A stretch of 44,564 nucleotides of DNA, taken from IMG/VR virus record IMGVR_UViG_3300045243_000019, positions 1 through 44,564 of that record, one strand, 5' to 3'. This DNA comes from a virus. The position numbers and the translations under genes are program-made. Shown here piece by piece: positions 1 through 44,564 of the stretch. Numbering within the stretch: the first letter of the stretch is position 1; the number at the start of each line of letters is the position of its first letter. Under the pieces are notes generated by a model, which had not been told where the DNA came from, made no database searches, and saw only the letters and a program-made list of their open reading frames with translations.

Positions 1-127
1 CATGCAGATCCACCAGCCGCAGTTCGAGTGGGCATCGGCCATGCTCTACAACTGTGCTCGGTGCAGAGTCCTATCGCCCGAGTTTGTAGAGGACAAGCGC
101 AACGTCCTGTTCGACTACCACTGGACT
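1..127. repeat. Left copy of the 127-bp terminal redundancy
   Basis: Bases 1-127 are identical to 44438-44564. The reading frame of a glycosyltransferase continues without a break from the right end into the left end, so the sequence closes into a circle. A 127-base overlap is what a de Bruijn assembler using k=127 leaves on a circular or circularly permuted genome, so this is most likely an assembly overlap and not a physical phage terminus. Confidence 0.95.
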
Positions 128-382
128 TCCCGGATAGGGAAGTTGCCAGAGGACTGGAACCACTGCGTTTCATACGCAGAGACCAAGGACGCGAAGCTCT
201 ATCACTGGACCGCTGGGATACCAGTCTGGGAAGAGACGCGCTGTAACCCTGAAGACGCTATTTGGGGCCACGAATTCAAGCGCTCCGTGTTCAGCGTCGG
301 CTATCAAGAGCTAATGGGTAATTCGGTTCACGAACCAAGAAGGCTAGAGAGACTTGCCGCGAAAAAGACGTCCGCTACTTGA
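2..382 (+). CDS. GT8-like glycosyltransferase, C-terminal part (gene begins at 44118)
   Basis: This frame is the continuation of the gene that starts at 44118; the ATG at base 2 is an internal methionine (residue 108). Joined across the circle the protein is 233 residues. This part carries the segment KLYHWTAGIPVW, typical of the C-terminal half of small GT8-like transferases, in which a His close to the C-terminus helps bind the metal and nucleotide sugar. The 3' end overlaps the following HNH gene by 29 bases, suggesting that the endonuclease gene invaded right at the end of this gene. Confidence 0.85.
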   Translation: MQIHQPQFEWASAMLYNCARCRVLSPEFVEDKRNVLFDYHWTSRIGKLPEDWNHCVSYAETKDAKLYHWTAGIPVWEETRCNPEDAIWGHEFKRSVFSVGYQELMGNSVHEPRRLERLAAKKTSAT

Positions 383-827
383 GAGGTTCTTAGAGAAAGT
401 CTCTAAGACAGATTCTTGTTGGCTATGGACTAGCGCCACTAATAGACGCGGATATGGCGTTATCTGGTGCTCCGCCAAGGGCGGCAATGTCTACGCACAC
501 CGGCTCTCTTGGGAGCTTGCCAACAATCGCAGCATCCCAGAGGGCCTTATGGTTCTCCACTCCTGCGATAACCCCGCATGTGTTAACCCCGCGCACCTCT
601 CGGTAGGCGACGGGATTGCTAATGCAGCGGATGCGGTTAGCAAGAAGCGCCATGCATACGGCGAGAGGAATAAGGGCGGCGGCAAGCTCACCTGGGACGA
701 CGTTCGCATGATTCGGACGCTAGCCCCACTGGGGCCCGCGCGGCTAGCGCGCTGTTATGGCGTTAGCACGACCACCATTAAAGCGATTAACCGAAACGGA
801 CTGTGGCAGAAACATCTGGCTCCCTAA
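354..827 (+). CDS. Free-standing HNH homing endonuclease 1
   Basis: This 157-residue protein starts at TTG and overlaps the genes on both sides. It has the usual layout of phage HNH homing enzymes: an N-terminal CWLW segment, AHRLSWEL, then the nuclease core with HSCDNPACVNPAHL, where the Cys and His residues form the ββα-metal site. A C-terminal helix-turn-helix with GKLTWDDVRMIR and YGVSTTTIKAI probably contacts DNA. The family nicks or cuts a conserved target and spreads its own gene. It lies between the glycosyltransferase and the methyltransferase and probably serves only itself. A second, similar enzyme is at 11128. Confidence 0.9.
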   Translation: MPRKRRPLLERFLEKVSKTDSCWLWTSATNRRGYGVIWCSAKGGNVYAHRLSWELANNRSIPEGLMVLHSCDNPACVNPAHLSVGDGIANAADAVSKKRHAYGERNKGGGKLTWDDVRMIRTLAPLGPARLARCYGVSTTTIKAINRNGLWQKHLAP

Positions 828-1375
828 TCTCGCCCGAATATCGGGCTGAGCAGGAACACCTACACGCGACGACAAACTACGGGACAGCCTCCATCGGCTA
901 CGCGCCGATTGTGTCCCAGATCATCGAGAGGATGCAGATAACGCATCTCCTCGACTACGGATGCGGCGGTAACGTCAACCTCGCCAAGCATCTGAAGATT
1001 CCCCACAAGATCACGTACCAGGCGTACGACCCGGCGGTAGAGAAGTTCGCAGCTTCCCCGGTTCCTGCCCAGATGGTCGCGTGTATCGACGTGTTGGAAC
1101 ACATCGAGCCGGAGTGCCTGAAGGCCGTGCTCGATCACTTAAAGGCCCTCACCGAGGGCTTGATCTTTCTCACGGTTCACACGGGGCCTGCGGTCAAGAC
1201 GCTCTCCGATGGCCGCAACGCTCACCTGACACAGAAGCCCCTTACGTGGTGGCTTCCCAAGCTGTGGAAGCGCTGGGACTTGCAGACGGTGCAGGTAACC
1301 GGAGAGCACGGGTTTTACGTGATTGGCTTTGCCAAATCACAGATCGAAGACGCTGACGGGAAATTACTTGTTTAA
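803..1375 (+). CDS. Class I SAM-dependent methyltransferase
   Basis: This 190-residue protein (GTG start) overlaps the HNH gene by 25 bases. Motif I, which binds the methionine part of SAM, is visible as LLDYGCGGN at about residues 49-57, and a motif like that of small-molecule methyltransferases, CIDVLEHIEP, is at 94-103. The N-terminal ISPEYRAEQEHLHAT resembles methyltransferases found beside structural genes in other podoviruses. The substrate cannot be read from sequence. It follows two glycosyltransferases in the same late operon, so methylation of a sugar or of a virion component is a reasonable inference. Confidence 0.85.
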   Translation: MAETSGSLISPEYRAEQEHLHATTNYGTASIGYAPIVSQIIERMQITHLLDYGCGGNVNLAKHLKIPHKITYQAYDPAVEKFAASPVPAQMVACIDVLEHIEPECLKAVLDHLKALTEGLIFLTVHTGPAVKTLSDGRNAHLTQKPLTWWLPKLWKRWDLQTVQVTGEHGFYVIGFAKSQIEDADGKLLV

Positions 1376-1393
1376 CTCACTGAGGATTCATTA

Positions 1394-1816
1394 ATGGCGA
1401 CGGGACAAAAGTTCAATGCCTTCGTGGCAGACGTGAATAACAAGGTTCACAACCTTGGGTCGGACACGCTGAAGGTGGCTCTGACCAATACTGCTCCTAC
1501 CTCATCGAATGCGGTCTTTGCGGACCTCACCGAGATTAGCGCGGGCAACGGCTATACCGCTGGCGGCGCAACGGTCACGGTGACGGGTTCGACACAGACG
1601 GGCGGTGTCTACAAGCTCGTGGGCTCTGCTGCGTCACCGACGTGGACGGCTTCGGGTGCCGTGGGTCCGTTCCGCTATGTCTCGCTGTACAACAACACAG
1701 CGGCCAGCAAGAACCTGATCTGCTTCTGGGATTACGGCTCAAACCTCACGCTCGCCTCGTCCGACACCTTTACGGTGGTGTTCGATGGTACCAACGGGAT
1801 CTTGCAGGACTCTTAA
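1394..1816 (+). CDS. Conserved phage beta-rich virion protein
   Basis: This 140-residue protein has the pattern of a family common beside tail-fibre genes: FNAFVADVNNKVHNLGSD near the start, then LKVALTNTAPT and ISAGNGYTAGG, with beta-strand-like alternating sequence to the end. No catalytic motif is seen. It directly precedes three fibre/spike genes and is probably a small structural or fibre-associated component. The family is usually left without a function. Confidence 0.6.
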   Translation: MATGQKFNAFVADVNNKVHNLGSDTLKVALTNTAPTSSNAVFADLTEISAGNGYTAGGATVTVTGSTQTGGVYKLVGSAASPTWTASGAVGPFRYVSLYNNTAASKNLICFWDYGSNLTLASSDTFTVVFDGTNGILQDS

Positions 1817-1819
1817 GTT

Positions 1820-2824
1820 GTGCCGAGTGGAGAGATTGATATTCTGTTCGGGCGCAAGCCCTATAGACTGCAAGCCTCGGCCACTCATTTCCAGCACTTC
1901 TCGGTCCCCGCAAGACTGAACCCGGTCGGTAACTTCGTAAATACCGTCCTATTCGTACAGCCGACCGTCTCTGGTATCAATTGGGTCTGTCCACCGTCAG
2001 GCCCGAACGTCCCCAAGAAACAGTACGTGATGAACTTCGTGCAAGCGGACCGCTTCACGGGTGACGGTAATCCTGTCGTTTCAACGGTGGACGTGAGTGC
2101 GCTCACGGGGTTTGCTCCCGTCAATCCCGCGACCGCACAGAGGGGCTTCCAGAACGCAAGCGGGCATAGCGTTGCACAGATGGAAGGAGGTACGGTCGGG
2201 GCGTACCTGAATAGCAACGATCTCGCGCCGAGCGCCAGCGATTCAAAGCTGATGATTACGCCGGAGTATCGCTGGATTCTGCCGCCATGGACGGACTTCA
2301 CGGCGCCCATCCCGCTGTCTGGCCCGGGACTTGTTCTACACGAAGCGTTTGACCTTCAGGTGCCCAAGTGCTCCGGGGGAAATGATGTATTCGTGAACAT
2401 GGGGCATCTGTTCACCGATCCGAACGGGGTTCAGTTGACCTATAACGTGGCGGTGTTCCACAACAATCTGGCGAATCCTGGGGTAGGGATATCGCTAGAC
2501 GCTCCCACGCAGAACTACATCCTGACTAACCCGCTGGGGGTCGTTACTACCTATTGCACGCCTACGGCGGGGAGTTCGTTCTACACGCCCACGCCATGGA
2601 GTGGCTTCATGCACTTCGAGTGGTCCTGTAGTTATCAGCAGTTCCAGGCCGCATTACATGCCCTCGATGCGGCTTTTCCCGGCGTGCTGACGACATTCGA
2701 TCCCGCGCAATATCGACTCTCGACTACGCACCTGAACGCGGAGGTTCATACGCTGGGGTCAGCCGCAACGATAGAACTGGGCTGGTCTATGAAGAACTTA
2801 GAAATATGGACGGTGGGCAGTTAG
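1820..2824 (+). CDS. Tail fibre/spike 1, with shared N-terminal anchor
   Basis: This 334-residue protein (GTG start) begins with the anchor peptide SGEIDILFGRKPYRLQAS followed by THFQH, which is also present at the start of the next two genes. The rest is a beta-rich body with the look of a lectin or polysaccharide-binding jelly roll, ending ELGWSMKNLEIW. No lyase catalytic residues could be assigned. The anchor probably docks a variable receptor-binding body onto the same virion site as its two neighbours. Confidence 0.65.
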   Translation: MPSGEIDILFGRKPYRLQASATHFQHFSVPARLNPVGNFVNTVLFVQPTVSGINWVCPPSGPNVPKKQYVMNFVQADRFTGDGNPVVSTVDVSALTGFAPVNPATAQRGFQNASGHSVAQMEGGTVGAYLNSNDLAPSASDSKLMITPEYRWILPPWTDFTAPIPLSGPGLVLHEAFDLQVPKCSGGNDVFVNMGHLFTDPNGVQLTYNVAVFHNNLANPGVGISLDAPTQNYILTNPLGVVTTYCTPTAGSSFYTPTPWSGFMHFEWSCSYQQFQAALHALDAAFPGVLTTFDPAQYRLSTTHLNAEVHTLGSAATIELGWSMKNLEIWTVGS

Positions 2825-4222
2825 GTGCAACGCCGCACCTTTCTGTGCGGTCTCCCCGTTTTATTCACTGGTTGTAATGGTGACGAATTGGCTAGCGGAA
2901 ATATCGATATAAGGTTCGGGGCCAAGCCCTATCGCTTGCAAGCGTCGCCCACGCATTACCAGCACATGCCCATTGGCCCGAGGTACATTGCTCCATCGGT
3001 ATTCGTGCCCACAATCAATGTATCTAATGGGGCATCTTTTAATATAACCCCCCACGGCGGCCTAACCACCTTCCTGACTAAGTCCACATCTGCGCCGAAG
3101 CTGTGGGATCACGGACAGGATGGCGCGGGTGCGATCAATGGGGGATGGAGCGGGGTCTCCCCAACAAGCGCTTCAAATTCTTTAGCCAACATGGCTAACC
3201 GTACCTTCCCATTTCAGTTGTTTGGGTCTGCTACGGTTGTCCCACCCACGCCCTTCACGAGCGTTGCATTGGCGGCCTGCCATTACGACCCCACCGTGAC
3301 TAGTCTGGATGTTTTGGCATATGTGGATTATCCGGTGCCGGGTTCGGTCTTCTATTCCACATGGGACTATTACTTCCGTTGCGATGACAACTGGTGGTAT
3401 GACTTAGTTTCCCCGCACACCGGGCAGCACGATAACAATCACAAGTTCTATAACTCCTGCGTAGGCGGGAGCGGCCCTTTCCGCACGGATGCAGGCTCGG
3501 CCTCGGTTGCATGGACTGGTTATGCCGATCCGGGGGACGGGAGCACTGGCGGCCCGATCAGTAATACCGGCACCCAGAAGATAGATATGGACATTCCTTC
3601 GACGTTGGGGAATGTAATCGCCGTTCCCGACAACAATGGGCATTTCGCGTTCTGGGATCAGATCACCAACCCCTCGAATCCAACGGGCGGCCCGACCGGG
3701 AATGGCTGGAAGAAATGGTCGATTGTCATCAAATGGACTTCTGATACCACGGGGTATCAGTTCATGTATGACGGCAATGGGACCGGCAATCGCGGCCTGG
3801 GCAATTCCATCTTCTATCACGGTCCGACGATTCCATCGGGCAAGGCGCGCTGGCTTGAAGCGATCGGCAGTTGCTATGCGAGAAACCAGGGGCCGACCCC
3901 ATCCAGCGGTGCCGGTACCACATGGCAATCGGCCAACGGCAACCAGCCGGGCAAATATACCCAGTGGGGGTATCTCGCTAATACCTACTTCGATGTACAG
4001 ACTTCGGGCCTTGGGCGTTTCTACGCGACCAATACCTCCACTTTCACGATTGGCGGAACGCAGCTCGGGGAGATCCAGCCCTATACCAGCTGGGCGCCCA
4101 CTTCAGTGAATCTGACATTCAACCGAGCGAATCTCAGTAGTGGCACTGGAGCCCTGTGGTATGTGGACGAGGCCAACGGAATATCGCCTCCGGTACAGGT
4201 GGCCAACTTGGTGATTAGCTAA
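2825..4222 (+). CDS. Tail fibre/spike 2, lectin-like body, with shared anchor; start uncertain
   Basis: From the GTG at 2825 the protein is 465 residues; from the TTG at 2888 it is 444 and begins MASGNIDIRFGAKPYRLQAS, in register with its two paralogues. The later start has a GGTGA just upstream. The extra 21 residues carry RRTFLCGLP and LFTGC and look like a twin-arginine lipoprotein signal, which is odd for a virion protein. The body (about residues 130-370) has a WxxY/YFD pattern like concanavalin-type lectin or polysaccharide-lyase folds. The C-terminal 70 residues, with LGEIQPYTSWAPTSVNLTF, look like a small Ig-like domain. Confidence 0.65.
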   Translation: MQRRTFLCGLPVLFTGCNGDELASGNIDIRFGAKPYRLQASPTHYQHMPIGPRYIAPSVFVPTINVSNGASFNITPHGGLTTFLTKSTSAPKLWDHGQDGAGAINGGWSGVSPTSASNSLANMANRTFPFQLFGSATVVPPTPFTSVALAACHYDPTVTSLDVLAYVDYPVPGSVFYSTWDYYFRCDDNWWYDLVSPHTGQHDNNHKFYNSCVGGSGPFRTDAGSASVAWTGYADPGDGSTGGPISNTGTQKIDMDIPSTLGNVIAVPDNNGHFAFWDQITNPSNPTGGPTGNGWKKWSIVIKWTSDTTGYQFMYDGNGTGNRGLGNSIFYHGPTIPSGKARWLEAIGSCYARNQGPTPSSGAGTTWQSANGNQPGKYTQWGYLANTYFDVQTSGLGRFYATNTSTFTIGGTQLGEIQPYTSWAPTSVNLTFNRANLSSGTGALWYVDEANGISPPVQVANLVIS

Positions 4223-6037
4223 ATGGCAAGCGGAGAAATTGATATCACGTTCGGGCAGAAGCCCTACAAGCTTCAGGCATCGGCGGGTCACTTTCAGCAT
4301 CAGATTATGGGGGTAATAAACTCTGGCCCCCTTACCCCGCGGGGGCTTGCTGCCGTCGCAATCTCTCAGAATGAAATTGATCTGTCATGGAACGCTTCTT
4401 CCGGTACCGGGTTGCTTGGCTACCGAATCTACCGAGGGGGGGTGCAGATTGCCCAGCAGACGGGGGTCACTTATGCGGATGTGGGGCTATCGCCCGCTAC
4501 GCTATATAGCTATCAGGTCTCCGCTTATGGATCTAACTTTGAAACGGCCAAATCCCCCGCTGTTTCAGCTACCACGTTCGGCTCTGGAGCCGGGGCTTTT
4601 AATTTTTACATTGCCTTAGGCGGCAACGACGCGAATCCGGGCACGCTTGCACAGCCGTGGGCTATTACGAGTTTCAATAACTCTGGCAATGCGAACAATG
4701 CCAAGATGGCCGGCAAAAAGGTCGGCATCATTGCGGGGACTTACAATACCTCCTTGCTGACTTCCGGTCATACGGGCGCGGGCGATTATAGCTGGTCAAT
4801 CCTCAACATCCCTGCGGGCACGGCGGCGAATCCGACCTACATAGCCTCTTGCAACGCAAGCGGCGTTTATACCCCGCGCGTCGCCATCATCAATGTCGAC
4901 ACGCTTAATAACAATAATATTATGGGTGGAGGCGGCGGGCAGGCCGGCGGCGGAACGAGCAGCTATATCACTGTTGATGGCATAACGATCAACGGTAATA
5001 ACATAGGCGGCGGCGGGAGTAATGTAATAGCGCACCTGCTCGCATTCTGGGGCAATTTCAGTATCACCAACGCCAGCGCCGCGAGTGAGACTGGGATTAC
5101 GGTCCAGAATTGCGAAATCTACAATGTAAAGACGACGACGCACGCGGGCGGCCAGAATAGCGCCCTCATTTGGTTTGAGGGGTGCCACCACTGCCTCGTC
5201 CAAAACAATCTCCTGCATGATGCGACCTCGACCGACGTGACCGATATGGATCACGTCCATGCGGTCGAGGAATACGGTTGTCATGATAACCAGTTCCTTA
5301 ATAACACCTTCTACAATTGCAGCACCGGCATCGAGGACAAGCAGGGTTGTACCGGCACGGTCGTTGCTTATAACTACTTCTATAATGTCGGCAATTTTGG
5401 GGGCGGACAGTCCGCAGTATTCGAGGGGTTCGATGGGTATTTCGGCAATCCCAATACGGGCCCAGCCCCGATAAATTATGTCCTGCGCCACAATATTGTG
5501 GATGGCTGCGGGCCGCTTCACTTGGCGGATTTGAATACATCCTTCATTGCGCAGCCGCTGAATATCTATAACAACACGATCTACGACACCCGATCGGGCG
5601 CGACAGTGGGCTGGCAGTGCTACGCGACAGCCGCAAGCCTCCTGACGTATTACAACAATATCTATTACAGCACCGTGGGGACGGGCGGAGGCGCGGGTAA
5701 GAACGGCAAGCTCGTTACTGGGGCGCCCTCCACGCTGGTGACGCTGGATTACAACCGCTATTTCCAGGGATCTGCGAACTACACGAACATGTGGGGCGAC
5801 AACACGACGGCATTTAATACTCTCGCGACGTGGCAGACGCACACGGGGACTGAGGCGCATTCCAGCACTGGAGATCCGGTGTTCTCGGCCCCCATCGTAA
5901 GCGGCAGCGGACCTAACAAGTTCAAGCTCGGCGGCGCATCCCCGATCCTGGCCGCTGGTAGAACTGGCGGCCCGATGGGCGCATGGGATACGGGAGTGAC
6001 GCAGATTGGTTGTAACTTTGGGCCTTATTTAGGGTAA
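4223..6037 (+). CDS. Tail spike 3: anchor, FN3 domain and parallel beta-helix
   Basis: This 604-residue protein starts at an ATG that directly follows the previous stop. Residues 1-26 are the shared anchor (SGEIDITFGQKPYKLQAS, HFQH). Residues about 37-115 are a fibronectin type III domain (IDLSWNASSGTGLLGYRIYR, LSPATLYSYQVSA). The rest is a right-handed parallel beta-helix of the pectate-lyase/NosD type, recognised by repeated short Asn-rich rungs such as VQNNLLHDA, NQFLNNTFYNCSTGI and VVAYNYFYNV. Such spikes bind, and often cleave, capsule or O-antigen. Acidic candidates for catalysis exist in the rungs but cannot be assigned. Confidence 0.75.
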   Translation: MASGEIDITFGQKPYKLQASAGHFQHQIMGVINSGPLTPRGLAAVAISQNEIDLSWNASSGTGLLGYRIYRGGVQIAQQTGVTYADVGLSPATLYSYQVSAYGSNFETAKSPAVSATTFGSGAGAFNFYIALGGNDANPGTLAQPWAITSFNNSGNANNAKMAGKKVGIIAGTYNTSLLTSGHTGAGDYSWSILNIPAGTAANPTYIASCNASGVYTPRVAIINVDTLNNNNIMGGGGGQAGGGTSSYITVDGITINGNNIGGGGSNVIAHLLAFWGNFSITNASAASETGITVQNCEIYNVKTTTHAGGQNSALIWFEGCHHCLVQNNLLHDATSTDVTDMDHVHAVEEYGCHDNQFLNNTFYNCSTGIEDKQGCTGTVVAYNYFYNVGNFGGGQSAVFEGFDGYFGNPNTGPAPINYVLRHNIVDGCGPLHLADLNTSFIAQPLNIYNNTIYDTRSGATVGWQCYATAASLLTYYNNIYYSTVGTGGGAGKNGKLVTGAPSTLVTLDYNRYFQGSANYTNMWGDNTTAFNTLATWQTHTGTEAHSSTGDPVFSAPIVSGSGPNKFKLGGASPILAAGRTGGPMGAWDTGVTQIGCNFGPYLG

Positions 6038-6040
6038 CGC

Positions 6041-8131
6041 GTGGCACTTTATACAAGTATAGGCAATGTCGGCACCACGTCCGCAGGGACGATTGGGACC
6101 GGCACGCTACCGCTCGCGCCGCCGCCTGGCAGCATTGTCGTTATCTTTATCACGCAGGGCGGCAATGGAACCGGCGCCGTTTCCTGCTCGGGCTTCTCGG
6201 CCATCCCGACTCTTTCGGTTCTGAGTCTGCCGACCACCCATCAGTCATGGGGTAATGCGCTTTACAAGGTTGCAGGCGCCAGCGAGCCCACAAGCTATAC
6301 GGTCACGCTGAACGCGGCTAATTTCGCCACGACTCAGACCTATGTCTTTACGGGGCGCAATACAACTAGCCCGTTCACCGCCTCACTGGGGACTGTAGAC
6401 GGCGCTGCGGGCACCTCACCTTTCAGTATTGCACTGGGCGGCGTCACTGCCGCAGCGGGCGATGATGTCTTATGGGTCTCGGGCCTAAGCAATCAGTCAA
6501 CCTATAACGGTCCCTCGTTCACCGTCCCCACGGGCTTTACCAATTCATTAACCAGCACCAGCACGACCTCGTTCACGACTGGCGTCGTAGGCGCCGTCAA
6601 GGCTAACGTAGTTGCGGGGGCTACCGGCACCCTTACTGGGACTTTCTCGTGGACTGGCGGCGGCTCTAATAGCTGGGGCGGCTATGTCATTTCTATTGCC
6701 GGCACTGGGACCGTCCTGGGCAATGATGGCAGTAACTTTGTTACCCCCGTCAATGTGGTGCAGTTCAACACGACCGGGAACGCCATATCCTCCAGCGGAA
6801 CGCCCTTCTATGTAGCTAATAACACGGCAGCTCTCACGGCATGGATCAATGTCGGCTCTGCGGGCACATCAAATACGGCGAAGGTCGTCGTATACGATTC
6901 TGGCGGCGCGCGCGTAGCCATCAGCGCGGCCATCAATGTATCGACCACCGGGCTCAAGAGCGGAGCGATTTCCGCAGCCCTTACGGCGGGGAACACCTAT
7001 AGCCTGGTCGTGGTGCCGGATACTGGGACATTCGGCACCATATCCGATAGCGGGTCGAATGCCTTTGTCGATAAGCAATGGACGGCGGGGCACTTCCCCT
7101 ATAGTGCGCCGCCCGCAACGCTTCCCGCCGTTGACGCATCTGTTGGCCAGGCATTCATTGTCTACCTCACGGGGGCTGGTAACGCTTATAACCTCTCCTG
7201 CGCGACGGTTAGCCATTCGTTCACGATTGAAGCGGTAACCCTCAACGCCAGCTCAATCCATAACTATGTGATGCCAGCCTCTGCGGTCATGTTCGACCGC
7301 ATTCTTGGCATCTCAAATGACGACCAGATTCTGCTGGTATCCGCAGTTTCCTTCAATTTAAGCATCGGTTCGGTAACATTCGGCCCGGCAAGCAATGGAT
7401 TCCAAATCCCCGCAGTGACGTTCTCATCGTCGGTGGGTATCGCGCAGTTCTCCTATGTCCCGGGCAATATCACGATTGTCTCGGGCGGCGTTCCCTGCTC
7501 TTACGACTTCTCAAGCTATCCTGCGTTCAGGACTGCCGTGCAGCAGCTAATTGACGGGGATGATGCTTCCACGTCCAGCCTCTCAGTCTCGATCCTTGAT
7601 CTGATCGTTTCACTGGGCGAGCGCAGGGTATACCGGGATGTGCGATCCAGCACGCAGGACGTTGCACTTACACTCACCGTGACGGGCAATTCCGCTCCGC
7701 TCCCGATTGACCTGATCGAGCTGCGGTCGGTGTTCTTCCCCACCGGCATAACACTGGATTACATGCCTTATGAGCAGTTCCAGATGAACGTCCAGCGGCA
7801 GGGACAGACGGCACGGAAGCCGAATAACTATAGCTATGAGGGTGAAAACCTCGTCTTCTGGCCGGTTCAGCCTGATGGAACCGTCATCAACGGGCGCTAT
7901 ATCAAGCGCTTCTGCTCCATCGTCACCGAAGGGCTTGTGGGGAATGCGTTCTTTCAGCGCTTCCCTGATCTGTGGCTCTATGCCTGCCTCCTGGAAGCCG
8001 CCCCGTACGTGGGTGAAATAGCGCGCATGCCCGAATGGGAGAAGCGTTATCTCATGCTGGTGGAAGACGCCAAAGAGTACGAACTGCGCCGGTTTACTCG
8101 CGGCTCGAAGCTCCAGACGAGACTCCAGTAG
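6041..8131 (+). CDS. Adaptor (SU10/P22 gp4-type) fused to a large beta-rich N-terminal region
   Basis: This 696-residue protein (GTG start) has two parts. About residues 1-490 are beta-rich: a domain with PPPGSIVVIFITQGG, YKVAGASEPTSYTVTL and NVVAGATGTLTGTFSW, then strand repeats such as HSFTIEAVTLN. About residues 495-696 match head-tail adaptors: YPAFRTAVQQLIDGDD, LGERRVYRDVRSS, PIDLIELRSVFF, FPDLWLYACLLEAAPYV and WEKRYLMLVEDA. Adaptors extend the portal ring; family members are normally about 170-250 residues, so the fusion would place beta domains around the neck. The N-terminal domain resembles that of the gene at 36265. It precedes the gp10-like gene as in P22. Confidence 0.75.
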   Translation: MALYTSIGNVGTTSAGTIGTGTLPLAPPPGSIVVIFITQGGNGTGAVSCSGFSAIPTLSVLSLPTTHQSWGNALYKVAGASEPTSYTVTLNAANFATTQTYVFTGRNTTSPFTASLGTVDGAAGTSPFSIALGGVTAAAGDDVLWVSGLSNQSTYNGPSFTVPTGFTNSLTSTSTTSFTTGVVGAVKANVVAGATGTLTGTFSWTGGGSNSWGGYVISIAGTGTVLGNDGSNFVTPVNVVQFNTTGNAISSSGTPFYVANNTAALTAWINVGSAGTSNTAKVVVYDSGGARVAISAAINVSTTGLKSGAISAALTAGNTYSLVVVPDTGTFGTISDSGSNAFVDKQWTAGHFPYSAPPATLPAVDASVGQAFIVYLTGAGNAYNLSCATVSHSFTIEAVTLNASSIHNYVMPASAVMFDRILGISNDDQILLVSAVSFNLSIGSVTFGPASNGFQIPAVTFSSSVGIAQFSYVPGNITIVSGGVPCSYDFSSYPAFRTAVQQLIDGDDASTSSLSVSILDLIVSLGERRVYRDVRSSTQDVALTLTVTGNSAPLPIDLIELRSVFFPTGITLDYMPYEQFQMNVQRQGQTARKPNNYSYEGENLVFWPVQPDGTVINGRYIKRFCSIVTEGLVGNAFFQRFPDLWLYACLLEAAPYVGEIARMPEWEKRYLMLVEDAKEYELRRFTRGSKLQTRLQ

Positions 8132-9544
8132 GTGAAGACGCCCTTTCTTGGTGCAGCATATTCGCTGCGGTCTCTCCCCTTGGCCGCACAGACCTGCGTC
8201 AATCTCTATACCGAATATAACGAGGCCGGGGGCGAGGACGGCGCGTTCTATGGTACCCCAGGGCTCATTCAGAAGGCTGCGCTAAACCCCGGTCAGGGAC
8301 GGGCACTCAAGACCTCGGGCGACGGTAGCGTGTTGTATGCGGTCTGTGGGTTTAACGTCTACCAGATAGACCCCTCATGGCGCACGACGCTGATAGGGAC
8401 GTTATCGACCGCACGCGGACAGGTGAGCGCTGCGGCGAATGATACTCAGGTGGTATTCGCGCACTCGGGCGGCTTCAGCTATACGACCGGCACTAGCTTA
8501 GCCACCGTGGCCAACGCTCCGGGTAATGGAATCATTACCTTCATGGACGGGTATGGAGTGTTCACAGAACGCTCTGACGGGCAGTTCGGCCTTACCGCAA
8601 TCAATGACTTCTCCAGCATCGACCCGATTGACGTTGCGACTGCGGAAGCCTTACCCGATAACCTCGTGGCCGCCCACGCGGATCAGCGCGAAGTGTGGTT
8701 ACTCGGGGAGGAGTCGACCGAGATTTGGGCGGATACCGGAGCGGCCGCATTCCCCTTCGAGCGCATCCCCGGGGGCGTCATTTCGATTGGCTGTGCTGCG
8801 CCATACTCGGTCACTTATACCGACGGCTCCCTGTTCTGGCTCTCTAGAGATAGGACCGGGAAAGCCTTTGTAGTGCGGACTATCGGGTACCAGACAGACA
8901 GAGTCTCCTCGCACGCCATAGAGCATCTGTTCGATGGCTTTCCGTTCATAGAGGATGCCTATGCGTTCGGGTACTCCGAAGAAGGGCATACCTTCTACGT
9001 GATTACCTTCCCGAGTGCAGACCAGACCTACGCCTACGATTGCTCAACGAAGCAGTGGGCGCGCCGGGGCTGGCAGGATACGAGCGGTGTACTCCACAGG
9101 CATCGTGTAGGCGCGTATGCCTTCTTCAATAACGAGCACTGCATTCTCGATCACCACTCGGGCGCCCTCTATACCATGGGTCTTGAGGCGACTACGGATG
9201 CCGGTACGCCGATCTACCGCGAGCGCGCATGGCCTCTCGTATCTCAGCAGGAAATGAAGCGGCTGCGCTGCGATATGTTGGAGCTGGTAGCAGAGCAGGG
9301 CGTGGGGGCTGTGACCGGGACTGACGCAAACCCCAAGACCTGGCTGCAAATGTCCTTTGACGGTGGAGTGTCCTTCGGTAACGAGCGTTACCAGATGGGC
9401 GGCCAGATCGGCCAACGCCTTGCGCGCATGCGCTGGAGGCGTAACGGCATCGGACGAAGACCTGTCGCCCGCGTGGGGACCACGAGCTCGCAGAAGGTCG
9501 TGTGGATCGCGGCGAATGTTGAGGGGGAGTTGCTCGCGGTATGA
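8132..9544 (+). CDS. P22 gp10-like tail hub / packaged-DNA stabilisation protein
   Basis: This 470-residue protein (GTG start) begins KTPFLGAAYSLRSLPLAAQT and CVNLYTEYN, the signature start of the P22 gp10 family, and has the repeated WxxG-type beta blades of its propeller-like fold (FWLSRDRTGKAFVVRTIGYQ, AYDCSTKQWARRGW). In P22 six copies close the portal/gp4 channel and carry the needle and spikes. Length matches the family (about 470). Its stop overlaps the next start in ATGA. Confidence 0.9.
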   Translation: MKTPFLGAAYSLRSLPLAAQTCVNLYTEYNEAGGEDGAFYGTPGLIQKAALNPGQGRALKTSGDGSVLYAVCGFNVYQIDPSWRTTLIGTLSTARGQVSAAANDTQVVFAHSGGFSYTTGTSLATVANAPGNGIITFMDGYGVFTERSDGQFGLTAINDFSSIDPIDVATAEALPDNLVAAHADQREVWLLGEESTEIWADTGAAAFPFERIPGGVISIGCAAPYSVTYTDGSLFWLSRDRTGKAFVVRTIGYQTDRVSSHAIEHLFDGFPFIEDAYAFGYSEEGHTFYVITFPSADQTYAYDCSTKQWARRGWQDTSGVLHRHRVGAYAFFNNEHCILDHHSGALYTMGLEATTDAGTPIYRERAWPLVSQQEMKRLRCDMLELVAEQGVGAVTGTDANPKTWLQMSFDGGVSFGNERYQMGGQIGQRLARMRWRRNGIGRRPVARVGTTSSQKVVWIAANVEGELLAV

Positions 9545-10425
9545 CGGACACTATGAAGGTGACGCCCCCGCGCTTCGGTCCGGGGCCGGTACAGGGGCCG
9601 GAATTAGAGCGACAGCTTACCGTCCATTATCGCGACGTGCTCTCGCGCATGGATATCCGCTATCTGAACCATGATTGTAATGCGGGAGTGGTAGCCGATG
9701 GCACGGGCGGGGTTACGCTGGGCCCTAAGTCTTATCCTCTGGGCCGTGCGGCGGCAGTTCCGACGATTGTTCAGAAGATCACCGATGTGGGGACGGCATC
9801 CGATCAACGCTTCCTGCCGCAAGTGTCTGCGGGCAATAAGCTCTCCGTACAAAGCTCGCTCCCGCTGACTGCGACCTCTACGGCAAGCGTTGCCACGATC
9901 AACGTGGCCTCCCATACGCTGCAATATGGGTATGGGCAGGTTTCCTACGGGTCAGGCTCGATCACGGGATTAACCCCGGCTACGAGTTACTACGTTTATG
10001 CGGACGACCCGCTCTTTTCGGGCGGGGCCGTGAGTTATATCGCCACTACCAACGCGCAGACCGTGGTGGCTGCTAACGGGCGCTATTACGTGGGCTCTGT
10101 GATTACGGCGATCTCAGCGACTACAGAGAACATTACCGCCGCGACTTCGGCTAATCCCATTGCGTTTACCACAGCGACTCCGCACGGCTGGGCCACGGCG
10201 GATACGGTGACCTTTGCAGGACTCCCCGGAGACTTCGGCACAAACCTAAATGGCACCAATCAGGCCATTACGGTGACCGGAAGCAGCACGTTCACTATCG
10301 CCATCAACGGCAGCGGGTACATCGCTTATACCTCGGGCGGTACCGCAACGCGCGTCTCTAACTCGACCTCTGGTGGAGGGGGTGGTGGTGGCGGCGGGGG
10401 ACATTCGGGAGGGCCGCTCTTGTGA
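9541..10425 (+). CDS. Tail protein in the needle (gp26) position
   Basis: This 294-residue protein starts within an ATGA overlap. The first 60 residues are mixed; the middle is low-complexity beta sequence. About residues 200-270 (ANPIAFTTATPHGWATADTV, VTGSSTFTIAING, YTSGGTATRV) match the small beta domain often repeated in phage fibres (E1 FCCH-like). It ends in a run of ten glycines followed by HSGGPLL. Its position after the gp10-like gene is that of the P22 tail needle, but the sequence is not coiled coil, so that role is only positional. Confidence 0.5.
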   Translation: MTDTMKVTPPRFGPGPVQGPELERQLTVHYRDVLSRMDIRYLNHDCNAGVVADGTGGVTLGPKSYPLGRAAAVPTIVQKITDVGTASDQRFLPQVSAGNKLSVQSSLPLTATSTASVATINVASHTLQYGYGQVSYGSGSITGLTPATSYYVYADDPLFSGGAVSYIATTNAQTVVAANGRYYVGSVITAISATTENITAATSANPIAFTTATPHGWATADTVTFAGLPGDFGTNLNGTNQAITVTGSSTFTIAINGSGYIAYTSGGTATRVSNSTSGGGGGGGGGGHSGGPLL

Positions 10426-10655
10426 CGGGGGTTCGCCGCATTCTCTCGGGGGATGACCTACAGGACGCGCAGTGGATCGTCCTCGAGGGGTACATCGATG
10501 GTTGCCCACAGGTTACTACTCGACGCTCTATCAATACATCGGCACTGGTATCGGGTGATTTATCGCTGGAGACTGAGAAAGCCAAGCTCATCGCGGACGT
10601 GAACGATAACTACGCCCGCTATCTCGCCGTGCAGCAAGCGCTCAGCCAGATATGA
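10422..10655 (+). CDS. Conserved small phage protein, unknown function
   Basis: This 77-residue protein has a GTGA overlap with the gene before and an ATGA overlap with the gene after, so translation is probably coupled. It begins TGVRRILSGDDLQDAQW and ends in a helical segment LETEKAKLIADVNDNYARYL. No domain was recognised. Its place between the tail hub and ejection genes suggests a virion-assembly role comparable in position to P22 gp14. Confidence 0.55.
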   Translation: MTGVRRILSGDDLQDAQWIVLEGYIDGCPQVTTRRSINTSALVSGDLSLETEKAKLIADVNDNYARYLAVQQALSQI

Positions 10656-11131
10656 CCGTTTCCATAGCCAGAGAAGCTTTCACCGCTGAACTGGCCGCCG
10701 AGATTCTTCCCTTAGCGCAGAAATGTTGGAACGAGAGCACTGAGATAAAAGGTGAAACGTGCGCCTATTACGGTGAGCGCGAGTTCGCCATTGAGCCAAA
10801 CACGCAGGCTTATCTGAGTTTGGCAGAGCAGGGCCTACTCGTATCCGTTGCGGTGCGGAATGACGCTCAACTGGTGGGCTATCTCCTGGGGTTTCTCTAT
10901 CCCAGCCTGCACCATAAAAACATCCTCTGCGGGATCGGTGACTCCGTTTATATCGAGCCTGGCTACCGCTCCTACACAGGGGTTGTTGCTGAGATATTCG
11001 AGAAGGAAATGCAGCGCCTTGGCGCGCAAATCATAGGGTGGCCGACGCATATCGACGGCCCGGTTTATCAGGTACTCAAGGCCCGGCAATATGTCAGCGA
11101 TGACATAGTTATGGAGAAAAGATTGCGATGA
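10652..11131 (+). CDS. GNAT-like acetyltransferase-fold protein of the virion cluster
   Basis: This 159-residue protein has the layout of a GNAT domain: a strand with LVSVAVRNDAQLVGYLLGFLY, a central strand DSVYIEPGYRSYTGVVAEIF where the acetyl-CoA loop would lie, and a C-terminal strand IGWPTHIDGPVYQVLKARQY. The usual Q/RxxGxG/A loop is weak (PGYRSYTG). Podoviruses often keep such a gene beside their ejection proteins. Activity cannot be concluded; it may be a structural derivative of the fold. Confidence 0.65.
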   Translation: MTVSIAREAFTAELAAEILPLAQKCWNESTEIKGETCAYYGEREFAIEPNTQAYLSLAEQGLLVSVAVRNDAQLVGYLLGFLYPSLHHKNILCGIGDSVYIEPGYRSYTGVVAEIFEKEMQRLGAQIIGWPTHIDGPVYQVLKARQYVSDDIVMEKRLR

Positions 11132-11595
11132 CAGGCATAGCGGATATGCACGGCACACTGCGAGAGCGCTTTGACTCTAAATACATGCCAGTTACTGAAT
11201 CTGGATGTTGGATTTGGATTGGCGCCGTCAGGGGGAATTACGGCTCGATAGTCCATGATGGTGGACTGATTTCTGCACATCGCCTGAGCTATGAATTGCA
11301 TCGCGGGCCAATCCCGGACAACCTAAATGTCTGCCATCGTTGTGACGTTAGTTACTGCGTAAATCCGGCGCATCTATTTTTGGGCACCGCCAAAGATAAC
11401 GTAACCGATTGCGTAAAGAAGCGGCGCAACGTTCGGGGGGCTGGGCACGGCCTGTCCAAGCTAACCAGTGATGATGTGACCAGCATACGGCGCCTAAGCG
11501 CGGCCGGGCACTCGGTCCGCAAATTAGGAAAAATGTTCAAGGTTCATTATTCCACGATCAGCGATATCGCTCGTGGGCTTAGTTACAAGGATTAA
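11128..11595 (+). CDS. Free-standing HNH homing endonuclease 2
   Basis: This 155-residue protein begins in an ATGA overlap; an internal ATG at 11146 is an alternative start. It has CWIWIGAV, AHRLSYELHRGPIPDNL, the nuclease core CHRCDVSYCVNPAHLFLG and a C-terminal helix-turn-helix (KLTSDDVTSIRRLSAAG, FKVHYSTISDI). It is related to the enzyme at 354 but clearly diverged. It lies between the acetyltransferase-like gene and the first ejection gene and is probably a selfish insertion. Confidence 0.9.
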   Translation: MTGIADMHGTLRERFDSKYMPVTESGCWIWIGAVRGNYGSIVHDGGLISAHRLSYELHRGPIPDNLNVCHRCDVSYCVNPAHLFLGTAKDNVTDCVKKRRNVRGAGHGLSKLTSDDVTSIRRLSAAGHSVRKLGKMFKVHYSTISDIARGLSYKD

Positions 11596-11598
11596 TTT

Positions 11599-12264
11599 AT
11601 GTGTGTCGCGGCTGCGATCGGTGGAGCTGCCGTCATTGGTGGCGTTGCTAATTACATGGGCGCCAAGAAGGCCGCCAGTTCTCAGGAAGCTGCATCCAAT
11701 GCAGCCCAGCAGACTCAAATGGCGATGTACAACCAGACGAACGCGAACCTTGCGCCGTTCCGGCAAACGGGTGTTGCCGCGAACAATCTGCTCGGGTCTT
11801 ACTACGGCTTACCCGGTTCAACCGGCCCAAGCTCAGCCCAGTGGCAGAAGACGCTCTCGAACCTTCCCGGCTATCAGTTCCAGATGAACCAGGGCGTGCA
11901 GGCGCTGGACAGGTCTGCTGCTTCCAAGGGGCTGCTGACTTCAGGCGCTACAGGCAAGGCGTTGCAGCAGTACGGACAGGGACTCGGTAGCAGTTATGCG
12001 CAGCAGTACATCGGCGGCCTCTCTAACCTTGCCAATCAGGGAGAGAACGCGGCGGCGATGACTGGACAGTTCGCCCAGAACGCAGGCAACGGCATTGCGG
12101 CGAATCAGATTTATGCCGGCAATGCCTCGGCGGCTGGACAGATGGGCCAGTGGAATGCGCTCGGCAATCTTGCGGGGCAGGGCATCGGCCTCTATGGCAT
12201 GTATTCGGGCGGCATGTTCGGCGGCGGCGGGGGCGGCGGCCCCGGCGGCAATGCTTACGGGTAA
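11599..12264 (+). CDS. DNA ejection / internal virion protein 1 (gp7 position)
   Basis: This 221-residue protein has a hydrophobic glycine-rich start (AAAIGGAAVIGGVANYMG), then Gln/Ala-rich helices and the family hallmark LSNLPGYQFQMNQGVQAL, DRSAASKGLLTSGATGKALQ, seen in phage ejection or DNA-transfer proteins. It ends in a glycine-rich tail (GGMFGGGGGGGPGG). In P22 the equivalent gp7 leaves the virion and helps form a conduit through the envelope. It is first of three ejection-type genes in P22-like order. Confidence 0.8.
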   Translation: MCVAAAIGGAAVIGGVANYMGAKKAASSQEAASNAAQQTQMAMYNQTNANLAPFRQTGVAANNLLGSYYGLPGSTGPSSAQWQKTLSNLPGYQFQMNQGVQALDRSAASKGLLTSGATGKALQQYGQGLGSSYAQQYIGGLSNLANQGENAAAMTGQFAQNAGNGIAANQIYAGNASAAGQMGQWNALGNLAGQGIGLYGMYSGGMFGGGGGGGPGGNAYG

Positions 12265-12270
12265 ATAAAT

Positions 12271-12732
12271 ATGGGCCTATACGATACCCTCAAAGAGCGT
12301 CTTAACTATGACGCGCTTACCGGGGTGTTCACTTGGAAAGACTCGGGCCTGCGCGCCGGGTATAGCTCGGGCCCAGGCTATCGGGCTATCGCCATTTCCA
12401 ATTCAAGATGTACTGAGCACCGACTGGCGTATTACTTTGTCCACGGCTCATTGCCGCGCACCGTAGACCACATTAATGGCGACAAAAAAGATAATCGCAT
12501 CTGTAATCTCCGCGCCGCAGAAGTTTGTCAGAACATAGCCAACGGTAAGCATCGGAAGAACAATACCTCTGGAAAGAAGGGAGTTTCTTTGCATGACGGG
12601 AAATGGTTCGCAAAGATCACGGTGAATAGAAAGCAGATTTATTTGGGCAGGTATCAAACGGTAGACGAGGCGCACGCTGTTTATATGGAAGCCGCCCGCA
12701 AATACTTTGGCGAATTCGCAAGAGCAGGCTAG
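12271..12732 (+). CDS. HNH homing endonuclease 3 with C-terminal AP2 domain
   Basis: This 153-residue protein has a NUMOD-like start (LKERLNYDALTGVFTWKDS), an HNH core (HRLAYYFVHGSLPRTVDHIN, GDKKDNRICNLR) and a C-terminal AP2/ERF-type DNA-binding domain (KKGVSLHDGKWFAKITVNRK, YLGRYQTVDEAHAVYMEAA). It sits between ejection genes 1 and 2. Its first five residues, MGLYD, are the same as those of the next gene. Confidence 0.93.
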   Translation: MGLYDTLKERLNYDALTGVFTWKDSGLRAGYSSGPGYRAIAISNSRCTEHRLAYYFVHGSLPRTVDHINGDKKDNRICNLRAAEVCQNIANGKHRKNNTSGKKGVSLHDGKWFAKITVNRKQIYLGRYQTVDEAHAVYMEAARKYFGEFARAG

Positions 12733-12734
12733 TT

Positions 12735-14297
12735 ATGGGGCTTTATGATTATTTCCCAGAAACCCAGGCTCAGCAGCCTGACGTTATCGGCCAATACCTG
12801 CGTGGGGCGTTCGCTCCGGGGCAGCTCCAGGGGCAGCAGCAGCAATTGCAAGAAGGCGCGCTGAACATCCAGCAGCTAAAGATGGCACTCCAGGGGCGCC
12901 AGATGCAGGCGGACTCTTGGCAGGGCGCGATGCAGCCCACGTTGGGCGGCCATAGTGGCGGCGTTCAGGATGGACCGCAGACACAGACTGCATCCGCTTA
13001 CCCTGTCGGGAATAGCGGGCCTGGATTCTCGGGGCGTCCCAATCTCACGCCTCCGCCATCGCCCGCGACTGTGGCGGCAGTAAATGGCATGGGCGTCTCC
13101 CCTCAGATGGCCCAATATCTTCAGGGCGTCGCGCTTCAGGGTGGGAATACCGCCGAAGCGCAGCACCAGATGCAGGAGAACCAGATACAGCGCATGCAGG
13201 TTGCTGTGCAGCCGTATTTGAATCAGGCGGAGAATGTTATTTCTAGCGCCAATCCAGAGCGGCTAATAATGAACAATCCCGCATATATGCAGCTTTGGCA
13301 ACAAAACGCGCCAAAACTGGGGCTTGACCCCTCGGACCCCAAGACCATGACCCCGGAGAACGTCCGCGCCGCAGCTACTTTGTATTACAACGATGCGGCG
13401 GGGTCCGCCAAACTTCCGCCCAAGGGGATGCCGCAGCACTTCACTGATGTTGTTGGCCCCAATGGTGCCTTCGGGCAGAGGGACGACTCTAATAACAAGC
13501 TCACGATGGACAGCCGCGCGCCGATGCTGGATGAGTATCGCTTCGCGCAGAGCCAGGGATTTAAGGGCAGCTTCATAGACTTCACGCAGCTCAAGAGCAG
13601 GGCTTCTGAGGATAAGCCGCCATCCGGGTATCAGTGGAGTGGCGACGGCACGTTAGCCCCAATTAAGGGCGGCCCGGCCGACAAGAGCGGACTGGATAGC
13701 CGCAGCGGCCTGATGTTCCAGCGCGTTCTATCGTCCGCTAACGAAGCCACCACGTCGCTTAAGAACATCATGGAACTCCCAGCCGGGGCGTCTACTGGCG
13801 TTCTGGGCGTGGGCTCTAGTCCCGGACATAGCGTCATGGATTCCATTAAGGGGAATCTGACTAACCGCCTCGCCAGTCAGGATGTGCAGGACTACAACAG
13901 CATGATCGCAGGCGTGAGTCGCAATCTCTCCACTATCGAGTCCGCTGGCCTTGCGCCTAACGGGACGCTCACGCACTCCATGGAGTCTGTGACGTTGCGC
14001 GACGGTGATACAGAGCTAACCAAGCTCCGCAAGATGGCTGAGGCGCGGCAGATCATCGAGAAGGGCATCGAGACTAACCTCGACAATCCCAAGCTACCGC
14101 AGCAGCAGCGCGACGCGGTGAATAAGATTATCTCCGACGTGCAGACCGCCATTCCTTTTACGCACCACGATATTACGCAGCTCCAGCAAGCGCAGAAGTC
14201 CAATCCCACTACGACCATGAACGATCTGGTTAAGCAGAAGGGATTGAGCGGCGGCCATCCCCCGGATATCCAGAACCTCTTAGACAAGTACAAGTAA
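12735..14297 (+). CDS. DNA ejection / internal virion protein 2 (gp20 position)
   Basis: This 520-residue protein is Gln-rich near the start (about residues 12-80), then alpha-helical. It contains QAQGF-type segments seen in ejection proteins (MLDEYRFAQSQGFKGSFIDF). No enzymatic motif is seen. Its position matches P22 gp20. The name rests on neighbourhood, composition and length. Confidence 0.65.
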   Translation: MGLYDYFPETQAQQPDVIGQYLRGAFAPGQLQGQQQQLQEGALNIQQLKMALQGRQMQADSWQGAMQPTLGGHSGGVQDGPQTQTASAYPVGNSGPGFSGRPNLTPPPSPATVAAVNGMGVSPQMAQYLQGVALQGGNTAEAQHQMQENQIQRMQVAVQPYLNQAENVISSANPERLIMNNPAYMQLWQQNAPKLGLDPSDPKTMTPENVRAAATLYYNDAAGSAKLPPKGMPQHFTDVVGPNGAFGQRDDSNNKLTMDSRAPMLDEYRFAQSQGFKGSFIDFTQLKSRASEDKPPSGYQWSGDGTLAPIKGGPADKSGLDSRSGLMFQRVLSSANEATTSLKNIMELPAGASTGVLGVGSSPGHSVMDSIKGNLTNRLASQDVQDYNSMIAGVSRNLSTIESAGLAPNGTLTHSMESVTLRDGDTELTKLRKMAEARQIIEKGIETNLDNPKLPQQQRDAVNKIISDVQTAIPFTHHDITQLQQAQKSNPTTTMNDLVKQKGLSGGHPPDIQNLLDKYK

Positions 14298-15872
14298 ATG
14301 GCCGATCTCACGCAGGTATATGCCGCGCTCCAGAAAGCAGATGCGGCGGGGGATACTGCGGGCGCTAAACAGTTAGCCGACTACATTCGCGCGAACGGGA
14401 ATCAAGCCGCTCCCGCTGCTCAGGCGCCTCAGCAGTCGCCCAATGCGCTCGGAGCCACGGCCAGCACGTTCCTGCGCCCCCTCGCGGAGGGCGCGGCAGG
14501 GCTTCCCCTGATGGCAATGGATGCGGGCGTAGCTACCAGTAACCTCATCGGAAATGCTGTTCAGAGCAATAACCCTAGCGACCTGCAAAAAATACTCCTG
14601 GGGGATCGCGCTTATAGCTCGCCCAATGCTGAGCTGCCCTCGGCCACCTTTCGCAAAGCGCTTGACTACTACACGCAGGCCCCACAGACGGTCATTGGGA
14701 AAGTGTCAGAGGGCATTGGGGCAATGTTGGCAGGCGGAGCTGTTCCGGGGCCGACTGGAGTCGGCGGCGCGCTTTCCGAAGTGCCGTCTGACGTTATGAA
14801 CGCGCGGCAAGCCGCAAGACTTGTTGCCCTTCGGAGCGGCCAGAAAGAGGGCTATGTAGTGGCCCCGTCCAGCACTAACCCCACTTTTATGAACCGTCTG
14901 CTTGAGGGCATTTCGGGCAAGGCGAAATTGCAGCAGCAAGGCTCGGAGATGAACCAAGGCGTCACACAGACGCTCGGCGCCGAAGCTCTGGGGCAGCATC
15001 CCGAGTCTGTCCTTACGCCAGACGCGCTCAAGACAATCGCCGCCGACGCATTCCAGCAAGGCTATGTGCCCCTGAAGAATGCGGGGCAGGTTACGGCCTC
15101 CGAGGGCTTCGGCCAGCGGCTGTCATCGATCATCCAATCCCTATCCGGCCCCACCAAGAGCTTCCCCAAGCTGCAAGGCAACGCTACGGCTGCGGACGAT
15201 ATCAGCGCACTCAATGAGCCGACGTTTGATGCCGGCGATGCAGTGGACGCAATTAGGATGTTCAGGGATAAGGCCGGCGATGCTTTCGGCTCGGGCCAGA
15301 AGTCGGTCGGCACGGCCTACAGGGCCGCAGCTAAGACAGTTGAAGACGAACTGGAGCGCCATTTAGCAGACACGGGGCAGGGCGATCTTTTAACAGGCTA
15401 CAAAAACGCACGCCAGCTTATCGCGCAGACGCATTCTACTGAGTCTGCCCTTGCTGATGACCTCGGCACGATCTCGGCCCGCAAGTTCGGCGCACAGCTT
15501 GGGTCTGGGGTGCCGCTTGTGGGGCAGCAACGAACTATCGGCTCTTTCGCGCAGTCCTTTCCTAAATTTAGCCAAGTAATGACCGATAGCCAGCCGTCCA
15601 TTAGTCCGGTGGACGCTTACGGCGCAATCATTGCTGCGGGAGCCGCGCATAGTGCTGCACCGTTGGCGTACCCGCTTAGTCGAGTGGGGATTAGAAATTA
15701 TTTGCTATCGCCGCAAGGACAGGCTCGCGCGATTCCGACGCAGGCGCCAAGCAACCTCCCGCAGCAAATGGCGGAGGGGGCGCTTAGTTATGCGCCGCTC
15801 GCTGGACCGAAGCCTTATCTGGGACTGCCGGGGGGAATCCCGGTAATGCAGGAATTATTCTCGGGCCAGTAG
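14298..15872 (+). CDS. DNA ejection / internal virion protein 3 (gp16 position)
   Basis: This 524-residue protein starts immediately after the previous stop. Its N-terminus, ADLTQVYAALQKADAAGDTA, GAKQLADYIRA, is a short helical motif typical of large phage internal proteins. A central Gly/Ala-rich hydrophobic stretch (SEGIGAMLAGGAVPGPTGVG) may contact membrane. No lysozyme or peptidase motif was found. Position corresponds to P22 gp16, which is ejected and needed for DNA entry. Confidence 0.7.
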   Translation: MADLTQVYAALQKADAAGDTAGAKQLADYIRANGNQAAPAAQAPQQSPNALGATASTFLRPLAEGAAGLPLMAMDAGVATSNLIGNAVQSNNPSDLQKILLGDRAYSSPNAELPSATFRKALDYYTQAPQTVIGKVSEGIGAMLAGGAVPGPTGVGGALSEVPSDVMNARQAARLVALRSGQKEGYVVAPSSTNPTFMNRLLEGISGKAKLQQQGSEMNQGVTQTLGAEALGQHPESVLTPDALKTIAADAFQQGYVPLKNAGQVTASEGFGQRLSSIIQSLSGPTKSFPKLQGNATAADDISALNEPTFDAGDAVDAIRMFRDKAGDAFGSGQKSVGTAYRAAAKTVEDELERHLADTGQGDLLTGYKNARQLIAQTHSTESALADDLGTISARKFGAQLGSGVPLVGQQRTIGSFAQSFPKFSQVMTDSQPSISPVDAYGAIIAAGAAHSAAPLAYPLSRVGIRNYLLSPQGQARAIPTQAPSNLPQQMAEGALSYAPLAGPKPYLGLPGGIPVMQELFSGQ

Positions 15873-15989
15873 CCCGTTTATCGCCCCGTAAGAGAGAAGC
15901 GCCACCAGGATGCCTAACCCCGGGTGGATGAGCCATGCCGCGCAGATGATGAGGAAGGCCACGAAGCACAGTACCAGCGTGTACAGCAT
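15855..15989 (-). CDS. 44-residue two-helix membrane miniprotein on the opposite strand
   Basis: Reading leftward, an ATG at 15989 opens 44 codons ending at TAA (15857-15855), which overlaps the last 18 bases of the preceding rightward gene. The product has two hydrophobic stretches, about residues 2-21 (LYTLVLCFVAFLIICAAW) and 25-41 (LGILVALLSYGAINGLL), separated by an HPG turn, and ends ARE. GTGAGG lies 2 bases before the ATG. It fills the only sizeable gap between ejection and spike genes (15873-16023). A holin-like or superinfection-exclusion role is possible; nothing identifies a family. Confidence 0.5.
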   Translation of the reverse strand: MLYTLVLCFVAFLIICAAWLIHPGLGILVALLSYGAINGLLARE

Positions 15990-16023
15990 GGCCTCACTTT
16001 AGACCCCTATACAGGTAGTTTCA

Positions 16024-17706
16024 ATGACGAATACTGTACTTGCCCCGCTTCCTTTCACGCGGGCATTTGACAATGCCGGCTTACCCCTCGGGGGAGGCTT
16101 GCTCTATACCTATCAGGCGGGGTCCACGATCCCCCTGGCTACCTATGCGGACCTTGCTGGAACCGTTCTAAACTCCAATCCCGTCGTTCTGGACTCTACC
16201 GGACAGTCCACGGTCCGCTATCAGCCCGGAGTCGCGTACAAGCTCGTATTAACCGATTCCACGGGGGCCACGCAGCTAGCCAGCCGCGATAATTACTATC
16301 CTCCCATAAGCGATCAGGCGAGCTTAGGCGCGGCTTTATACCCCCAGACGACGGCAGAGCTTGCGGCAGGCATTACCCCGACCAATTACGTCTTTAAGAT
16401 GTTCGATATCCGCCGTTACGGGGCCGACCCGACGGGGACGAATAACAGCGATACGGCCCTAGCGTCTGCGATATCGGTCTGTGGGACCACGGGAGGGACT
16501 ATTACCCTCCCGGCCGGGCTCTATACCTTCTCCAATCAGATAGCCCTTAACGCTAAGACCAGCATCATCCTGCAAGGGGACGCTGCGGCTACGGGGGGCG
16601 GACAGCCGGCCACCAGGGTGGCTTATCAGGGGACTCTATCCCCCTGGATCAATATGGATTCCTCGGTGGGATGCCAGTTGCGCGGCTTGCAGATCATGCA
16701 TACCAATGCATCCTTCACCGGAACCTATATCCGCTCGAACAACGATGGCACCCACGGAGACCCGGCGTTTATAGGGCTCTTTGACTGCACGGTGGGGTCG
16801 AGCATCGGGGGTACGGGGAATCTTCACCTCGACCTCAATAAGCACAATGCCTTCACCGCCGAGCGCTGCAACTTCATCTACGGCAACCCCTCGGTGCGTG
16901 GGGCTCAGTCCGGGGGCTATTCAAATTCCATCAAGTTCAGGGATTGCAGGTTCGGTAGTGGCCTTGTCGCCCCCGTACAGGACGGTGGGCAGGCGTGGAC
17001 CTTCGAGGGCTGCGATTTCGAGGCGCTGACCTCGGGAGCTGCGGGCGCGATTCTCTCCTCAGCCTCGGGCAGAACCTTCAACGGCCTGAATATTACCGGC
17101 TGTTGGTTCGGGGATGCGGCTTCCGTTACCGGAAGCTGGATCGACATTTACGGACAGTCCCTGATCCTCAAGGGCAACTATATCTCCGGTAATGCCTCGA
17201 ACTCGACCGCCGTAGTCCTGAGAACCTTCGTCAGTTCAGTGATTGAGGGAAACACCTTCGACACATTCCTCGTCGGTATCAACTTTGCCACCGCGACTTG
17301 TTCTGGCGTTGTTCTCAAGGGCAACACCTTTAACGCCGTCACGACGGTCATTTCCAACCCATCCAATATCGCGAGCGCGACGTTTGACTGGGGCGCTAAC
17401 TTTGGATTATCCAGCCCCGGAAGCACTCACGGAATCCTTGGTACCAATGGGGCTGATGTAAGTTCCACGGGGCTAATCACCCAATGGGGAACTGTAAACC
17501 CCGCCTCGTTCGGGGCTCATGCGATCACGCCTTTTCAGGTGCCATTTGCCACTGCTTGCTACAACGTGACCGCCACATTGAGCGGGGTAGCTGCAACCAC
17601 GGCGACGATCTTCATAAGCGCGCTAAGTACCACGGGGTTCACTTACACCATTCAGGACGGTAGCAGCACTACCGACTCATTTTTCTGGACTGCGATTGGT
17701 AAGTGA
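16024..17706 (+). CDS. Tail spike with head-binding-like N-terminus and pectate-lyase-type beta-helix
   Basis: This 560-residue protein begins with a virion-binding module (LPFTRAFDNAGLPLGGGLLY, VLDSTGQSTVRYQPGVAYKL) common to phage tail spikes and fibres. FDIRRYGADPTGTNNSDTAL at about residue 127 starts a right-handed parallel beta-helix of the pectate lyase 3 superfamily. The last 75 residues (TQWGTV, FATACYNVTATL, LSTTGFTYTIQD, FFWTAIGK) match the gp53-like C-terminal fibre domain used for trimerisation or receptor contact. Position corresponds to P22 gp9. It probably recognises or cleaves surface polysaccharide. Confidence 0.85.
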   Translation: MTNTVLAPLPFTRAFDNAGLPLGGGLLYTYQAGSTIPLATYADLAGTVLNSNPVVLDSTGQSTVRYQPGVAYKLVLTDSTGATQLASRDNYYPPISDQASLGAALYPQTTAELAAGITPTNYVFKMFDIRRYGADPTGTNNSDTALASAISVCGTTGGTITLPAGLYTFSNQIALNAKTSIILQGDAAATGGGQPATRVAYQGTLSPWINMDSSVGCQLRGLQIMHTNASFTGTYIRSNNDGTHGDPAFIGLFDCTVGSSIGGTGNLHLDLNKHNAFTAERCNFIYGNPSVRGAQSGGYSNSIKFRDCRFGSGLVAPVQDGGQAWTFEGCDFEALTSGAAGAILSSASGRTFNGLNITGCWFGDAASVTGSWIDIYGQSLILKGNYISGNASNSTAVVLRTFVSSVIEGNTFDTFLVGINFATATCSGVVLKGNTFNAVTTVISNPSNIASATFDWGANFGLSSPGSTHGILGTNGADVSSTGLITQWGTVNPASFGAHAITPFQVPFATACYNVTATLSGVAATTATIFISALSTTGFTYTIQDGSSTTDSFFWTAIGK

Positions 17707-17707
17707 T

Positions 17708-17860
17708 ATGACTCAGGCTCCAGTCGGAAGCGCGAGTGTTTCTCTAGGATCGCTGGCCCTGTCGTTTATCACTAGCACGCTACCCGTGGTGCAGTACATC
17801 GCGGCCCTTGTGGCAATCGGCGCCGGTCTCGTCACGCTCTACAAGCTCATCAAGAAATGA
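17708..17860 (+). CDS. Putative holin (50 residues)
   Basis: This ORF runs from ATG 17708 to TGA 17860 and its stop overlaps the endolysin start in ATGA. The protein has two hydrophobic segments, about residues 12-24 (SLGSLALSFITS) and 27-46 (VVQYIAALVAIGAGLVTLYK), and ends KLIKK. Size, basic tail and coupling to the endolysin gene fit a small holin. Two other small membrane genes nearby are alternatives. Confidence 0.65.
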   Translation: MTQAPVGSASVSLGSLALSFITSTLPVVQYIAALVAIGAGLVTLYKLIKK

Positions 17861-18201
17861 GCGCTCTACAGGAAGAATTTGCGCAGGCGGCTGCGCGGCT
17901 GATCTCGGCTGCCCCGAGCTTTGGTTATACGGTGACTCTTGGCGAGGCTTGGCGCACGCCGGAACAAGCCGCGATTAACGCCAAGAAGGGCACGGGCATC
18001 TCCGACAGTCTCCACATCGACCGACTCGCCATTGACTTGAATTTCTTCAAGGGCGGCATGTATGTCCAAGGCGGATCTCAGCTGGCGGACATTGGTGCGT
18101 GGTGGAAACGACTCGGACCAAATTACCGCTGGGGAGGGGACTTTCATACCCGACCCGACGGCAATCACTTTTCAATCACCCCGGACGGCATCCGTGCTTA
18201 A
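17857..18201 (+). CDS. Endolysin: M15 family peptidase
   Basis: This 114-residue protein is a short VanY/M15-type zinc peptidase that cuts peptidoglycan stem peptides. The metal ligands are visible: SLHIDRLAID gives H53 and D60, and DGNHF gives H104. EAWRTPEQAA is the usual conserved helix. It lacks a signal peptide, so it would depend on a holin. It sits between the putative holin and further lysis genes. Confidence 0.93.
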   Translation: MSALQEEFAQAAARLISAAPSFGYTVTLGEAWRTPEQAAINAKKGTGISDSLHIDRLAIDLNFFKGGMYVQGGSQLADIGAWWKRLGPNYRWGGDFHTRPDGNHFSITPDGIRA

Positions 18202-18385
18202 CAACGTTTTAACGCTTTGGCGCTCACATGGCACCAAGATTTTAGGCTTTGCCCAAGTCTCTATTGGGGCTATAGCGATGTATGCCGAGGACTTCTTCGG
18301 CCATCACGGCGCGAAGATCGTACTCATGGTTTCCGGATTACTCACCGCATGGCGCGGCTTTGCTAATTCACAGAAGGATGAATGA
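18194..18385 (+). CDS. Small phage membrane protein, holin-like
   Basis: The best start is the GTG at 18194, overlapping the endolysin stop; the open frame extends further upstream but the conserved part begins here. The 63-residue product (LNNVLTLWRSHGTKILGFAQ) has two hydrophobic segments, about 14-30 and 41-54, and the ending TAWRGFANSQ seen in a common phage membrane-protein family often annotated as holin. It may be holin, antiholin or accessory. Confidence 0.6.
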   Translation: MLNNVLTLWRSHGTKILGFAQVSIGAIAMYAEDFFGHHGAKIVLMVSGLLTAWRGFANSQKDE

Positions 18386-18386
18386 T

Positions 18387-18566
18387 ATGACTGATCCCGT
18401 ACTTCCCAGCCTCGGCGCCGATATCGAACAGCGATTGAAGGCCCTTGAAGTTGCCGCAGTTGCCAAAGAACACGCGCTCGTCGCGAAGCTCAAGGCGAAC
18501 TTCCCCCACTTCGTTACGTGGGCCGGCATTGCCTACGCGATGTTCTCTAAGAAGCTCGGGCTGTGA
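18387..18566 (+). CDS. Small lysis-cluster protein, unknown function
   Basis: This 59-residue protein starts at ATG 18387, with AAGGA upstream; the frame is open further upstream but this start follows the previous stop by one base. It has an acidic helical start (DIEQRLKALEVAAVAKEHAL) and a moderately hydrophobic C-terminal segment FPHFVTWAGIAYAMFSKKLG. Its stop overlaps the spanin start. It may be peripheral to the membrane and part of the lysis set. Confidence 0.55.
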   Translation: MTDPVLPSLGADIEQRLKALEVAAVAKEHALVAKLKANFPHFVTWAGIAYAMFSKKLGL

Positions 18567-19003
18567 CGCCAGCCGCCATCTACGCAGCCGTCAAGGATCT
18601 TCTGATCCTCGGCGTGCTGGCGTGGGTGGTCTGGTTTCTCGTTAGCTCTGGGGAAGATCGCGTAAAGGTCCAGAACCTTGAAGCACTCCAGAAGCAGATG
18701 CTGGTGAATGCTGCCACGGAAGCCAAGTGGCAGAAGGATAAAGACGCACATGACGCCCAACTTCAAAGCGACCTTAGTAGCGCTCGTAATGCTATTAGCG
18801 CTCGCAATGCTCCTATCATCGTGCGCGTCCCAGCCGGTAGCGGTGTGCCCAACACTCCCGCCAAAGCCGGCAGTAGTAATCCCGCCAGTGGGGCAGTTGA
18901 GTCAGGAGCTGGAAGGGATATTAGACCCAGCGTCAACGCCTTCGAGTCAAAAATAGAAGGCGTGATAGCGGACTGCCACAAGCTCGAAGATCCGCACCAG
19001 TGA
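18563..19003 (+). CDS. i-spanin (Rz-like)
   Basis: This 146-residue protein (GTG start, GTGA overlap) has one N-terminal transmembrane segment, about residues 11-28 (DLLILGVLAWVVWFLVSS), followed by a periplasmic helical region with QNLEALQKQMLVNAATEAKW. This is the Rz layout: an inner-membrane anchor with a coiled-coil linker. A second spanin gene is nested inside in another frame. Together they fuse inner and outer membranes in the last step of lysis. Confidence 0.85.
   Translation: MTPAAIYAAVKDLLILGVLAWVVWFLVSSGEDRVKVQNLEALQKQMLVNAATEAKWQKDKDAHDAQLQSDLSSARNAISARNAPIIVRVPAGSGVPNTPAKAGSSNPASGAVESGAGRDIRPSVNAFESKIEGVIADCHKLEDPHQ
18750..18956 (+). CDS. o-spanin lipoprotein (Rz1-like), nested within Rz
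   Basis: The gene lies wholly inside the i-spanin gene in a different frame. From ATG 18750 (AAGGA upstream) it encodes 68 residues: a signal sequence FKATLVALVMLLALAMLLSS followed by the lipobox Cys (LLSSC), then a Pro-rich segment CPTLPPKPAVVIPPVGQL. This is the typical Rz1 outer-membrane lipoprotein. An upstream ATG at 18708 is in frame but would spoil the signal peptide. Confidence 0.88.
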   Translation: MTPNFKATLVALVMLLALAMLLSSCASQPVAVCPTLPPKPAVVIPPVGQLSQELEGILDPASTPSSQK

Positions 19004-19281
19004 AGATTCCCGCCACATTCCGCATCTACGGAACGGAATGGGCGGTAAGGATTCTCCCCCGCACGGAATGGAAGGACGGGGAGGATTGCGTCGGGATAAC
19101 CGATTTTCCTAACCACGAGATCAGACTTCTGCGCGGCAAGCGTGACGCCATGGAGCATGTACTGCTCCATGAGGTTATGCATGTCATTTTGGCGGCAATG
19201 GGCTCAAAGCTATCGACCAATGAGGCCTTTGTCGATCAGAGCGCGGGACTTCTGCATCAAGTGCTCACGACAGGAAGGTAA
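19000..19281 (+). CDS. Small HExxH metallopeptidase-like protein
   Basis: This 93-residue protein (GTG start, overlapping the spanin stop) has HEVMH at residues 57-61 within a helix MEHVLLHEVMHVILAAMG, the zinc-binding motif of gluzincin-like peptidases. No signal peptide is seen, so it acts in the cytoplasm. The start FRIYGTEWAVRI resembles short phage metallopeptidase-like proteins. A possible partner or target is unknown; its stop overlaps the phosphoesterase gene. Confidence 0.75.
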   Translation: MKIPATFRIYGTEWAVRILPRTEWKDGEDCVGITDFPNHEIRLLRGKRDAMEHVLLHEVMHVILAAMGSKLSTNEAFVDQSAGLLHQVLTTGR

Positions 19282-20285
19282 TGCGCGCATCCCCGGATGA
19301 GTTTATAGCGACGTGGAAGAAATGCGGCGGAGTACCCAAGCGGGTATCGGAGGCACTGGGGATAGAGATAAGCAATGTATTTGCGCGCCGAGCACGGCTT
19401 GCAGAGAAAGGAGTCATTCTCCCCACGCTCTCTGTCACCAATAACGCGCGCGGAACGAACGGCTTCGGCCATTCCGACTGGAAAGTAGAGGCCCCACGCT
19501 ACCCACAGCGGCTTGAGGCTTCATTAGAGGACGGCTATGCCGTTATCTTTTCCGACAGCCACTTCTGGCCGGACCGCCGCTCCCTCGCCCTGGAAACGCT
19601 TCTGGAGGTTATCAAGGAGGTTAAACCCAAGATCGTAATCTCCAACGGGGACGCTTTCGACGGGGCCAAGATTTCTAGGCATCCGCCCACGGGATGGGAA
19701 GACCCCCCGGAAGTTAATGATGAGCTGGCCGCTACCAAAGAATACATGGACGAGATTTACAGGGCAGCCCCGAAGGCGCGGCATCTGTTCACGGTCGGGA
19801 ACCACGATAGCCGCTTTGACCGATATCTAGCCGCCAATGCGGGACAGTTCAAGGGCGTGCAGGGCTTCACCTTGCGGGCCCACTTACCTGCGTGGGAGTT
19901 CTGTTACGCCGTAATGGTTAACCGGGATGTGGCCCCGTTCTATGTCGTTCACAACATACGCGGCGGCCCAACTGCACCACGCAATAACGTGCTGGCAGCG
20001 GGTTGCACAGTATTTACCGGCCACTTACATAGCCAGAAATCCATTCCGGTCACTACCTTGCTTGATGAGCTGGACGGGGTGGATTCGGGGATGCTCGCGG
20101 ATCGGGACGGTCCACAGTTCCATTACGTTTCAAGCCGCCCCACCGACTGGCGAGAAGGGTTTGCCGTCCAAAGGTGCGGCAAGCGGGGATTCCGATATCC
20201 CCCGGACCTAGCGCGCGTGATGTATGCGAAGGATCTGCGCCGGTCATTCTTCCGTGGGGAGATCGTCTGTGAACGCGCTCTCTAA
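19281..20285 (+). CDS. Calcineurin-like metallophosphoesterase with N-terminal HTH-like region
   Basis: This 334-residue protein carries all the metal-binding motifs in order: SDSH (D92, H94), NGD (D124), GNHD (N174, H175), VVHN (H224) and GHLH (H248, H250). The first 60 residues (FIATWKKCGGVPKRVSEALG, EISNVFARRARLAEKG) look like a helix-turn-helix. Phage members act on nucleic acids or nucleotides, but the substrate cannot be read here. It starts in a TAATG overlap. Confidence 0.88.
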   Translation: MRASPDEFIATWKKCGGVPKRVSEALGIEISNVFARRARLAEKGVILPTLSVTNNARGTNGFGHSDWKVEAPRYPQRLEASLEDGYAVIFSDSHFWPDRRSLALETLLEVIKEVKPKIVISNGDAFDGAKISRHPPTGWEDPPEVNDELAATKEYMDEIYRAAPKARHLFTVGNHDSRFDRYLAANAGQFKGVQGFTLRAHLPAWEFCYAVMVNRDVAPFYVVHNIRGGPTAPRNNVLAAGCTVFTGHLHSQKSIPVTTLLDELDGVDSGMLADRDGPQFHYVSSRPTDWREGFAVQRCGKRGFRYPPDLARVMYAKDLRRSFFRGEIVCERAL

Positions 20286-20481
20286 CCTGCTCGAAGCGCT
20301 GCGCCTTGTCATCAAGGGCTGCGCCTGCGCGGGTGACTGCAAGCTTTGTTACATCAATAGGGAAGAGGCCACGCAGGCCCTTGATCGGTGGCGGGAGTTC
20401 GACCGGCTCTACAACCTAGCTGTCATCTGCCGACGCTGCGGCGCTCTGGCAGACCCCGACAATCACGCTTGCGAGGAATGA
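20269..20481 (+). CDS. Cys-rich small protein, probably zinc-binding
   Basis: The GTG at 20269 is preceded by GGGGAG at good distance, inside the end of the previous gene. The 70-residue product has Cys at 18, 20, 24 and 27 and again at 54, 57 and 68 (KGCACAGDCKLCY, ICRRCG), arranged like two metal sites joined by a helix ATQALDRWREFDRLYNLAV. No named family was recognised. A longer frame upstream is open but lacks support. Confidence 0.6.
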   Translation: MNALSNLLEALRLVIKGCACAGDCKLCYINREEATQALDRWREFDRLYNLAVICRRCGALADPDNHACEE

Positions 20482-20777
20482 CATTGAAGACATATTTGCT
20501 ATTTATGCTGTTAATCGCGTCTCCGGCCCTTGCCGGTTCCCCCGTCATCGCTCACGTCGGACAGGTCTGCGATGCCTATTGGCTCAATAGTGTATCGGTC
20601 CACAAGGATGGAACCGTCACCCATGACATTAAAGAGGCCGCCGAGGCCGCCAAGGAATGCAATGCGGTGGGCGCGGGCCATTGCCTCATCGTAAATGTGT
20701 GCGAGGCCATGCGTAGGCTCGCCCATGAGGCGCAGCAGCCCACGACTAAGCCCACCCCCGGCGAACAAGAGCTGTGA
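20478..20777 (+). CDS. Exported protein with cleavable signal peptide, unknown function
   Basis: From ATG 20478 (ATGA overlap, GAGG upstream) the protein is 99 residues. It begins TLKTYLLFMLLIASPALAGS, a good signal peptide with cleavage after ALA. The mature part has four Cys (VCDAYW, KECNAVGAGHCLIV, CEAMRR), consistent with disulfides in the periplasm, and a Pro/Thr-rich tail. It may alter the host envelope. Confidence 0.65.
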   Translation: MTLKTYLLFMLLIASPALAGSPVIAHVGQVCDAYWLNSVSVHKDGTVTHDIKEAAEAAKECNAVGAGHCLIVNVCEAMRRLAHEAQQPTTKPTPGEQEL

Positions 20778-20989
20778 GGGTGGCGATACTGCTGATCCTC
20801 GGAGTGATCCTCTGGGGCTGCGACGTTCACTATAAAGTTAAACATATCGAACACCCAGCGCAGTATGTAATGCCTCGCATTACACGCGACCCAGCGCAAT
20901 CGTGGGCGCAGGACAATCTCAAGAAGGAAGACAACACCTGTCGGACTATGATTTATCGTGCGCCGGGAGGAAATCTGGAGCAGTGCTAG
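20774..20989 (+). CDS. Putative lipoprotein, last gene of the rightward late operon
   Basis: This 71-residue protein (GTG start in a GTGA overlap) begins RVAILLILGVILWGCDVHYK: a short basic N-region, hydrophobic core and lipobox LWGC with the lipidated Cys at residue 16. The mature part is polar, with two more Cys. It pairs with the exported protein before it; envelope modification or superinfection exclusion is an inference. Confidence 0.6.
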   Translation: MRVAILLILGVILWGCDVHYKVKHIEHPAQYVMPRITRDPAQSWAQDNLKKEDNTCRTMIYRAPGGNLEQC

Positions 20990-21097
20990 CTTGCGGGAGA
21001 TACGACAGGCTCTCGTAATCCGGTATGAAATCCAGAGATGAGATCCAAGTCGCCGCAGCGAGGATCGCAAGCCAGATAATAAATTCGCGCTTCATTG
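20990..21097. other. Convergent intergenic region
   Basis: The rightward late operon ends at 20989 and the leftward early operon ends at 21098. GCTTGCG (20989-20995) can pair with CGCAAGC (21066-21072), but no hairpin with a T-run was found. A 30-codon frame at 21025-21117 (+), starting KSRDEIQVAAARIASQIIN, is open but unsupported. Confidence 0.5.
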
Positions 21098-21334
21098 TTA
21101 TTCAGTCCAATGCTTAAGAGCTTCGCGGGCCGTTTCTTTCGCAAAGATATAGAACGCACCTGGTTCTACTTCGGGGTCCGCTGATTTGATCCGCTGAAGC
21201 GCCACATATAAGCGCGAATAGTCCCGCCGCAGCACGTATTCTTCTGAACCAGGCGCCATCCCCAACGTCGGCTGCTGGTCGCGCGGATGAAAGCGCGCAA
21301 CAAAATAACGCCCGTCGTCACTCTGTTCATTCAT
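21098..21334 (-). CDS. Hypothetical protein, last gene of the leftward operon
   Basis: The ATG at 21334 has CAGGAG upstream; the longer open frame to 21412 lacks such a site. The 78-residue product (NEQSDDGRYFVARFHPRDQQ) contains a helix VLRRDYSRLYVALQRIKSA and ends AREALKHWTE. No family recognised; it resembles other small accessory phage proteins of the early region. Confidence 0.55.
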   Translation of the reverse strand: MNEQSDDGRYFVARFHPRDQQPTLGMAPGSEEYVLRRDYSRLYVALQRIKSADPEVEPGAFYIFAKETAREALKHWTE

Positions 21335-21423
21335 TGGTGCCAGCTCCTGCGGTTTCCGGTGGCGACTGAGGCACAACCGTCGAGGGCAAGGACAATTAGT
21401 AATAATGCGCAACGCTCATCCAT
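21331..21423 (-). CDS. Possible 30-residue lipoprotein-like peptide
   Basis: An ATG at 21423, 9 bases after AGAGGA, opens 30 codons whose stop overlaps the next start. The sequence MDERCALLLIVLALDGCASV has a hydrophobic core and lipobox-like ALDGC. It fits exactly between two genes with overlaps at both ends, which is the pattern of this operon, but it is short enough to be chance. Confidence 0.35.
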   Translation of the reverse strand: MDERCALLLIVLALDGCASVATGNRRSWHQ

Positions 21424-21595
21424 TGCCCGATTCCTCTGCGCTGACAGCGGCTCGGGCGATTGCCCATACTACGGTTTCAATCACCCATTCTGCAGGTAAC
21501 TCAACGGGCGGGTTGCGCCAGAGCGCAAACGTCTCCTTGAGCATTTGGACTCCATGCCTATTAAACTCCGTGCCCGGAGCGAAGCGCTCATCCAT
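21416..21595 (-). CDS. Hypothetical 59-residue protein
   Basis: ATG 21595 follows AGAGGA at good spacing, 11 bases after the upstream gene's end. The product begins DERFAPGTEFNRHGVQMLKE and ends in a helix VIETVVWAIARAAVSAEES. It is soluble and acidic; no domain recognised. Confidence 0.55.
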   Translation of the reverse strand: MDERFAPGTEFNRHGVQMLKETFALWRNPPVELPAEWVIETVVWAIARAAVSAEESGNG

Positions 21596-21606
21596 TGTCA
21601 GATCCT

Positions 21607-21840
21607 CTAGTAGTCAAACTCGCGCCCAGCTATCTTTTCGCCCAGCCTTACTCGCCATCTGTGTACCCTGGCGCTCCACCGTATGCGCGCCCTCTCATGC
21701 CATGGCTTAGCGGCCCATGCGGCGTCGCTTTCTGCTTTCCAGCGCTTATACGCGGGCGACTCTACCCAGTCCCTATACTGCTTTAGGCGACTGCTTAGCA
21801 TTGTCTGGGCAAGGTCGCGCATGGCCTCATCGATATTCAC
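21607..21840 (-). CDS. Hypothetical helical protein, 77 residues
   Basis: GTG start inside a GTGA overlap. The protein is Trp- and Arg-rich and mainly helical (AMRDLAQTMLSSRLKQYRDW, YKRWKAESDAAWAAKPWHER). Charge and composition would allow nucleic-acid contact, but no motif is known. Confidence 0.55.
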   Translation of the reverse strand: MNIDEAMRDLAQTMLSSRLKQYRDWVESPAYKRWKAESDAAWAAKPWHERARIRWSARVHRWRVRLGEKIAGREFDY

Positions 21841-22037
21841 TTCGTACTCTCCGACGCACTATCAGCGGGTTCTATCGGCTCAAACCCAAACCTACACCGA
21901 TCACCGCCGCACTTATTCTCGTGCTTCCAGACGCCCTCGCTCTTCCACCAATAACAACCGCAGCCGATAGAGATACCCCGCCAGTCAACCTTCGATAAGT
22001 CTGTAGGTTCCCATACCGCGGTACTGGTTTTTATCAC
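21837..22037 (-). CDS. Hypothetical Cys/Trp-rich protein, 66 residues
   Basis: GTG start in a GTGA overlap. The segment ISIGCGCYWWKSEGVWKHEN, KCGGDRC holds four Cys that could bind a metal. Both neighbours are coupled by 4-base overlaps. Confidence 0.5.
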   Translation of the reverse strand: MIKTSTAVWEPTDLSKVDWRGISIGCGCYWWKSEGVWKHENKCGGDRCRFGFEPIEPADSASESTK

Positions 22038-22252
22038 TTCGTACCCTCTGTGGATGTAACAGTGGCTCTTAGGGCTATATAGCGGAGCTTCTTGCTCCGG
22101 TAACCCGGATGGCCGGAGGCCGCCTCCATTGTCATATCACGCGCCAGATTGTGGGCCTCCGTCTTGGTCCAAAAACAGGGGACTCTCGGGGCGAGATCGT
22201 TACATACGAACTTTCCATGCTGGTCAGAAACAACCCACGCATTCCATTTCAC
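22034..22252 (-). CDS. Hypothetical protein, 72 residues
   Basis: The start is the GTG at 22252, with GAGGA 5 bases upstream and a GTGA overlap; the longer open frame is not needed. The product begins KWNAWVVSDQHGKFVCNDLA and has a helix TKTEAHNLARDMTMEA, like small phage proteins that pair a beta sheet with one helix. Confidence 0.55.
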   Translation of the reverse strand: MKWNAWVVSDQHGKFVCNDLAPRVPCFWTKTEAHNLARDMTMEAASGHPGYRSKKLRYIALRATVTSTEGTK

Positions 22253-22407
22253 TTTGTATCCTCGTTGGATGTATCCGTGTGGCATTCCTTGTCGTGGCCG
22301 CAGATGCACCAGTCCTCATTGTCAGTAATGGGCGTGTAATAGTCACAGATAGCCGGATCGACGCCATTGGGCCACGTATTAGGATCGCAGACGCAGCGCT
22401 TAGTCAC
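22249..22407 (-). CDS. Small Cys-rich protein, 52 residues, probably metal-binding
   Basis: The GTG at 22407 overlaps the previous gene's end. The product begins TKRCVCDPNTWPNGVDPAIC and ends with CICGHDKECH; the five or six Cys and two His suggest a zinc site. A longer open frame upstream covers another gene and is rejected. Confidence 0.5.
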   Translation of the reverse strand: MTKRCVCDPNTWPNGVDPAICDYYTPITDNEDWCICGHDKECHTDTSNEDTK

Positions 22408-22579
22408 CGGTCTTGCCCTCAGCGGTGCGCTTTTTGCGCCAAGCGTTGTTGCAGGCGATAAATCCGTCCATCCAGCACTCAGCAAACTCCTCAGCAATGA
22501 GGAAATTCCCGCGCGCACGCTTCTTCGCATAGGCTAGCGCGCGCTGATATGCCTTAGTAGTTTTGGATGCGTTATTCAT
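22400..22579 (-). CDS. Hypothetical helical protein, 59 residues
   Basis: ATG 22579 overlaps the end of the DUF551-like gene. The product NNASKTTKAYQRALAYAKKR, FLIAEEFAECWMDGFIACNN, AWRKKR is basic and helical. Overlaps on both sides support it as a gene; function unknown. Confidence 0.55.
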   Translation of the reverse strand: MNNASKTTKAYQRALAYAKKRARGNFLIAEEFAECWMDGFIACNNAWRKKRTAEGKTGD

Positions 22580-22802
22580 TAGGCGCTGTCTCGCTCACAG
22601 GTGGCACGGGAAGGGGCGCCCAATGCGTGACCTCGCCCATATAGTCCCTGTCCCAATAATTCCCGCCCGAGATGGTCCACCGATCATCATGCCAATGGCT
22701 TCCAAGCATAACGTCTGCGCCACGCCTATCCACCAAGACAACCAAGACCGCGTGGGTATTTTCGTCTGGTAGCCTGTCACTGCATTTTATCCACTCAGTC
22801 AT
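22572..22802 (-). CDS. DUF551-like protein
   Basis: This 76-residue protein has the family frame: TEWIKCSDRLPDENTHAVLV at the start and GEVTHWAPLPVPP near the end. AAGGAAG lies 6 bases before the ATG. DUF551 proteins are frequent in the early regions of phages and prophages; their function is unknown. Confidence 0.8.
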   Translation of the reverse strand: MTEWIKCSDRLPDENTHAVLVVLVDRRGADVMLGSHWHDDRWTISGGNYWDRDYMGEVTHWAPLPVPPVSETAPNE

Positions 22803-22818
22803 AGACTTCCTTCCCCGT

Positions 22819-23007
22819 TCAACGCTGGCACTGTGTACAACGACGCGCTCCGTAGCGCTTCAGAATCGACCCAGATATCCAAGTCCACCCGACCTGAGTG
22901 CGCCGCCCACAAGCCGTTGACTCGCCTTCCACGCGGTAATTCTTGCTGTAGATCTTGTGGGCTACGTTACCCATCGAAACGGCCCAGATATAACGCTTGA
23001 TGCTCAT
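22819..23007 (-). CDS. Hypothetical protein with possible Cys4 site, 62 residues
   Basis: The product SIKRYIWAVSMGNVAHKIYS contains CGRRT and ends ARRCTQCQR, a pattern common in small phage proteins that may hold one metal. ATG start overlaps the gene before it. Confidence 0.5.
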   Translation of the reverse strand: MSIKRYIWAVSMGNVAHKIYSKNYRVEGESTACGRRTQVGWTWISGSILKRYGARRCTQCQR

Positions 23008-23381
23008 AGACCACTTCCTGTTTTAACAGGTGGCCACGGTTCCACCAGCTTTCCGTCGTTGTGCGTATCGTGGTTTCCCTTGCATCCAAAACTGCCGCAG
23101 TACCGATATCGAGGCTCGTCCGTCTCGTCAGCGGCTCCAGCAAGCAGCTCCTTGGCATGCCTGGAAATGTGCCGCAGACACGCACGCAGGTCGTGGGGCG
23201 GGTCCGTCTCAACATGACAGCAGTAGCCACGGTCAATCGAGTCGGCGATATTTGCCAGCGCCGCGCGCAGCCGCTCGATCTCGTCGGCGGCCTCCAAAAG
23301 AATTGGCCCCCATTCGCCCTCGGTGGCTCCCTGGTCTTCCATATCGCGCAAGCGCTGCGCCAGCTGATTTGAGGAAGTCAT
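23004..23381 (-). CDS. Accessory protein with ADEIERLR coiled-coil motif, long form
   Basis: ATG 23381 (ATGA overlap) is chosen over the upstream open frame. The 125-residue protein has the widespread phage motif LLEAADEIERLRAALANIAD, then a Cys/His-rich C-terminal half (GYCCHVETDPPHDLRACLRH, CGSFGCKGNHDTHNDG). It shares a 40-bp near-identical DNA segment with the next gene upstream. Confidence 0.6.
   Translation of the reverse strand: MTSSNQLAQRLRDMEDQGATEGEWGPILLEAADEIERLRAALANIADSIDRGYCCHVETDPPHDLRACLRHISRHAKELLAGAADETDEPRYRYCGSFGCKGNHDTHNDGKLVEPWPPVKTGSGL
23255..23294. repeat. 40-bp direct repeat, copy 1
   Basis: This segment matches 23479-23518 with one mismatch. Both copies encode the EAADEIERLR helix of neighbouring leftward genes, so recombination between them would make a chimeric gene in frame. 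Confidence 0.85.
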
Positions 23382-23626
23382 ACTTTGCCCTCGACAGCGC
23401 CCCCTAGGGCTTCGCGGGCGATGCGCTTGCACTCTTGATGATTGCGGCAGTTGTGCTGCAACGTCCCGGTTATCAACTCCAGCGCCACGCGCAGCCGCTC
23501 GATCTCGTCGGCGGCCTCGGCTAGCAAGTCCTCCCAGTTGAGCCTCGAAGGTAAAGCGTTGGTGGCGTCATGGATGCGGCGGCGCATCTTCGATACCAGC
23601 GTTTTTGAGGGCAGATGCTCGCTCAT
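23378..23626 (-). CDS. Accessory protein with ADEIERLR motif, short form
   Basis: ATG 23626 overlaps the stop of a membrane miniprotein. The 82-residue product begins SEHLPSKTLVSKMRRRIHDA and has LLAEAADEIERLRVALELI. Its N-terminus resembles that of the protein from 23966 and its helix resembles the protein from 23381, so it looks like a mosaic of both. Function unknown. Confidence 0.6.
   Translation of the reverse strand: MSEHLPSKTLVSKMRRRIHDATNALPSRLNWEDLLAEAADEIERLRVALELITGTLQHNCRNHQECKRIAREALGGAVEGKV
23479..23518. repeat. 40-bp direct repeat, copy 2
   Basis: Second copy of the segment at 23255-23294, differing at one position, 224 bp away in the adjacent paralogous gene. Confidence 0.85.
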
Positions 23627-23715
23627 ATAAACCATCCAATGATGAAAGGGCTGGCGAGTAGCGCTATGGCTGAAAGCCAGAACCACCACGGTCCCATATA
23701 ACTGTCGCCATTCAT
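23623..23715 (-). CDS. 30-residue single-pass membrane miniprotein
   Basis: ATG 23715 to TGA 23623, with the stop overlapping the next start in ATGA. The product MNGDSYMGPWWFWLSAIALL continues ASPFIIGWFI, one hydrophobic helix from about residue 8 to the end. The overlap and its fit between two genes support translation. Confidence 0.5.
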   Translation of the reverse strand: MNGDSYMGPWWFWLSAIALLASPFIIGWFI

Positions 23716-23720
23716 GGCGC

Positions 23721-23966
23721 TCACTTGTCAAACCTCATGCCCGCTTCCTCGTAGGGATGCTTGCGCCCTAGAATGTGGTAGCCGTCCAGCGTGGGGATAA
23801 TGCTCAAGCCCCATTTGCTGGACTGTTGAACGAGCAGCCCGCGCTTCTCAAGCGCCGTCGCGGTGTTTGAAGCAATATCCCTGCCACTAGCCCCGGAGCA
23901 CAACCGATTCAATGCCTCGCGCATCGTCGCGGAGAGTTTCTTCTCCGATGGCAGCTTCTCACTCAT
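23721..23966 (-). CDS. Hypothetical protein, possible winged-helix fold
   Basis: ATG 23966 is chosen because the product then begins SEKLPSEKKLSATMREALNR, like its downstream neighbour. The 81-residue protein reads as helix-helix-helix then strand: ASNTATALEKRGLLVQQSSK, WGLSIIPTLDGYHILG, the pattern of a small winged-helix DNA-binding fold. Inferred only from pattern. Confidence 0.5.
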   Translation of the reverse strand: MSEKLPSEKKLSATMREALNRLCSGASGRDIASNTATALEKRGLLVQQSSKWGLSIIPTLDGYHILGRKHPYEEAGMRFDK

Positions 23967-24144
23967 CGGCGCCCACCAACCCATCGTAACGCTCGCAGAA
24001 CCCCTCAAGATGGTATTTCAGGCTAGCTAGCCTGAACCAATGCTCCCCGCAAAATGGGCACGCGACTCCGACGGGCGATCCCTCAGTCCTGAAATGCATA
24101 TGCCACAACGGGCCTGCGGGGCAGTCGCACTTCTCGGAAGTCAT
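23959..24144 (-). CDS. Small zinc-finger-like protein, 61 residues
   Basis: ATG 24144 has AAGGAGA upstream. The protein has KCDCPAGPLWHMHF and ACPFCGEHWFRLASLKYHLE, GFC, arranged like one or two zinc sites. It overlaps the next start by 8 bases. Specific role unknown. Confidence 0.55.
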   Translation of the reverse strand: MTSEKCDCPAGPLWHMHFRTEGSPVGVACPFCGEHWFRLASLKYHLEGFCERYDGLVGADE

Positions 24145-24163
24145 ATAGTCTCCTTGGCCCCTT

Positions 24164-24343
24164 TCAACTCGTAGCAAGGCGTCTTCCCTCTAGGCATTTA
24201 GGGCATACGCCCGCATCGGCCGGGTGACCGCAGTAACGGCATTTATCTTTGTTTGCGGCTTCCCTCTTCATGGCTTTCCACACCTTCGCGCACTCGGGAC
24301 AGAGACAGCCCCACGGGGCGGGGACGCGCGGTTCGATAGTCAT
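24164..24343 (-). CDS. Zinc-ribbon-like protein, 59 residues
   Basis: ATG 24343 to TGA 24164. Three CxxC-type pairs are visible: GCLCPECAKVWK, KCRYCGHP and VCPKCLEG, suggesting a zinc ribbon with an extra site. It is preceded by a short open frame ending in ATATGA. No named family recognised. Confidence 0.6.
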   Translation of the reverse strand: MTIEPRVPAPWGCLCPECAKVWKAMKREAANKDKCRYCGHPADAGVCPKCLEGRRLATS

Positions 24344-24380
24344 ATGCTACCCCTGCTTAGCGGATCAGTGGAAAGCTGCT

Positions 24381-24476
24381 CTACCATTTGATAAACCCCA
24401 GTTTCTTCATCAGCCATAGCTTGCGGGTGTACCAAGACGCCCAAGCGCTATAGGGATAGAACAGCTTCTCGGCCAT
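24381..24476 (-). CDS. Possible 31-residue basic aromatic peptide
   Basis: ATG 24476, with GGGGGAG about 6 bases upstream, opens AEKLFYPYSAWASWYTRKLW followed by LMKKLGFIKW and TAG. The site is strong and the frame is first after the integrase gene. Short length keeps confidence low. Confidence 0.4.
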   Translation of the reverse strand: MAEKLFYPYSAWASWYTRKLWLMKKLGFIKW

Positions 24477-24714
24477 CACAAACTCCCCCTAGAAAACAAC
24501 CGCATGACGGCCCTAGGTAGGTCAATCCGGGGCAAAATAGGCAACGTTCCACGCGGAACAAGTAGAGCACCGTCAGGGCGTTGCTTATATTCCGGTCCTA
24601 AGTAGGACTGGAAGCGGTTCCGGGGGAATCCAGAGCGAGGTTTCAAAATATAAAACAGCCACTTACGGACTGTAGAAATTCTCAGTACACGTTTCGTATA
24701 TCTGACGATGTTTC
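24477..24714. promoter_or_regulatory. Intergenic region after the integrase: candidate attP with dyads
   Basis: No gene is seen in this 238-bp gap. It has the dyad GTTCC-ACGC-GGAAC (24546-24559), which resembles a ParB parS half-site pair, and a strong hairpin CCGGTCCTA-AG-TAGGACTGG (24592-24611, one wobble). AT-rich tracts lie at 24645-24660 and 24700-24714. attP often adjoins int, so this is the leading candidate; no core could be identified without the bacterial site. Confidence 0.45.
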
Positions 24715-25707
24715 TTATTTGAGCGGGGTGACTTTTCGCACTCCCCGATCGTACGTCCCGCGCGTCATCGCCATGCTGGTATGACCCGCGCGCTCGAAGG
24801 CTTCCTGAATCGTTGTCGAATCGCTCACGGACTTGGCGCGCAGATCGTGGAAGGTGAAGCGCTCCTGAAGCACCCCAGCCTTCATCGCGTTGTACATGGT
24901 GCGCTGCCAGCAAGCTCGGAACCCTTCGGACGTGTACGGCATCCCACGGCGCGTACGGATCACGTACCCACCGATCTCCACCACCGGGACCATCCGGCGC
25001 GCCCGGCTTATAACGGCCTCCAGGGCCGAAGACATACCAACTAAGAGCCGCTTCCCGGTCTTGGCCTGCCTGAACAAGATCCCCTCGTCCGTCACATTCT
25101 TGAACGGCAGCGTCAGCAAGTCCCCCTGCCTCTGCCCCGTCAGCAAGGCCAGATCCATCGCAAGCTGTATCCGTGGCCTCGCCGTCGCGTAGAACGCCGC
25201 ATACTCCGCATCGGTCACGTACCGGCTCCGCTTCTTCGAGGGATTTAGCTGCACGTCCTTGCAGGGGTTCCTGTCTGCGACATACCAACGTCCAACCATC
25301 TTTGCATACACTGATGAGAGCACCGCGACCTGTCTGTTCGCGTGGATCTTGCCCTTGGGCCTGTCCAAAAACGCGCCTATATCTCTCGGCAAAAGCTCGT
25401 CGGGTCTCATATGCCCAAAGACTCTCACCAGGGTTGCGATGTGGCGCGCGTAGTCCTTTTGGGTGCGCGGCGCTAGCGTTGGAATAACTTCCCGCTTGTA
25501 TCGCTCGAAGTGCTCCAAGAGTAAGGCGCCCGTCTTCGGCGGAGGCTGGGGAGCTGTCCGCTCCGCCATGAACTTCCATACCAGATGCTCTGAGCCCTCC
25601 GGCCCTATTCGCTCCGCGTCTCCAGAGGGCGGGCGATACCAGTATGAGCCGTGAATCACCGTCACATAGCGGGGGAGATGCGTGTTGCTCTTGCGGGGGC
25701 GTGACAT
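24715..25707 (-). CDS. int: Tyrosine recombinase (phage integrase)
   Basis: This 330-residue protein has a SAM-like core-binding domain (about residues 60-145) and a catalytic domain with R193 (LLTGQRQGDLLTL), K216 (AKTGKR), H287 and R290 (FHDLR), H309 (AGHTSMAMT) and the nucleophile Y319 (TYDRG). All catalytic residues are intact. GGAG precedes the ATG. It integrates and, with an excision factor, releases the prophage. The DUF4224 gene lies just upstream. A 414-residue frame over the same bases is a shadow. Confidence 0.95.
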   Translation of the reverse strand: MSRPRKSNTHLPRYVTVIHGSYWYRPPSGDAERIGPEGSEHLVWKFMAERTAPQPPPKTGALLLEHFERYKREVIPTLAPRTQKDYARHIATLVRVFGHMRPDELLPRDIGAFLDRPKGKIHANRQVAVLSSVYAKMVGRWYVADRNPCKDVQLNPSKKRSRYVTDAEYAAFYATARPRIQLAMDLALLTGQRQGDLLTLPFKNVTDEGILFRQAKTGKRLLVGMSSALEAVISRARRMVPVVEIGGYVIRTRRGMPYTSEGFRACWQRTMYNAMKAGVLQERFTFHDLRAKSVSDSTTIQEAFERAGHTSMAMTRGTYDRGVRKVTPLK

Positions 25708-25716
25708 AGGGCTCCT

Positions 25717-25932
25717 TCATCGCACGAGCTCCAGGCGGGGCTCTTTGCGGCGACGCGGCACGAACATTTCTTCGGGCTTCTGGAATAATGCGCGGTCTAC
25801 CAGGGGATAGCCATCAGCCTGGCGTGAGCGGAAGGGGACGCCCATCTTGCCGAGCGCCATCTTCTGGCTGTTCTTGTGCTTGTAGCCGGTCAGGTCGAAT
25901 AGCTCAAGCGGGGATAGCCAAAGTCCTACCAT
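25717..25932 (-). CDS. DUF4224 protein, possible excisionase-like factor
   Basis: This 71-residue protein begins LWLSPLELFDLTGYKHKNSQ and has MGVPFRSRQADGYPLVDRAL, the DUF4224 pattern (a small winged or MerR-like DNA-binding unit). The gene directly precedes int with 9 bases between, the usual place of an excision factor. That role is an inference from position and fold. Confidence 0.7.
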   Translation of the reverse strand: MVGLWLSPLELFDLTGYKHKNSQKMALGKMGVPFRSRQADGYPLVDRALFQKPEEMFVPRRRKEPRLELVR

Positions 25933-26210
25933 TTCACGATCCCTTTGCTGGAGTAGTCCGAAAGTTGCTCAATCAGCGCGCGCAGGATCATCGAGTCCAC
26001 TTCCTGACGCGTCCAATCAGTCTTTGTCCGCCCGTCGATAACCGCATGGCAAGCGTGGCACCCATAAACAGCGCATATGTCAGGGGGTTTAAGCGACCCA
26101 TACCATCCGCGTTTGATGTGACAAAGAACCGTAGTCGTCGGATCGCGCGTGCAGATTGTCGGAAGTCGTAATACACAATCCTTACCCCTCGCCAGTTTCC
26201 GCAGGTCCAT
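25926..26210 (-). CDS. DUF1364 (Ren-like) nuclease-domain protein
   Basis: This 94-residue protein matches the DUF1364 pattern: DLRKLARGKDCVLRLPTICT, VLCHIKRGWYGSLKPPDICA, GCHACHAVIDGR and LSDYSSKG. The Cys/His spacing suggests an HNH-type metal site. Relatives lie in recombination regions of lambdoid phages. It overlaps both neighbours. Confidence 0.85.
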   Translation of the reverse strand: MDLRKLARGKDCVLRLPTICTRDPTTTVLCHIKRGWYGSLKPPDICAVYGCHACHAVIDGRTKTDWTRQEVDSMILRALIEQLSDYSSKGIVKW

Positions 26211-26367
26211 CTAGGTTTAACCTCGCTACGGCTACAGCCACGCCCTTACGCATTCCCATTTGGTGGAACAGCTCTTGTTGAAGCTCGTCTACTTCGATTG
26301 TGAAAGTAAGCGAGCCGTCAGCCGTTGAGCGGTAGCTGTGGATGAAGCCTTGGATTACGTCGTTCAC
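26182..26367 (-). CDS. Hypothetical early protein, 61 residues
   Basis: GTG 26367 with AAGGAAG 5 bases upstream and a GTGA overlap; the open frame to 26427 is not needed. The product NDVIQGFIHSYRSTADGSLT, FTIEVDELQQELFHQMGMRK looks like a small alpha/beta protein, of a kind seen near phage recombination genes. Confidence 0.6.
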   Translation of the reverse strand: MNDVIQGFIHSYRSTADGSLTFTIEVDELQQELFHQMGMRKGVAVAVARLNLDGPAETGEG

Positions 26368-26486
26368 CAAAACTTCCTTACAAAGTGGAGGACAATCCAT
26401 AACGGAGCCGCGACTAGCGCGATCCAAAGCACCGCCCAGATCAGCAGCACCATCGTTTGGGCAAAGTCGTCGGGATCGAGCTTCAA
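26364..26486 (-). CDS. 40-residue single-pass membrane miniprotein
   Basis: TTG 26486 lies in a TTGA overlap with the SSB-tailed gene and its stop lies in a GTGA overlap with the next. The product KLDPDDFAQTMVLLIWAVLW continues IALVAAPLWIVLHFVRKFW: acidic start, one long hydrophobic segment (about 12-36), basic end. Double overlap supports it. Confidence 0.55.
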   Translation of the reverse strand: MKLDPDDFAQTMVLLIWAVLWIALVAAPLWIVLHFVRKFW

Positions 26487-26740
26487 AACGGTAACTCGTC
26501 GTCTAACTCAGGCTCGCCTCCCCCGGCTGCGGCCTCGGGTGCAGGGGCGTTTTTCTGCACCTTTGGCCGCGCCGAGAGACTGAGATATTTTTCGCCATCC
26601 TTTTTGGCTTTCGTCCAGGCGCTCAATTCCCATTCCACGCCGTTAATCATTAGATTGCCGCGCATGTTGGGTTGCTGTTCGGTCTCCTTGTAGGAGTTCT
26701 TGAACAGGGCGCCTTGTCCGTCTTTGGTCTGGTAGCTCAT
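26483..26740 (-). CDS. DUF736-like protein with SSB-type acidic C-terminus
   Basis: This 85-residue protein begins SYQTKDGQGALFKNSYKETE and has INGVEWELSAWTKAKKDGEK, YLSLSARPK, a short OB-like beta pattern related to DUF736 phage proteins. It ends EPELDDELPF. An acidic tail ending in Pro-Phe is what bacterial SSB uses to recruit partner proteins. With ERF 400 bp upstream, a single-strand-binding role in recombination is a good inference. Confidence 0.7.
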   Translation of the reverse strand: MSYQTKDGQGALFKNSYKETEQQPNMRGNLMINGVEWELSAWTKAKKDGEKYLSLSARPKVQKNAPAPEAAAGGGEPELDDELPF

Positions 26741-26886
26741 GGTCTCCTCGATGCGAAAAACGTTGCTGTCAGGGGCGATAGCCCGAATCCCAGAAGGAAT
26801 GCGGGGAAGAAGGACAAATGGAGGCCCACGCTAAGGGCCACGGCAATAGCCGCACCAAGAGCAGCCCCGAATATGTAATAGCTCAC
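26737..26886 (-). CDS. 49-residue two-helix membrane miniprotein
   Basis: GTG 26886 to TGA 26737, with GTGA and ATGA overlaps at its ends. The product SYYIFGAALGAAIAVALSVG, LHLSFFPAFLLGFGLSPLTA, TFFASRRP has two hydrophobic segments. It shares the VGLHLSxxPA motif with the miniprotein at 28348, so the two are probably paralogues. Confidence 0.6.
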   Translation of the reverse strand: MSYYIFGAALGAAIAVALSVGLHLSFFPAFLLGFGLSPLTATFFASRRP

Positions 26887-27131
26887 TGCGTTTCTCCGCT
26901 CTTTTCTGCGTCCCAATGGATCATTACGTCCGCTTCTTTAACTGCCAGATTCCTAGCGGTAGTGGCCGAGCCGCCAATCTCATGCCGCTGGACCGTCCAG
27001 TAAAAGAGGTTCGTGAGAGCTATCCGCAGCTTTCTAATTTCCTCATTGGCAAGCGGGCAACGGTGGGGCTCATCCGCGCGCCATTCGTCGCCGGGGGTAT
27101 TCGTGGAGCAATGCTCGCAACCAAAGCTCAC
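26883..27131 (-). CDS. Hypothetical early protein, 82 residues
   Basis: GTG start in a GTGA overlap with ERF. It starts SFGCEHCSTNTPGDEWRADE, HRCPLANEEIRKLRIALTNL, a Cys/His cluster followed by a helix, and continues with HEIGGSATTARNLAVKEADV. Possible zinc-binding accessory of the recombination genes; no family recognised. Confidence 0.55.
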   Translation of the reverse strand: MSFGCEHCSTNTPGDEWRADEPHRCPLANEEIRKLRIALTNLFYWTVQRHEIGGSATTARNLAVKEADVMIHWDAEKSGETQ

Positions 27132-27871
27132 TGCGTAACTCCCTTGTGTGCGTCCCGCTCTTCGCGGGCGATCTGTTCTGCGCGGGTCTCTTTGCTTTTC
27201 CCAGACGTGACGCCGTGCTTATCAAGTACATCCTTGATACCGGCCCTCACTGCGGCGGGGAGCATCTTCCAGCCCTGCTGATAATCGTCGTGGGTCTGGG
27301 TTGCCGTGGCGTGCGTCGTAATGATTTGCTCGTCGCTTTTCATTTCCCAAGCGGCTTTGAAGTTCGACGCGATCAGCTTCGCCAGCGTGCTCGGCGCTTT
27401 CGTAGCGTTCTCACCCATGGGGTCGATGCGCGGGAGGCCGTTGACTGTGCCCTTGGCGGCAGGCGTTGCGGTGTTTCCCTCGGCCGCGTTGCCGTCGTCG
27501 TCATCATCGGCGCACACGCACAGCAGAAGGGTTACCCCGTAGCGGCGCGCGTAGGTCAGCGCTGAGCCATAGGCTTGCGGCCCTCCGTCGCCAACGATAA
27601 TTTTCACGGCGTTATGCAGGCACTTCGCCCCAAGCCAGAGGGTGGTTACTAGGTATTCGCCCTCTATGGATTGAGTAAGCGCGAGGCCGTGGGCAGCTAG
27701 AGCCGGCTGCACCGCTCGCAGGATTGCCTCCAGGGGCGCGTAGGAGAAGCTGTAGCTCCCCCCGGTCTTGGTACGCACCGTAACTGTCTTGTCGCGCGTA
27801 ATCGGCTTAAATGCCGCCTGCGCTTTCGACAGTGCAGATGCAAGCTCATTGATGTTCTCTGAAGTTTCCAT
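27128..27871 (-). CDS. erf: ERF-family single-strand annealing protein
   Basis: This 247-residue protein has the ERF core: INELASALSKAQAAFKPITR, YSFSYAPLEAILRAVQPALA, GLALTQSIEG, YGSALTYARRYGVTLLLCVC, ADDDDDGN. The GSALTYARRY segment is the family signature. ERF anneals complementary single strands and helps circularise or recombine phage DNA. The C-terminal 100 residues are a variable linker and helical tail. It is expressed with the SSB-tailed protein. Confidence 0.93.
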   Translation of the reverse strand: METSENINELASALSKAQAAFKPITRDKTVTVRTKTGGSYSFSYAPLEAILRAVQPALAAHGLALTQSIEGEYLVTTLWLGAKCLHNAVKIIVGDGGPQAYGSALTYARRYGVTLLLCVCADDDDDGNAAEGNTATPAAKGTVNGLPRIDPMGENATKAPSTLAKLIASNFKAAWEMKSDEQIITTHATATQTHDDYQQGWKMLPAAVRAGIKDVLDKHGVTSGKSKETRAEQIAREERDAHKGVTQ

Positions 27872-28116
27872 TAGATGCTCCTATGCCCGCACTTGGGGCA
27901 TGAACCCACTTCGTCTTTTCCGTACACGGTCGGTGGCTCACTGGATGAGCCAGCCAGCGCGGCGCGGCCTTCTTCGATCAGGTCAGGCGCGACGAAATAC
28001 AGTCGGCGCCCCTGGTTATCTGTCGCGCCCTTACGCGACCCGTCGGCCTCTTGCCATTCGGTAGAGGCAAGCTCGACGATCAGCTCGAGCGCGTCCCGCA
28101 CGTCAGAAGCGCTCAC
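27871..28116 (-). CDS. Hypothetical protein with C-terminal zinc knuckle
   Basis: GTG start; 81 residues. The body SASDVRDALELIVELASTEW, LYFVAPDLIEEGRAAL is helical and the end CPKCGHRSI holds one CxxC pair. Its last base is shared with the ERF start, so translation is coupled. Confidence 0.55.
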   Translation of the reverse strand: MSASDVRDALELIVELASTEWQEADGSRKGATDNQGRRLYFVAPDLIEEGRAALAGSSSEPPTVYGKDEVGSCPKCGHRSI

Positions 28117-28351
28117 CGGTCACCCTTGACGCTTCCCAATACGTATCGTCATCGCGCCTGGATTCGTATTCCTCTGCGAGTAGCGACTGGTCCTTAACTC
28201 GGTCGCAGTCGCATCCCTCGCGAGTCTTCGCCCCGCAGCAGTGACACCACGGTGTCGGATCGTGATCCGGATGCAGCCAGCACTTCTCGTCATGGTCGCG
28301 GTCGTAGGCTTCGCACTCAGAGCAGGGGATCAGTAGGAACTGCGCGCTCAT
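28103..28351 (-). CDS. Cys-rich protein, probably zinc-binding, 82 residues
   Basis: ATG 28351 overlaps a membrane miniprotein's stop. The product has PCSECEAYDRDHDEKCWLHP, WCHCCGAKTREGCDCD, at least eight Cys with His residues, enough for two metal sites, then an acidic helical tail. No named family recognised. Confidence 0.55.
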   Translation of the reverse strand: MSAQFLLIPCSECEAYDRDHDEKCWLHPDHDPTPWCHCCGAKTREGCDCDRVKDQSLLAEEYESRRDDDTYWEASRVTGERF

Positions 28352-28509
28352 GGCTCCTCCGTCCATGCAAGACCTGCTTGCGCACCGGTGAACCCAAGCA
28401 GCGTGCCCATGAAGATTGCGGGCATCATTGACAGGTGCAGCCCCAGTACGATGATGAAATTAAGGGCCAGAACGCCGCCGATACACAGGCACCACTTAAG
28501 TACGTTCAC
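28348..28509 (-). CDS. 53-residue two-helix membrane miniprotein
   Basis: GTG 28509 to TGA 28348, overlapping both neighbours. The product NVLKWCLCIGGVLALNFIIV, LGLHLSMMPAIFMGTLLGFT, GAQAGLAWTEEP has hydrophobic segments at about 6-24 and 29-47. It shares GLHLSxxPA and GF with the protein at 26737. Confidence 0.6.
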   Translation of the reverse strand: MNVLKWCLCIGGVLALNFIIVLGLHLSMMPAIFMGTLLGFTGAQAGLAWTEEP

Positions 28510-28658
28510 TTGGTCACCGCTTCTACGTTGTTTCTCTTGCAGTGATGGCTCGGGGGCGGCAGACGGTCAGCGGTACGGAATGCGGCGATAGCCACAATCG
28601 TCCAGCAAATAGCCCCGAGGCCGGCGCAGACGAGAGCTGCTGAAAGGTGCCAGCTCAC
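28506..28658 (-). CDS. 50-residue membrane miniprotein
   Basis: GTG 28658 to TGA 28506, with GTGA overlaps at both ends. The product SWHLSAALVCAGLGAICWTI, VAIAAFRTADRLPPPSHHC has one long hydrophobic segment (about 4-27) and a basic, His/Pro-rich tail. It sits directly before the related miniprotein. Confidence 0.55.
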   Translation of the reverse strand: MSWHLSAALVCAGLGAICWTIVAIAAFRTADRLPPPSHHCKRNNVEAVTK

Positions 28659-28924
28659 TTCGTTCCCCGGTATGCAGCATTGAAGCCGCGCAGGTAGGCG
28701 AGCTGGATAAAGCGCTTCACCAGTTCCCGCTGGGTATCGCGGGCGAAGCTATCGGGAGCGCTGGCTACCAAGGACTGCGCCAGAATGTCGGCGTCTGTGA
28801 TGGCGTTGTGTGCCACGTGGAACACGGTGAAGTCCGTGGCATCGCGCACGATGGCGAGGTCCGCGCCTTCAGTCTCGATTTCGGCGTGCGCCTTGATATA
28901 GGCGCCCGTGGTGTTACAGATCAT
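28655..28924 (-). CDS. Hypothetical early protein, 89 residues
   Basis: ATG 28924 has GAGGGAG about 9 bases upstream; a perfect dyad GATCA-TTTG-TGATC (28919-28932) covers the start codon. The product ICNTTGAYIKAHAEIETEGA, DTQRELVKRFIQLAYLRGFN is mixed alpha/beta. Function unknown. Confidence 0.6.
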   Translation of the reverse strand: MICNTTGAYIKAHAEIETEGADLAIVRDATDFTVFHVAHNAITDADILAQSLVASAPDSFARDTQRELVKRFIQLAYLRGFNAAYRGTK

Positions 28925-28969
28925 TTGTGATCGCTCCCTCAAGATAAGAAGTTACGATTCGTTACAACG

Positions 28970-29182
28970 TTATTCATGGCCGCGTTCCCGAAAGTTTCGG
29001 AGTCGCCGTTCAGCTACGGCGGCGTCCGCGTACTCGGCGGCGATGTGTGCGATGCCTTCAGGTTTTGCCGCACTTCCCCGCTTCAAAGCGTGGGGGATCG
29101 GCGCATTGACAAAAGCGGCTTCCCAGAACCGGGCTATCTGGTTCTGCCGGCGTTCAGGTAAGGATGAATGTTTGGAGGCCAT
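28970..29182 (-). CDS. First gene of the leftward early operon; small basic protein in the lambda-N position
   Basis: ATG 29182 is only about 3 bases from the expected transcription start of the promoter at 29192-29220, so the message is nearly leaderless. The 70-residue product ASKHSSLPERRQNQIARFWE, AAVAERRLRNFRERGHE has two Arg-rich patches. Position and composition recall lambda N, but no homology is visible, so antitermination is only a hypothesis. Confidence 0.55.
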   Translation of the reverse strand: MASKHSSLPERRQNQIARFWEAAFVNAPIPHALKRGSAAKPEGIAHIAAEYADAAVAERRLRNFRERGHE

Positions 29183-29184
29183 GG

Positions 29185-29227
29185 GAATGCACTGTAAGGC
29201 ATTCCTTGCGTCATGTCAAGCATGACT
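29185..29227 (-). promoter_or_regulatory. Leftward early promoter (PL-like) with two operator dyads
   Basis: Read leftward, -35 TTGACA (29220-29215) and -10 TACAGT (29197-29192) are 17 bp apart. The perfect dyad GGAATGC-N8-GCATTCC (29185-29206) covers the -10 and the dyad GTCATG-N5-CATGAC (29211-29227) covers the -35. CTGTAAGGCAT (29193-29203) recurs at the other operator region. A repressor bound here would block RNA polymerase. Confidence 0.75.
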
Positions 29228-29371
29228 TGCAAACTAGGCCGTATACTCCCGCAATCGGTCCATGTCGCCGGGCGGCGACCGAAGGAGCTTCAGGTGAAAA
29301 GAGGGACGGTGCGGGGGATCAGGACCGCAACCACGGGGACCGTGGTATGGGTCGAATGGCCGGCAAGAAGA
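29207..29371. other. Region between PL and the repressor gene
   Basis: No convincing gene on the leftward strand. A rightward 59-codon frame at 29294-29473 starts at GTG with AAGGAG upstream (KRGTVRGIRTATTGTVVWVE) but runs antisense into the repressor. A hairpin ACCACGG-GGA-CCGTGGT lies near 29331-29347. Confidence 0.4.
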
Positions 29372-29683
29372 CTAGCTACTCTTGGGCCGCCTATAGGGCG
29401 ATCTGAAGGTTCCAGACGCCGAAGGGTCAATGGGATTGGCCGGAGGCGGAAGACCGCCCCTAGGGCCTCCTAGAGCGCCCCATACCAGATATTGGGGGGT
29501 AGTCCCGAGCAGAGAGGCCAGCATTAAAAGGTTCTCGGGCCTTATATTAGGGCTTGCGTCACTGAACCACTGGCCCACGGATGCCCTGGACACCCGCAGG
29601 CGCCGGCCGATCTCAGACTGAGTGAGCCCCTTAGCTTCAGCTAAGCGGGTGATTCGCTGCCCCATTGTTTCTTCTTGGATCAT
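29372..29683 (-). CDS. XRE-family repressor (CI-like), without protease domain
   Basis: From ATG 29683 the protein is 103 residues; an in-frame ATG at 29665 gives 97. It has one helix-turn-helix: RITRLAEAKGLTQSEIGRRL, RVSRASVGQWFSD, followed by RPENLLMLASLLGTTPQYLV, then a Pro/Ser-rich tail. Lambda-type repressors carry an autocleaving C-terminal domain; this one does not. A -10-like TAAGAT (29697-29692) lies 8 bases before ATG 29683, with no good -35, as for an activated maintenance promoter. Confidence 0.85.
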   Translation of the reverse strand: MIQEETMGQRITRLAEAKGLTQSEIGRRLRVSRASVGQWFSDASPNIRPENLLMLASLLGTTPQYLVWGALGGPRGGLPPPANPIDPSASGTFRSPYRRPKSS

Positions 29684-29729
29684 GTGAAGTAATCTTAACT
29701 TGCAGGTGCGGCCGCCATGATTAGCACCC

Positions 29730-29740
29730 CTGTAAGGCAT
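29730..29740. promoter_or_regulatory. Operator motif, right-hand copy
   Basis: CTGTAAGGCAT here is identical to 29193-29203 at the leftward promoter. It lies between the divergent repressor and cro promoters, where lambda OR would be. Confidence 0.6.
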
Positions 29741-29748
29741 ATTTTGCA

Positions 29749-29777
29749 TTGACGGGCTGTCAGCCATGTCTTACGAT
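29749..29777 (+). promoter_or_regulatory. Rightward early promoter (PR-like)
   Basis: -35 TTGACG (29749-29754) and -10 TACGAT (29772-29777) are 17 bp apart. The spacer holds the perfect dyad GGCTG-T-CAGCC (29755-29765). Transcription would start near 29784, about 4 bases before the cro-like ATG. Confidence 0.7.
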
Positions 29778-29787
29778 GCGGCTCGCA

Positions 29788-30003
29788 ATGCACAAATCCG
29801 AAGTATTTAAGTTTTTCGGCGGTAACCAGTCCGCCGTCGCCCGCGCGCTTGATATCCATCGCGCCTCTGTCAACGCATGGCCGGAGCTGATCCCCGAGCG
29901 CAGTGCATATCGGCTTGAGCGAATCACCGAGGGGAAGCTGAAGGTACGCACACGTTTGTATGACGTGAAGCGGCAGCGCAAGGGGATCGCAAGTGCGCCG
30001 TGA
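29788..30003 (+). CDS. cro: Cro-like repressor
   Basis: ATG 29788 is chosen because the upstream in-frame ATG (29776) lies inside the -10 element. The 71-residue product begins HKSEVFKFFGGNQSAVARAL, DIHRASVNAWPELIPERSAY and RLERITEGKLKVRTRLYD, the pattern of small Cro/YdaS-type proteins, with an unusual direct run from recognition helix to WPELIPERSAY. It is divergent from the repressor and probably binds the same operators to favour lytic growth. Confidence 0.88.
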   Translation: MHKSEVFKFFGGNQSAVARALDIHRASVNAWPELIPERSAYRLERITEGKLKVRTRLYDVKRQRKGIASAP

Positions 30004-30050
30004 TGTTGGTTTCGATCTAACACGGGACGCGAACCCTAACACTGCGTTCC

Positions 30051-30060
30051 ATGCCTTACA
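30051..30060. promoter_or_regulatory. Third operator-motif copy, inverted
   Basis: ATGCCTTACA on the plus strand is the reverse complement of the motif at 29193-29203 and 29730-29740. It lies 48 bp after cro, before the first terminator, so it could be a third repressor site or mark another controlled promoter. Confidence 0.45.
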
Positions 30061-30098
30061 ACAGGATCTTTACATATCTGCCTTAAGCGGGGCAGCAG

Positions 30099-30124
30099 AA
30101 AAGACTTGTTTTACAGTCTTTTTC
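30099..30124 (+). terminator. Terminator after cro (tR1-like)
   Basis: AAAAGACT (30099-30106) pairs with AGTCTTTT (30115-30122) around an 8-base loop, followed by TCTATTT. The A-rich left arm makes it potentially bidirectional. Confidence 0.65.
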
Positions 30125-30269
30125 TATTTGCAACTTAACAGTTAGCGCAGTCCCAATGGTGCATTACAACACGTCTCGGGTCTGTCATCTGTACGCCAGC
30201 ACGCTTAACGATCTTCAGAATATTCCTACAGATTGCGCCGCAGCACTTCCCCCGCGCGGCGCTGCCTCA

Positions 30270-30308
30270 GAGGCCGGTGACGAGCATTCCTCGCATCGGC
30301 CTCTTTTT
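30270..30308 (+). terminator. Strong rho-independent terminator
   Basis: GAGGCCG (30270-30276) pairs with CGGCCTC (30297-30303); an inner CGAG/CTCG pair extends the stem, and five T follow (30304-30308). Confidence 0.85.
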
Positions 30309-30316
30309 ATGAGAAA

Positions 30317-30349
30317 GCCCCTGACGGGTGGCCTAACCACGGCAGGGGC
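30317..30349 (-). terminator. Hairpin, probable leftward terminator
   Basis: GCCCCTG (30317-30323) pairs with CAGGGGC (30343-30349), with an inner GTGG/CCAC stem. On the minus strand it is followed by TTTCTC, so it would stop leftward transcripts; rightward it lacks a T-run. Confidence 0.6.
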
Positions 30350-30431
30350 TTGTAGGGCGAGTCGCGATATAGAGGCTTCGCCCAGAAGTCAATAGTACCA
30401 CGATAAATATTTTGGTTGCAAACGCAACCAA

Positions 30432-30610
30432 GTCTCCCTCGCCACGGAGACTCAAAGCTAAATCTGGCGGTTCCTAGGGGGCGCTGGCCGCTGTACGGGA
30501 ACCAAAGAAGGTACAGAACCAGTGAGCGACCGACGGGTGCAAAAGCACCGACGGCGGGAGCCTTCAACTTTCCCAGATTCGTCTGGGAGGTAAGGAGGTT
30601 CTTTGCTCCC
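30432..30610 (+). ncRNA. Candidate structured RNA or leader, possible pseudoknot
   Basis: Between the terminators and the next gene, nearly every segment has a pairing partner. GTCTCC/GGAGAC pairs at 30432-30451. GGTTCC (30469-30474) pairs with GGAACC (30498-30503), while CTGTAC (30491-30496) pairs with GTACAG (30511-30516) and CGCTGG (30482-30487) with CCAGTG (30519-30524); the first and second pairs interlock as a pseudoknot. GGTGC-AAAA-GCACC lies at 30536-30549 and TCCCAGA-TTCG-TCTGGGA at 30571-30588, the latter inside GGGAGC/GCTCCC (30556-30561/30605-30610). No known RNA family was recognised. It could be a cis-acting antitermination RNA, a ribozyme or a leader. Confidence 0.5.
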
Positions 30611-30639
30611 TCCGGGCACAAGGGCACCAAGAGGACTAG

Positions 30640-31182
30640 ATGGAAACAGTAGTTCTAACAGATGGCAGAGGAATCAACCTCAGGCGAGAACATGCCATTG
30701 CAAAAGTCTTGGGAGTAATGCCGGGCAAGGGATGGCGCAAGAGGATCCAGGGCGCACAGCTAACTGAGTACCAAGTTGAGCAGGTCAACCGAGTGGTAGC
30801 GGGTCTTAACGGCTTATCTCGGGTGAAGCGGATAAACCGAATGGCTAAGCCGGGCTGCCCATATGACCTGCATCCAGAGTCTGAGGTTACTGGTGAACTG
30901 TTTTATCTCCTCAAATCGAACGGGGTAAACGTAAAGATGGAAGTTTCAGTTCCTTCCAATCAGCACTGCTCCGGCTTTATGCGCGCTGATCTTGGGATAT
31001 TCGACCGCAATGGAGAGCTGAAGCAGGTAGTGGAATGCAAACGCTGGGGGAAGCAACTTCGCGCAGATACCCGGCAGGCAAAGGCTTATCTGGCACTGAT
31101 GGACCGCTTTAAGGTCTGGGTGCATTTCGTAAACGATAGGTCGCACTTCCAAAAGGTTCTGGATGCGGCTCTTGCGATATGA
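30640..31182 (+). CDS. PD-(D/E)XK nuclease-like protein
   Basis: This 180-residue protein (AAGAGGA before the ATG) has a nuclease-like second half: ESEVTGELFYLLKSNG (E), FMRADLGIFDRNGELKQVVE with CK giving D and ExK, then DTRQAKAYLALMDRFKVWVH. This is the order of a PD-(D/E)XK active site. The first half (REHAIAKVLGVMPGKGWRKR, LTEYQVEQVNRVVAGLN) is helical and may bind DNA. It is first of the rightward early genes after cro; a role in replication or recombination is inferred. Confidence 0.65.
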   Translation: METVVLTDGRGINLRREHAIAKVLGVMPGKGWRKRIQGAQLTEYQVEQVNRVVAGLNGLSRVKRINRMAKPGCPYDLHPESEVTGELFYLLKSNGVNVKMEVSVPSNQHCSGFMRADLGIFDRNGELKQVVECKRWGKQLRADTRQAKAYLALMDRFKVWVHFVNDRSHFQKVLDAALAI

Positions 31183-31553
31183 GCGGCCGAGAGATTCCTT
31201 ACTCACCGATGGGAAAGACCAAGAGGGTGAGTCATGAGCGGATGCAAGAGATCCTGGCAAAGCATGGTGGAGCGGTAAGTAGTGGTAAAGCCGAGATTCC
31301 CAAGAGCCCTATATCAAATGCTCCTAAGTCCCCTCGGCTTAAGTGGGTGGCAGCGAGGCTAAAGGATGGAACCAAGTCCAGTCACACGATTGAAGCCTCG
31401 GGTTACTCCGTCCTGCGATGTACCGCTAACGATGTTCCAACGGGTAGGTATCTGGCTTTCGGCCCACGTTCGCGCTGTCTCGGGGGCCACAACTCAGGAA
31501 ATGAAGCCCGTGACGCTTGCCAGCGTGACTTCGATAGTCGAGTGGAAACGTGA
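31179..31553 (+). CDS. Hypothetical early protein, 124 residues
   Basis: ATGA overlap with the nuclease-like gene. It begins SGREIPYSPMGKTKRVSHER, MQEILAKHGG and has RLKWVAARLKDGTKSSHTIE, YLAFGPRSRCLGGHNSG. The second half looks like a compact beta domain. No family recognised; conserved-looking and coupled to both neighbours. Confidence 0.6.
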   Translation: MSGREIPYSPMGKTKRVSHERMQEILAKHGGAVSSGKAEIPKSPISNAPKSPRLKWVAARLKDGTKSSHTIEASGYSVLRCTANDVPTGRYLAFGPRSRCLGGHNSGNEARDACQRDFDSRVET

Positions 31554-31771
31554 ACGTATCCGAGCTGGCCGCTAGAAAGGACCAAGCCGACTTGGTTATG
31601 CACGCCGTGCGCGATGCCGGCGGCTTAGTCCTTCGCGTACCCCAAGGGGACCGATGGAAGCTGATTCTCGTCAACGGCCATCGCGTCCCGAGATACCTGA
31701 TCCAGCAACTTATAGAGCTACAACCCTACGTGATGATCCTGCTGCGGGAGATTTGTTATGACATCAACTAG
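31550..31771 (+). CDS. TubC-docking-like small protein, 73 residues
   Basis: GTG start in a GTGA overlap. ADLVMHAVRDAGGLVLRVPQ, WKLILVNGHRVPRYLIQQLI, ELQPYVMILLRE follows the helix-strand-strand-helix pattern of TubC N-terminal docking domains, which also occur as stand-alone phage proteins near replication genes. Role unknown. Confidence 0.55.
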   Translation: MNVSELAARKDQADLVMHAVRDAGGLVLRVPQGDRWKLILVNGHRVPRYLIQQLIELQPYVMILLREICYDIN

Positions 31772-32027
31772 CATAGCATTCCATTGGAGTCCGGGCACCG
31801 TGAAATTTGCCTCTTATGCGGCTCCGAGCTGGTCGGGCGCCGCACTCGCCCACGATCTGCAATCCCTGCACTACCAAGTGATGAAGCAGGAGCAGCGTAT
31901 CCAGCATCTCACCGAGCGCATGGCTTGCCTCGATGACGATATCGAGAAGCTACACGCCATGATCGGGCGCATGAACGGCGCGCCTACATTGTGGCCGTAC
32001 AAGGATGAAACGCTGAGGCGCGTCTAA
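31758..32027 (+). CDS. Coiled-coil protein, 89 residues
   Basis: The ATG overlaps the previous gene's end. The centre, ALAHDLQSLHYQVMKQEQRI, QHLTERMACLDDDIEKLHAM, has a heptad pattern over about 45 residues. It is probably an oligomeric accessory of the early region. Confidence 0.6.
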   Translation: MTSTSIAFHWSPGTVKFASYAAPSWSGAALAHDLQSLHYQVMKQEQRIQHLTERMACLDDDIEKLHAMIGRMNGAPTLWPYKDETLRRV

Positions 32028-32389
32028 TGGGCCGCCTCGTCCTCGGCAAACCCTCTCTCTCCAACGCCTGGTGTTCGACCTGTAACGCCGACACGCTGCA
32101 TATTGCTTTCGGGATCTGTAACCACTGCAAGAAGGGGACAGCGATAGGCGAACGTGAGAGAGCCGTCCTTGCCAATAGCTCCAAACGAGGCATGGCAAGC
32201 GCACAGAAGGTCATGGCCTCGCGCCGTAGAAGCATCTGGGAGCCGGTTAAGGCCAAAGTCATCGAATGGCTAAAGGCTAGACCTGATGACAGCTTTACGG
32301 AGATCGGTCGCAAGCTCGGATGTTCACGCTCTTTCGTGTCCAAGGTCGCAGCAGAGCGCGGGAAGCTGAGAATTAACCAGCATGCGTGA
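32027..32389 (+). CDS. Zinc-finger/HTH protein, candidate DNA-binding regulator
   Basis: This 120-residue protein has a Cys4 finger (WCSTCNADTLHIAFGICNHC, residues 16-34) and a C-terminal helix-turn-helix (FTEIGRKLGCSRSFVSKVAA, about 90-109). The stop and start are shared as TAATG. Two DNA-contact elements in an early gene suggest control of transcription or replication start; it is the best unassigned candidate for an origin-binding protein. Confidence 0.65.
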   Translation: MGRLVLGKPSLSNAWCSTCNADTLHIAFGICNHCKKGTAIGERERAVLANSSKRGMASAQKVMASRRRSIWEPVKAKVIEWLKARPDDSFTEIGRKLGCSRSFVSKVAAERGKLRINQHA

Positions 32390-32558
32390 CTACGAGAAAC
32401 GATGGGCCGCGATGGAGTTGGACGCGCTCTTGGATGAGTTCGGCGAGCTAGCCGCATCTGGATCTGATATCGCGCATACGGACTTGGCTCTGCTCAGGAT
32501 ATTCATCCTGAAAAACTATTGGCGCCGAGGCGATATGGATTATGGAGTGCCGGGGTGA
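32382..32558 (+). CDS. Hypothetical acidic helical protein, 58 residues
   Basis: ATG 32382 to TGA 32558, overlapping both neighbours. The product RDYEKRWAAMELDALLDEFG, SDIAHTDLALLRIFILKNYW is acidic and helical. Overlaps at both ends and operon position support it. Confidence 0.6.
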   Translation: MRDYEKRWAAMELDALLDEFGELAASGSDIAHTDLALLRIFILKNYWRRGDMDYGVPG

Positions 32559-32827
32559 GACGCGCTGCCCGCAAAGATGAGACCCAGGATGCCATCGTGG
32601 AAACCCTGCGAGCCGCCGGCTGTCTCGTCAAGGTACTCAACGACACGCCAGACCTTCTCATAAGCCCGCCCCCTTACCTTGAAGTCGTCGCCCTTGAAGT
32701 GGGCGGCGTGACCAAGAACCGCCGTCGCTCGCCTAAGCAACTGGAGTTCCTGAGACTATGGAATATTCGTCGCGTCAGTACGCCTCAGCAAGCTATGCGG
32801 GCAGTCTTCGGAGCAACGGCTTCATAG
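32555..32827 (+). CDS. VRR-NUC-like protein with altered active site
   Basis: GTG 32555 (GTGA overlap) is chosen over the upstream frame. The 90-residue product follows the VRR-NUC plan: DETQDAIVETLRAAGCLVKV, PDLLISPP, LEVVALEVGGVTKNRRRSPK, QLEFLRLWNI. Active enzymes have PDL then ExK in that strand; here the motif reads EVGG, with Lys two residues later than expected or missing. It may be inactive or use another Lys. The family acts on branched DNA. Confidence 0.65.
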   Translation: MRRAARKDETQDAIVETLRAAGCLVKVLNDTPDLLISPPPYLEVVALEVGGVTKNRRRSPKQLEFLRLWNIRRVSTPQQAMRAVFGATAS

Positions 32828-33177
32828 ATTGGGTGGACATTCGGGGGAGGCTTTGGGGGCATGCCAAGCGTCGCATGGACCTGAAGCGCGAGAACTGGCC
32901 CGAATCAGTCTGGGCGAGAATACAGGATGGCATCCCACCGGATGACTTCAGGGATCAGAAGTTCCCAGAGGTATTCGAGGGCGACGCGCTCAAGTTCAAT
33001 ATCGCTTTACTGGTCCTCACGGAGCATGAGCGCGGGAGGATATATGTGCATTACGTGATACCCGTTGGGGTAAAGGAAAAGATGTTCAGGCTGGGGCAGG
33101 ACAAGTCCAGTTACTATCGCTTTATCGCTCACTGCCACCGCAGGCTCGCCAACGCGATGCAATACGATGCGAGTTGA
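32758..33177 (+). CDS. Q-like late regulator (antitermination or sigma-like)
   Basis: This 139-residue protein overlaps the previous gene by 70 bases. Its C-terminal half, LLVLTEHERGRIYVHYVIPV, GVKEKMFRLGQDKSSYYRFI, HCHRRLANAM, is the HTH pattern of phage late regulators (Q/DUF1133 type, resembling sigma region 4). It is the last early gene, directly before a palindrome-rich gap and the late genes, exactly where lambda Q lies. Confidence 0.7.
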   Translation: MEYSSRQYASASYAGSLRSNGFIDWVDIRGRLWGHAKRRMDLKRENWPESVWARIQDGIPPDDFRDQKFPEVFEGDALKFNIALLVLTEHERGRIYVHYVIPVGVKEKMFRLGQDKSSYYRFIAHCHRRLANAMQYDAS

Positions 33178-33249
33178 AACAACGTTCCACAGAACGTGTT
33201 GCACACCCTGGGGTATGCTTTGCATACCTTGCACTAACTCCCTTTAGCA
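33178..33249 (+). promoter_or_regulatory. Candidate late promoter / regulator target
   Basis: This gap holds two perfect dyads: ACGTTC-CACA-GAACGT (33182-33197) and GGTATGC-TTT-GCATACC (33212-33228). The hexamer TTGCAC is repeated on either side of the second one (33199-33204 and 33229-33234). No full sigma-70 promoter was found, which fits a promoter or antitermination site needing the Q-like protein. Confidence 0.5.
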
Positions 33250-33378
33250 ATGCCCTCAAAATCCGCTAAACAGCACCGAGCTATGGAAGCTGCCGCTCAT
33301 GGCCGCAGCACTCTTGGAATCCCCAAGAAGGTCGCCAAGGAATACGTAGCCGCTGATAAACGCAAGAAGCGCAAATAA
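33250..33378 (+). CDS. Short basic conserved phage protein (DUF3008/DUF6496-like)
   Basis: ATG 33250 to TAA 33378, 42 residues: [38 protein letters not shown]. The [16 protein letters not shown] start and KKVAKEF-type helix match a small protein common just before terminase genes. Highly basic; function unknown. Confidence 0.75.
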
Positions 33379-33735
33379 TTGGTTATCGATGCCAATAAGA
33401 TTTCGAGACGCGCCATGGCGGCCGAATTCGCCGCCGGCCATTCGTTGAAGTTCGATTGGTGCGGTACTAAGGCCACTTTTAATAGCTTCTTAATTGAGAA
33501 CGGGATTAAGGACTATCAGCTTCAGTACGATTCATTTAATGCAGAAGTTCTGGTAATACCACAAATGAACGAGCACGAAACCCACACAGACCATCACATG
33601 ACGGTCACAGTCCAAGAGCACATCCTGGGCAAGCCTTCCGCTCCCATCGAGCCCACGCCAAACGCTAAGGGCGGGACTGACTTCGGCATAGTGGCGCAGG
33701 GCGTGAAGATCTCCAAGACTGTATCTCAGCTGTAA
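33379..33735 (+). CDS. Hypothetical protein before the terminase, 118 residues
   Basis: TTG start directly after the previous TAA. The product VIDANKISRRAMAAEFAAGH, WCGTKATFNSFLIENGIKDY is mixed alpha/beta with a His-rich central part (NEHETHTDHHM). No family recognised. A start at the internal ATG (residue 13) is possible. Confidence 0.5.
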   Translation: MVIDANKISRRAMAAEFAAGHSLKFDWCGTKATFNSFLIENGIKDYQLQYDSFNAEVLVIPQMNEHETHTDHHMTVTVQEHILGKPSAPIEPTPNAKGGTDFGIVAQGVKISKTVSQL

Positions 33736-33756
33736 CAATCACTTAGTTCAAGTCTC

Positions 33757-34059
33757 ATGGCAGCCGCCCCGGGCAATCAATACGCCGCTAAGGGGCGTAA
33801 ATGGTACGAAGCTCTCAATCGCGCTCTATTGCGCTATGAGAGCGATAAGGTCAAGGCCGGTCTCGCCCTAGACAAGATCGCGATGAACGTCGTGGAAGCC
33901 GCTGTAGATGGCGACATAGCGGCCATGAACGAGATCGCAAACCGCCTGGATGGTAAAGCCGCGCAGTCGGTGACGGTGGGCGGTGAAGTAGATAACCCCG
34001 TAAAGGTCTCACACAAAGTAGAGTTCATTGGCTCACGTTCAGCTCCCGGCGAAACTTGA
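33757..34059 (+). CDS. terS: Terminase small subunit
   Basis: This 100-residue protein has the frame of small terminases: PGNQYAAKGRKWYEALNRAL, IAMNVVEAAVDGDIAAMNEI and ANRLDGKAAQSVTVGGEVDN, where the helix and the NRLDGK motif are typical. It would recognise the packaging start. It overlaps the large subunit gene by 32 bases. Confidence 0.82.
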   Translation: MAAAPGNQYAAKGRKWYEALNRALLRYESDKVKAGLALDKIAMNVVEAAVDGDIAAMNEIANRLDGKAAQSVTVGGEVDNPVKVSHKVEFIGSRSAPGET

Positions 34060-35287
34060 AGCGCTCTGGGAGCCCGCCAATTACAAAATCACGTATGGCG
34101 GACGAGGGGGAGCAAAGAGCTGGGGGATCGCCCGTAGCCTGCTCTTGCAGGGCTGGGAACAGCCTCTGCGAGTGCTGTGCGCGAGAGAGACTCAGCGCTC
34201 GCTTAAGGATTCTGTCCACAGGCTCCTCGCAGATCAGATCGTCCAGCTCGGTCTCACAGACCATTACGAGATCCAGAAAGCCGAGATCCGAGGGGTTAAT
34301 GGGACCCTTTTCGTCTTCGCCGGCCTCTCGTCGCTTACGGTGGACAGCATCAAGTCTTTCGAGGGTGCTGACCGCTGCTGGGTGGAAGAAGGCCAGACAG
34401 TCACCAAGAGATCGTGGTCGATCCTTATCCCTACGATTCGTAAAGCAGGATCAGAGATTTGGGTCTCTTTCAATCCTGATCTTGATACCGACGACACCTA
34501 CGTCAGGTTCATCGAAAACACCCCGCCCAGCACTAAGCTTATCCCCATAAGCTGGCGGGATAATCCCTGGTTGAGCGACCGCCTAATCAGCGAAATGAAC
34601 CACCTTAAGGCTACTGACCCCCTGGAATACGAGAACGTCTGGGAAGGGAAGTGCAGGCCGGCAGCTCAGGGCGCCATCTATACACCAGAGATGCAAGCGC
34701 TCGCAGAGTCCAAGCGCATATTGAGTCTGCCGATAGATCCGGTCCTTAAGACTCACACGATCTGGGATCTGGGGTTTAACGATAAGACGAGCATCATTCT
34801 GGTGCAGAAGAACCAGACGCAGCTCCTGATCGTTGATTACATCGAGGACAACCACCGCAATATGGTGGACTACGGCTCTCAGCTCAAAGCCATGAAGATC
34901 AACTGGGGCGATGACTGGATCCCGTGGGACGGCTCACGGGAGCGTTACAAGCTCACAGATCCCAATGCCAGCCCCGAGGGCGTATTAGCCGGCATGGGCC
35001 GCTCGGTGCGTATCGTGCCGAAGGCTGACGTGGAGTTCGGCATCAAGCGCGCAAGACTCATCTTCCCGCGCTGTTACTTCGACAAGGATAAAACCGTGGG
35101 CCTGCGAGAGTGTTTAAAGCGCTATAAGCGCGTGATACCCGCAACCACGGACGAGCCCTCAAAGCCCGCGCATGACGTATACAGCCATGGCGCGGATGCT
35201 TTCCGGTATCTCGCGATGGCATCGGACCAGCTCACGAACGAATCGGGCTGGAAGCCGCTGAGCTATCCCAAGCGCAGCTTCGCATGA
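34028..35287 (+). CDS. terL: Terminase large subunit (PBSX type)
   Basis: This 419-residue protein (TTG start) has Walker A GGRGGAKS at 24-31, Walker B region CWVEE at 117-121, a coupling-type segment WVSFNP and nuclease residues starting at D247 (IWDLGFNDKTS) and DVYSHGADAFRY near the end. It cuts concatemers and drives DNA into the prohead with ATP. PBSX-type enzymes usually do headful packaging, consistent with the circular assembly. Confidence 0.95.
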   Translation: MAHVQLPAKLEALWEPANYKITYGGRGGAKSWGIARSLLLQGWEQPLRVLCARETQRSLKDSVHRLLADQIVQLGLTDHYEIQKAEIRGVNGTLFVFAGLSSLTVDSIKSFEGADRCWVEEGQTVTKRSWSILIPTIRKAGSEIWVSFNPDLDTDDTYVRFIENTPPSTKLIPISWRDNPWLSDRLISEMNHLKATDPLEYENVWEGKCRPAAQGAIYTPEMQALAESKRILSLPIDPVLKTHTIWDLGFNDKTSIILVQKNQTQLLIVDYIEDNHRNMVDYGSQLKAMKINWGDDWIPWDGSRERYKLTDPNASPEGVLAGMGRSVRIVPKADVEFGIKRARLIFPRCYFDKDKTVGLRECLKRYKRVIPATTDEPSKPAHDVYSHGADAFRYLAMASDQLTNESGWKPLSYPKRSFA

Positions 35288-35700
35288 CGGCTTTCGTACT
35301 CCCGGCCGCACGAATCAATGTGGATCTGGTGATTGCACCAGCCACTCCTAATGCACCACCTGTAGGTAATATAGTGGCAAATTCAACCAAGATCAGTTGG
35401 ACCGACCCGACCCTGAACACCGATGGCACCGCAATTGCCGCAGGTGAGATTACGAGCTTCGCGGTCGGCGTGAGACTTGCCACCGGAACGCTCGGGACGT
35501 ACGCCTATACGGCCAGTGCTCCCGCCTCAGCGGTCAGTGAGCTGCTGACATTGCTGGCACCAATCCTGCCGACTGGCGTGAGCCTCGTGGCCGGAGTGCA
35601 GGTTCAGAGCACTGCGAACGGTAACAGTGGGTGGACCGAATCCAGCCCTTTCACCTTACTCGCTACCCCAAACCCCGTCACTAATGTGGTCGTAAGCTAA
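35284..35700 (+). CDS. FN3/Ig-like surface protein, 138 residues
   Basis: ATGA overlap with the terminase gene. The protein reads as one fibronectin type III-like beta sandwich: APPVGNIVANSTKISWTDPT, EITSFAVGVRLATGTLGTYA, VAGVQVQSTANGNSGWTESS. It is the first of three beta-rich genes inserted between terminase and portal, where head decoration genes are not usual. It may decorate the capsid. Confidence 0.6.
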   Translation: MTAFVLPAARINVDLVIAPATPNAPPVGNIVANSTKISWTDPTLNTDGTAIAAGEITSFAVGVRLATGTLGTYAYTASAPASAVSELLTLLAPILPTGVSLVAGVQVQSTANGNSGWTESSPFTLLATPNPVTNVVVS

Positions 35701-36254
35701 TGGCCGACGGCATTTATTACGTTGATACTCGTCAACCATTCCAGATCGCGGACTATGCCTCGATCACGCCCACCACGACGTTTAAGACGTGCTGGGCGAA
35801 TGGGTCTGCGAGCCCAACGCTACTGCCCGCGAATTACTTCACCGTGGGCAAGATGGTGCGGCTTACCGCATATCTGAAGCTCACCTCCGGTACATCGGGC
35901 AATTACCAGTTTGGGATGTGTTGCGGAGTGGGTGATGCTGCGGCCTGTAACGTATCCACCGTTGCTCGGGCCTATGTAGCAAGCGTCGGACCGTTCGGCT
36001 GCTATATGCAAGGCTATGCCCAGTGTCGCAGCGTCGGCACCTCGGGGACTATCTCGATGTGGGGCTTCGCGCAGCCTGACCTGGGAATCATGCTCTCCAC
36101 CAGCGGGCCGAATATCTTTCCCTCCACGGGCACGACGGTTGTTAGCACGCTCGATACCACGCTCGCAACCACTGGCCTCTATTTCCAGATCTTGGCGAGT
36201 GCTGGCTCCCATACTTGCGTTGCGACTAACGTAGTGCTCGAGGCAATGAACTAG
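35700..36254 (+). CDS. Beta-rich virion protein, 184 residues
   Basis: The start shares a base with the previous stop. ADGIYYVDTRQPFQIADYAS, KTCWANGSASPTLLPANYFT, VGKMVRLTAYLKLTSGTSGN resembles jelly-roll virion proteins that are called only hypothetical in other phages. Eight Cys residues are unusual for a phage structural protein. Probably a capsid or neck surface protein. Confidence 0.6.
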   Translation: MADGIYYVDTRQPFQIADYASITPTTTFKTCWANGSASPTLLPANYFTVGKMVRLTAYLKLTSGTSGNYQFGMCCGVGDAAACNVSTVARAYVASVGPFGCYMQGYAQCRSVGTSGTISMWGFAQPDLGIMLSTSGPNIFPSTGTTVVSTLDTTLATTGLYFQILASAGSHTCVATNVVLEAMN

Positions 36255-36264
36255 GGGTTAACCC

Positions 36265-37761
36265 ATGGCTTATCGTGGCGGTGGGTCCAATTCCACGACC
36301 ACCAGCGCTGCGACGAGCATTTCTTGTACCCACGGGGTAGCGATTGCTCCGGGGGATATCGTTCTCCTCGTCGCGGGTAGTAGCTCGAGCGGCGCCAAGA
36401 CCTTCCCGACCGGCTTTGCCGCGATCCCGAGTGTATCCACGCTCTCTCCGGTCTCTCCGGACGGCACGGATACCTGCGATGTACGTTGGAAAGTCGCAGG
36501 ACTAGCCGAGCCTGCGAGTTATACGGTATCTGGGACTAGCAGCCGCTGGTCCTTGATAGTTCTGGTCTGGTCGGGGCGTTCACAGTTTCCGTGGATCGTT
36601 ACGCCGGTAACGACCGCTATTGTTGCGGGGTCGAATAGCCCAATATCGCTCTCGATTACCGGGATTACGGCGAATAATGCCGATGATATTGCGGTCATCG
36701 TCCCCAAGGGCGTACACGGTGCCAGCGGTACGCTGTGGGCGCTCACTGCACCGTCCGGTTACGGTAACGTCATTAATGCCCAATCGGCTAATGACTTCAC
36801 CCCGGTCATTGAGGCGTGTTCGCGGGACAATGTAGCGGCGGGTGCTACAGGAACGCTCACCGCAACGAATACGGGTGAGACCGCGTTCGCGATGGGCTAT
36901 GGGGCTTGGGTCTTATCCCTCGCTGCCGGGAATATTAGCGGCGGGTCGTATGTTCTACAGACCCCCAAGTGGAATCCGCGCACCCGTAGACCGCCGTTCT
37001 TAAGGTTCGGGCAGCAGCAAGCGACCCCGGTAGTCTCAGGTAGTAATATCTATTCCCTGTCGCTCGCTACGACGACGTACGCGCTCACGATTGAGAGTGT
37101 AGCCCAGCAGATTGCGTTGGGCTCTGCGGTCGTGACCTATACGACCACTCCGCAAGCGGCCACGCTCAATACTGCACTAGTAGCTGCTACCACGCAGTAC
37201 GCGCTGACGATTGAGAGCATTACCGCATCCCGCGCGGTAACTCTACAGCTCGCCACCACGAGCTACGCGCTGACGCTTGAGAACGTCACCTTCAATAAGG
37301 CGGTCTCCGTAGCGCTGGCTACGGCGCCCTACGCACTGACGATTGAAAATGCGGGGCTCACCTATAGCCCTGCGGGCGTTACGCCGCCCCCAGTCGTTAC
37401 CGAGACTCCGGCCGGTAGTAATCAGCGCTTTGTCCGCTACATCTTCAAGATCGACGGCAAAGAGTTTGCCACCTTCGATCTACAGCAAGCGCTCACCGCT
37501 TTAGACAAGGCGAAGCAGCTAGCCAAGAAGCACGCAGCAGACCTCGCCAGAGCCGCTACGGACGCCCAGAAGGCGCGCATACGCCCCATCAAGCTACCTG
37601 TCATTACCGGGAATAGGGCGATACAGAAGGCCGTAGAGGCCACCAAGGTTGAGATTAAGGCCATCTATGACGCCGCGATACGCGATGCAGAGATTGCCAT
37701 GCTGATTGAAGTGATTAAACGCAATGACGATTCAGAGGATGCAACATTACTGCTGATGTGA
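36265..37761 (+). CDS. Large beta-repeat surface protein with C-terminal coiled coil
   Basis: This 498-residue protein has an N-terminal beta domain (APGDIVLLVAGSSSSGAKTF, WKVAGLAEPASYTVSG, NVAAGATGTLTATNTG) that resembles the start of the adaptor fusion at 6041. Residues about 270-375 hold four repeats centred on YALTIESV/YALTLENV. The last 110 residues are helical and Lys/Ala-rich (LDKAKQLAKKHAADLARAAT). It lies just before the portal gene and may be a fibre attached to capsid or portal. Confidence 0.6.
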   Translation: MAYRGGGSNSTTTSAATSISCTHGVAIAPGDIVLLVAGSSSSGAKTFPTGFAAIPSVSTLSPVSPDGTDTCDVRWKVAGLAEPASYTVSGTSSRWSLIVLVWSGRSQFPWIVTPVTTAIVAGSNSPISLSITGITANNADDIAVIVPKGVHGASGTLWALTAPSGYGNVINAQSANDFTPVIEACSRDNVAAGATGTLTATNTGETAFAMGYGAWVLSLAAGNISGGSYVLQTPKWNPRTRRPPFLRFGQQQATPVVSGSNIYSLSLATTTYALTIESVAQQIALGSAVVTYTTTPQAATLNTALVAATTQYALTIESITASRAVTLQLATTSYALTLENVTFNKAVSVALATAPYALTIENAGLTYSPAGVTPPPVVTETPAGSNQRFVRYIFKIDGKEFATFDLQQALTALDKAKQLAKKHAADLARAATDAQKARIRPIKLPVITGNRAIQKAVEATKVEIKAIYDAAIRDAEIAMLIEVIKRNDDSEDATLLLM

Positions 37762-40118
37762 CGCCCGTACAGCCGGCTCAGACCAAGCCGATGGATGACA
37801 CCGCCCTACTGGGCGCCATCGACGATGCAGACAACCGCTCCTACGGCTCCGACCTCTCGAACCTCACTGCTGGATTGTCAGCCGAACGCGCCCTGAGTAT
37901 CGACTTATACCTGGGCAAGAACGTAGATCCGGCGGCTGAGGGTGAGTCGAACGTCATCGACCGCACGGTATTCGAGACGATTCAGGAGACGCTGCCCTCG
38001 ATGTGTCGCATCTTCGCCAATGGCGATGATGTGGTCACTTTGCAACCGGATAACCCGCAGGACGAGGCGCAGGCGCAGCAGGAATCGGCCTATCTCAACT
38101 GGCTAGTCACCCAGAAGCATGATTGGTTCAGCCTGTTCAATGAGTGGGCCACAGACGCTCTCCTCACCAAGAACGCTTACTTTCTCGTCTACCGGGACCG
38201 CTCGCGCAAGGTAGAGATCGAGACTTACGAGAAGCAGACCAAAGAGGGCATATCCCTCCTGCTGCAAGATCCCGGGGTTGAGATCATCCAGTCACGGCAG
38301 TATCCGGCCCCTGATATGCCACCCGACCCGGTCTTAGGGCCGCAGGGCGAGCCCATTGTGGACGCCAACTGCCAGCCGATGACCACGCCGGCCATGCTCT
38401 ATGACGTAGAGATTCGCCGCACTCAGACGGACGATGACCTCTGTATTAGGGTAATCCCCCCGGAGCGGGTAAAGGTCGATCAGCGCTCGTTCTCCTGGCG
38501 CATCGATGACCGCTGCAACTATTTCGAGTATTGGGAAGAAACCACGCTCACCGAGTTACGGGAGCAGGGCTTCGACATTCCCACGGACATTGCGGATGAT
38601 CCCGAACTCTACACGCAGGAAGACTACGCCCGCGATCAGTTTGGTGAGCGGCGGTTAGAGCGTTACAAGCCCACCGATCCTTCGATGCGTCGCGTCAAGG
38701 CGCGAATGATCTGGATTCGCGTTGATGCTGATGGCGATGGCATGGCGGAACTGCTCCAGATCATGCGAGTGGGGCGCCGTATCCTCTATCGCGAGGAAGT
38801 GAGCCGCATCCCGGTGGCTTCTGGCGTTGCCGTCCCGCTGCCGCATCGTCATGTGGGCGTATCCATGGCGGATATGACCATGGACCTGCAGCGGATCAAG
38901 ACGTTTATCCTACGTCAGGGCTTAAACAGCCTGTACGCCTCGAACTACCCGCAGAAGGTGGTGAACGATCAATACGTCAACATGGAAGACGTTTTGATTC
39001 GGCGCCCGGATGGGATCATCCGCACAAAGGACATTAATCAGATCCGTTATGAGGAAGTGCCTAACACGTTCCCTCAGGCCATGGAGGGCTTGCAGTACAT
39101 GGATATGGTCCGCGCTGGGCGGACGGGCATCAATAGCAATTTCTCGGGTGTCGATAGCTCGCAGTTGACCAATATCCAGCCCGGGACGGTCAACCAGCTC
39201 TCCAGCATGGCAGCGGAGCGGGTGATTCAGATCGCGCGCATCTTCGCGTTCGCCATTGAAGACCTGTTTAGCATCGTCCACGAGCAAGTACTGAAGCTCG
39301 GTCACAAGCGCCAGATGATCCAGCTTAAAGGGCAGTGGGTCGAAGTAGACCCGGGCTCTTGGAAGAAGCGCAATAAGTTCAAGATCTGCGTTGCGTTCTC
39401 AGCGGGTAACCGCGACGCCCATTTGGGGCGCCTGGCTCTCCTCGCCAGCAAGCAGCTCGAAGCGATGATGGCGAAGATCCCGGTATGCACGCCGGAGAAC
39501 TACTTTAACACGCTCACCGAGCTTACGAAGGCCGCAGACCTTAACCCGGATGCGTTCTGGACCGATCCCAAGAGCATTCCGCCCGCGCCTCCCGAGCCGC
39601 CACCGGAGATACAGAAAGTCATCCTCCAGGGCCAGCTCGACAAGGACATCAAGGCCGCCGAACTGGTCCAGCAGGACGCCGAGAGCCAGCGCAAGGCTGG
39701 AGTGGATATCTACGCCATCGATGCGAACGTGGGCTTGAAGCTCCTCGAAGCTGCGAATCAGCGCGAGCACGAAGTCAACATGCAAGGGATCAAGTCCCAC
39801 CATGAGGCGATCATTGGCAACCTCGGCCAGCAGTTCCAGGGTGCCACCGATGGGGTTAAGTCCATCGGCAAGAGCTTGAAGTCCACGCACGAAGCGATAG
39901 ACGAGCACGTTCAGCAGGTGGGCGAACTCGGCGCAAAGATGAACGAGGTATTTCATGGCGTGCACAAGGCTATGAAGCTCGCCACTGCCAAGAAGGTCAT
40001 ACGCAAGAGTCCCGATGGGCAGATCGAGGGCGTAGACCACGTAGACGAGGACGGCAAGGTAATTAAGTCACAGACCGCAGTTAAAGACCGCCACGGGCGG
40101 GTAACGGGGCTTGAATGA
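37758..40118 (+). CDS. Portal protein (P22/SU10-like)
   Basis: This 786-residue protein (GTG start) has the podovirus portal pattern: SNVIDRTVFETIQETLPSMC, VTQKHDWFSLFNEWATDALL, RVIPPERVKVDQRSFSWRID, FILRQGLNSLYASNYPQKVV and AGRTGINSNFSGVDSSQLTN. The C-terminal 170 residues are Gln/Lys-rich helices like the barrel of P22 portal. Twelve copies form the DNA channel and the site of terminase and adaptor binding. Confidence 0.92.
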   Translation: MTPVQPAQTKPMDDTALLGAIDDADNRSYGSDLSNLTAGLSAERALSIDLYLGKNVDPAAEGESNVIDRTVFETIQETLPSMCRIFANGDDVVTLQPDNPQDEAQAQQESAYLNWLVTQKHDWFSLFNEWATDALLTKNAYFLVYRDRSRKVEIETYEKQTKEGISLLLQDPGVEIIQSRQYPAPDMPPDPVLGPQGEPIVDANCQPMTTPAMLYDVEIRRTQTDDDLCIRVIPPERVKVDQRSFSWRIDDRCNYFEYWEETTLTELREQGFDIPTDIADDPELYTQEDYARDQFGERRLERYKPTDPSMRRVKARMIWIRVDADGDGMAELLQIMRVGRRILYREEVSRIPVASGVAVPLPHRHVGVSMADMTMDLQRIKTFILRQGLNSLYASNYPQKVVNDQYVNMEDVLIRRPDGIIRTKDINQIRYEEVPNTFPQAMEGLQYMDMVRAGRTGINSNFSGVDSSQLTNIQPGTVNQLSSMAAERVIQIARIFAFAIEDLFSIVHEQVLKLGHKRQMIQLKGQWVEVDPGSWKKRNKFKICVAFSAGNRDAHLGRLALLASKQLEAMMAKIPVCTPENYFNTLTELTKAADLNPDAFWTDPKSIPPAPPEPPPEIQKVILQGQLDKDIKAAELVQQDAESQRKAGVDIYAIDANVGLKLLEAANQREHEVNMQGIKSHHEAIIGNLGQQFQGATDGVKSIGKSLKSTHEAIDEHVQQVGELGAKMNEVFHGVHKAMKLATAKKVIRKSPDGQIEGVDHVDEDGKVIKSQTAVKDRHGRVTGLE

Positions 40119-40402
40119 CCAACGGTGAACTAATCGATAAGGCCACCAAGGCCAAGGCCGTACTCGATAACCCCGCCTACATGGACGCCTATACGGCAGT
40201 CAAGGCGCGAATGATCGAAGCGCTACTCGCCACGAAGCTGGAAGACACCAGCACAGCAGAAGACTTCCGCCGCTGCATCAAGCTACTCGACGCACTCAAG
40301 TCAGAACTCGATGGCGTTGTAGCTCGCGGCAAGGTCGCCGCAGCGGATATGAATGAGCTGGAGAAGCGGCGCAACAACCCCCTTAGGTCCATCTTTAGGT
40401 GA
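40115..40402 (+). CDS. Conserved small protein between portal and scaffold
   Basis: This 95-residue helical protein (ATGA overlap) begins TNGELIDKATKAKAVLDNPA, YMDAYTAVKARMIEALLATK and ends NNPLRSIFR. Similar short helical genes sit between portal and scaffold in other SU10-like phages. Function unknown; an assembly role is likely. Confidence 0.65.
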   Translation: MTNGELIDKATKAKAVLDNPAYMDAYTAVKARMIEALLATKLEDTSTAEDFRRCIKLLDALKSELDGVVARGKVAAADMNELEKRRNNPLRSIFR

Positions 40403-40406
40403 ATGA

Positions 40407-41294
40407 ATGAGTGACGGTTCAAATCTCGACGCTCCAGTAGAGCAGGCCATATCCGACAAGATCGCCGCGAAGTTCGGCTTTCCAGGTGAAGCCGAGGAGG
40501 CCGCCCCAGAGGCCGTAGCAGAGGCTCCCGTCGATGACGGCTTAGACGAGATCGAGTGGGAGGGGGCGAAGTGGAAAGGCCCCAAGGGCATCAAAGACGC
40601 CCTGATGCGTAATTCGGACTACACCACGAAGACGCAGGCACTTTCCGAGCAGATGCGTGCTATCGAGCATTCGCGCGAACTGATGACGCAATCGCAGATG
40701 GATGGGGCTTTCCGTCAGTCCATCGATGGCGAGACGCGTGAATTGGCCGTAATCGAGGCTTACCTCCAAGAGGCCAAGAAGACCAACTGGGGCAACATGC
40801 CCATGGACCAGATGGTCCGCGCCCGTCACGAACTGGACCAGATCAAAGAGCGCCGCGATGACTTGAATAAGGCCATCGAGGGCAAGCGCGCAAAGTTTAA
40901 CGAAGATTTCAAATCAAAATTGTCCGAGCTGCGAACCAAGTCTCGCGAGCTGGCCGCCAAGTCGATACCTGGCTTTTCTGAGGAAACCGAGAAGGCTATT
41001 CGCTCTTATGCGATGACCGAAGGTCTCAGCGAGTCCGAGGTAGACAACGTCCTGCTCGACCCGAGAAGCGCCAAGGTGCTTTGGAAGGCATCGCAATTCG
41101 ACAAGATCAAAGCCGGCACAACCAAGGCGGTTGATGCAGTCGGCAAGGTTGTCAAACCCGGAGCGGCTAACGAAAAGATGCCGCAAAACGTGGTTGACAA
41201 GCTCAACTTCAGAAAAGCCATGAACAAGGCCGAGACCAGTGGGCAGAAAGCCCAGCTCATTGAGAAGCGACTGGCCGGCATGTTTGGCGAATAG
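40407..41294 (+). CDS. Scaffolding protein
   Basis: This 295-residue protein is acidic at the start (EAEEAAPEAVAEAPVDDG), has WKGPKGIKDALMRNSDYTTK and TQALSEQ, typical of phage scaffolds, then long helices (RARHELDQIKERRDDLNKAI) and a basic helix-turn-helix-like end (DKLNFRKAMNKAETSGQKAQ) that would bind capsid protein. It directly precedes the capsid gene. Confidence 0.88.
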   Translation: MSDGSNLDAPVEQAISDKIAAKFGFPGEAEEAAPEAVAEAPVDDGLDEIEWEGAKWKGPKGIKDALMRNSDYTTKTQALSEQMRAIEHSRELMTQSQMDGAFRQSIDGETRELAVIEAYLQEAKKTNWGNMPMDQMVRARHELDQIKERRDDLNKAIEGKRAKFNEDFKSKLSELRTKSRELAAKSIPGFSEETEKAIRSYAMTEGLSESEVDNVLLDPRSAKVLWKASQFDKIKAGTTKAVDAVGKVVKPGAANEKMPQNVVDKLNFRKAMNKAETSGQKAQLIEKRLAGMFGE

Positions 41295-41303
41295 GGAAAT
41301 TAA

Positions 41304-42317
41304 ATGACTCAGCTTACAGGCACGACTAACGTCTTCGGCGTCACGAGCGCTGGCGGTATTCGTGAAGATCTCGAAGATGTGATTTGGGACTTGTTCCCAG
41401 AGGATACGTGGGCGGTTTCTAACCTCGATAAGGTTTCGGCCACGGCAACCACTCACGAGTGGCTTGCTCAGCAGCTCGCGGCTGCCGCAACCAATATCGG
41501 AATCGAAGGTGACGACGCTACCTTCACTTCACTGACCTCGCCGGCCCGCTTCGGCAACTACCTCCAGATCCTTTCGAAGACCTTCCTCGTGTCCGACACG
41601 TTGGAAGCGGTCAAGAAGGCTGGACGCGGTTCTGAAGTGTCGCGCGGTGCGATGGTGAAGATGCGCGAACTCAAGCGCGATATGGAATACGCCGTTACCC
41701 GCAACACGCTGGCCTCTGCCGGCGCCTCGGGCACTGGCCGCACCATGGGCGGCATTGAGACCTGGATCAACGGGTATCTGTCGAACGCCCTGGTCGGCAC
41801 GACCGTTACGGCCTCAACCGCCGTCACGATCTCGACCAGCACGGTTGCGACGACCCCTGGTGCCGCATCGGGTATCCCGACCACGGCAGTGACTGACGGA
41901 ACGGCTAACACGCTGGTTGCGAGTGCGCTTAACTTCGCGCTCCAGGGTGCGTGGTCGAACGGCGGCGATCCTTCGGTGATTCTCACCACGGCGAAGAACA
42001 AGGCGCTAATCGATGCTTTCACCAGCATTGCGACGCGCTTCGTTAACGTGGACGCTGCGACGCAGTCACCGATTATCGGTGCTGCCAACGTCTACGTGAG
42101 CGACTTCGGCCGCCATACGGTCGTCCTGCATCGCTATATGCGCGATCAGAACGTCCTGTGCCTCGATCCGAACTATTGGGCGATTGGGTTCCTCCGTCGT
42201 CCCATGGCTCGGCAGCTCGCGCGTACTGGTGACGGCACCAAGTACCAGATCATCACGGAATGCACGTTGGTTGCTCGCAACCAGCAGTCATCCGCGAAGA
42301 TCGTAGGCTGTGCCTAA
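41304..42317 (+). CDS. Major capsid protein (SU10 family)
   Basis: This 337-residue protein has the SU10/DUF5309 pattern: REDLEDVIWDLFPEDTWAVS, TTHEWLAQQLAAAATNIGIE, RFGNYLQILSKTFLVSDTLE, GRTMGGIETWINGYL and PNYWAIGFLRRPMARQLART, GDGTKYQIITECTLV. It folds as an HK97-type shell protein. A strong terminator follows at once, which would favour high capsid output. Confidence 0.95.
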   Translation: MTQLTGTTNVFGVTSAGGIREDLEDVIWDLFPEDTWAVSNLDKVSATATTHEWLAQQLAAAATNIGIEGDDATFTSLTSPARFGNYLQILSKTFLVSDTLEAVKKAGRGSEVSRGAMVKMRELKRDMEYAVTRNTLASAGASGTGRTMGGIETWINGYLSNALVGTTVTASTAVTISTSTVATTPGAASGIPTTAVTDGTANTLVASALNFALQGAWSNGGDPSVILTTAKNKALIDAFTSIATRFVNVDAATQSPIIGAANVYVSDFGRHTVVLHRYMRDQNVLCLDPNYWAIGFLRRPMARQLARTGDGTKYQIITECTLVARNQQSSAKIVGCA

Positions 42318-42323
42318 TGGATC

Positions 42324-42354
42324 GGCCCCGGGACTGACACCGGGGCCTTTTCTT
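42324..42354 (+). terminator. Rho-independent terminator after the capsid gene
   Basis: GGCCCCGG (42324-42331) pairs with CCGGGGCC (42340-42347), an 8-bp GC stem with an 8-base loop, followed by TTTTCTTT. It lies 6 bases after the capsid stop. Partial read-through or a new promoter must serve the genes downstream. Confidence 0.9.
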
Positions 42355-42365
42355 TGAGTTGGAGT

Positions 42366-42458
42366 GCTGGTGCTCATGACTCTGAGCTACAGGTCCTTTG
42401 GACGGCGTACCGCCAGATTCGGGGACCACGGGAGGACATTACCTCTCCGTCCACCAGC
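42366..42458 (+). ncRNA. Candidate compact structured RNA between capsid terminator and next gene
   Basis: GCTGGTG (42366-42372) pairs perfectly with CACCAGC (42452-42458), closing a 93-nt element. Inside are hairpins CTC/GAG (42373-42386), GTCC-TTT-GGAC (42393-42403), GGCG-TAC-CGCC (42404-42414) and GGGAGG/CCTC-T-CC (42430-42448), the last extended by GAC/GTC. No ORF covers it. It ends 15 bases before an ATG. It resembles neither a tRNA nor a riboswitch known to me. Confidence 0.5.
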
Positions 42459-42473
42459 TAATCGGGATTATAC

Positions 42474-42830
42474 ATGAGCGACTTCATGGAAATAGACCCA
42501 GTGACCGGGATCAAGACGGACTGGAAATGGAACGAGAACGACCAGACCTACACGCTCGCCCGCACGGCTGACGTAGAGCCAGTCTTGGACTACACCAAGG
42601 CCATGGCCAATGAAGTGGGCAAAGATAGCGAAGGCGTCAAGAAAGGCTGGCACCTCTACGCCAAGATCCCGCCCATCGTCATCGTCCAGATGCGAGCGAA
42701 GGGCATTAACGTATTCGATGGCACACACCAGAAACGGATGTTTGCCGAGATTAATGAACACTATCCGCACCTGAAGACCACGACGGGGCAAGAGGGGGCC
42801 TCGCACACCAAGAAAATCTATCTTGGATAA
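42474..42830 (+). CDS. Conserved phage protein downstream of the capsid gene
   Basis: This 118-residue protein begins SDFMEIDPVTGIKTDWKWNE and has VEPVLDYTKAMANEVGKDSE, WHLYAKIPPIVIVQMRAKGI, NVFDGTHQKR, a pattern known from hypothetical proteins just after capsid genes in podoviruses. Its role is unknown; it may complete or stabilise heads. The upstream ribosome site is weak (GGGATT), so the structured RNA before it may matter. Confidence 0.75.
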   Translation: MSDFMEIDPVTGIKTDWKWNENDQTYTLARTADVEPVLDYTKAMANEVGKDSEGVKKGWHLYAKIPPIVIVQMRAKGINVFDGTHQKRMFAEINEHYPHLKTTTGQEGASHTKKIYLG

Positions 42831-44304
42831 GTACCAGGAAATAGAGCTCCTCGCAGACGGTCCGGACGATCAGCTCAAGAAAGCATGGGTAATCTGCCAC
42901 GAACTACTCATACAAGACCCAACGGACCCCCGAGCCCTAATCAATGCGTGCTTTGTCGCGCAGCGGTTGGGATTACTCGGCCCCGCCTACCATTTGGGGC
43001 GGTCGGCAACTCAGCTCTACCCCAAAGAGCCCAACGGGTGGATTAACTTCGGCTATGCGTGTGCCCAGCTCTGGCGCACCAAGGAAGCCGAGCGCTATTA
43101 CTTCGAGGCCCTGAAGCTCGCCAAGGCTTCGGGGAGCGTCAAGAGCCAGATATTCGCTCTGCTGAACCTCGGAGCGCTCTACGTAGACCTCGGGATGTAT
43201 GACCTCGGGGCTCCAGTGATGGATAAGCTCCTGGCGCTCGAGCCGGATAACGCCAAGGCGCTCTGTAACGTAGCGATCTGCAAGCTAGCCCGCAGAGATT
43301 GGAGTGGCTGGACTGATTACCACAAGCTCATCGGGACGCCCTATCGACCCAAAGTGAATTACAGGGACGAGCCCGAATGGGATGGCACACCGGGACAAAC
43401 GGTCGTGCTCTATGCAGAGCAGGGGATCGGGGACGAAATCCTGTTCGCCTCGATGATCCCCTCGGCGGCAAGGGTCGCTAAAAAGGTCATCTTTGACTGT
43501 GACGGCAGGCTAGAGGGCTTGTTCCGCCGCTCACTTCCCGAATGCACCGTCTACGGTACGCGGGTAAAGAACGAGAAGTGGGCGAAGGAAGACCGGGACT
43601 TCGATTGCAGTCTTGCGGTAGGCCAGTTGGGTGAATTCTTCCGCACTACGGAGGAGTCATTCCCCCGTGTCGCATACCTCAAAGCGTGCCCCATCCGCTC
43701 AAAGCAATGGAAGTGGGATAAGCCCGCGATAGGCATTGCCTGGAGTGGGGGAGTTTCACGCACTGGGGCGAGAGTCCGCCGCGCGCCGCTTGAGGACTGG
43801 CTACCGCTCTTTAAGTCGATAGATGCGACCTTTGTCTGCCTCCAGTACCGGGACGCGGAGGAGGAAATAGATGACTTCCGCAAGAAGCATGGCGTGGATC
43901 TTGTTCAGTATCCGTGGGCAACTCTCACGCACGACTATGACGACACTGCGGCTCTTGTTTCGAGATTGGATTGTGTGGTGGGCGTGCCGACCGCCGTTAT
44001 TCACCTCGCTGGGGCGCTTGGCGTCAAAACGTTTGCGATGAAGTCAGAAGCCTCCTGCTGGAAGTACAGCAGCGGGCTTCCGTTTCATCCCTGCACGCTC
44101 ATTGAGCACAAAGGAACATGGGAAAAGACGATACAGGCGACTGTCCCGCTTATCCGGGCTCACTTAGGGTTTTCATCGGCTACGACCCAAGACAACCCAT
44201 CGCCTACAACGTTCTTCAACATTCCATCGTCCGTCACGCAAGCCGTCCGGTCAGCATTACCCCGCTTATCCTCGGACAGCTCCCGCTCAAGCGGCGCGGA
44301 CTGA
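42823..44304 (+). CDS. TPR-glycosyltransferase fusion (GT9-like catalytic domain)
   Basis: This 493-residue protein (TTG start) has TPR repeats over about residues 15-160 (PNGWINFGYACAQLWRTKEA, LLNLGALYVDLGMYDLGAPV, NAKALCNVAICKLARRDWSG). The rest is GT-B/GT9-like: VVLYAEQGIGDEILFASMIP, VIFDCDGRLEGLFRRSLPEC, IGIAWSGGVSRTG and LVSRLDCVVGVPTAVIHLAG, ALGVKTF, where the C-terminal part binds the nucleotide sugar. TPR-linked transferases often act on proteins. The last 187 bases overlap the next glycosyltransferase gene in another frame. Confidence 0.85.
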   Translation: MDKYQEIELLADGPDDQLKKAWVICHELLIQDPTDPRALINACFVAQRLGLLGPAYHLGRSATQLYPKEPNGWINFGYACAQLWRTKEAERYYFEALKLAKASGSVKSQIFALLNLGALYVDLGMYDLGAPVMDKLLALEPDNAKALCNVAICKLARRDWSGWTDYHKLIGTPYRPKVNYRDEPEWDGTPGQTVVLYAEQGIGDEILFASMIPSAARVAKKVIFDCDGRLEGLFRRSLPECTVYGTRVKNEKWAKEDRDFDCSLAVGQLGEFFRTTEESFPRVAYLKACPIRSKQWKWDKPAIGIAWSGGVSRTGARVRRAPLEDWLPLFKSIDATFVCLQYRDAEEEIDDFRKKHGVDLVQYPWATLTHDYDDTAALVSRLDCVVGVPTAVIHLAGALGVKTFAMKSEASCWKYSSGLPFHPCTLIEHKGTWEKTIQATVPLIRAHLGFSSATTQDNPSPTTFFNIPSSVTQAVRSALPRLSSDSSRSSGAD

Positions 44305-44564
44305 CGGAGTTCACCTATTCGCGTTATCTGGTCCCATGGCTATGCGGCTATGACGGACAAGCCCTGTTCCTTGATGCGGATATGGTCGTTAAGGGCGATA
44401 TCGCAGAGGTTTTCGCGGATTTTGATGGCGAAGTCGCCATGCAGATCCACCAGCCGCAGTTCGAGTGGGCATCGGCCATGCTCTACAACTGTGCTCGGTG
44501 CAGAGTCCTATCGCCCGAGTTTGTAGAGGACAAGCGCAACGTCCTGTTCGACTACCACTGGACT
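44118..44564 (+). CDS. GT8-like glycosyltransferase, N-terminal part (continues at base 2)
   Basis: ATG 44118 follows AAAGGA and opens a frame that runs off the right end and continues to 382 on the circle, 233 residues in all. It begins GKDDTGDCPAYPGSLRVFIG, YDPRQPIAYNVLQHSIVRHA: the strand FIGYDxRxxxAYxVLxxSI is typical of this family. FLDADM at residues 84-89 holds the DxD motif (D86, D88) for metal and nucleotide sugar. The substrate is unknown; with the TPR-glycosyltransferase and a methyltransferase it forms one cassette. Confidence 0.85.
   Translation, partial: MGKDDTGDCPAYPGSLRVFIGYDPRQPIAYNVLQHSIVRHASRPVSITPLILGQLPLKRRGLTEFTYSRYLVPWLCGYDGQALFLDADMVVKGDIAEVFADFDGEVAMQIHQPQFEWASAMLYNCARCRVLSPEFVEDKRNVLFDYHWT
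44438..44564. repeat. Right copy of the 127-bp terminal redundancy
   Basis: Identical to bases 1-127; see the left copy. Counting this stretch once gives a unique circle of 44437 bp. Confidence 0.95.

Follow-up and report, generated by a model that had tools for sequence, protein, structure and literature searches.

A cassette of three enzyme genes, situated between the capsid gene and a connector gene of an environmental short-tailed phage, probably directs the cytoplasmic glycosylation of a phage head protein, most likely the capsid protein (MCP) itself, with a TPR-linked glycosyltransferase (TPR-GT) priming, a GT8-like transferase (GT8) extending and a SAM methyltransferase (MT) capping the glycan. 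A broader reading, which we hold tentatively and at a little less than even chance, is that environmental short-tailed phages possess a capsid-dedicated O-glycosylation of the OGT/FlmG kind, in which a fixed, capsid-matched TPR initiator is combined with exchangeable tailoring enzymes in a glycan diversification slot that would resemble an O-antigen locus but serve the virus particle.

The window, i.e., the whole stretch of DNA analysed (IMGVR_UViG_3300045243_000019, 44,564 nt), has ends that share exactly 127 bp, and the genome is circular. It is of the short-tailed-phage type and encodes an SU10-type capsid protein, a 786-aa portal, a scaffold and an Hc3 head-closure protein (Pfam/PHROG). 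On the circle, the cassette is bordered by the capsid gene and p3982 on one side and by the connector gene on the other (plus strand, as for all cassette and flanking features given here). The MCP gene (41304-42317) specifies a protein of the SU10 type with HK97 fold (Pfam SU10_MCP, E=1e-76; Foldseek matches to the Pa223 and SU10 capsids). Just 3' of it and before p3982, a strong terminator-like hairpin with a stem of eight G-C pairs and a T tract (42324-42347), recognized by consensus match only, may keep the level of the enzymes below that of the capsid protein, as expected for catalysts. The small conserved head-region gene p3982 (42474-42830; phrog_3982, E=9e-9), which adjoins the MCP gene in nearly all relatives, is followed by the genes for TPR-GT (42823-44304), GT8 (44118 across the window ends to 382), an HNH homing endonuclease (354-827; HNH_3, E=3e-8; PHROG HNH families) and MT (803-1375). 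The original prediction had placed three enzymes here, and all of them proved to be intact open reading frames at these coordinates; they are not consecutive, as it had held, since the HNH gene separates GT8 from MT. From p3982 through MT, successive genes overlap (p3982/TPR-GT by 8 nt, TPR-GT/GT8 by 187 nt, GT8/HNH by 29 nt and HNH/MT by 25 nt), which suggests that they share one message. The far edge of the slot is formed by a virion structural gene (6041-8131), the C-terminal approximately 200 aa of which correspond to phrog_2941 (E=4e-21); we call it the connector from its position, by comparison with SU10 gp9-gp10-gp11, and the phrog_2941 connector marks the slot edge in nearly all relatives. 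Three large virion-region genes, one with an fn3 domain, lie between MT and the connector (1820-6037) and have relatives in very few loci.

The designation of the first enzyme as TPR-linked and GT9-like was borne out for the TPR part and for a GT-B fold, while its tie to GT9 is weak by sequence. TPR repeats were detected by Pfam (TPR_14 above cutoff; TPR_2, E=1e-5), and the AF2 model (mean pLDDT 91) shows helices at residues 3-156 followed by alternating alpha/beta elements to about residue 447, i.e., an N-terminal TPR superhelix (residues 1-156) and a GT-B domain (residues 160-452). The first Foldseek matches of the model were SPINDLY and OGT; at approximately 12% identity and TM-scores of 0.19-0.39 over the whole chain, these indicate a shared architecture rather than membership, and sequence matches to the same proteins are confined to the TPR part. 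By sequence, heptosyltransferase II was matched with E=0.11 (1psw, over 52 positions), a GD motif is conserved in TPR-GT, and the Pfam scan yielded no match to PF01075 (GT9). Asp204 is invariant in all 62 homologues and, judged by its motif, would occupy the position of the GT9-type catalytic aspartate. Compared with the nearest relative, locus L009, dN is 0.19 and synonymous sites are saturated. The 187-nt overlap with GT8 (44118-44304) is common to L009, and the TPR-GT frame is unconstrained there; overlaps of more than 50 nt occur in 33 of 53 TPR-GT/GT8 pairs. A functional role of the TPR-GT tail (residues 462-493) was considered and rejected: it is disordered in the model, and dN/dS is 1.45 in the tail region that overlaps GT8.

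TPR-GT has bacterial relatives, which at 7 of 76 loci are encoded near a flagellin gene (about one would be expected by our rough estimate). Its relatives from Caulobacter match at about 30%. A scan of viral contigs with the single TPR-GT sequence gave no matches, whereas family alignments did find relatives. By tblastn, only three matches to TPR-GT were obtained among 50,697 phage records; the only record with all three enzymes itself stems from a metagenome, and a cultured phage carrying the whole cassette was not found in this set.

Since the window ends are identical over 127 bp, the GT8 gene is continuous across the circle: its 5' part (44118-44564) resumes at 128-382, bases 1-127 of the 3' part (1-382) being a duplicate of the window end, and it encodes 233 aa. 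The protein matches the Pfam profile Glyco_transf_8 (PF01501) with E=3e-4 and 20.9 bits, below the cutoff of 24.3, and its nearest solved relative by sequence is WbbM (E=3e-4), an O-antigen enzyme; the GT8 protein 5gvv was matched with E=0.23. An intact DxD motif of this GT-A transferase had been predicted, and indeed Asp86 and Asp88 are retained in 99 of 99 slot homologues. The assignment of the third enzyme as a SAM methyltransferase likewise held, both by its SAM motif and by profile (phrog_24759, E=4e-20; Methyltransf_23, E=6e-6, with a score of 26.6 just below the cutoff of 27). Among 106 homologues, the signature D51-x-G53, K132-x-L-x-D136-G-R-N-A-H141 is nearly invariant; within the SAM motif, Asp51 and Gly53 are present in 100% and Gly55 in 97%. 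Between the window and L009, dN/dS is 0.18-0.20 for GT8 and 0.10 for MT, similar to the virion genes HC3 (0.11) and p3982 (0.10). Purifying selection thus acts on both GT8 and MT, and to judge from their sequences the cassette enzymes look functional. The HNH gene, which is missing from L009, is probably a passenger. At another locus, L001, an HNH gene sits between TPR-GT and MT instead.

That this layout is more than chance follows from its recurrence. When viral contigs were scanned with family alignments of the three enzymes, 235 new loci emerged. The slot, running from MCP and p3982 through TPR-GT, GT8, MT and extra glycan genes to the connector, is shared by more than 100 contigs that encode an SU10-type capsid and are otherwise diverse. 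In the list of loci that combine two or more of the families, which includes contig duplicates, the commonest order by far was SCAF-MCP-p3982-TPR-GT-[GT8, MT, others]-connector. Where enough flanking sequence was available (78 loci), MCP was encoded within four genes upstream of TPR-GT in 65 and p3982 in 64 cases, and the connector within five genes downstream in 63. About 15 contigs with PF13252 capsids carry TPR-GT, MT and GT8 in the corresponding slot. When the scan was seeded with MCP, TPR-GT occupied the slot at about a third of the loci (about 27 of 79); at the remainder, a few of which are incomplete, some slots are empty and some hold a single gene of approximately 210 aa. In one cassette-less locus, L281, the single slot gene (2527-3159) encodes an Anp1-like glycosyltransferase of a family unrelated to the cassette transferases. 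The p3982 gene occurred with or without the cassette in the MCP-seeded scan, and we therefore rejected it as a dedicated cassette partner.

Related gene groups were also seen elsewhere. Caulobacter phage CcrColossus (L002:7623-12176) has, 3' of its tail genes, homologues of GT8 and MT that adjoin genes for a sialyltransferase and a GT9 protein, and Stenotrophomonas phage DLP_6 (L003:9379-10648) has adjacent MT and GT8 homologues. In the siphovirus-like genome of Tetraselmis viridis virus S20 (L006:6455-12038), a comparable slot between the head genes and Hc1 holds several glycosyltransferases, sialyltransferases and a homologue of MT.

Besides the three families, the slots contained 92 non-redundant extra genes. 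Scanned with Pfam, these are rich in glycan families, among them several methyltransferase families, FkbM, GT9, Anp1, GT4 and GT29, and include radical SAM/SPASM proteins, DegT sugar aminotransferases and a nucleotidyl transferase. None of these families was detected by Pfam in 96 control genes drawn at random from the neighbouring virion region, the longest members of which had been removed by hand. No family of flippases or membrane glycosyltransferases, a feature of gtr serotype-converting cassettes, appeared among the slot genes scanned with Pfam.

Which virion protein might be modified was approached through co-inheritance. On FastTree phylogenies, TPR-GT and the connector each require one change of capsid type, GT8 four and MT three, all of these being small numbers. 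Among SU10-type loci, distances of the TPR-GT glycosyltransferase domain correlated with those of MCP with r values of 0.64-0.80. In sets A and B, this correlation exceeded those with p3982, SCAF, GT8 and MT (bootstrap intervals above zero); against the connector (v6041), the interval lay above zero for sets A and B, though no longer for set D with its 20 loci. The TPR domain, too, co-diverges with MCP. In set C, the portal equals MCP in how closely it tracks TPR-GT. A unique co-divergence of MCP was thus not upheld: with the portal (set C) and the connector (set D) also tracking TPR-GT, the capsid protein is not singled out. TPR-GT follows the head genes while GT8 and MT move, which places TPR-GT in a vertically inherited head module and assigns GT8 and MT to the tailoring genes; the latter two look as if they had been exchanged between phages. 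Such a combination is compatible with TPR-GT being an initiator that recognizes a head protein.

Within MCP, residues 156-203 form a Thr/Ser-rich loop. Its length is 38.8 aa in cassette phages versus 29.8 aa in those without cassette, and a TTPG motif is present in 55 of 101 of the former and in none of 39 of the latter. However, cassette presence amounts to a single split of the MCP tree, TPR-GT or its partners being retained across the whole cassette side sampled, so that the correlation of loop and cassette is phylogenetically non-independent and a lead only; as independent proof, the loop motif was rejected. MCP contains no NxS/T sequon; should it be the acceptor, this speaks for O-linkage.

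We infer the acceptor, the linkage, the order of the steps and the benefit of the cassette from these observations and from known enzymes. The TPR domain of TPR-GT would bind the acceptor head protein, a proposal for which the flagellin glycosyltransferase FlmG (PMC7591256) provides a good analogy. The GT-B domain would then add the first sugar, O-linked, to Ser or Thr, most plausibly in the capsid loop at MCP residues 156-203, whereupon GT8 would attach a further sugar and the methyltransferase would cap the glycan. Differences in GT8, MT and other tailoring enzymes between phages would result in different types of surface glycan. Altered adsorption, resistance to capsid-binding factors and particle stability are possible benefits.

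The same enzymes could act on another virion protein of the gene block, i.e., p3982, the connector, the portal or the fn3/tail-spike surface proteins (1820-8131 and 16024-17706), which we consider unlikely. The surface proteins are rich in Ser, Thr and Asn with many NxS/T sequons (12 in v4223, 11 in v6041 and 7 in v2825), v4223 has an fn3 domain, and the portal equals MCP in its co-divergence with TPR-GT; on the other hand, v1820 to v4223 are seen in very few other loci, in contrast to the widespread cassette, p3982 shows poor correlation with TPR-GT and is also found in its absence, and the spike is distant from the slot. The original prediction of a virion target is supported by the position of the slot in the head genes, the concentration of glycan enzymes there, the vertical inheritance of TPR-GT along with capsid and portal, and a fold resembling that of TPR protein O-glycosyltransferases. 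It had named the spikes as an example; our findings favour a head protein instead.

Families GT8, GT9 and FkbM are common in polysaccharide loci. It is accordingly conceivable, though distinctly improbable in our judgement, that the target of the cassette is a polysaccharide of the host surface (LPS/O-antigen or capsule), modified for instance to stop progeny from re-adsorbing or to exclude other phages, given that its glycosyltransferase and methyltransferase families are also known from LPS and polysaccharide pathways and that the closest solved sequence relative of GT8 is WbbM, an O-antigen enzyme. A TPR domain would be unusual for a polysaccharide enzyme, no flippase or membrane glycosyltransferase family occurs among the scanned slot genes, and a polysaccharide target would leave both the position among virion genes and the co-inheritance with head genes unexplained. 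Alternatively, the slot could be a tolerant insertion site filled by morons that share no common target. Homing endonucleases insert there too (the window HNH, L001, L183 and L217), and gene order and content vary; the chance of this being the whole story is nevertheless very small, as slot content is selectively glycan-related compared with the flanking controls, and TPR-GT or its partners are kept across the sampled cassette side of the MCP tree with invariant catalytic residues. Phage glycosyltransferases frequently act on DNA (PMC12619734), but hypermodification of phage DNA by the cassette transferases appears extremely improbable: the scan of part of the open reading frames, covering larger ones of the window, revealed no base-hypermodification enzyme, the cassette lies in the virion block away from replication genes, and the modelled fold of TPR-GT is that of protein O-glycosyltransferases.

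Glycosylation of phage-particle proteins has so far been proven in few cases. If glycosylation of a head protein by the cassette is true, the conserved, swappable slot beside the capsid gene in a broad group of uncultured podoviruses would mean that sugar-coated heads are common in nature, and would be a genetic marker for predicting them. The cassette also offers a small, possibly capsid-specific module for studying acceptor choice by TPR domains and a way to ask what roles capsid sugars have in stability, adsorption and escape from binding factors.

The system had been predicted to be undescribed, which is too far-reaching: its kind is already known from mycobacteriophages. Che8, Corndog and Myrna glycosylate capsid and tail-tube proteins with their own glycosyltransferases (Freeman et al. 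2023, as cited in PMC12363180 and PMC12619734), and Corndog carries an O-methyltransferase and glycosyltransferases between portal and protease, within its head block, for which capsid modification was suggested by its authors (PMC4351075). As in these phages, the cassette transferases are encoded within the virion gene block; unlike them, the present cassette has a TPR-linked GT-B enzyme, none being reported in the available parts of those accounts, and capsid type and slot differ. Mycobacteriophage homologues of TPR-GT, GT8 or MT were not detected by tblastn in the 50,697 phage records (1e-5). A literature search, which left most subscription journals outside its coverage, found nothing on TPR transferases combined with capsid glycosylation, and we came across no earlier account of the arrangement in this form.

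By layout and description, the closest functional parallel to TPR-GT is FlmG, the soluble flagellin O-glycosyltransferase of Caulobacter, which selects flagellin by an N-terminal TPR domain, has a C-terminal GT-B domain and is necessary and, given the donor, sufficient for flagellin modification (PMC7591256). TPR-GT has the same TPR plus GT-B layout; it differs in that its acceptor is probably a capsid protein and that a tailoring glycosyltransferase and a methyltransferase adjoin. With SPINDLY and OGT it shares the TPR plus GT-B architecture of protein O-glycosyltransferases, its glycosyltransferase domain being weakly GT9-like, unlike theirs. The TibC/BAHT autotransporter heptosyltransferases are also GT-B enzymes that glycosylate a protein, but they are dodecameric and have an N-terminal beta-barrel and an iron finger in place of the TPR domain (PMC4358343); one phage relative of the TPR-GT glycosyltransferase domain is annotated as tibC. 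In protein A064R of PBCV-1, a viral glycosyltransferase domain is joined to a predicted methyltransferase, the capsid glycan concerned being methylated; likened by description, A064R differs in belonging to an algal virus, in being a single multidomain protein and in serving N-glycans (PMC5408694). From the mycobacteriophage systems, the present cassette is set apart by its proposed TPR-linked initiator, by enzymes for which tblastn gave no mycobacteriophage match, by the fixed MCP-p3982-connector slot and by its breadth in uncultured phages.
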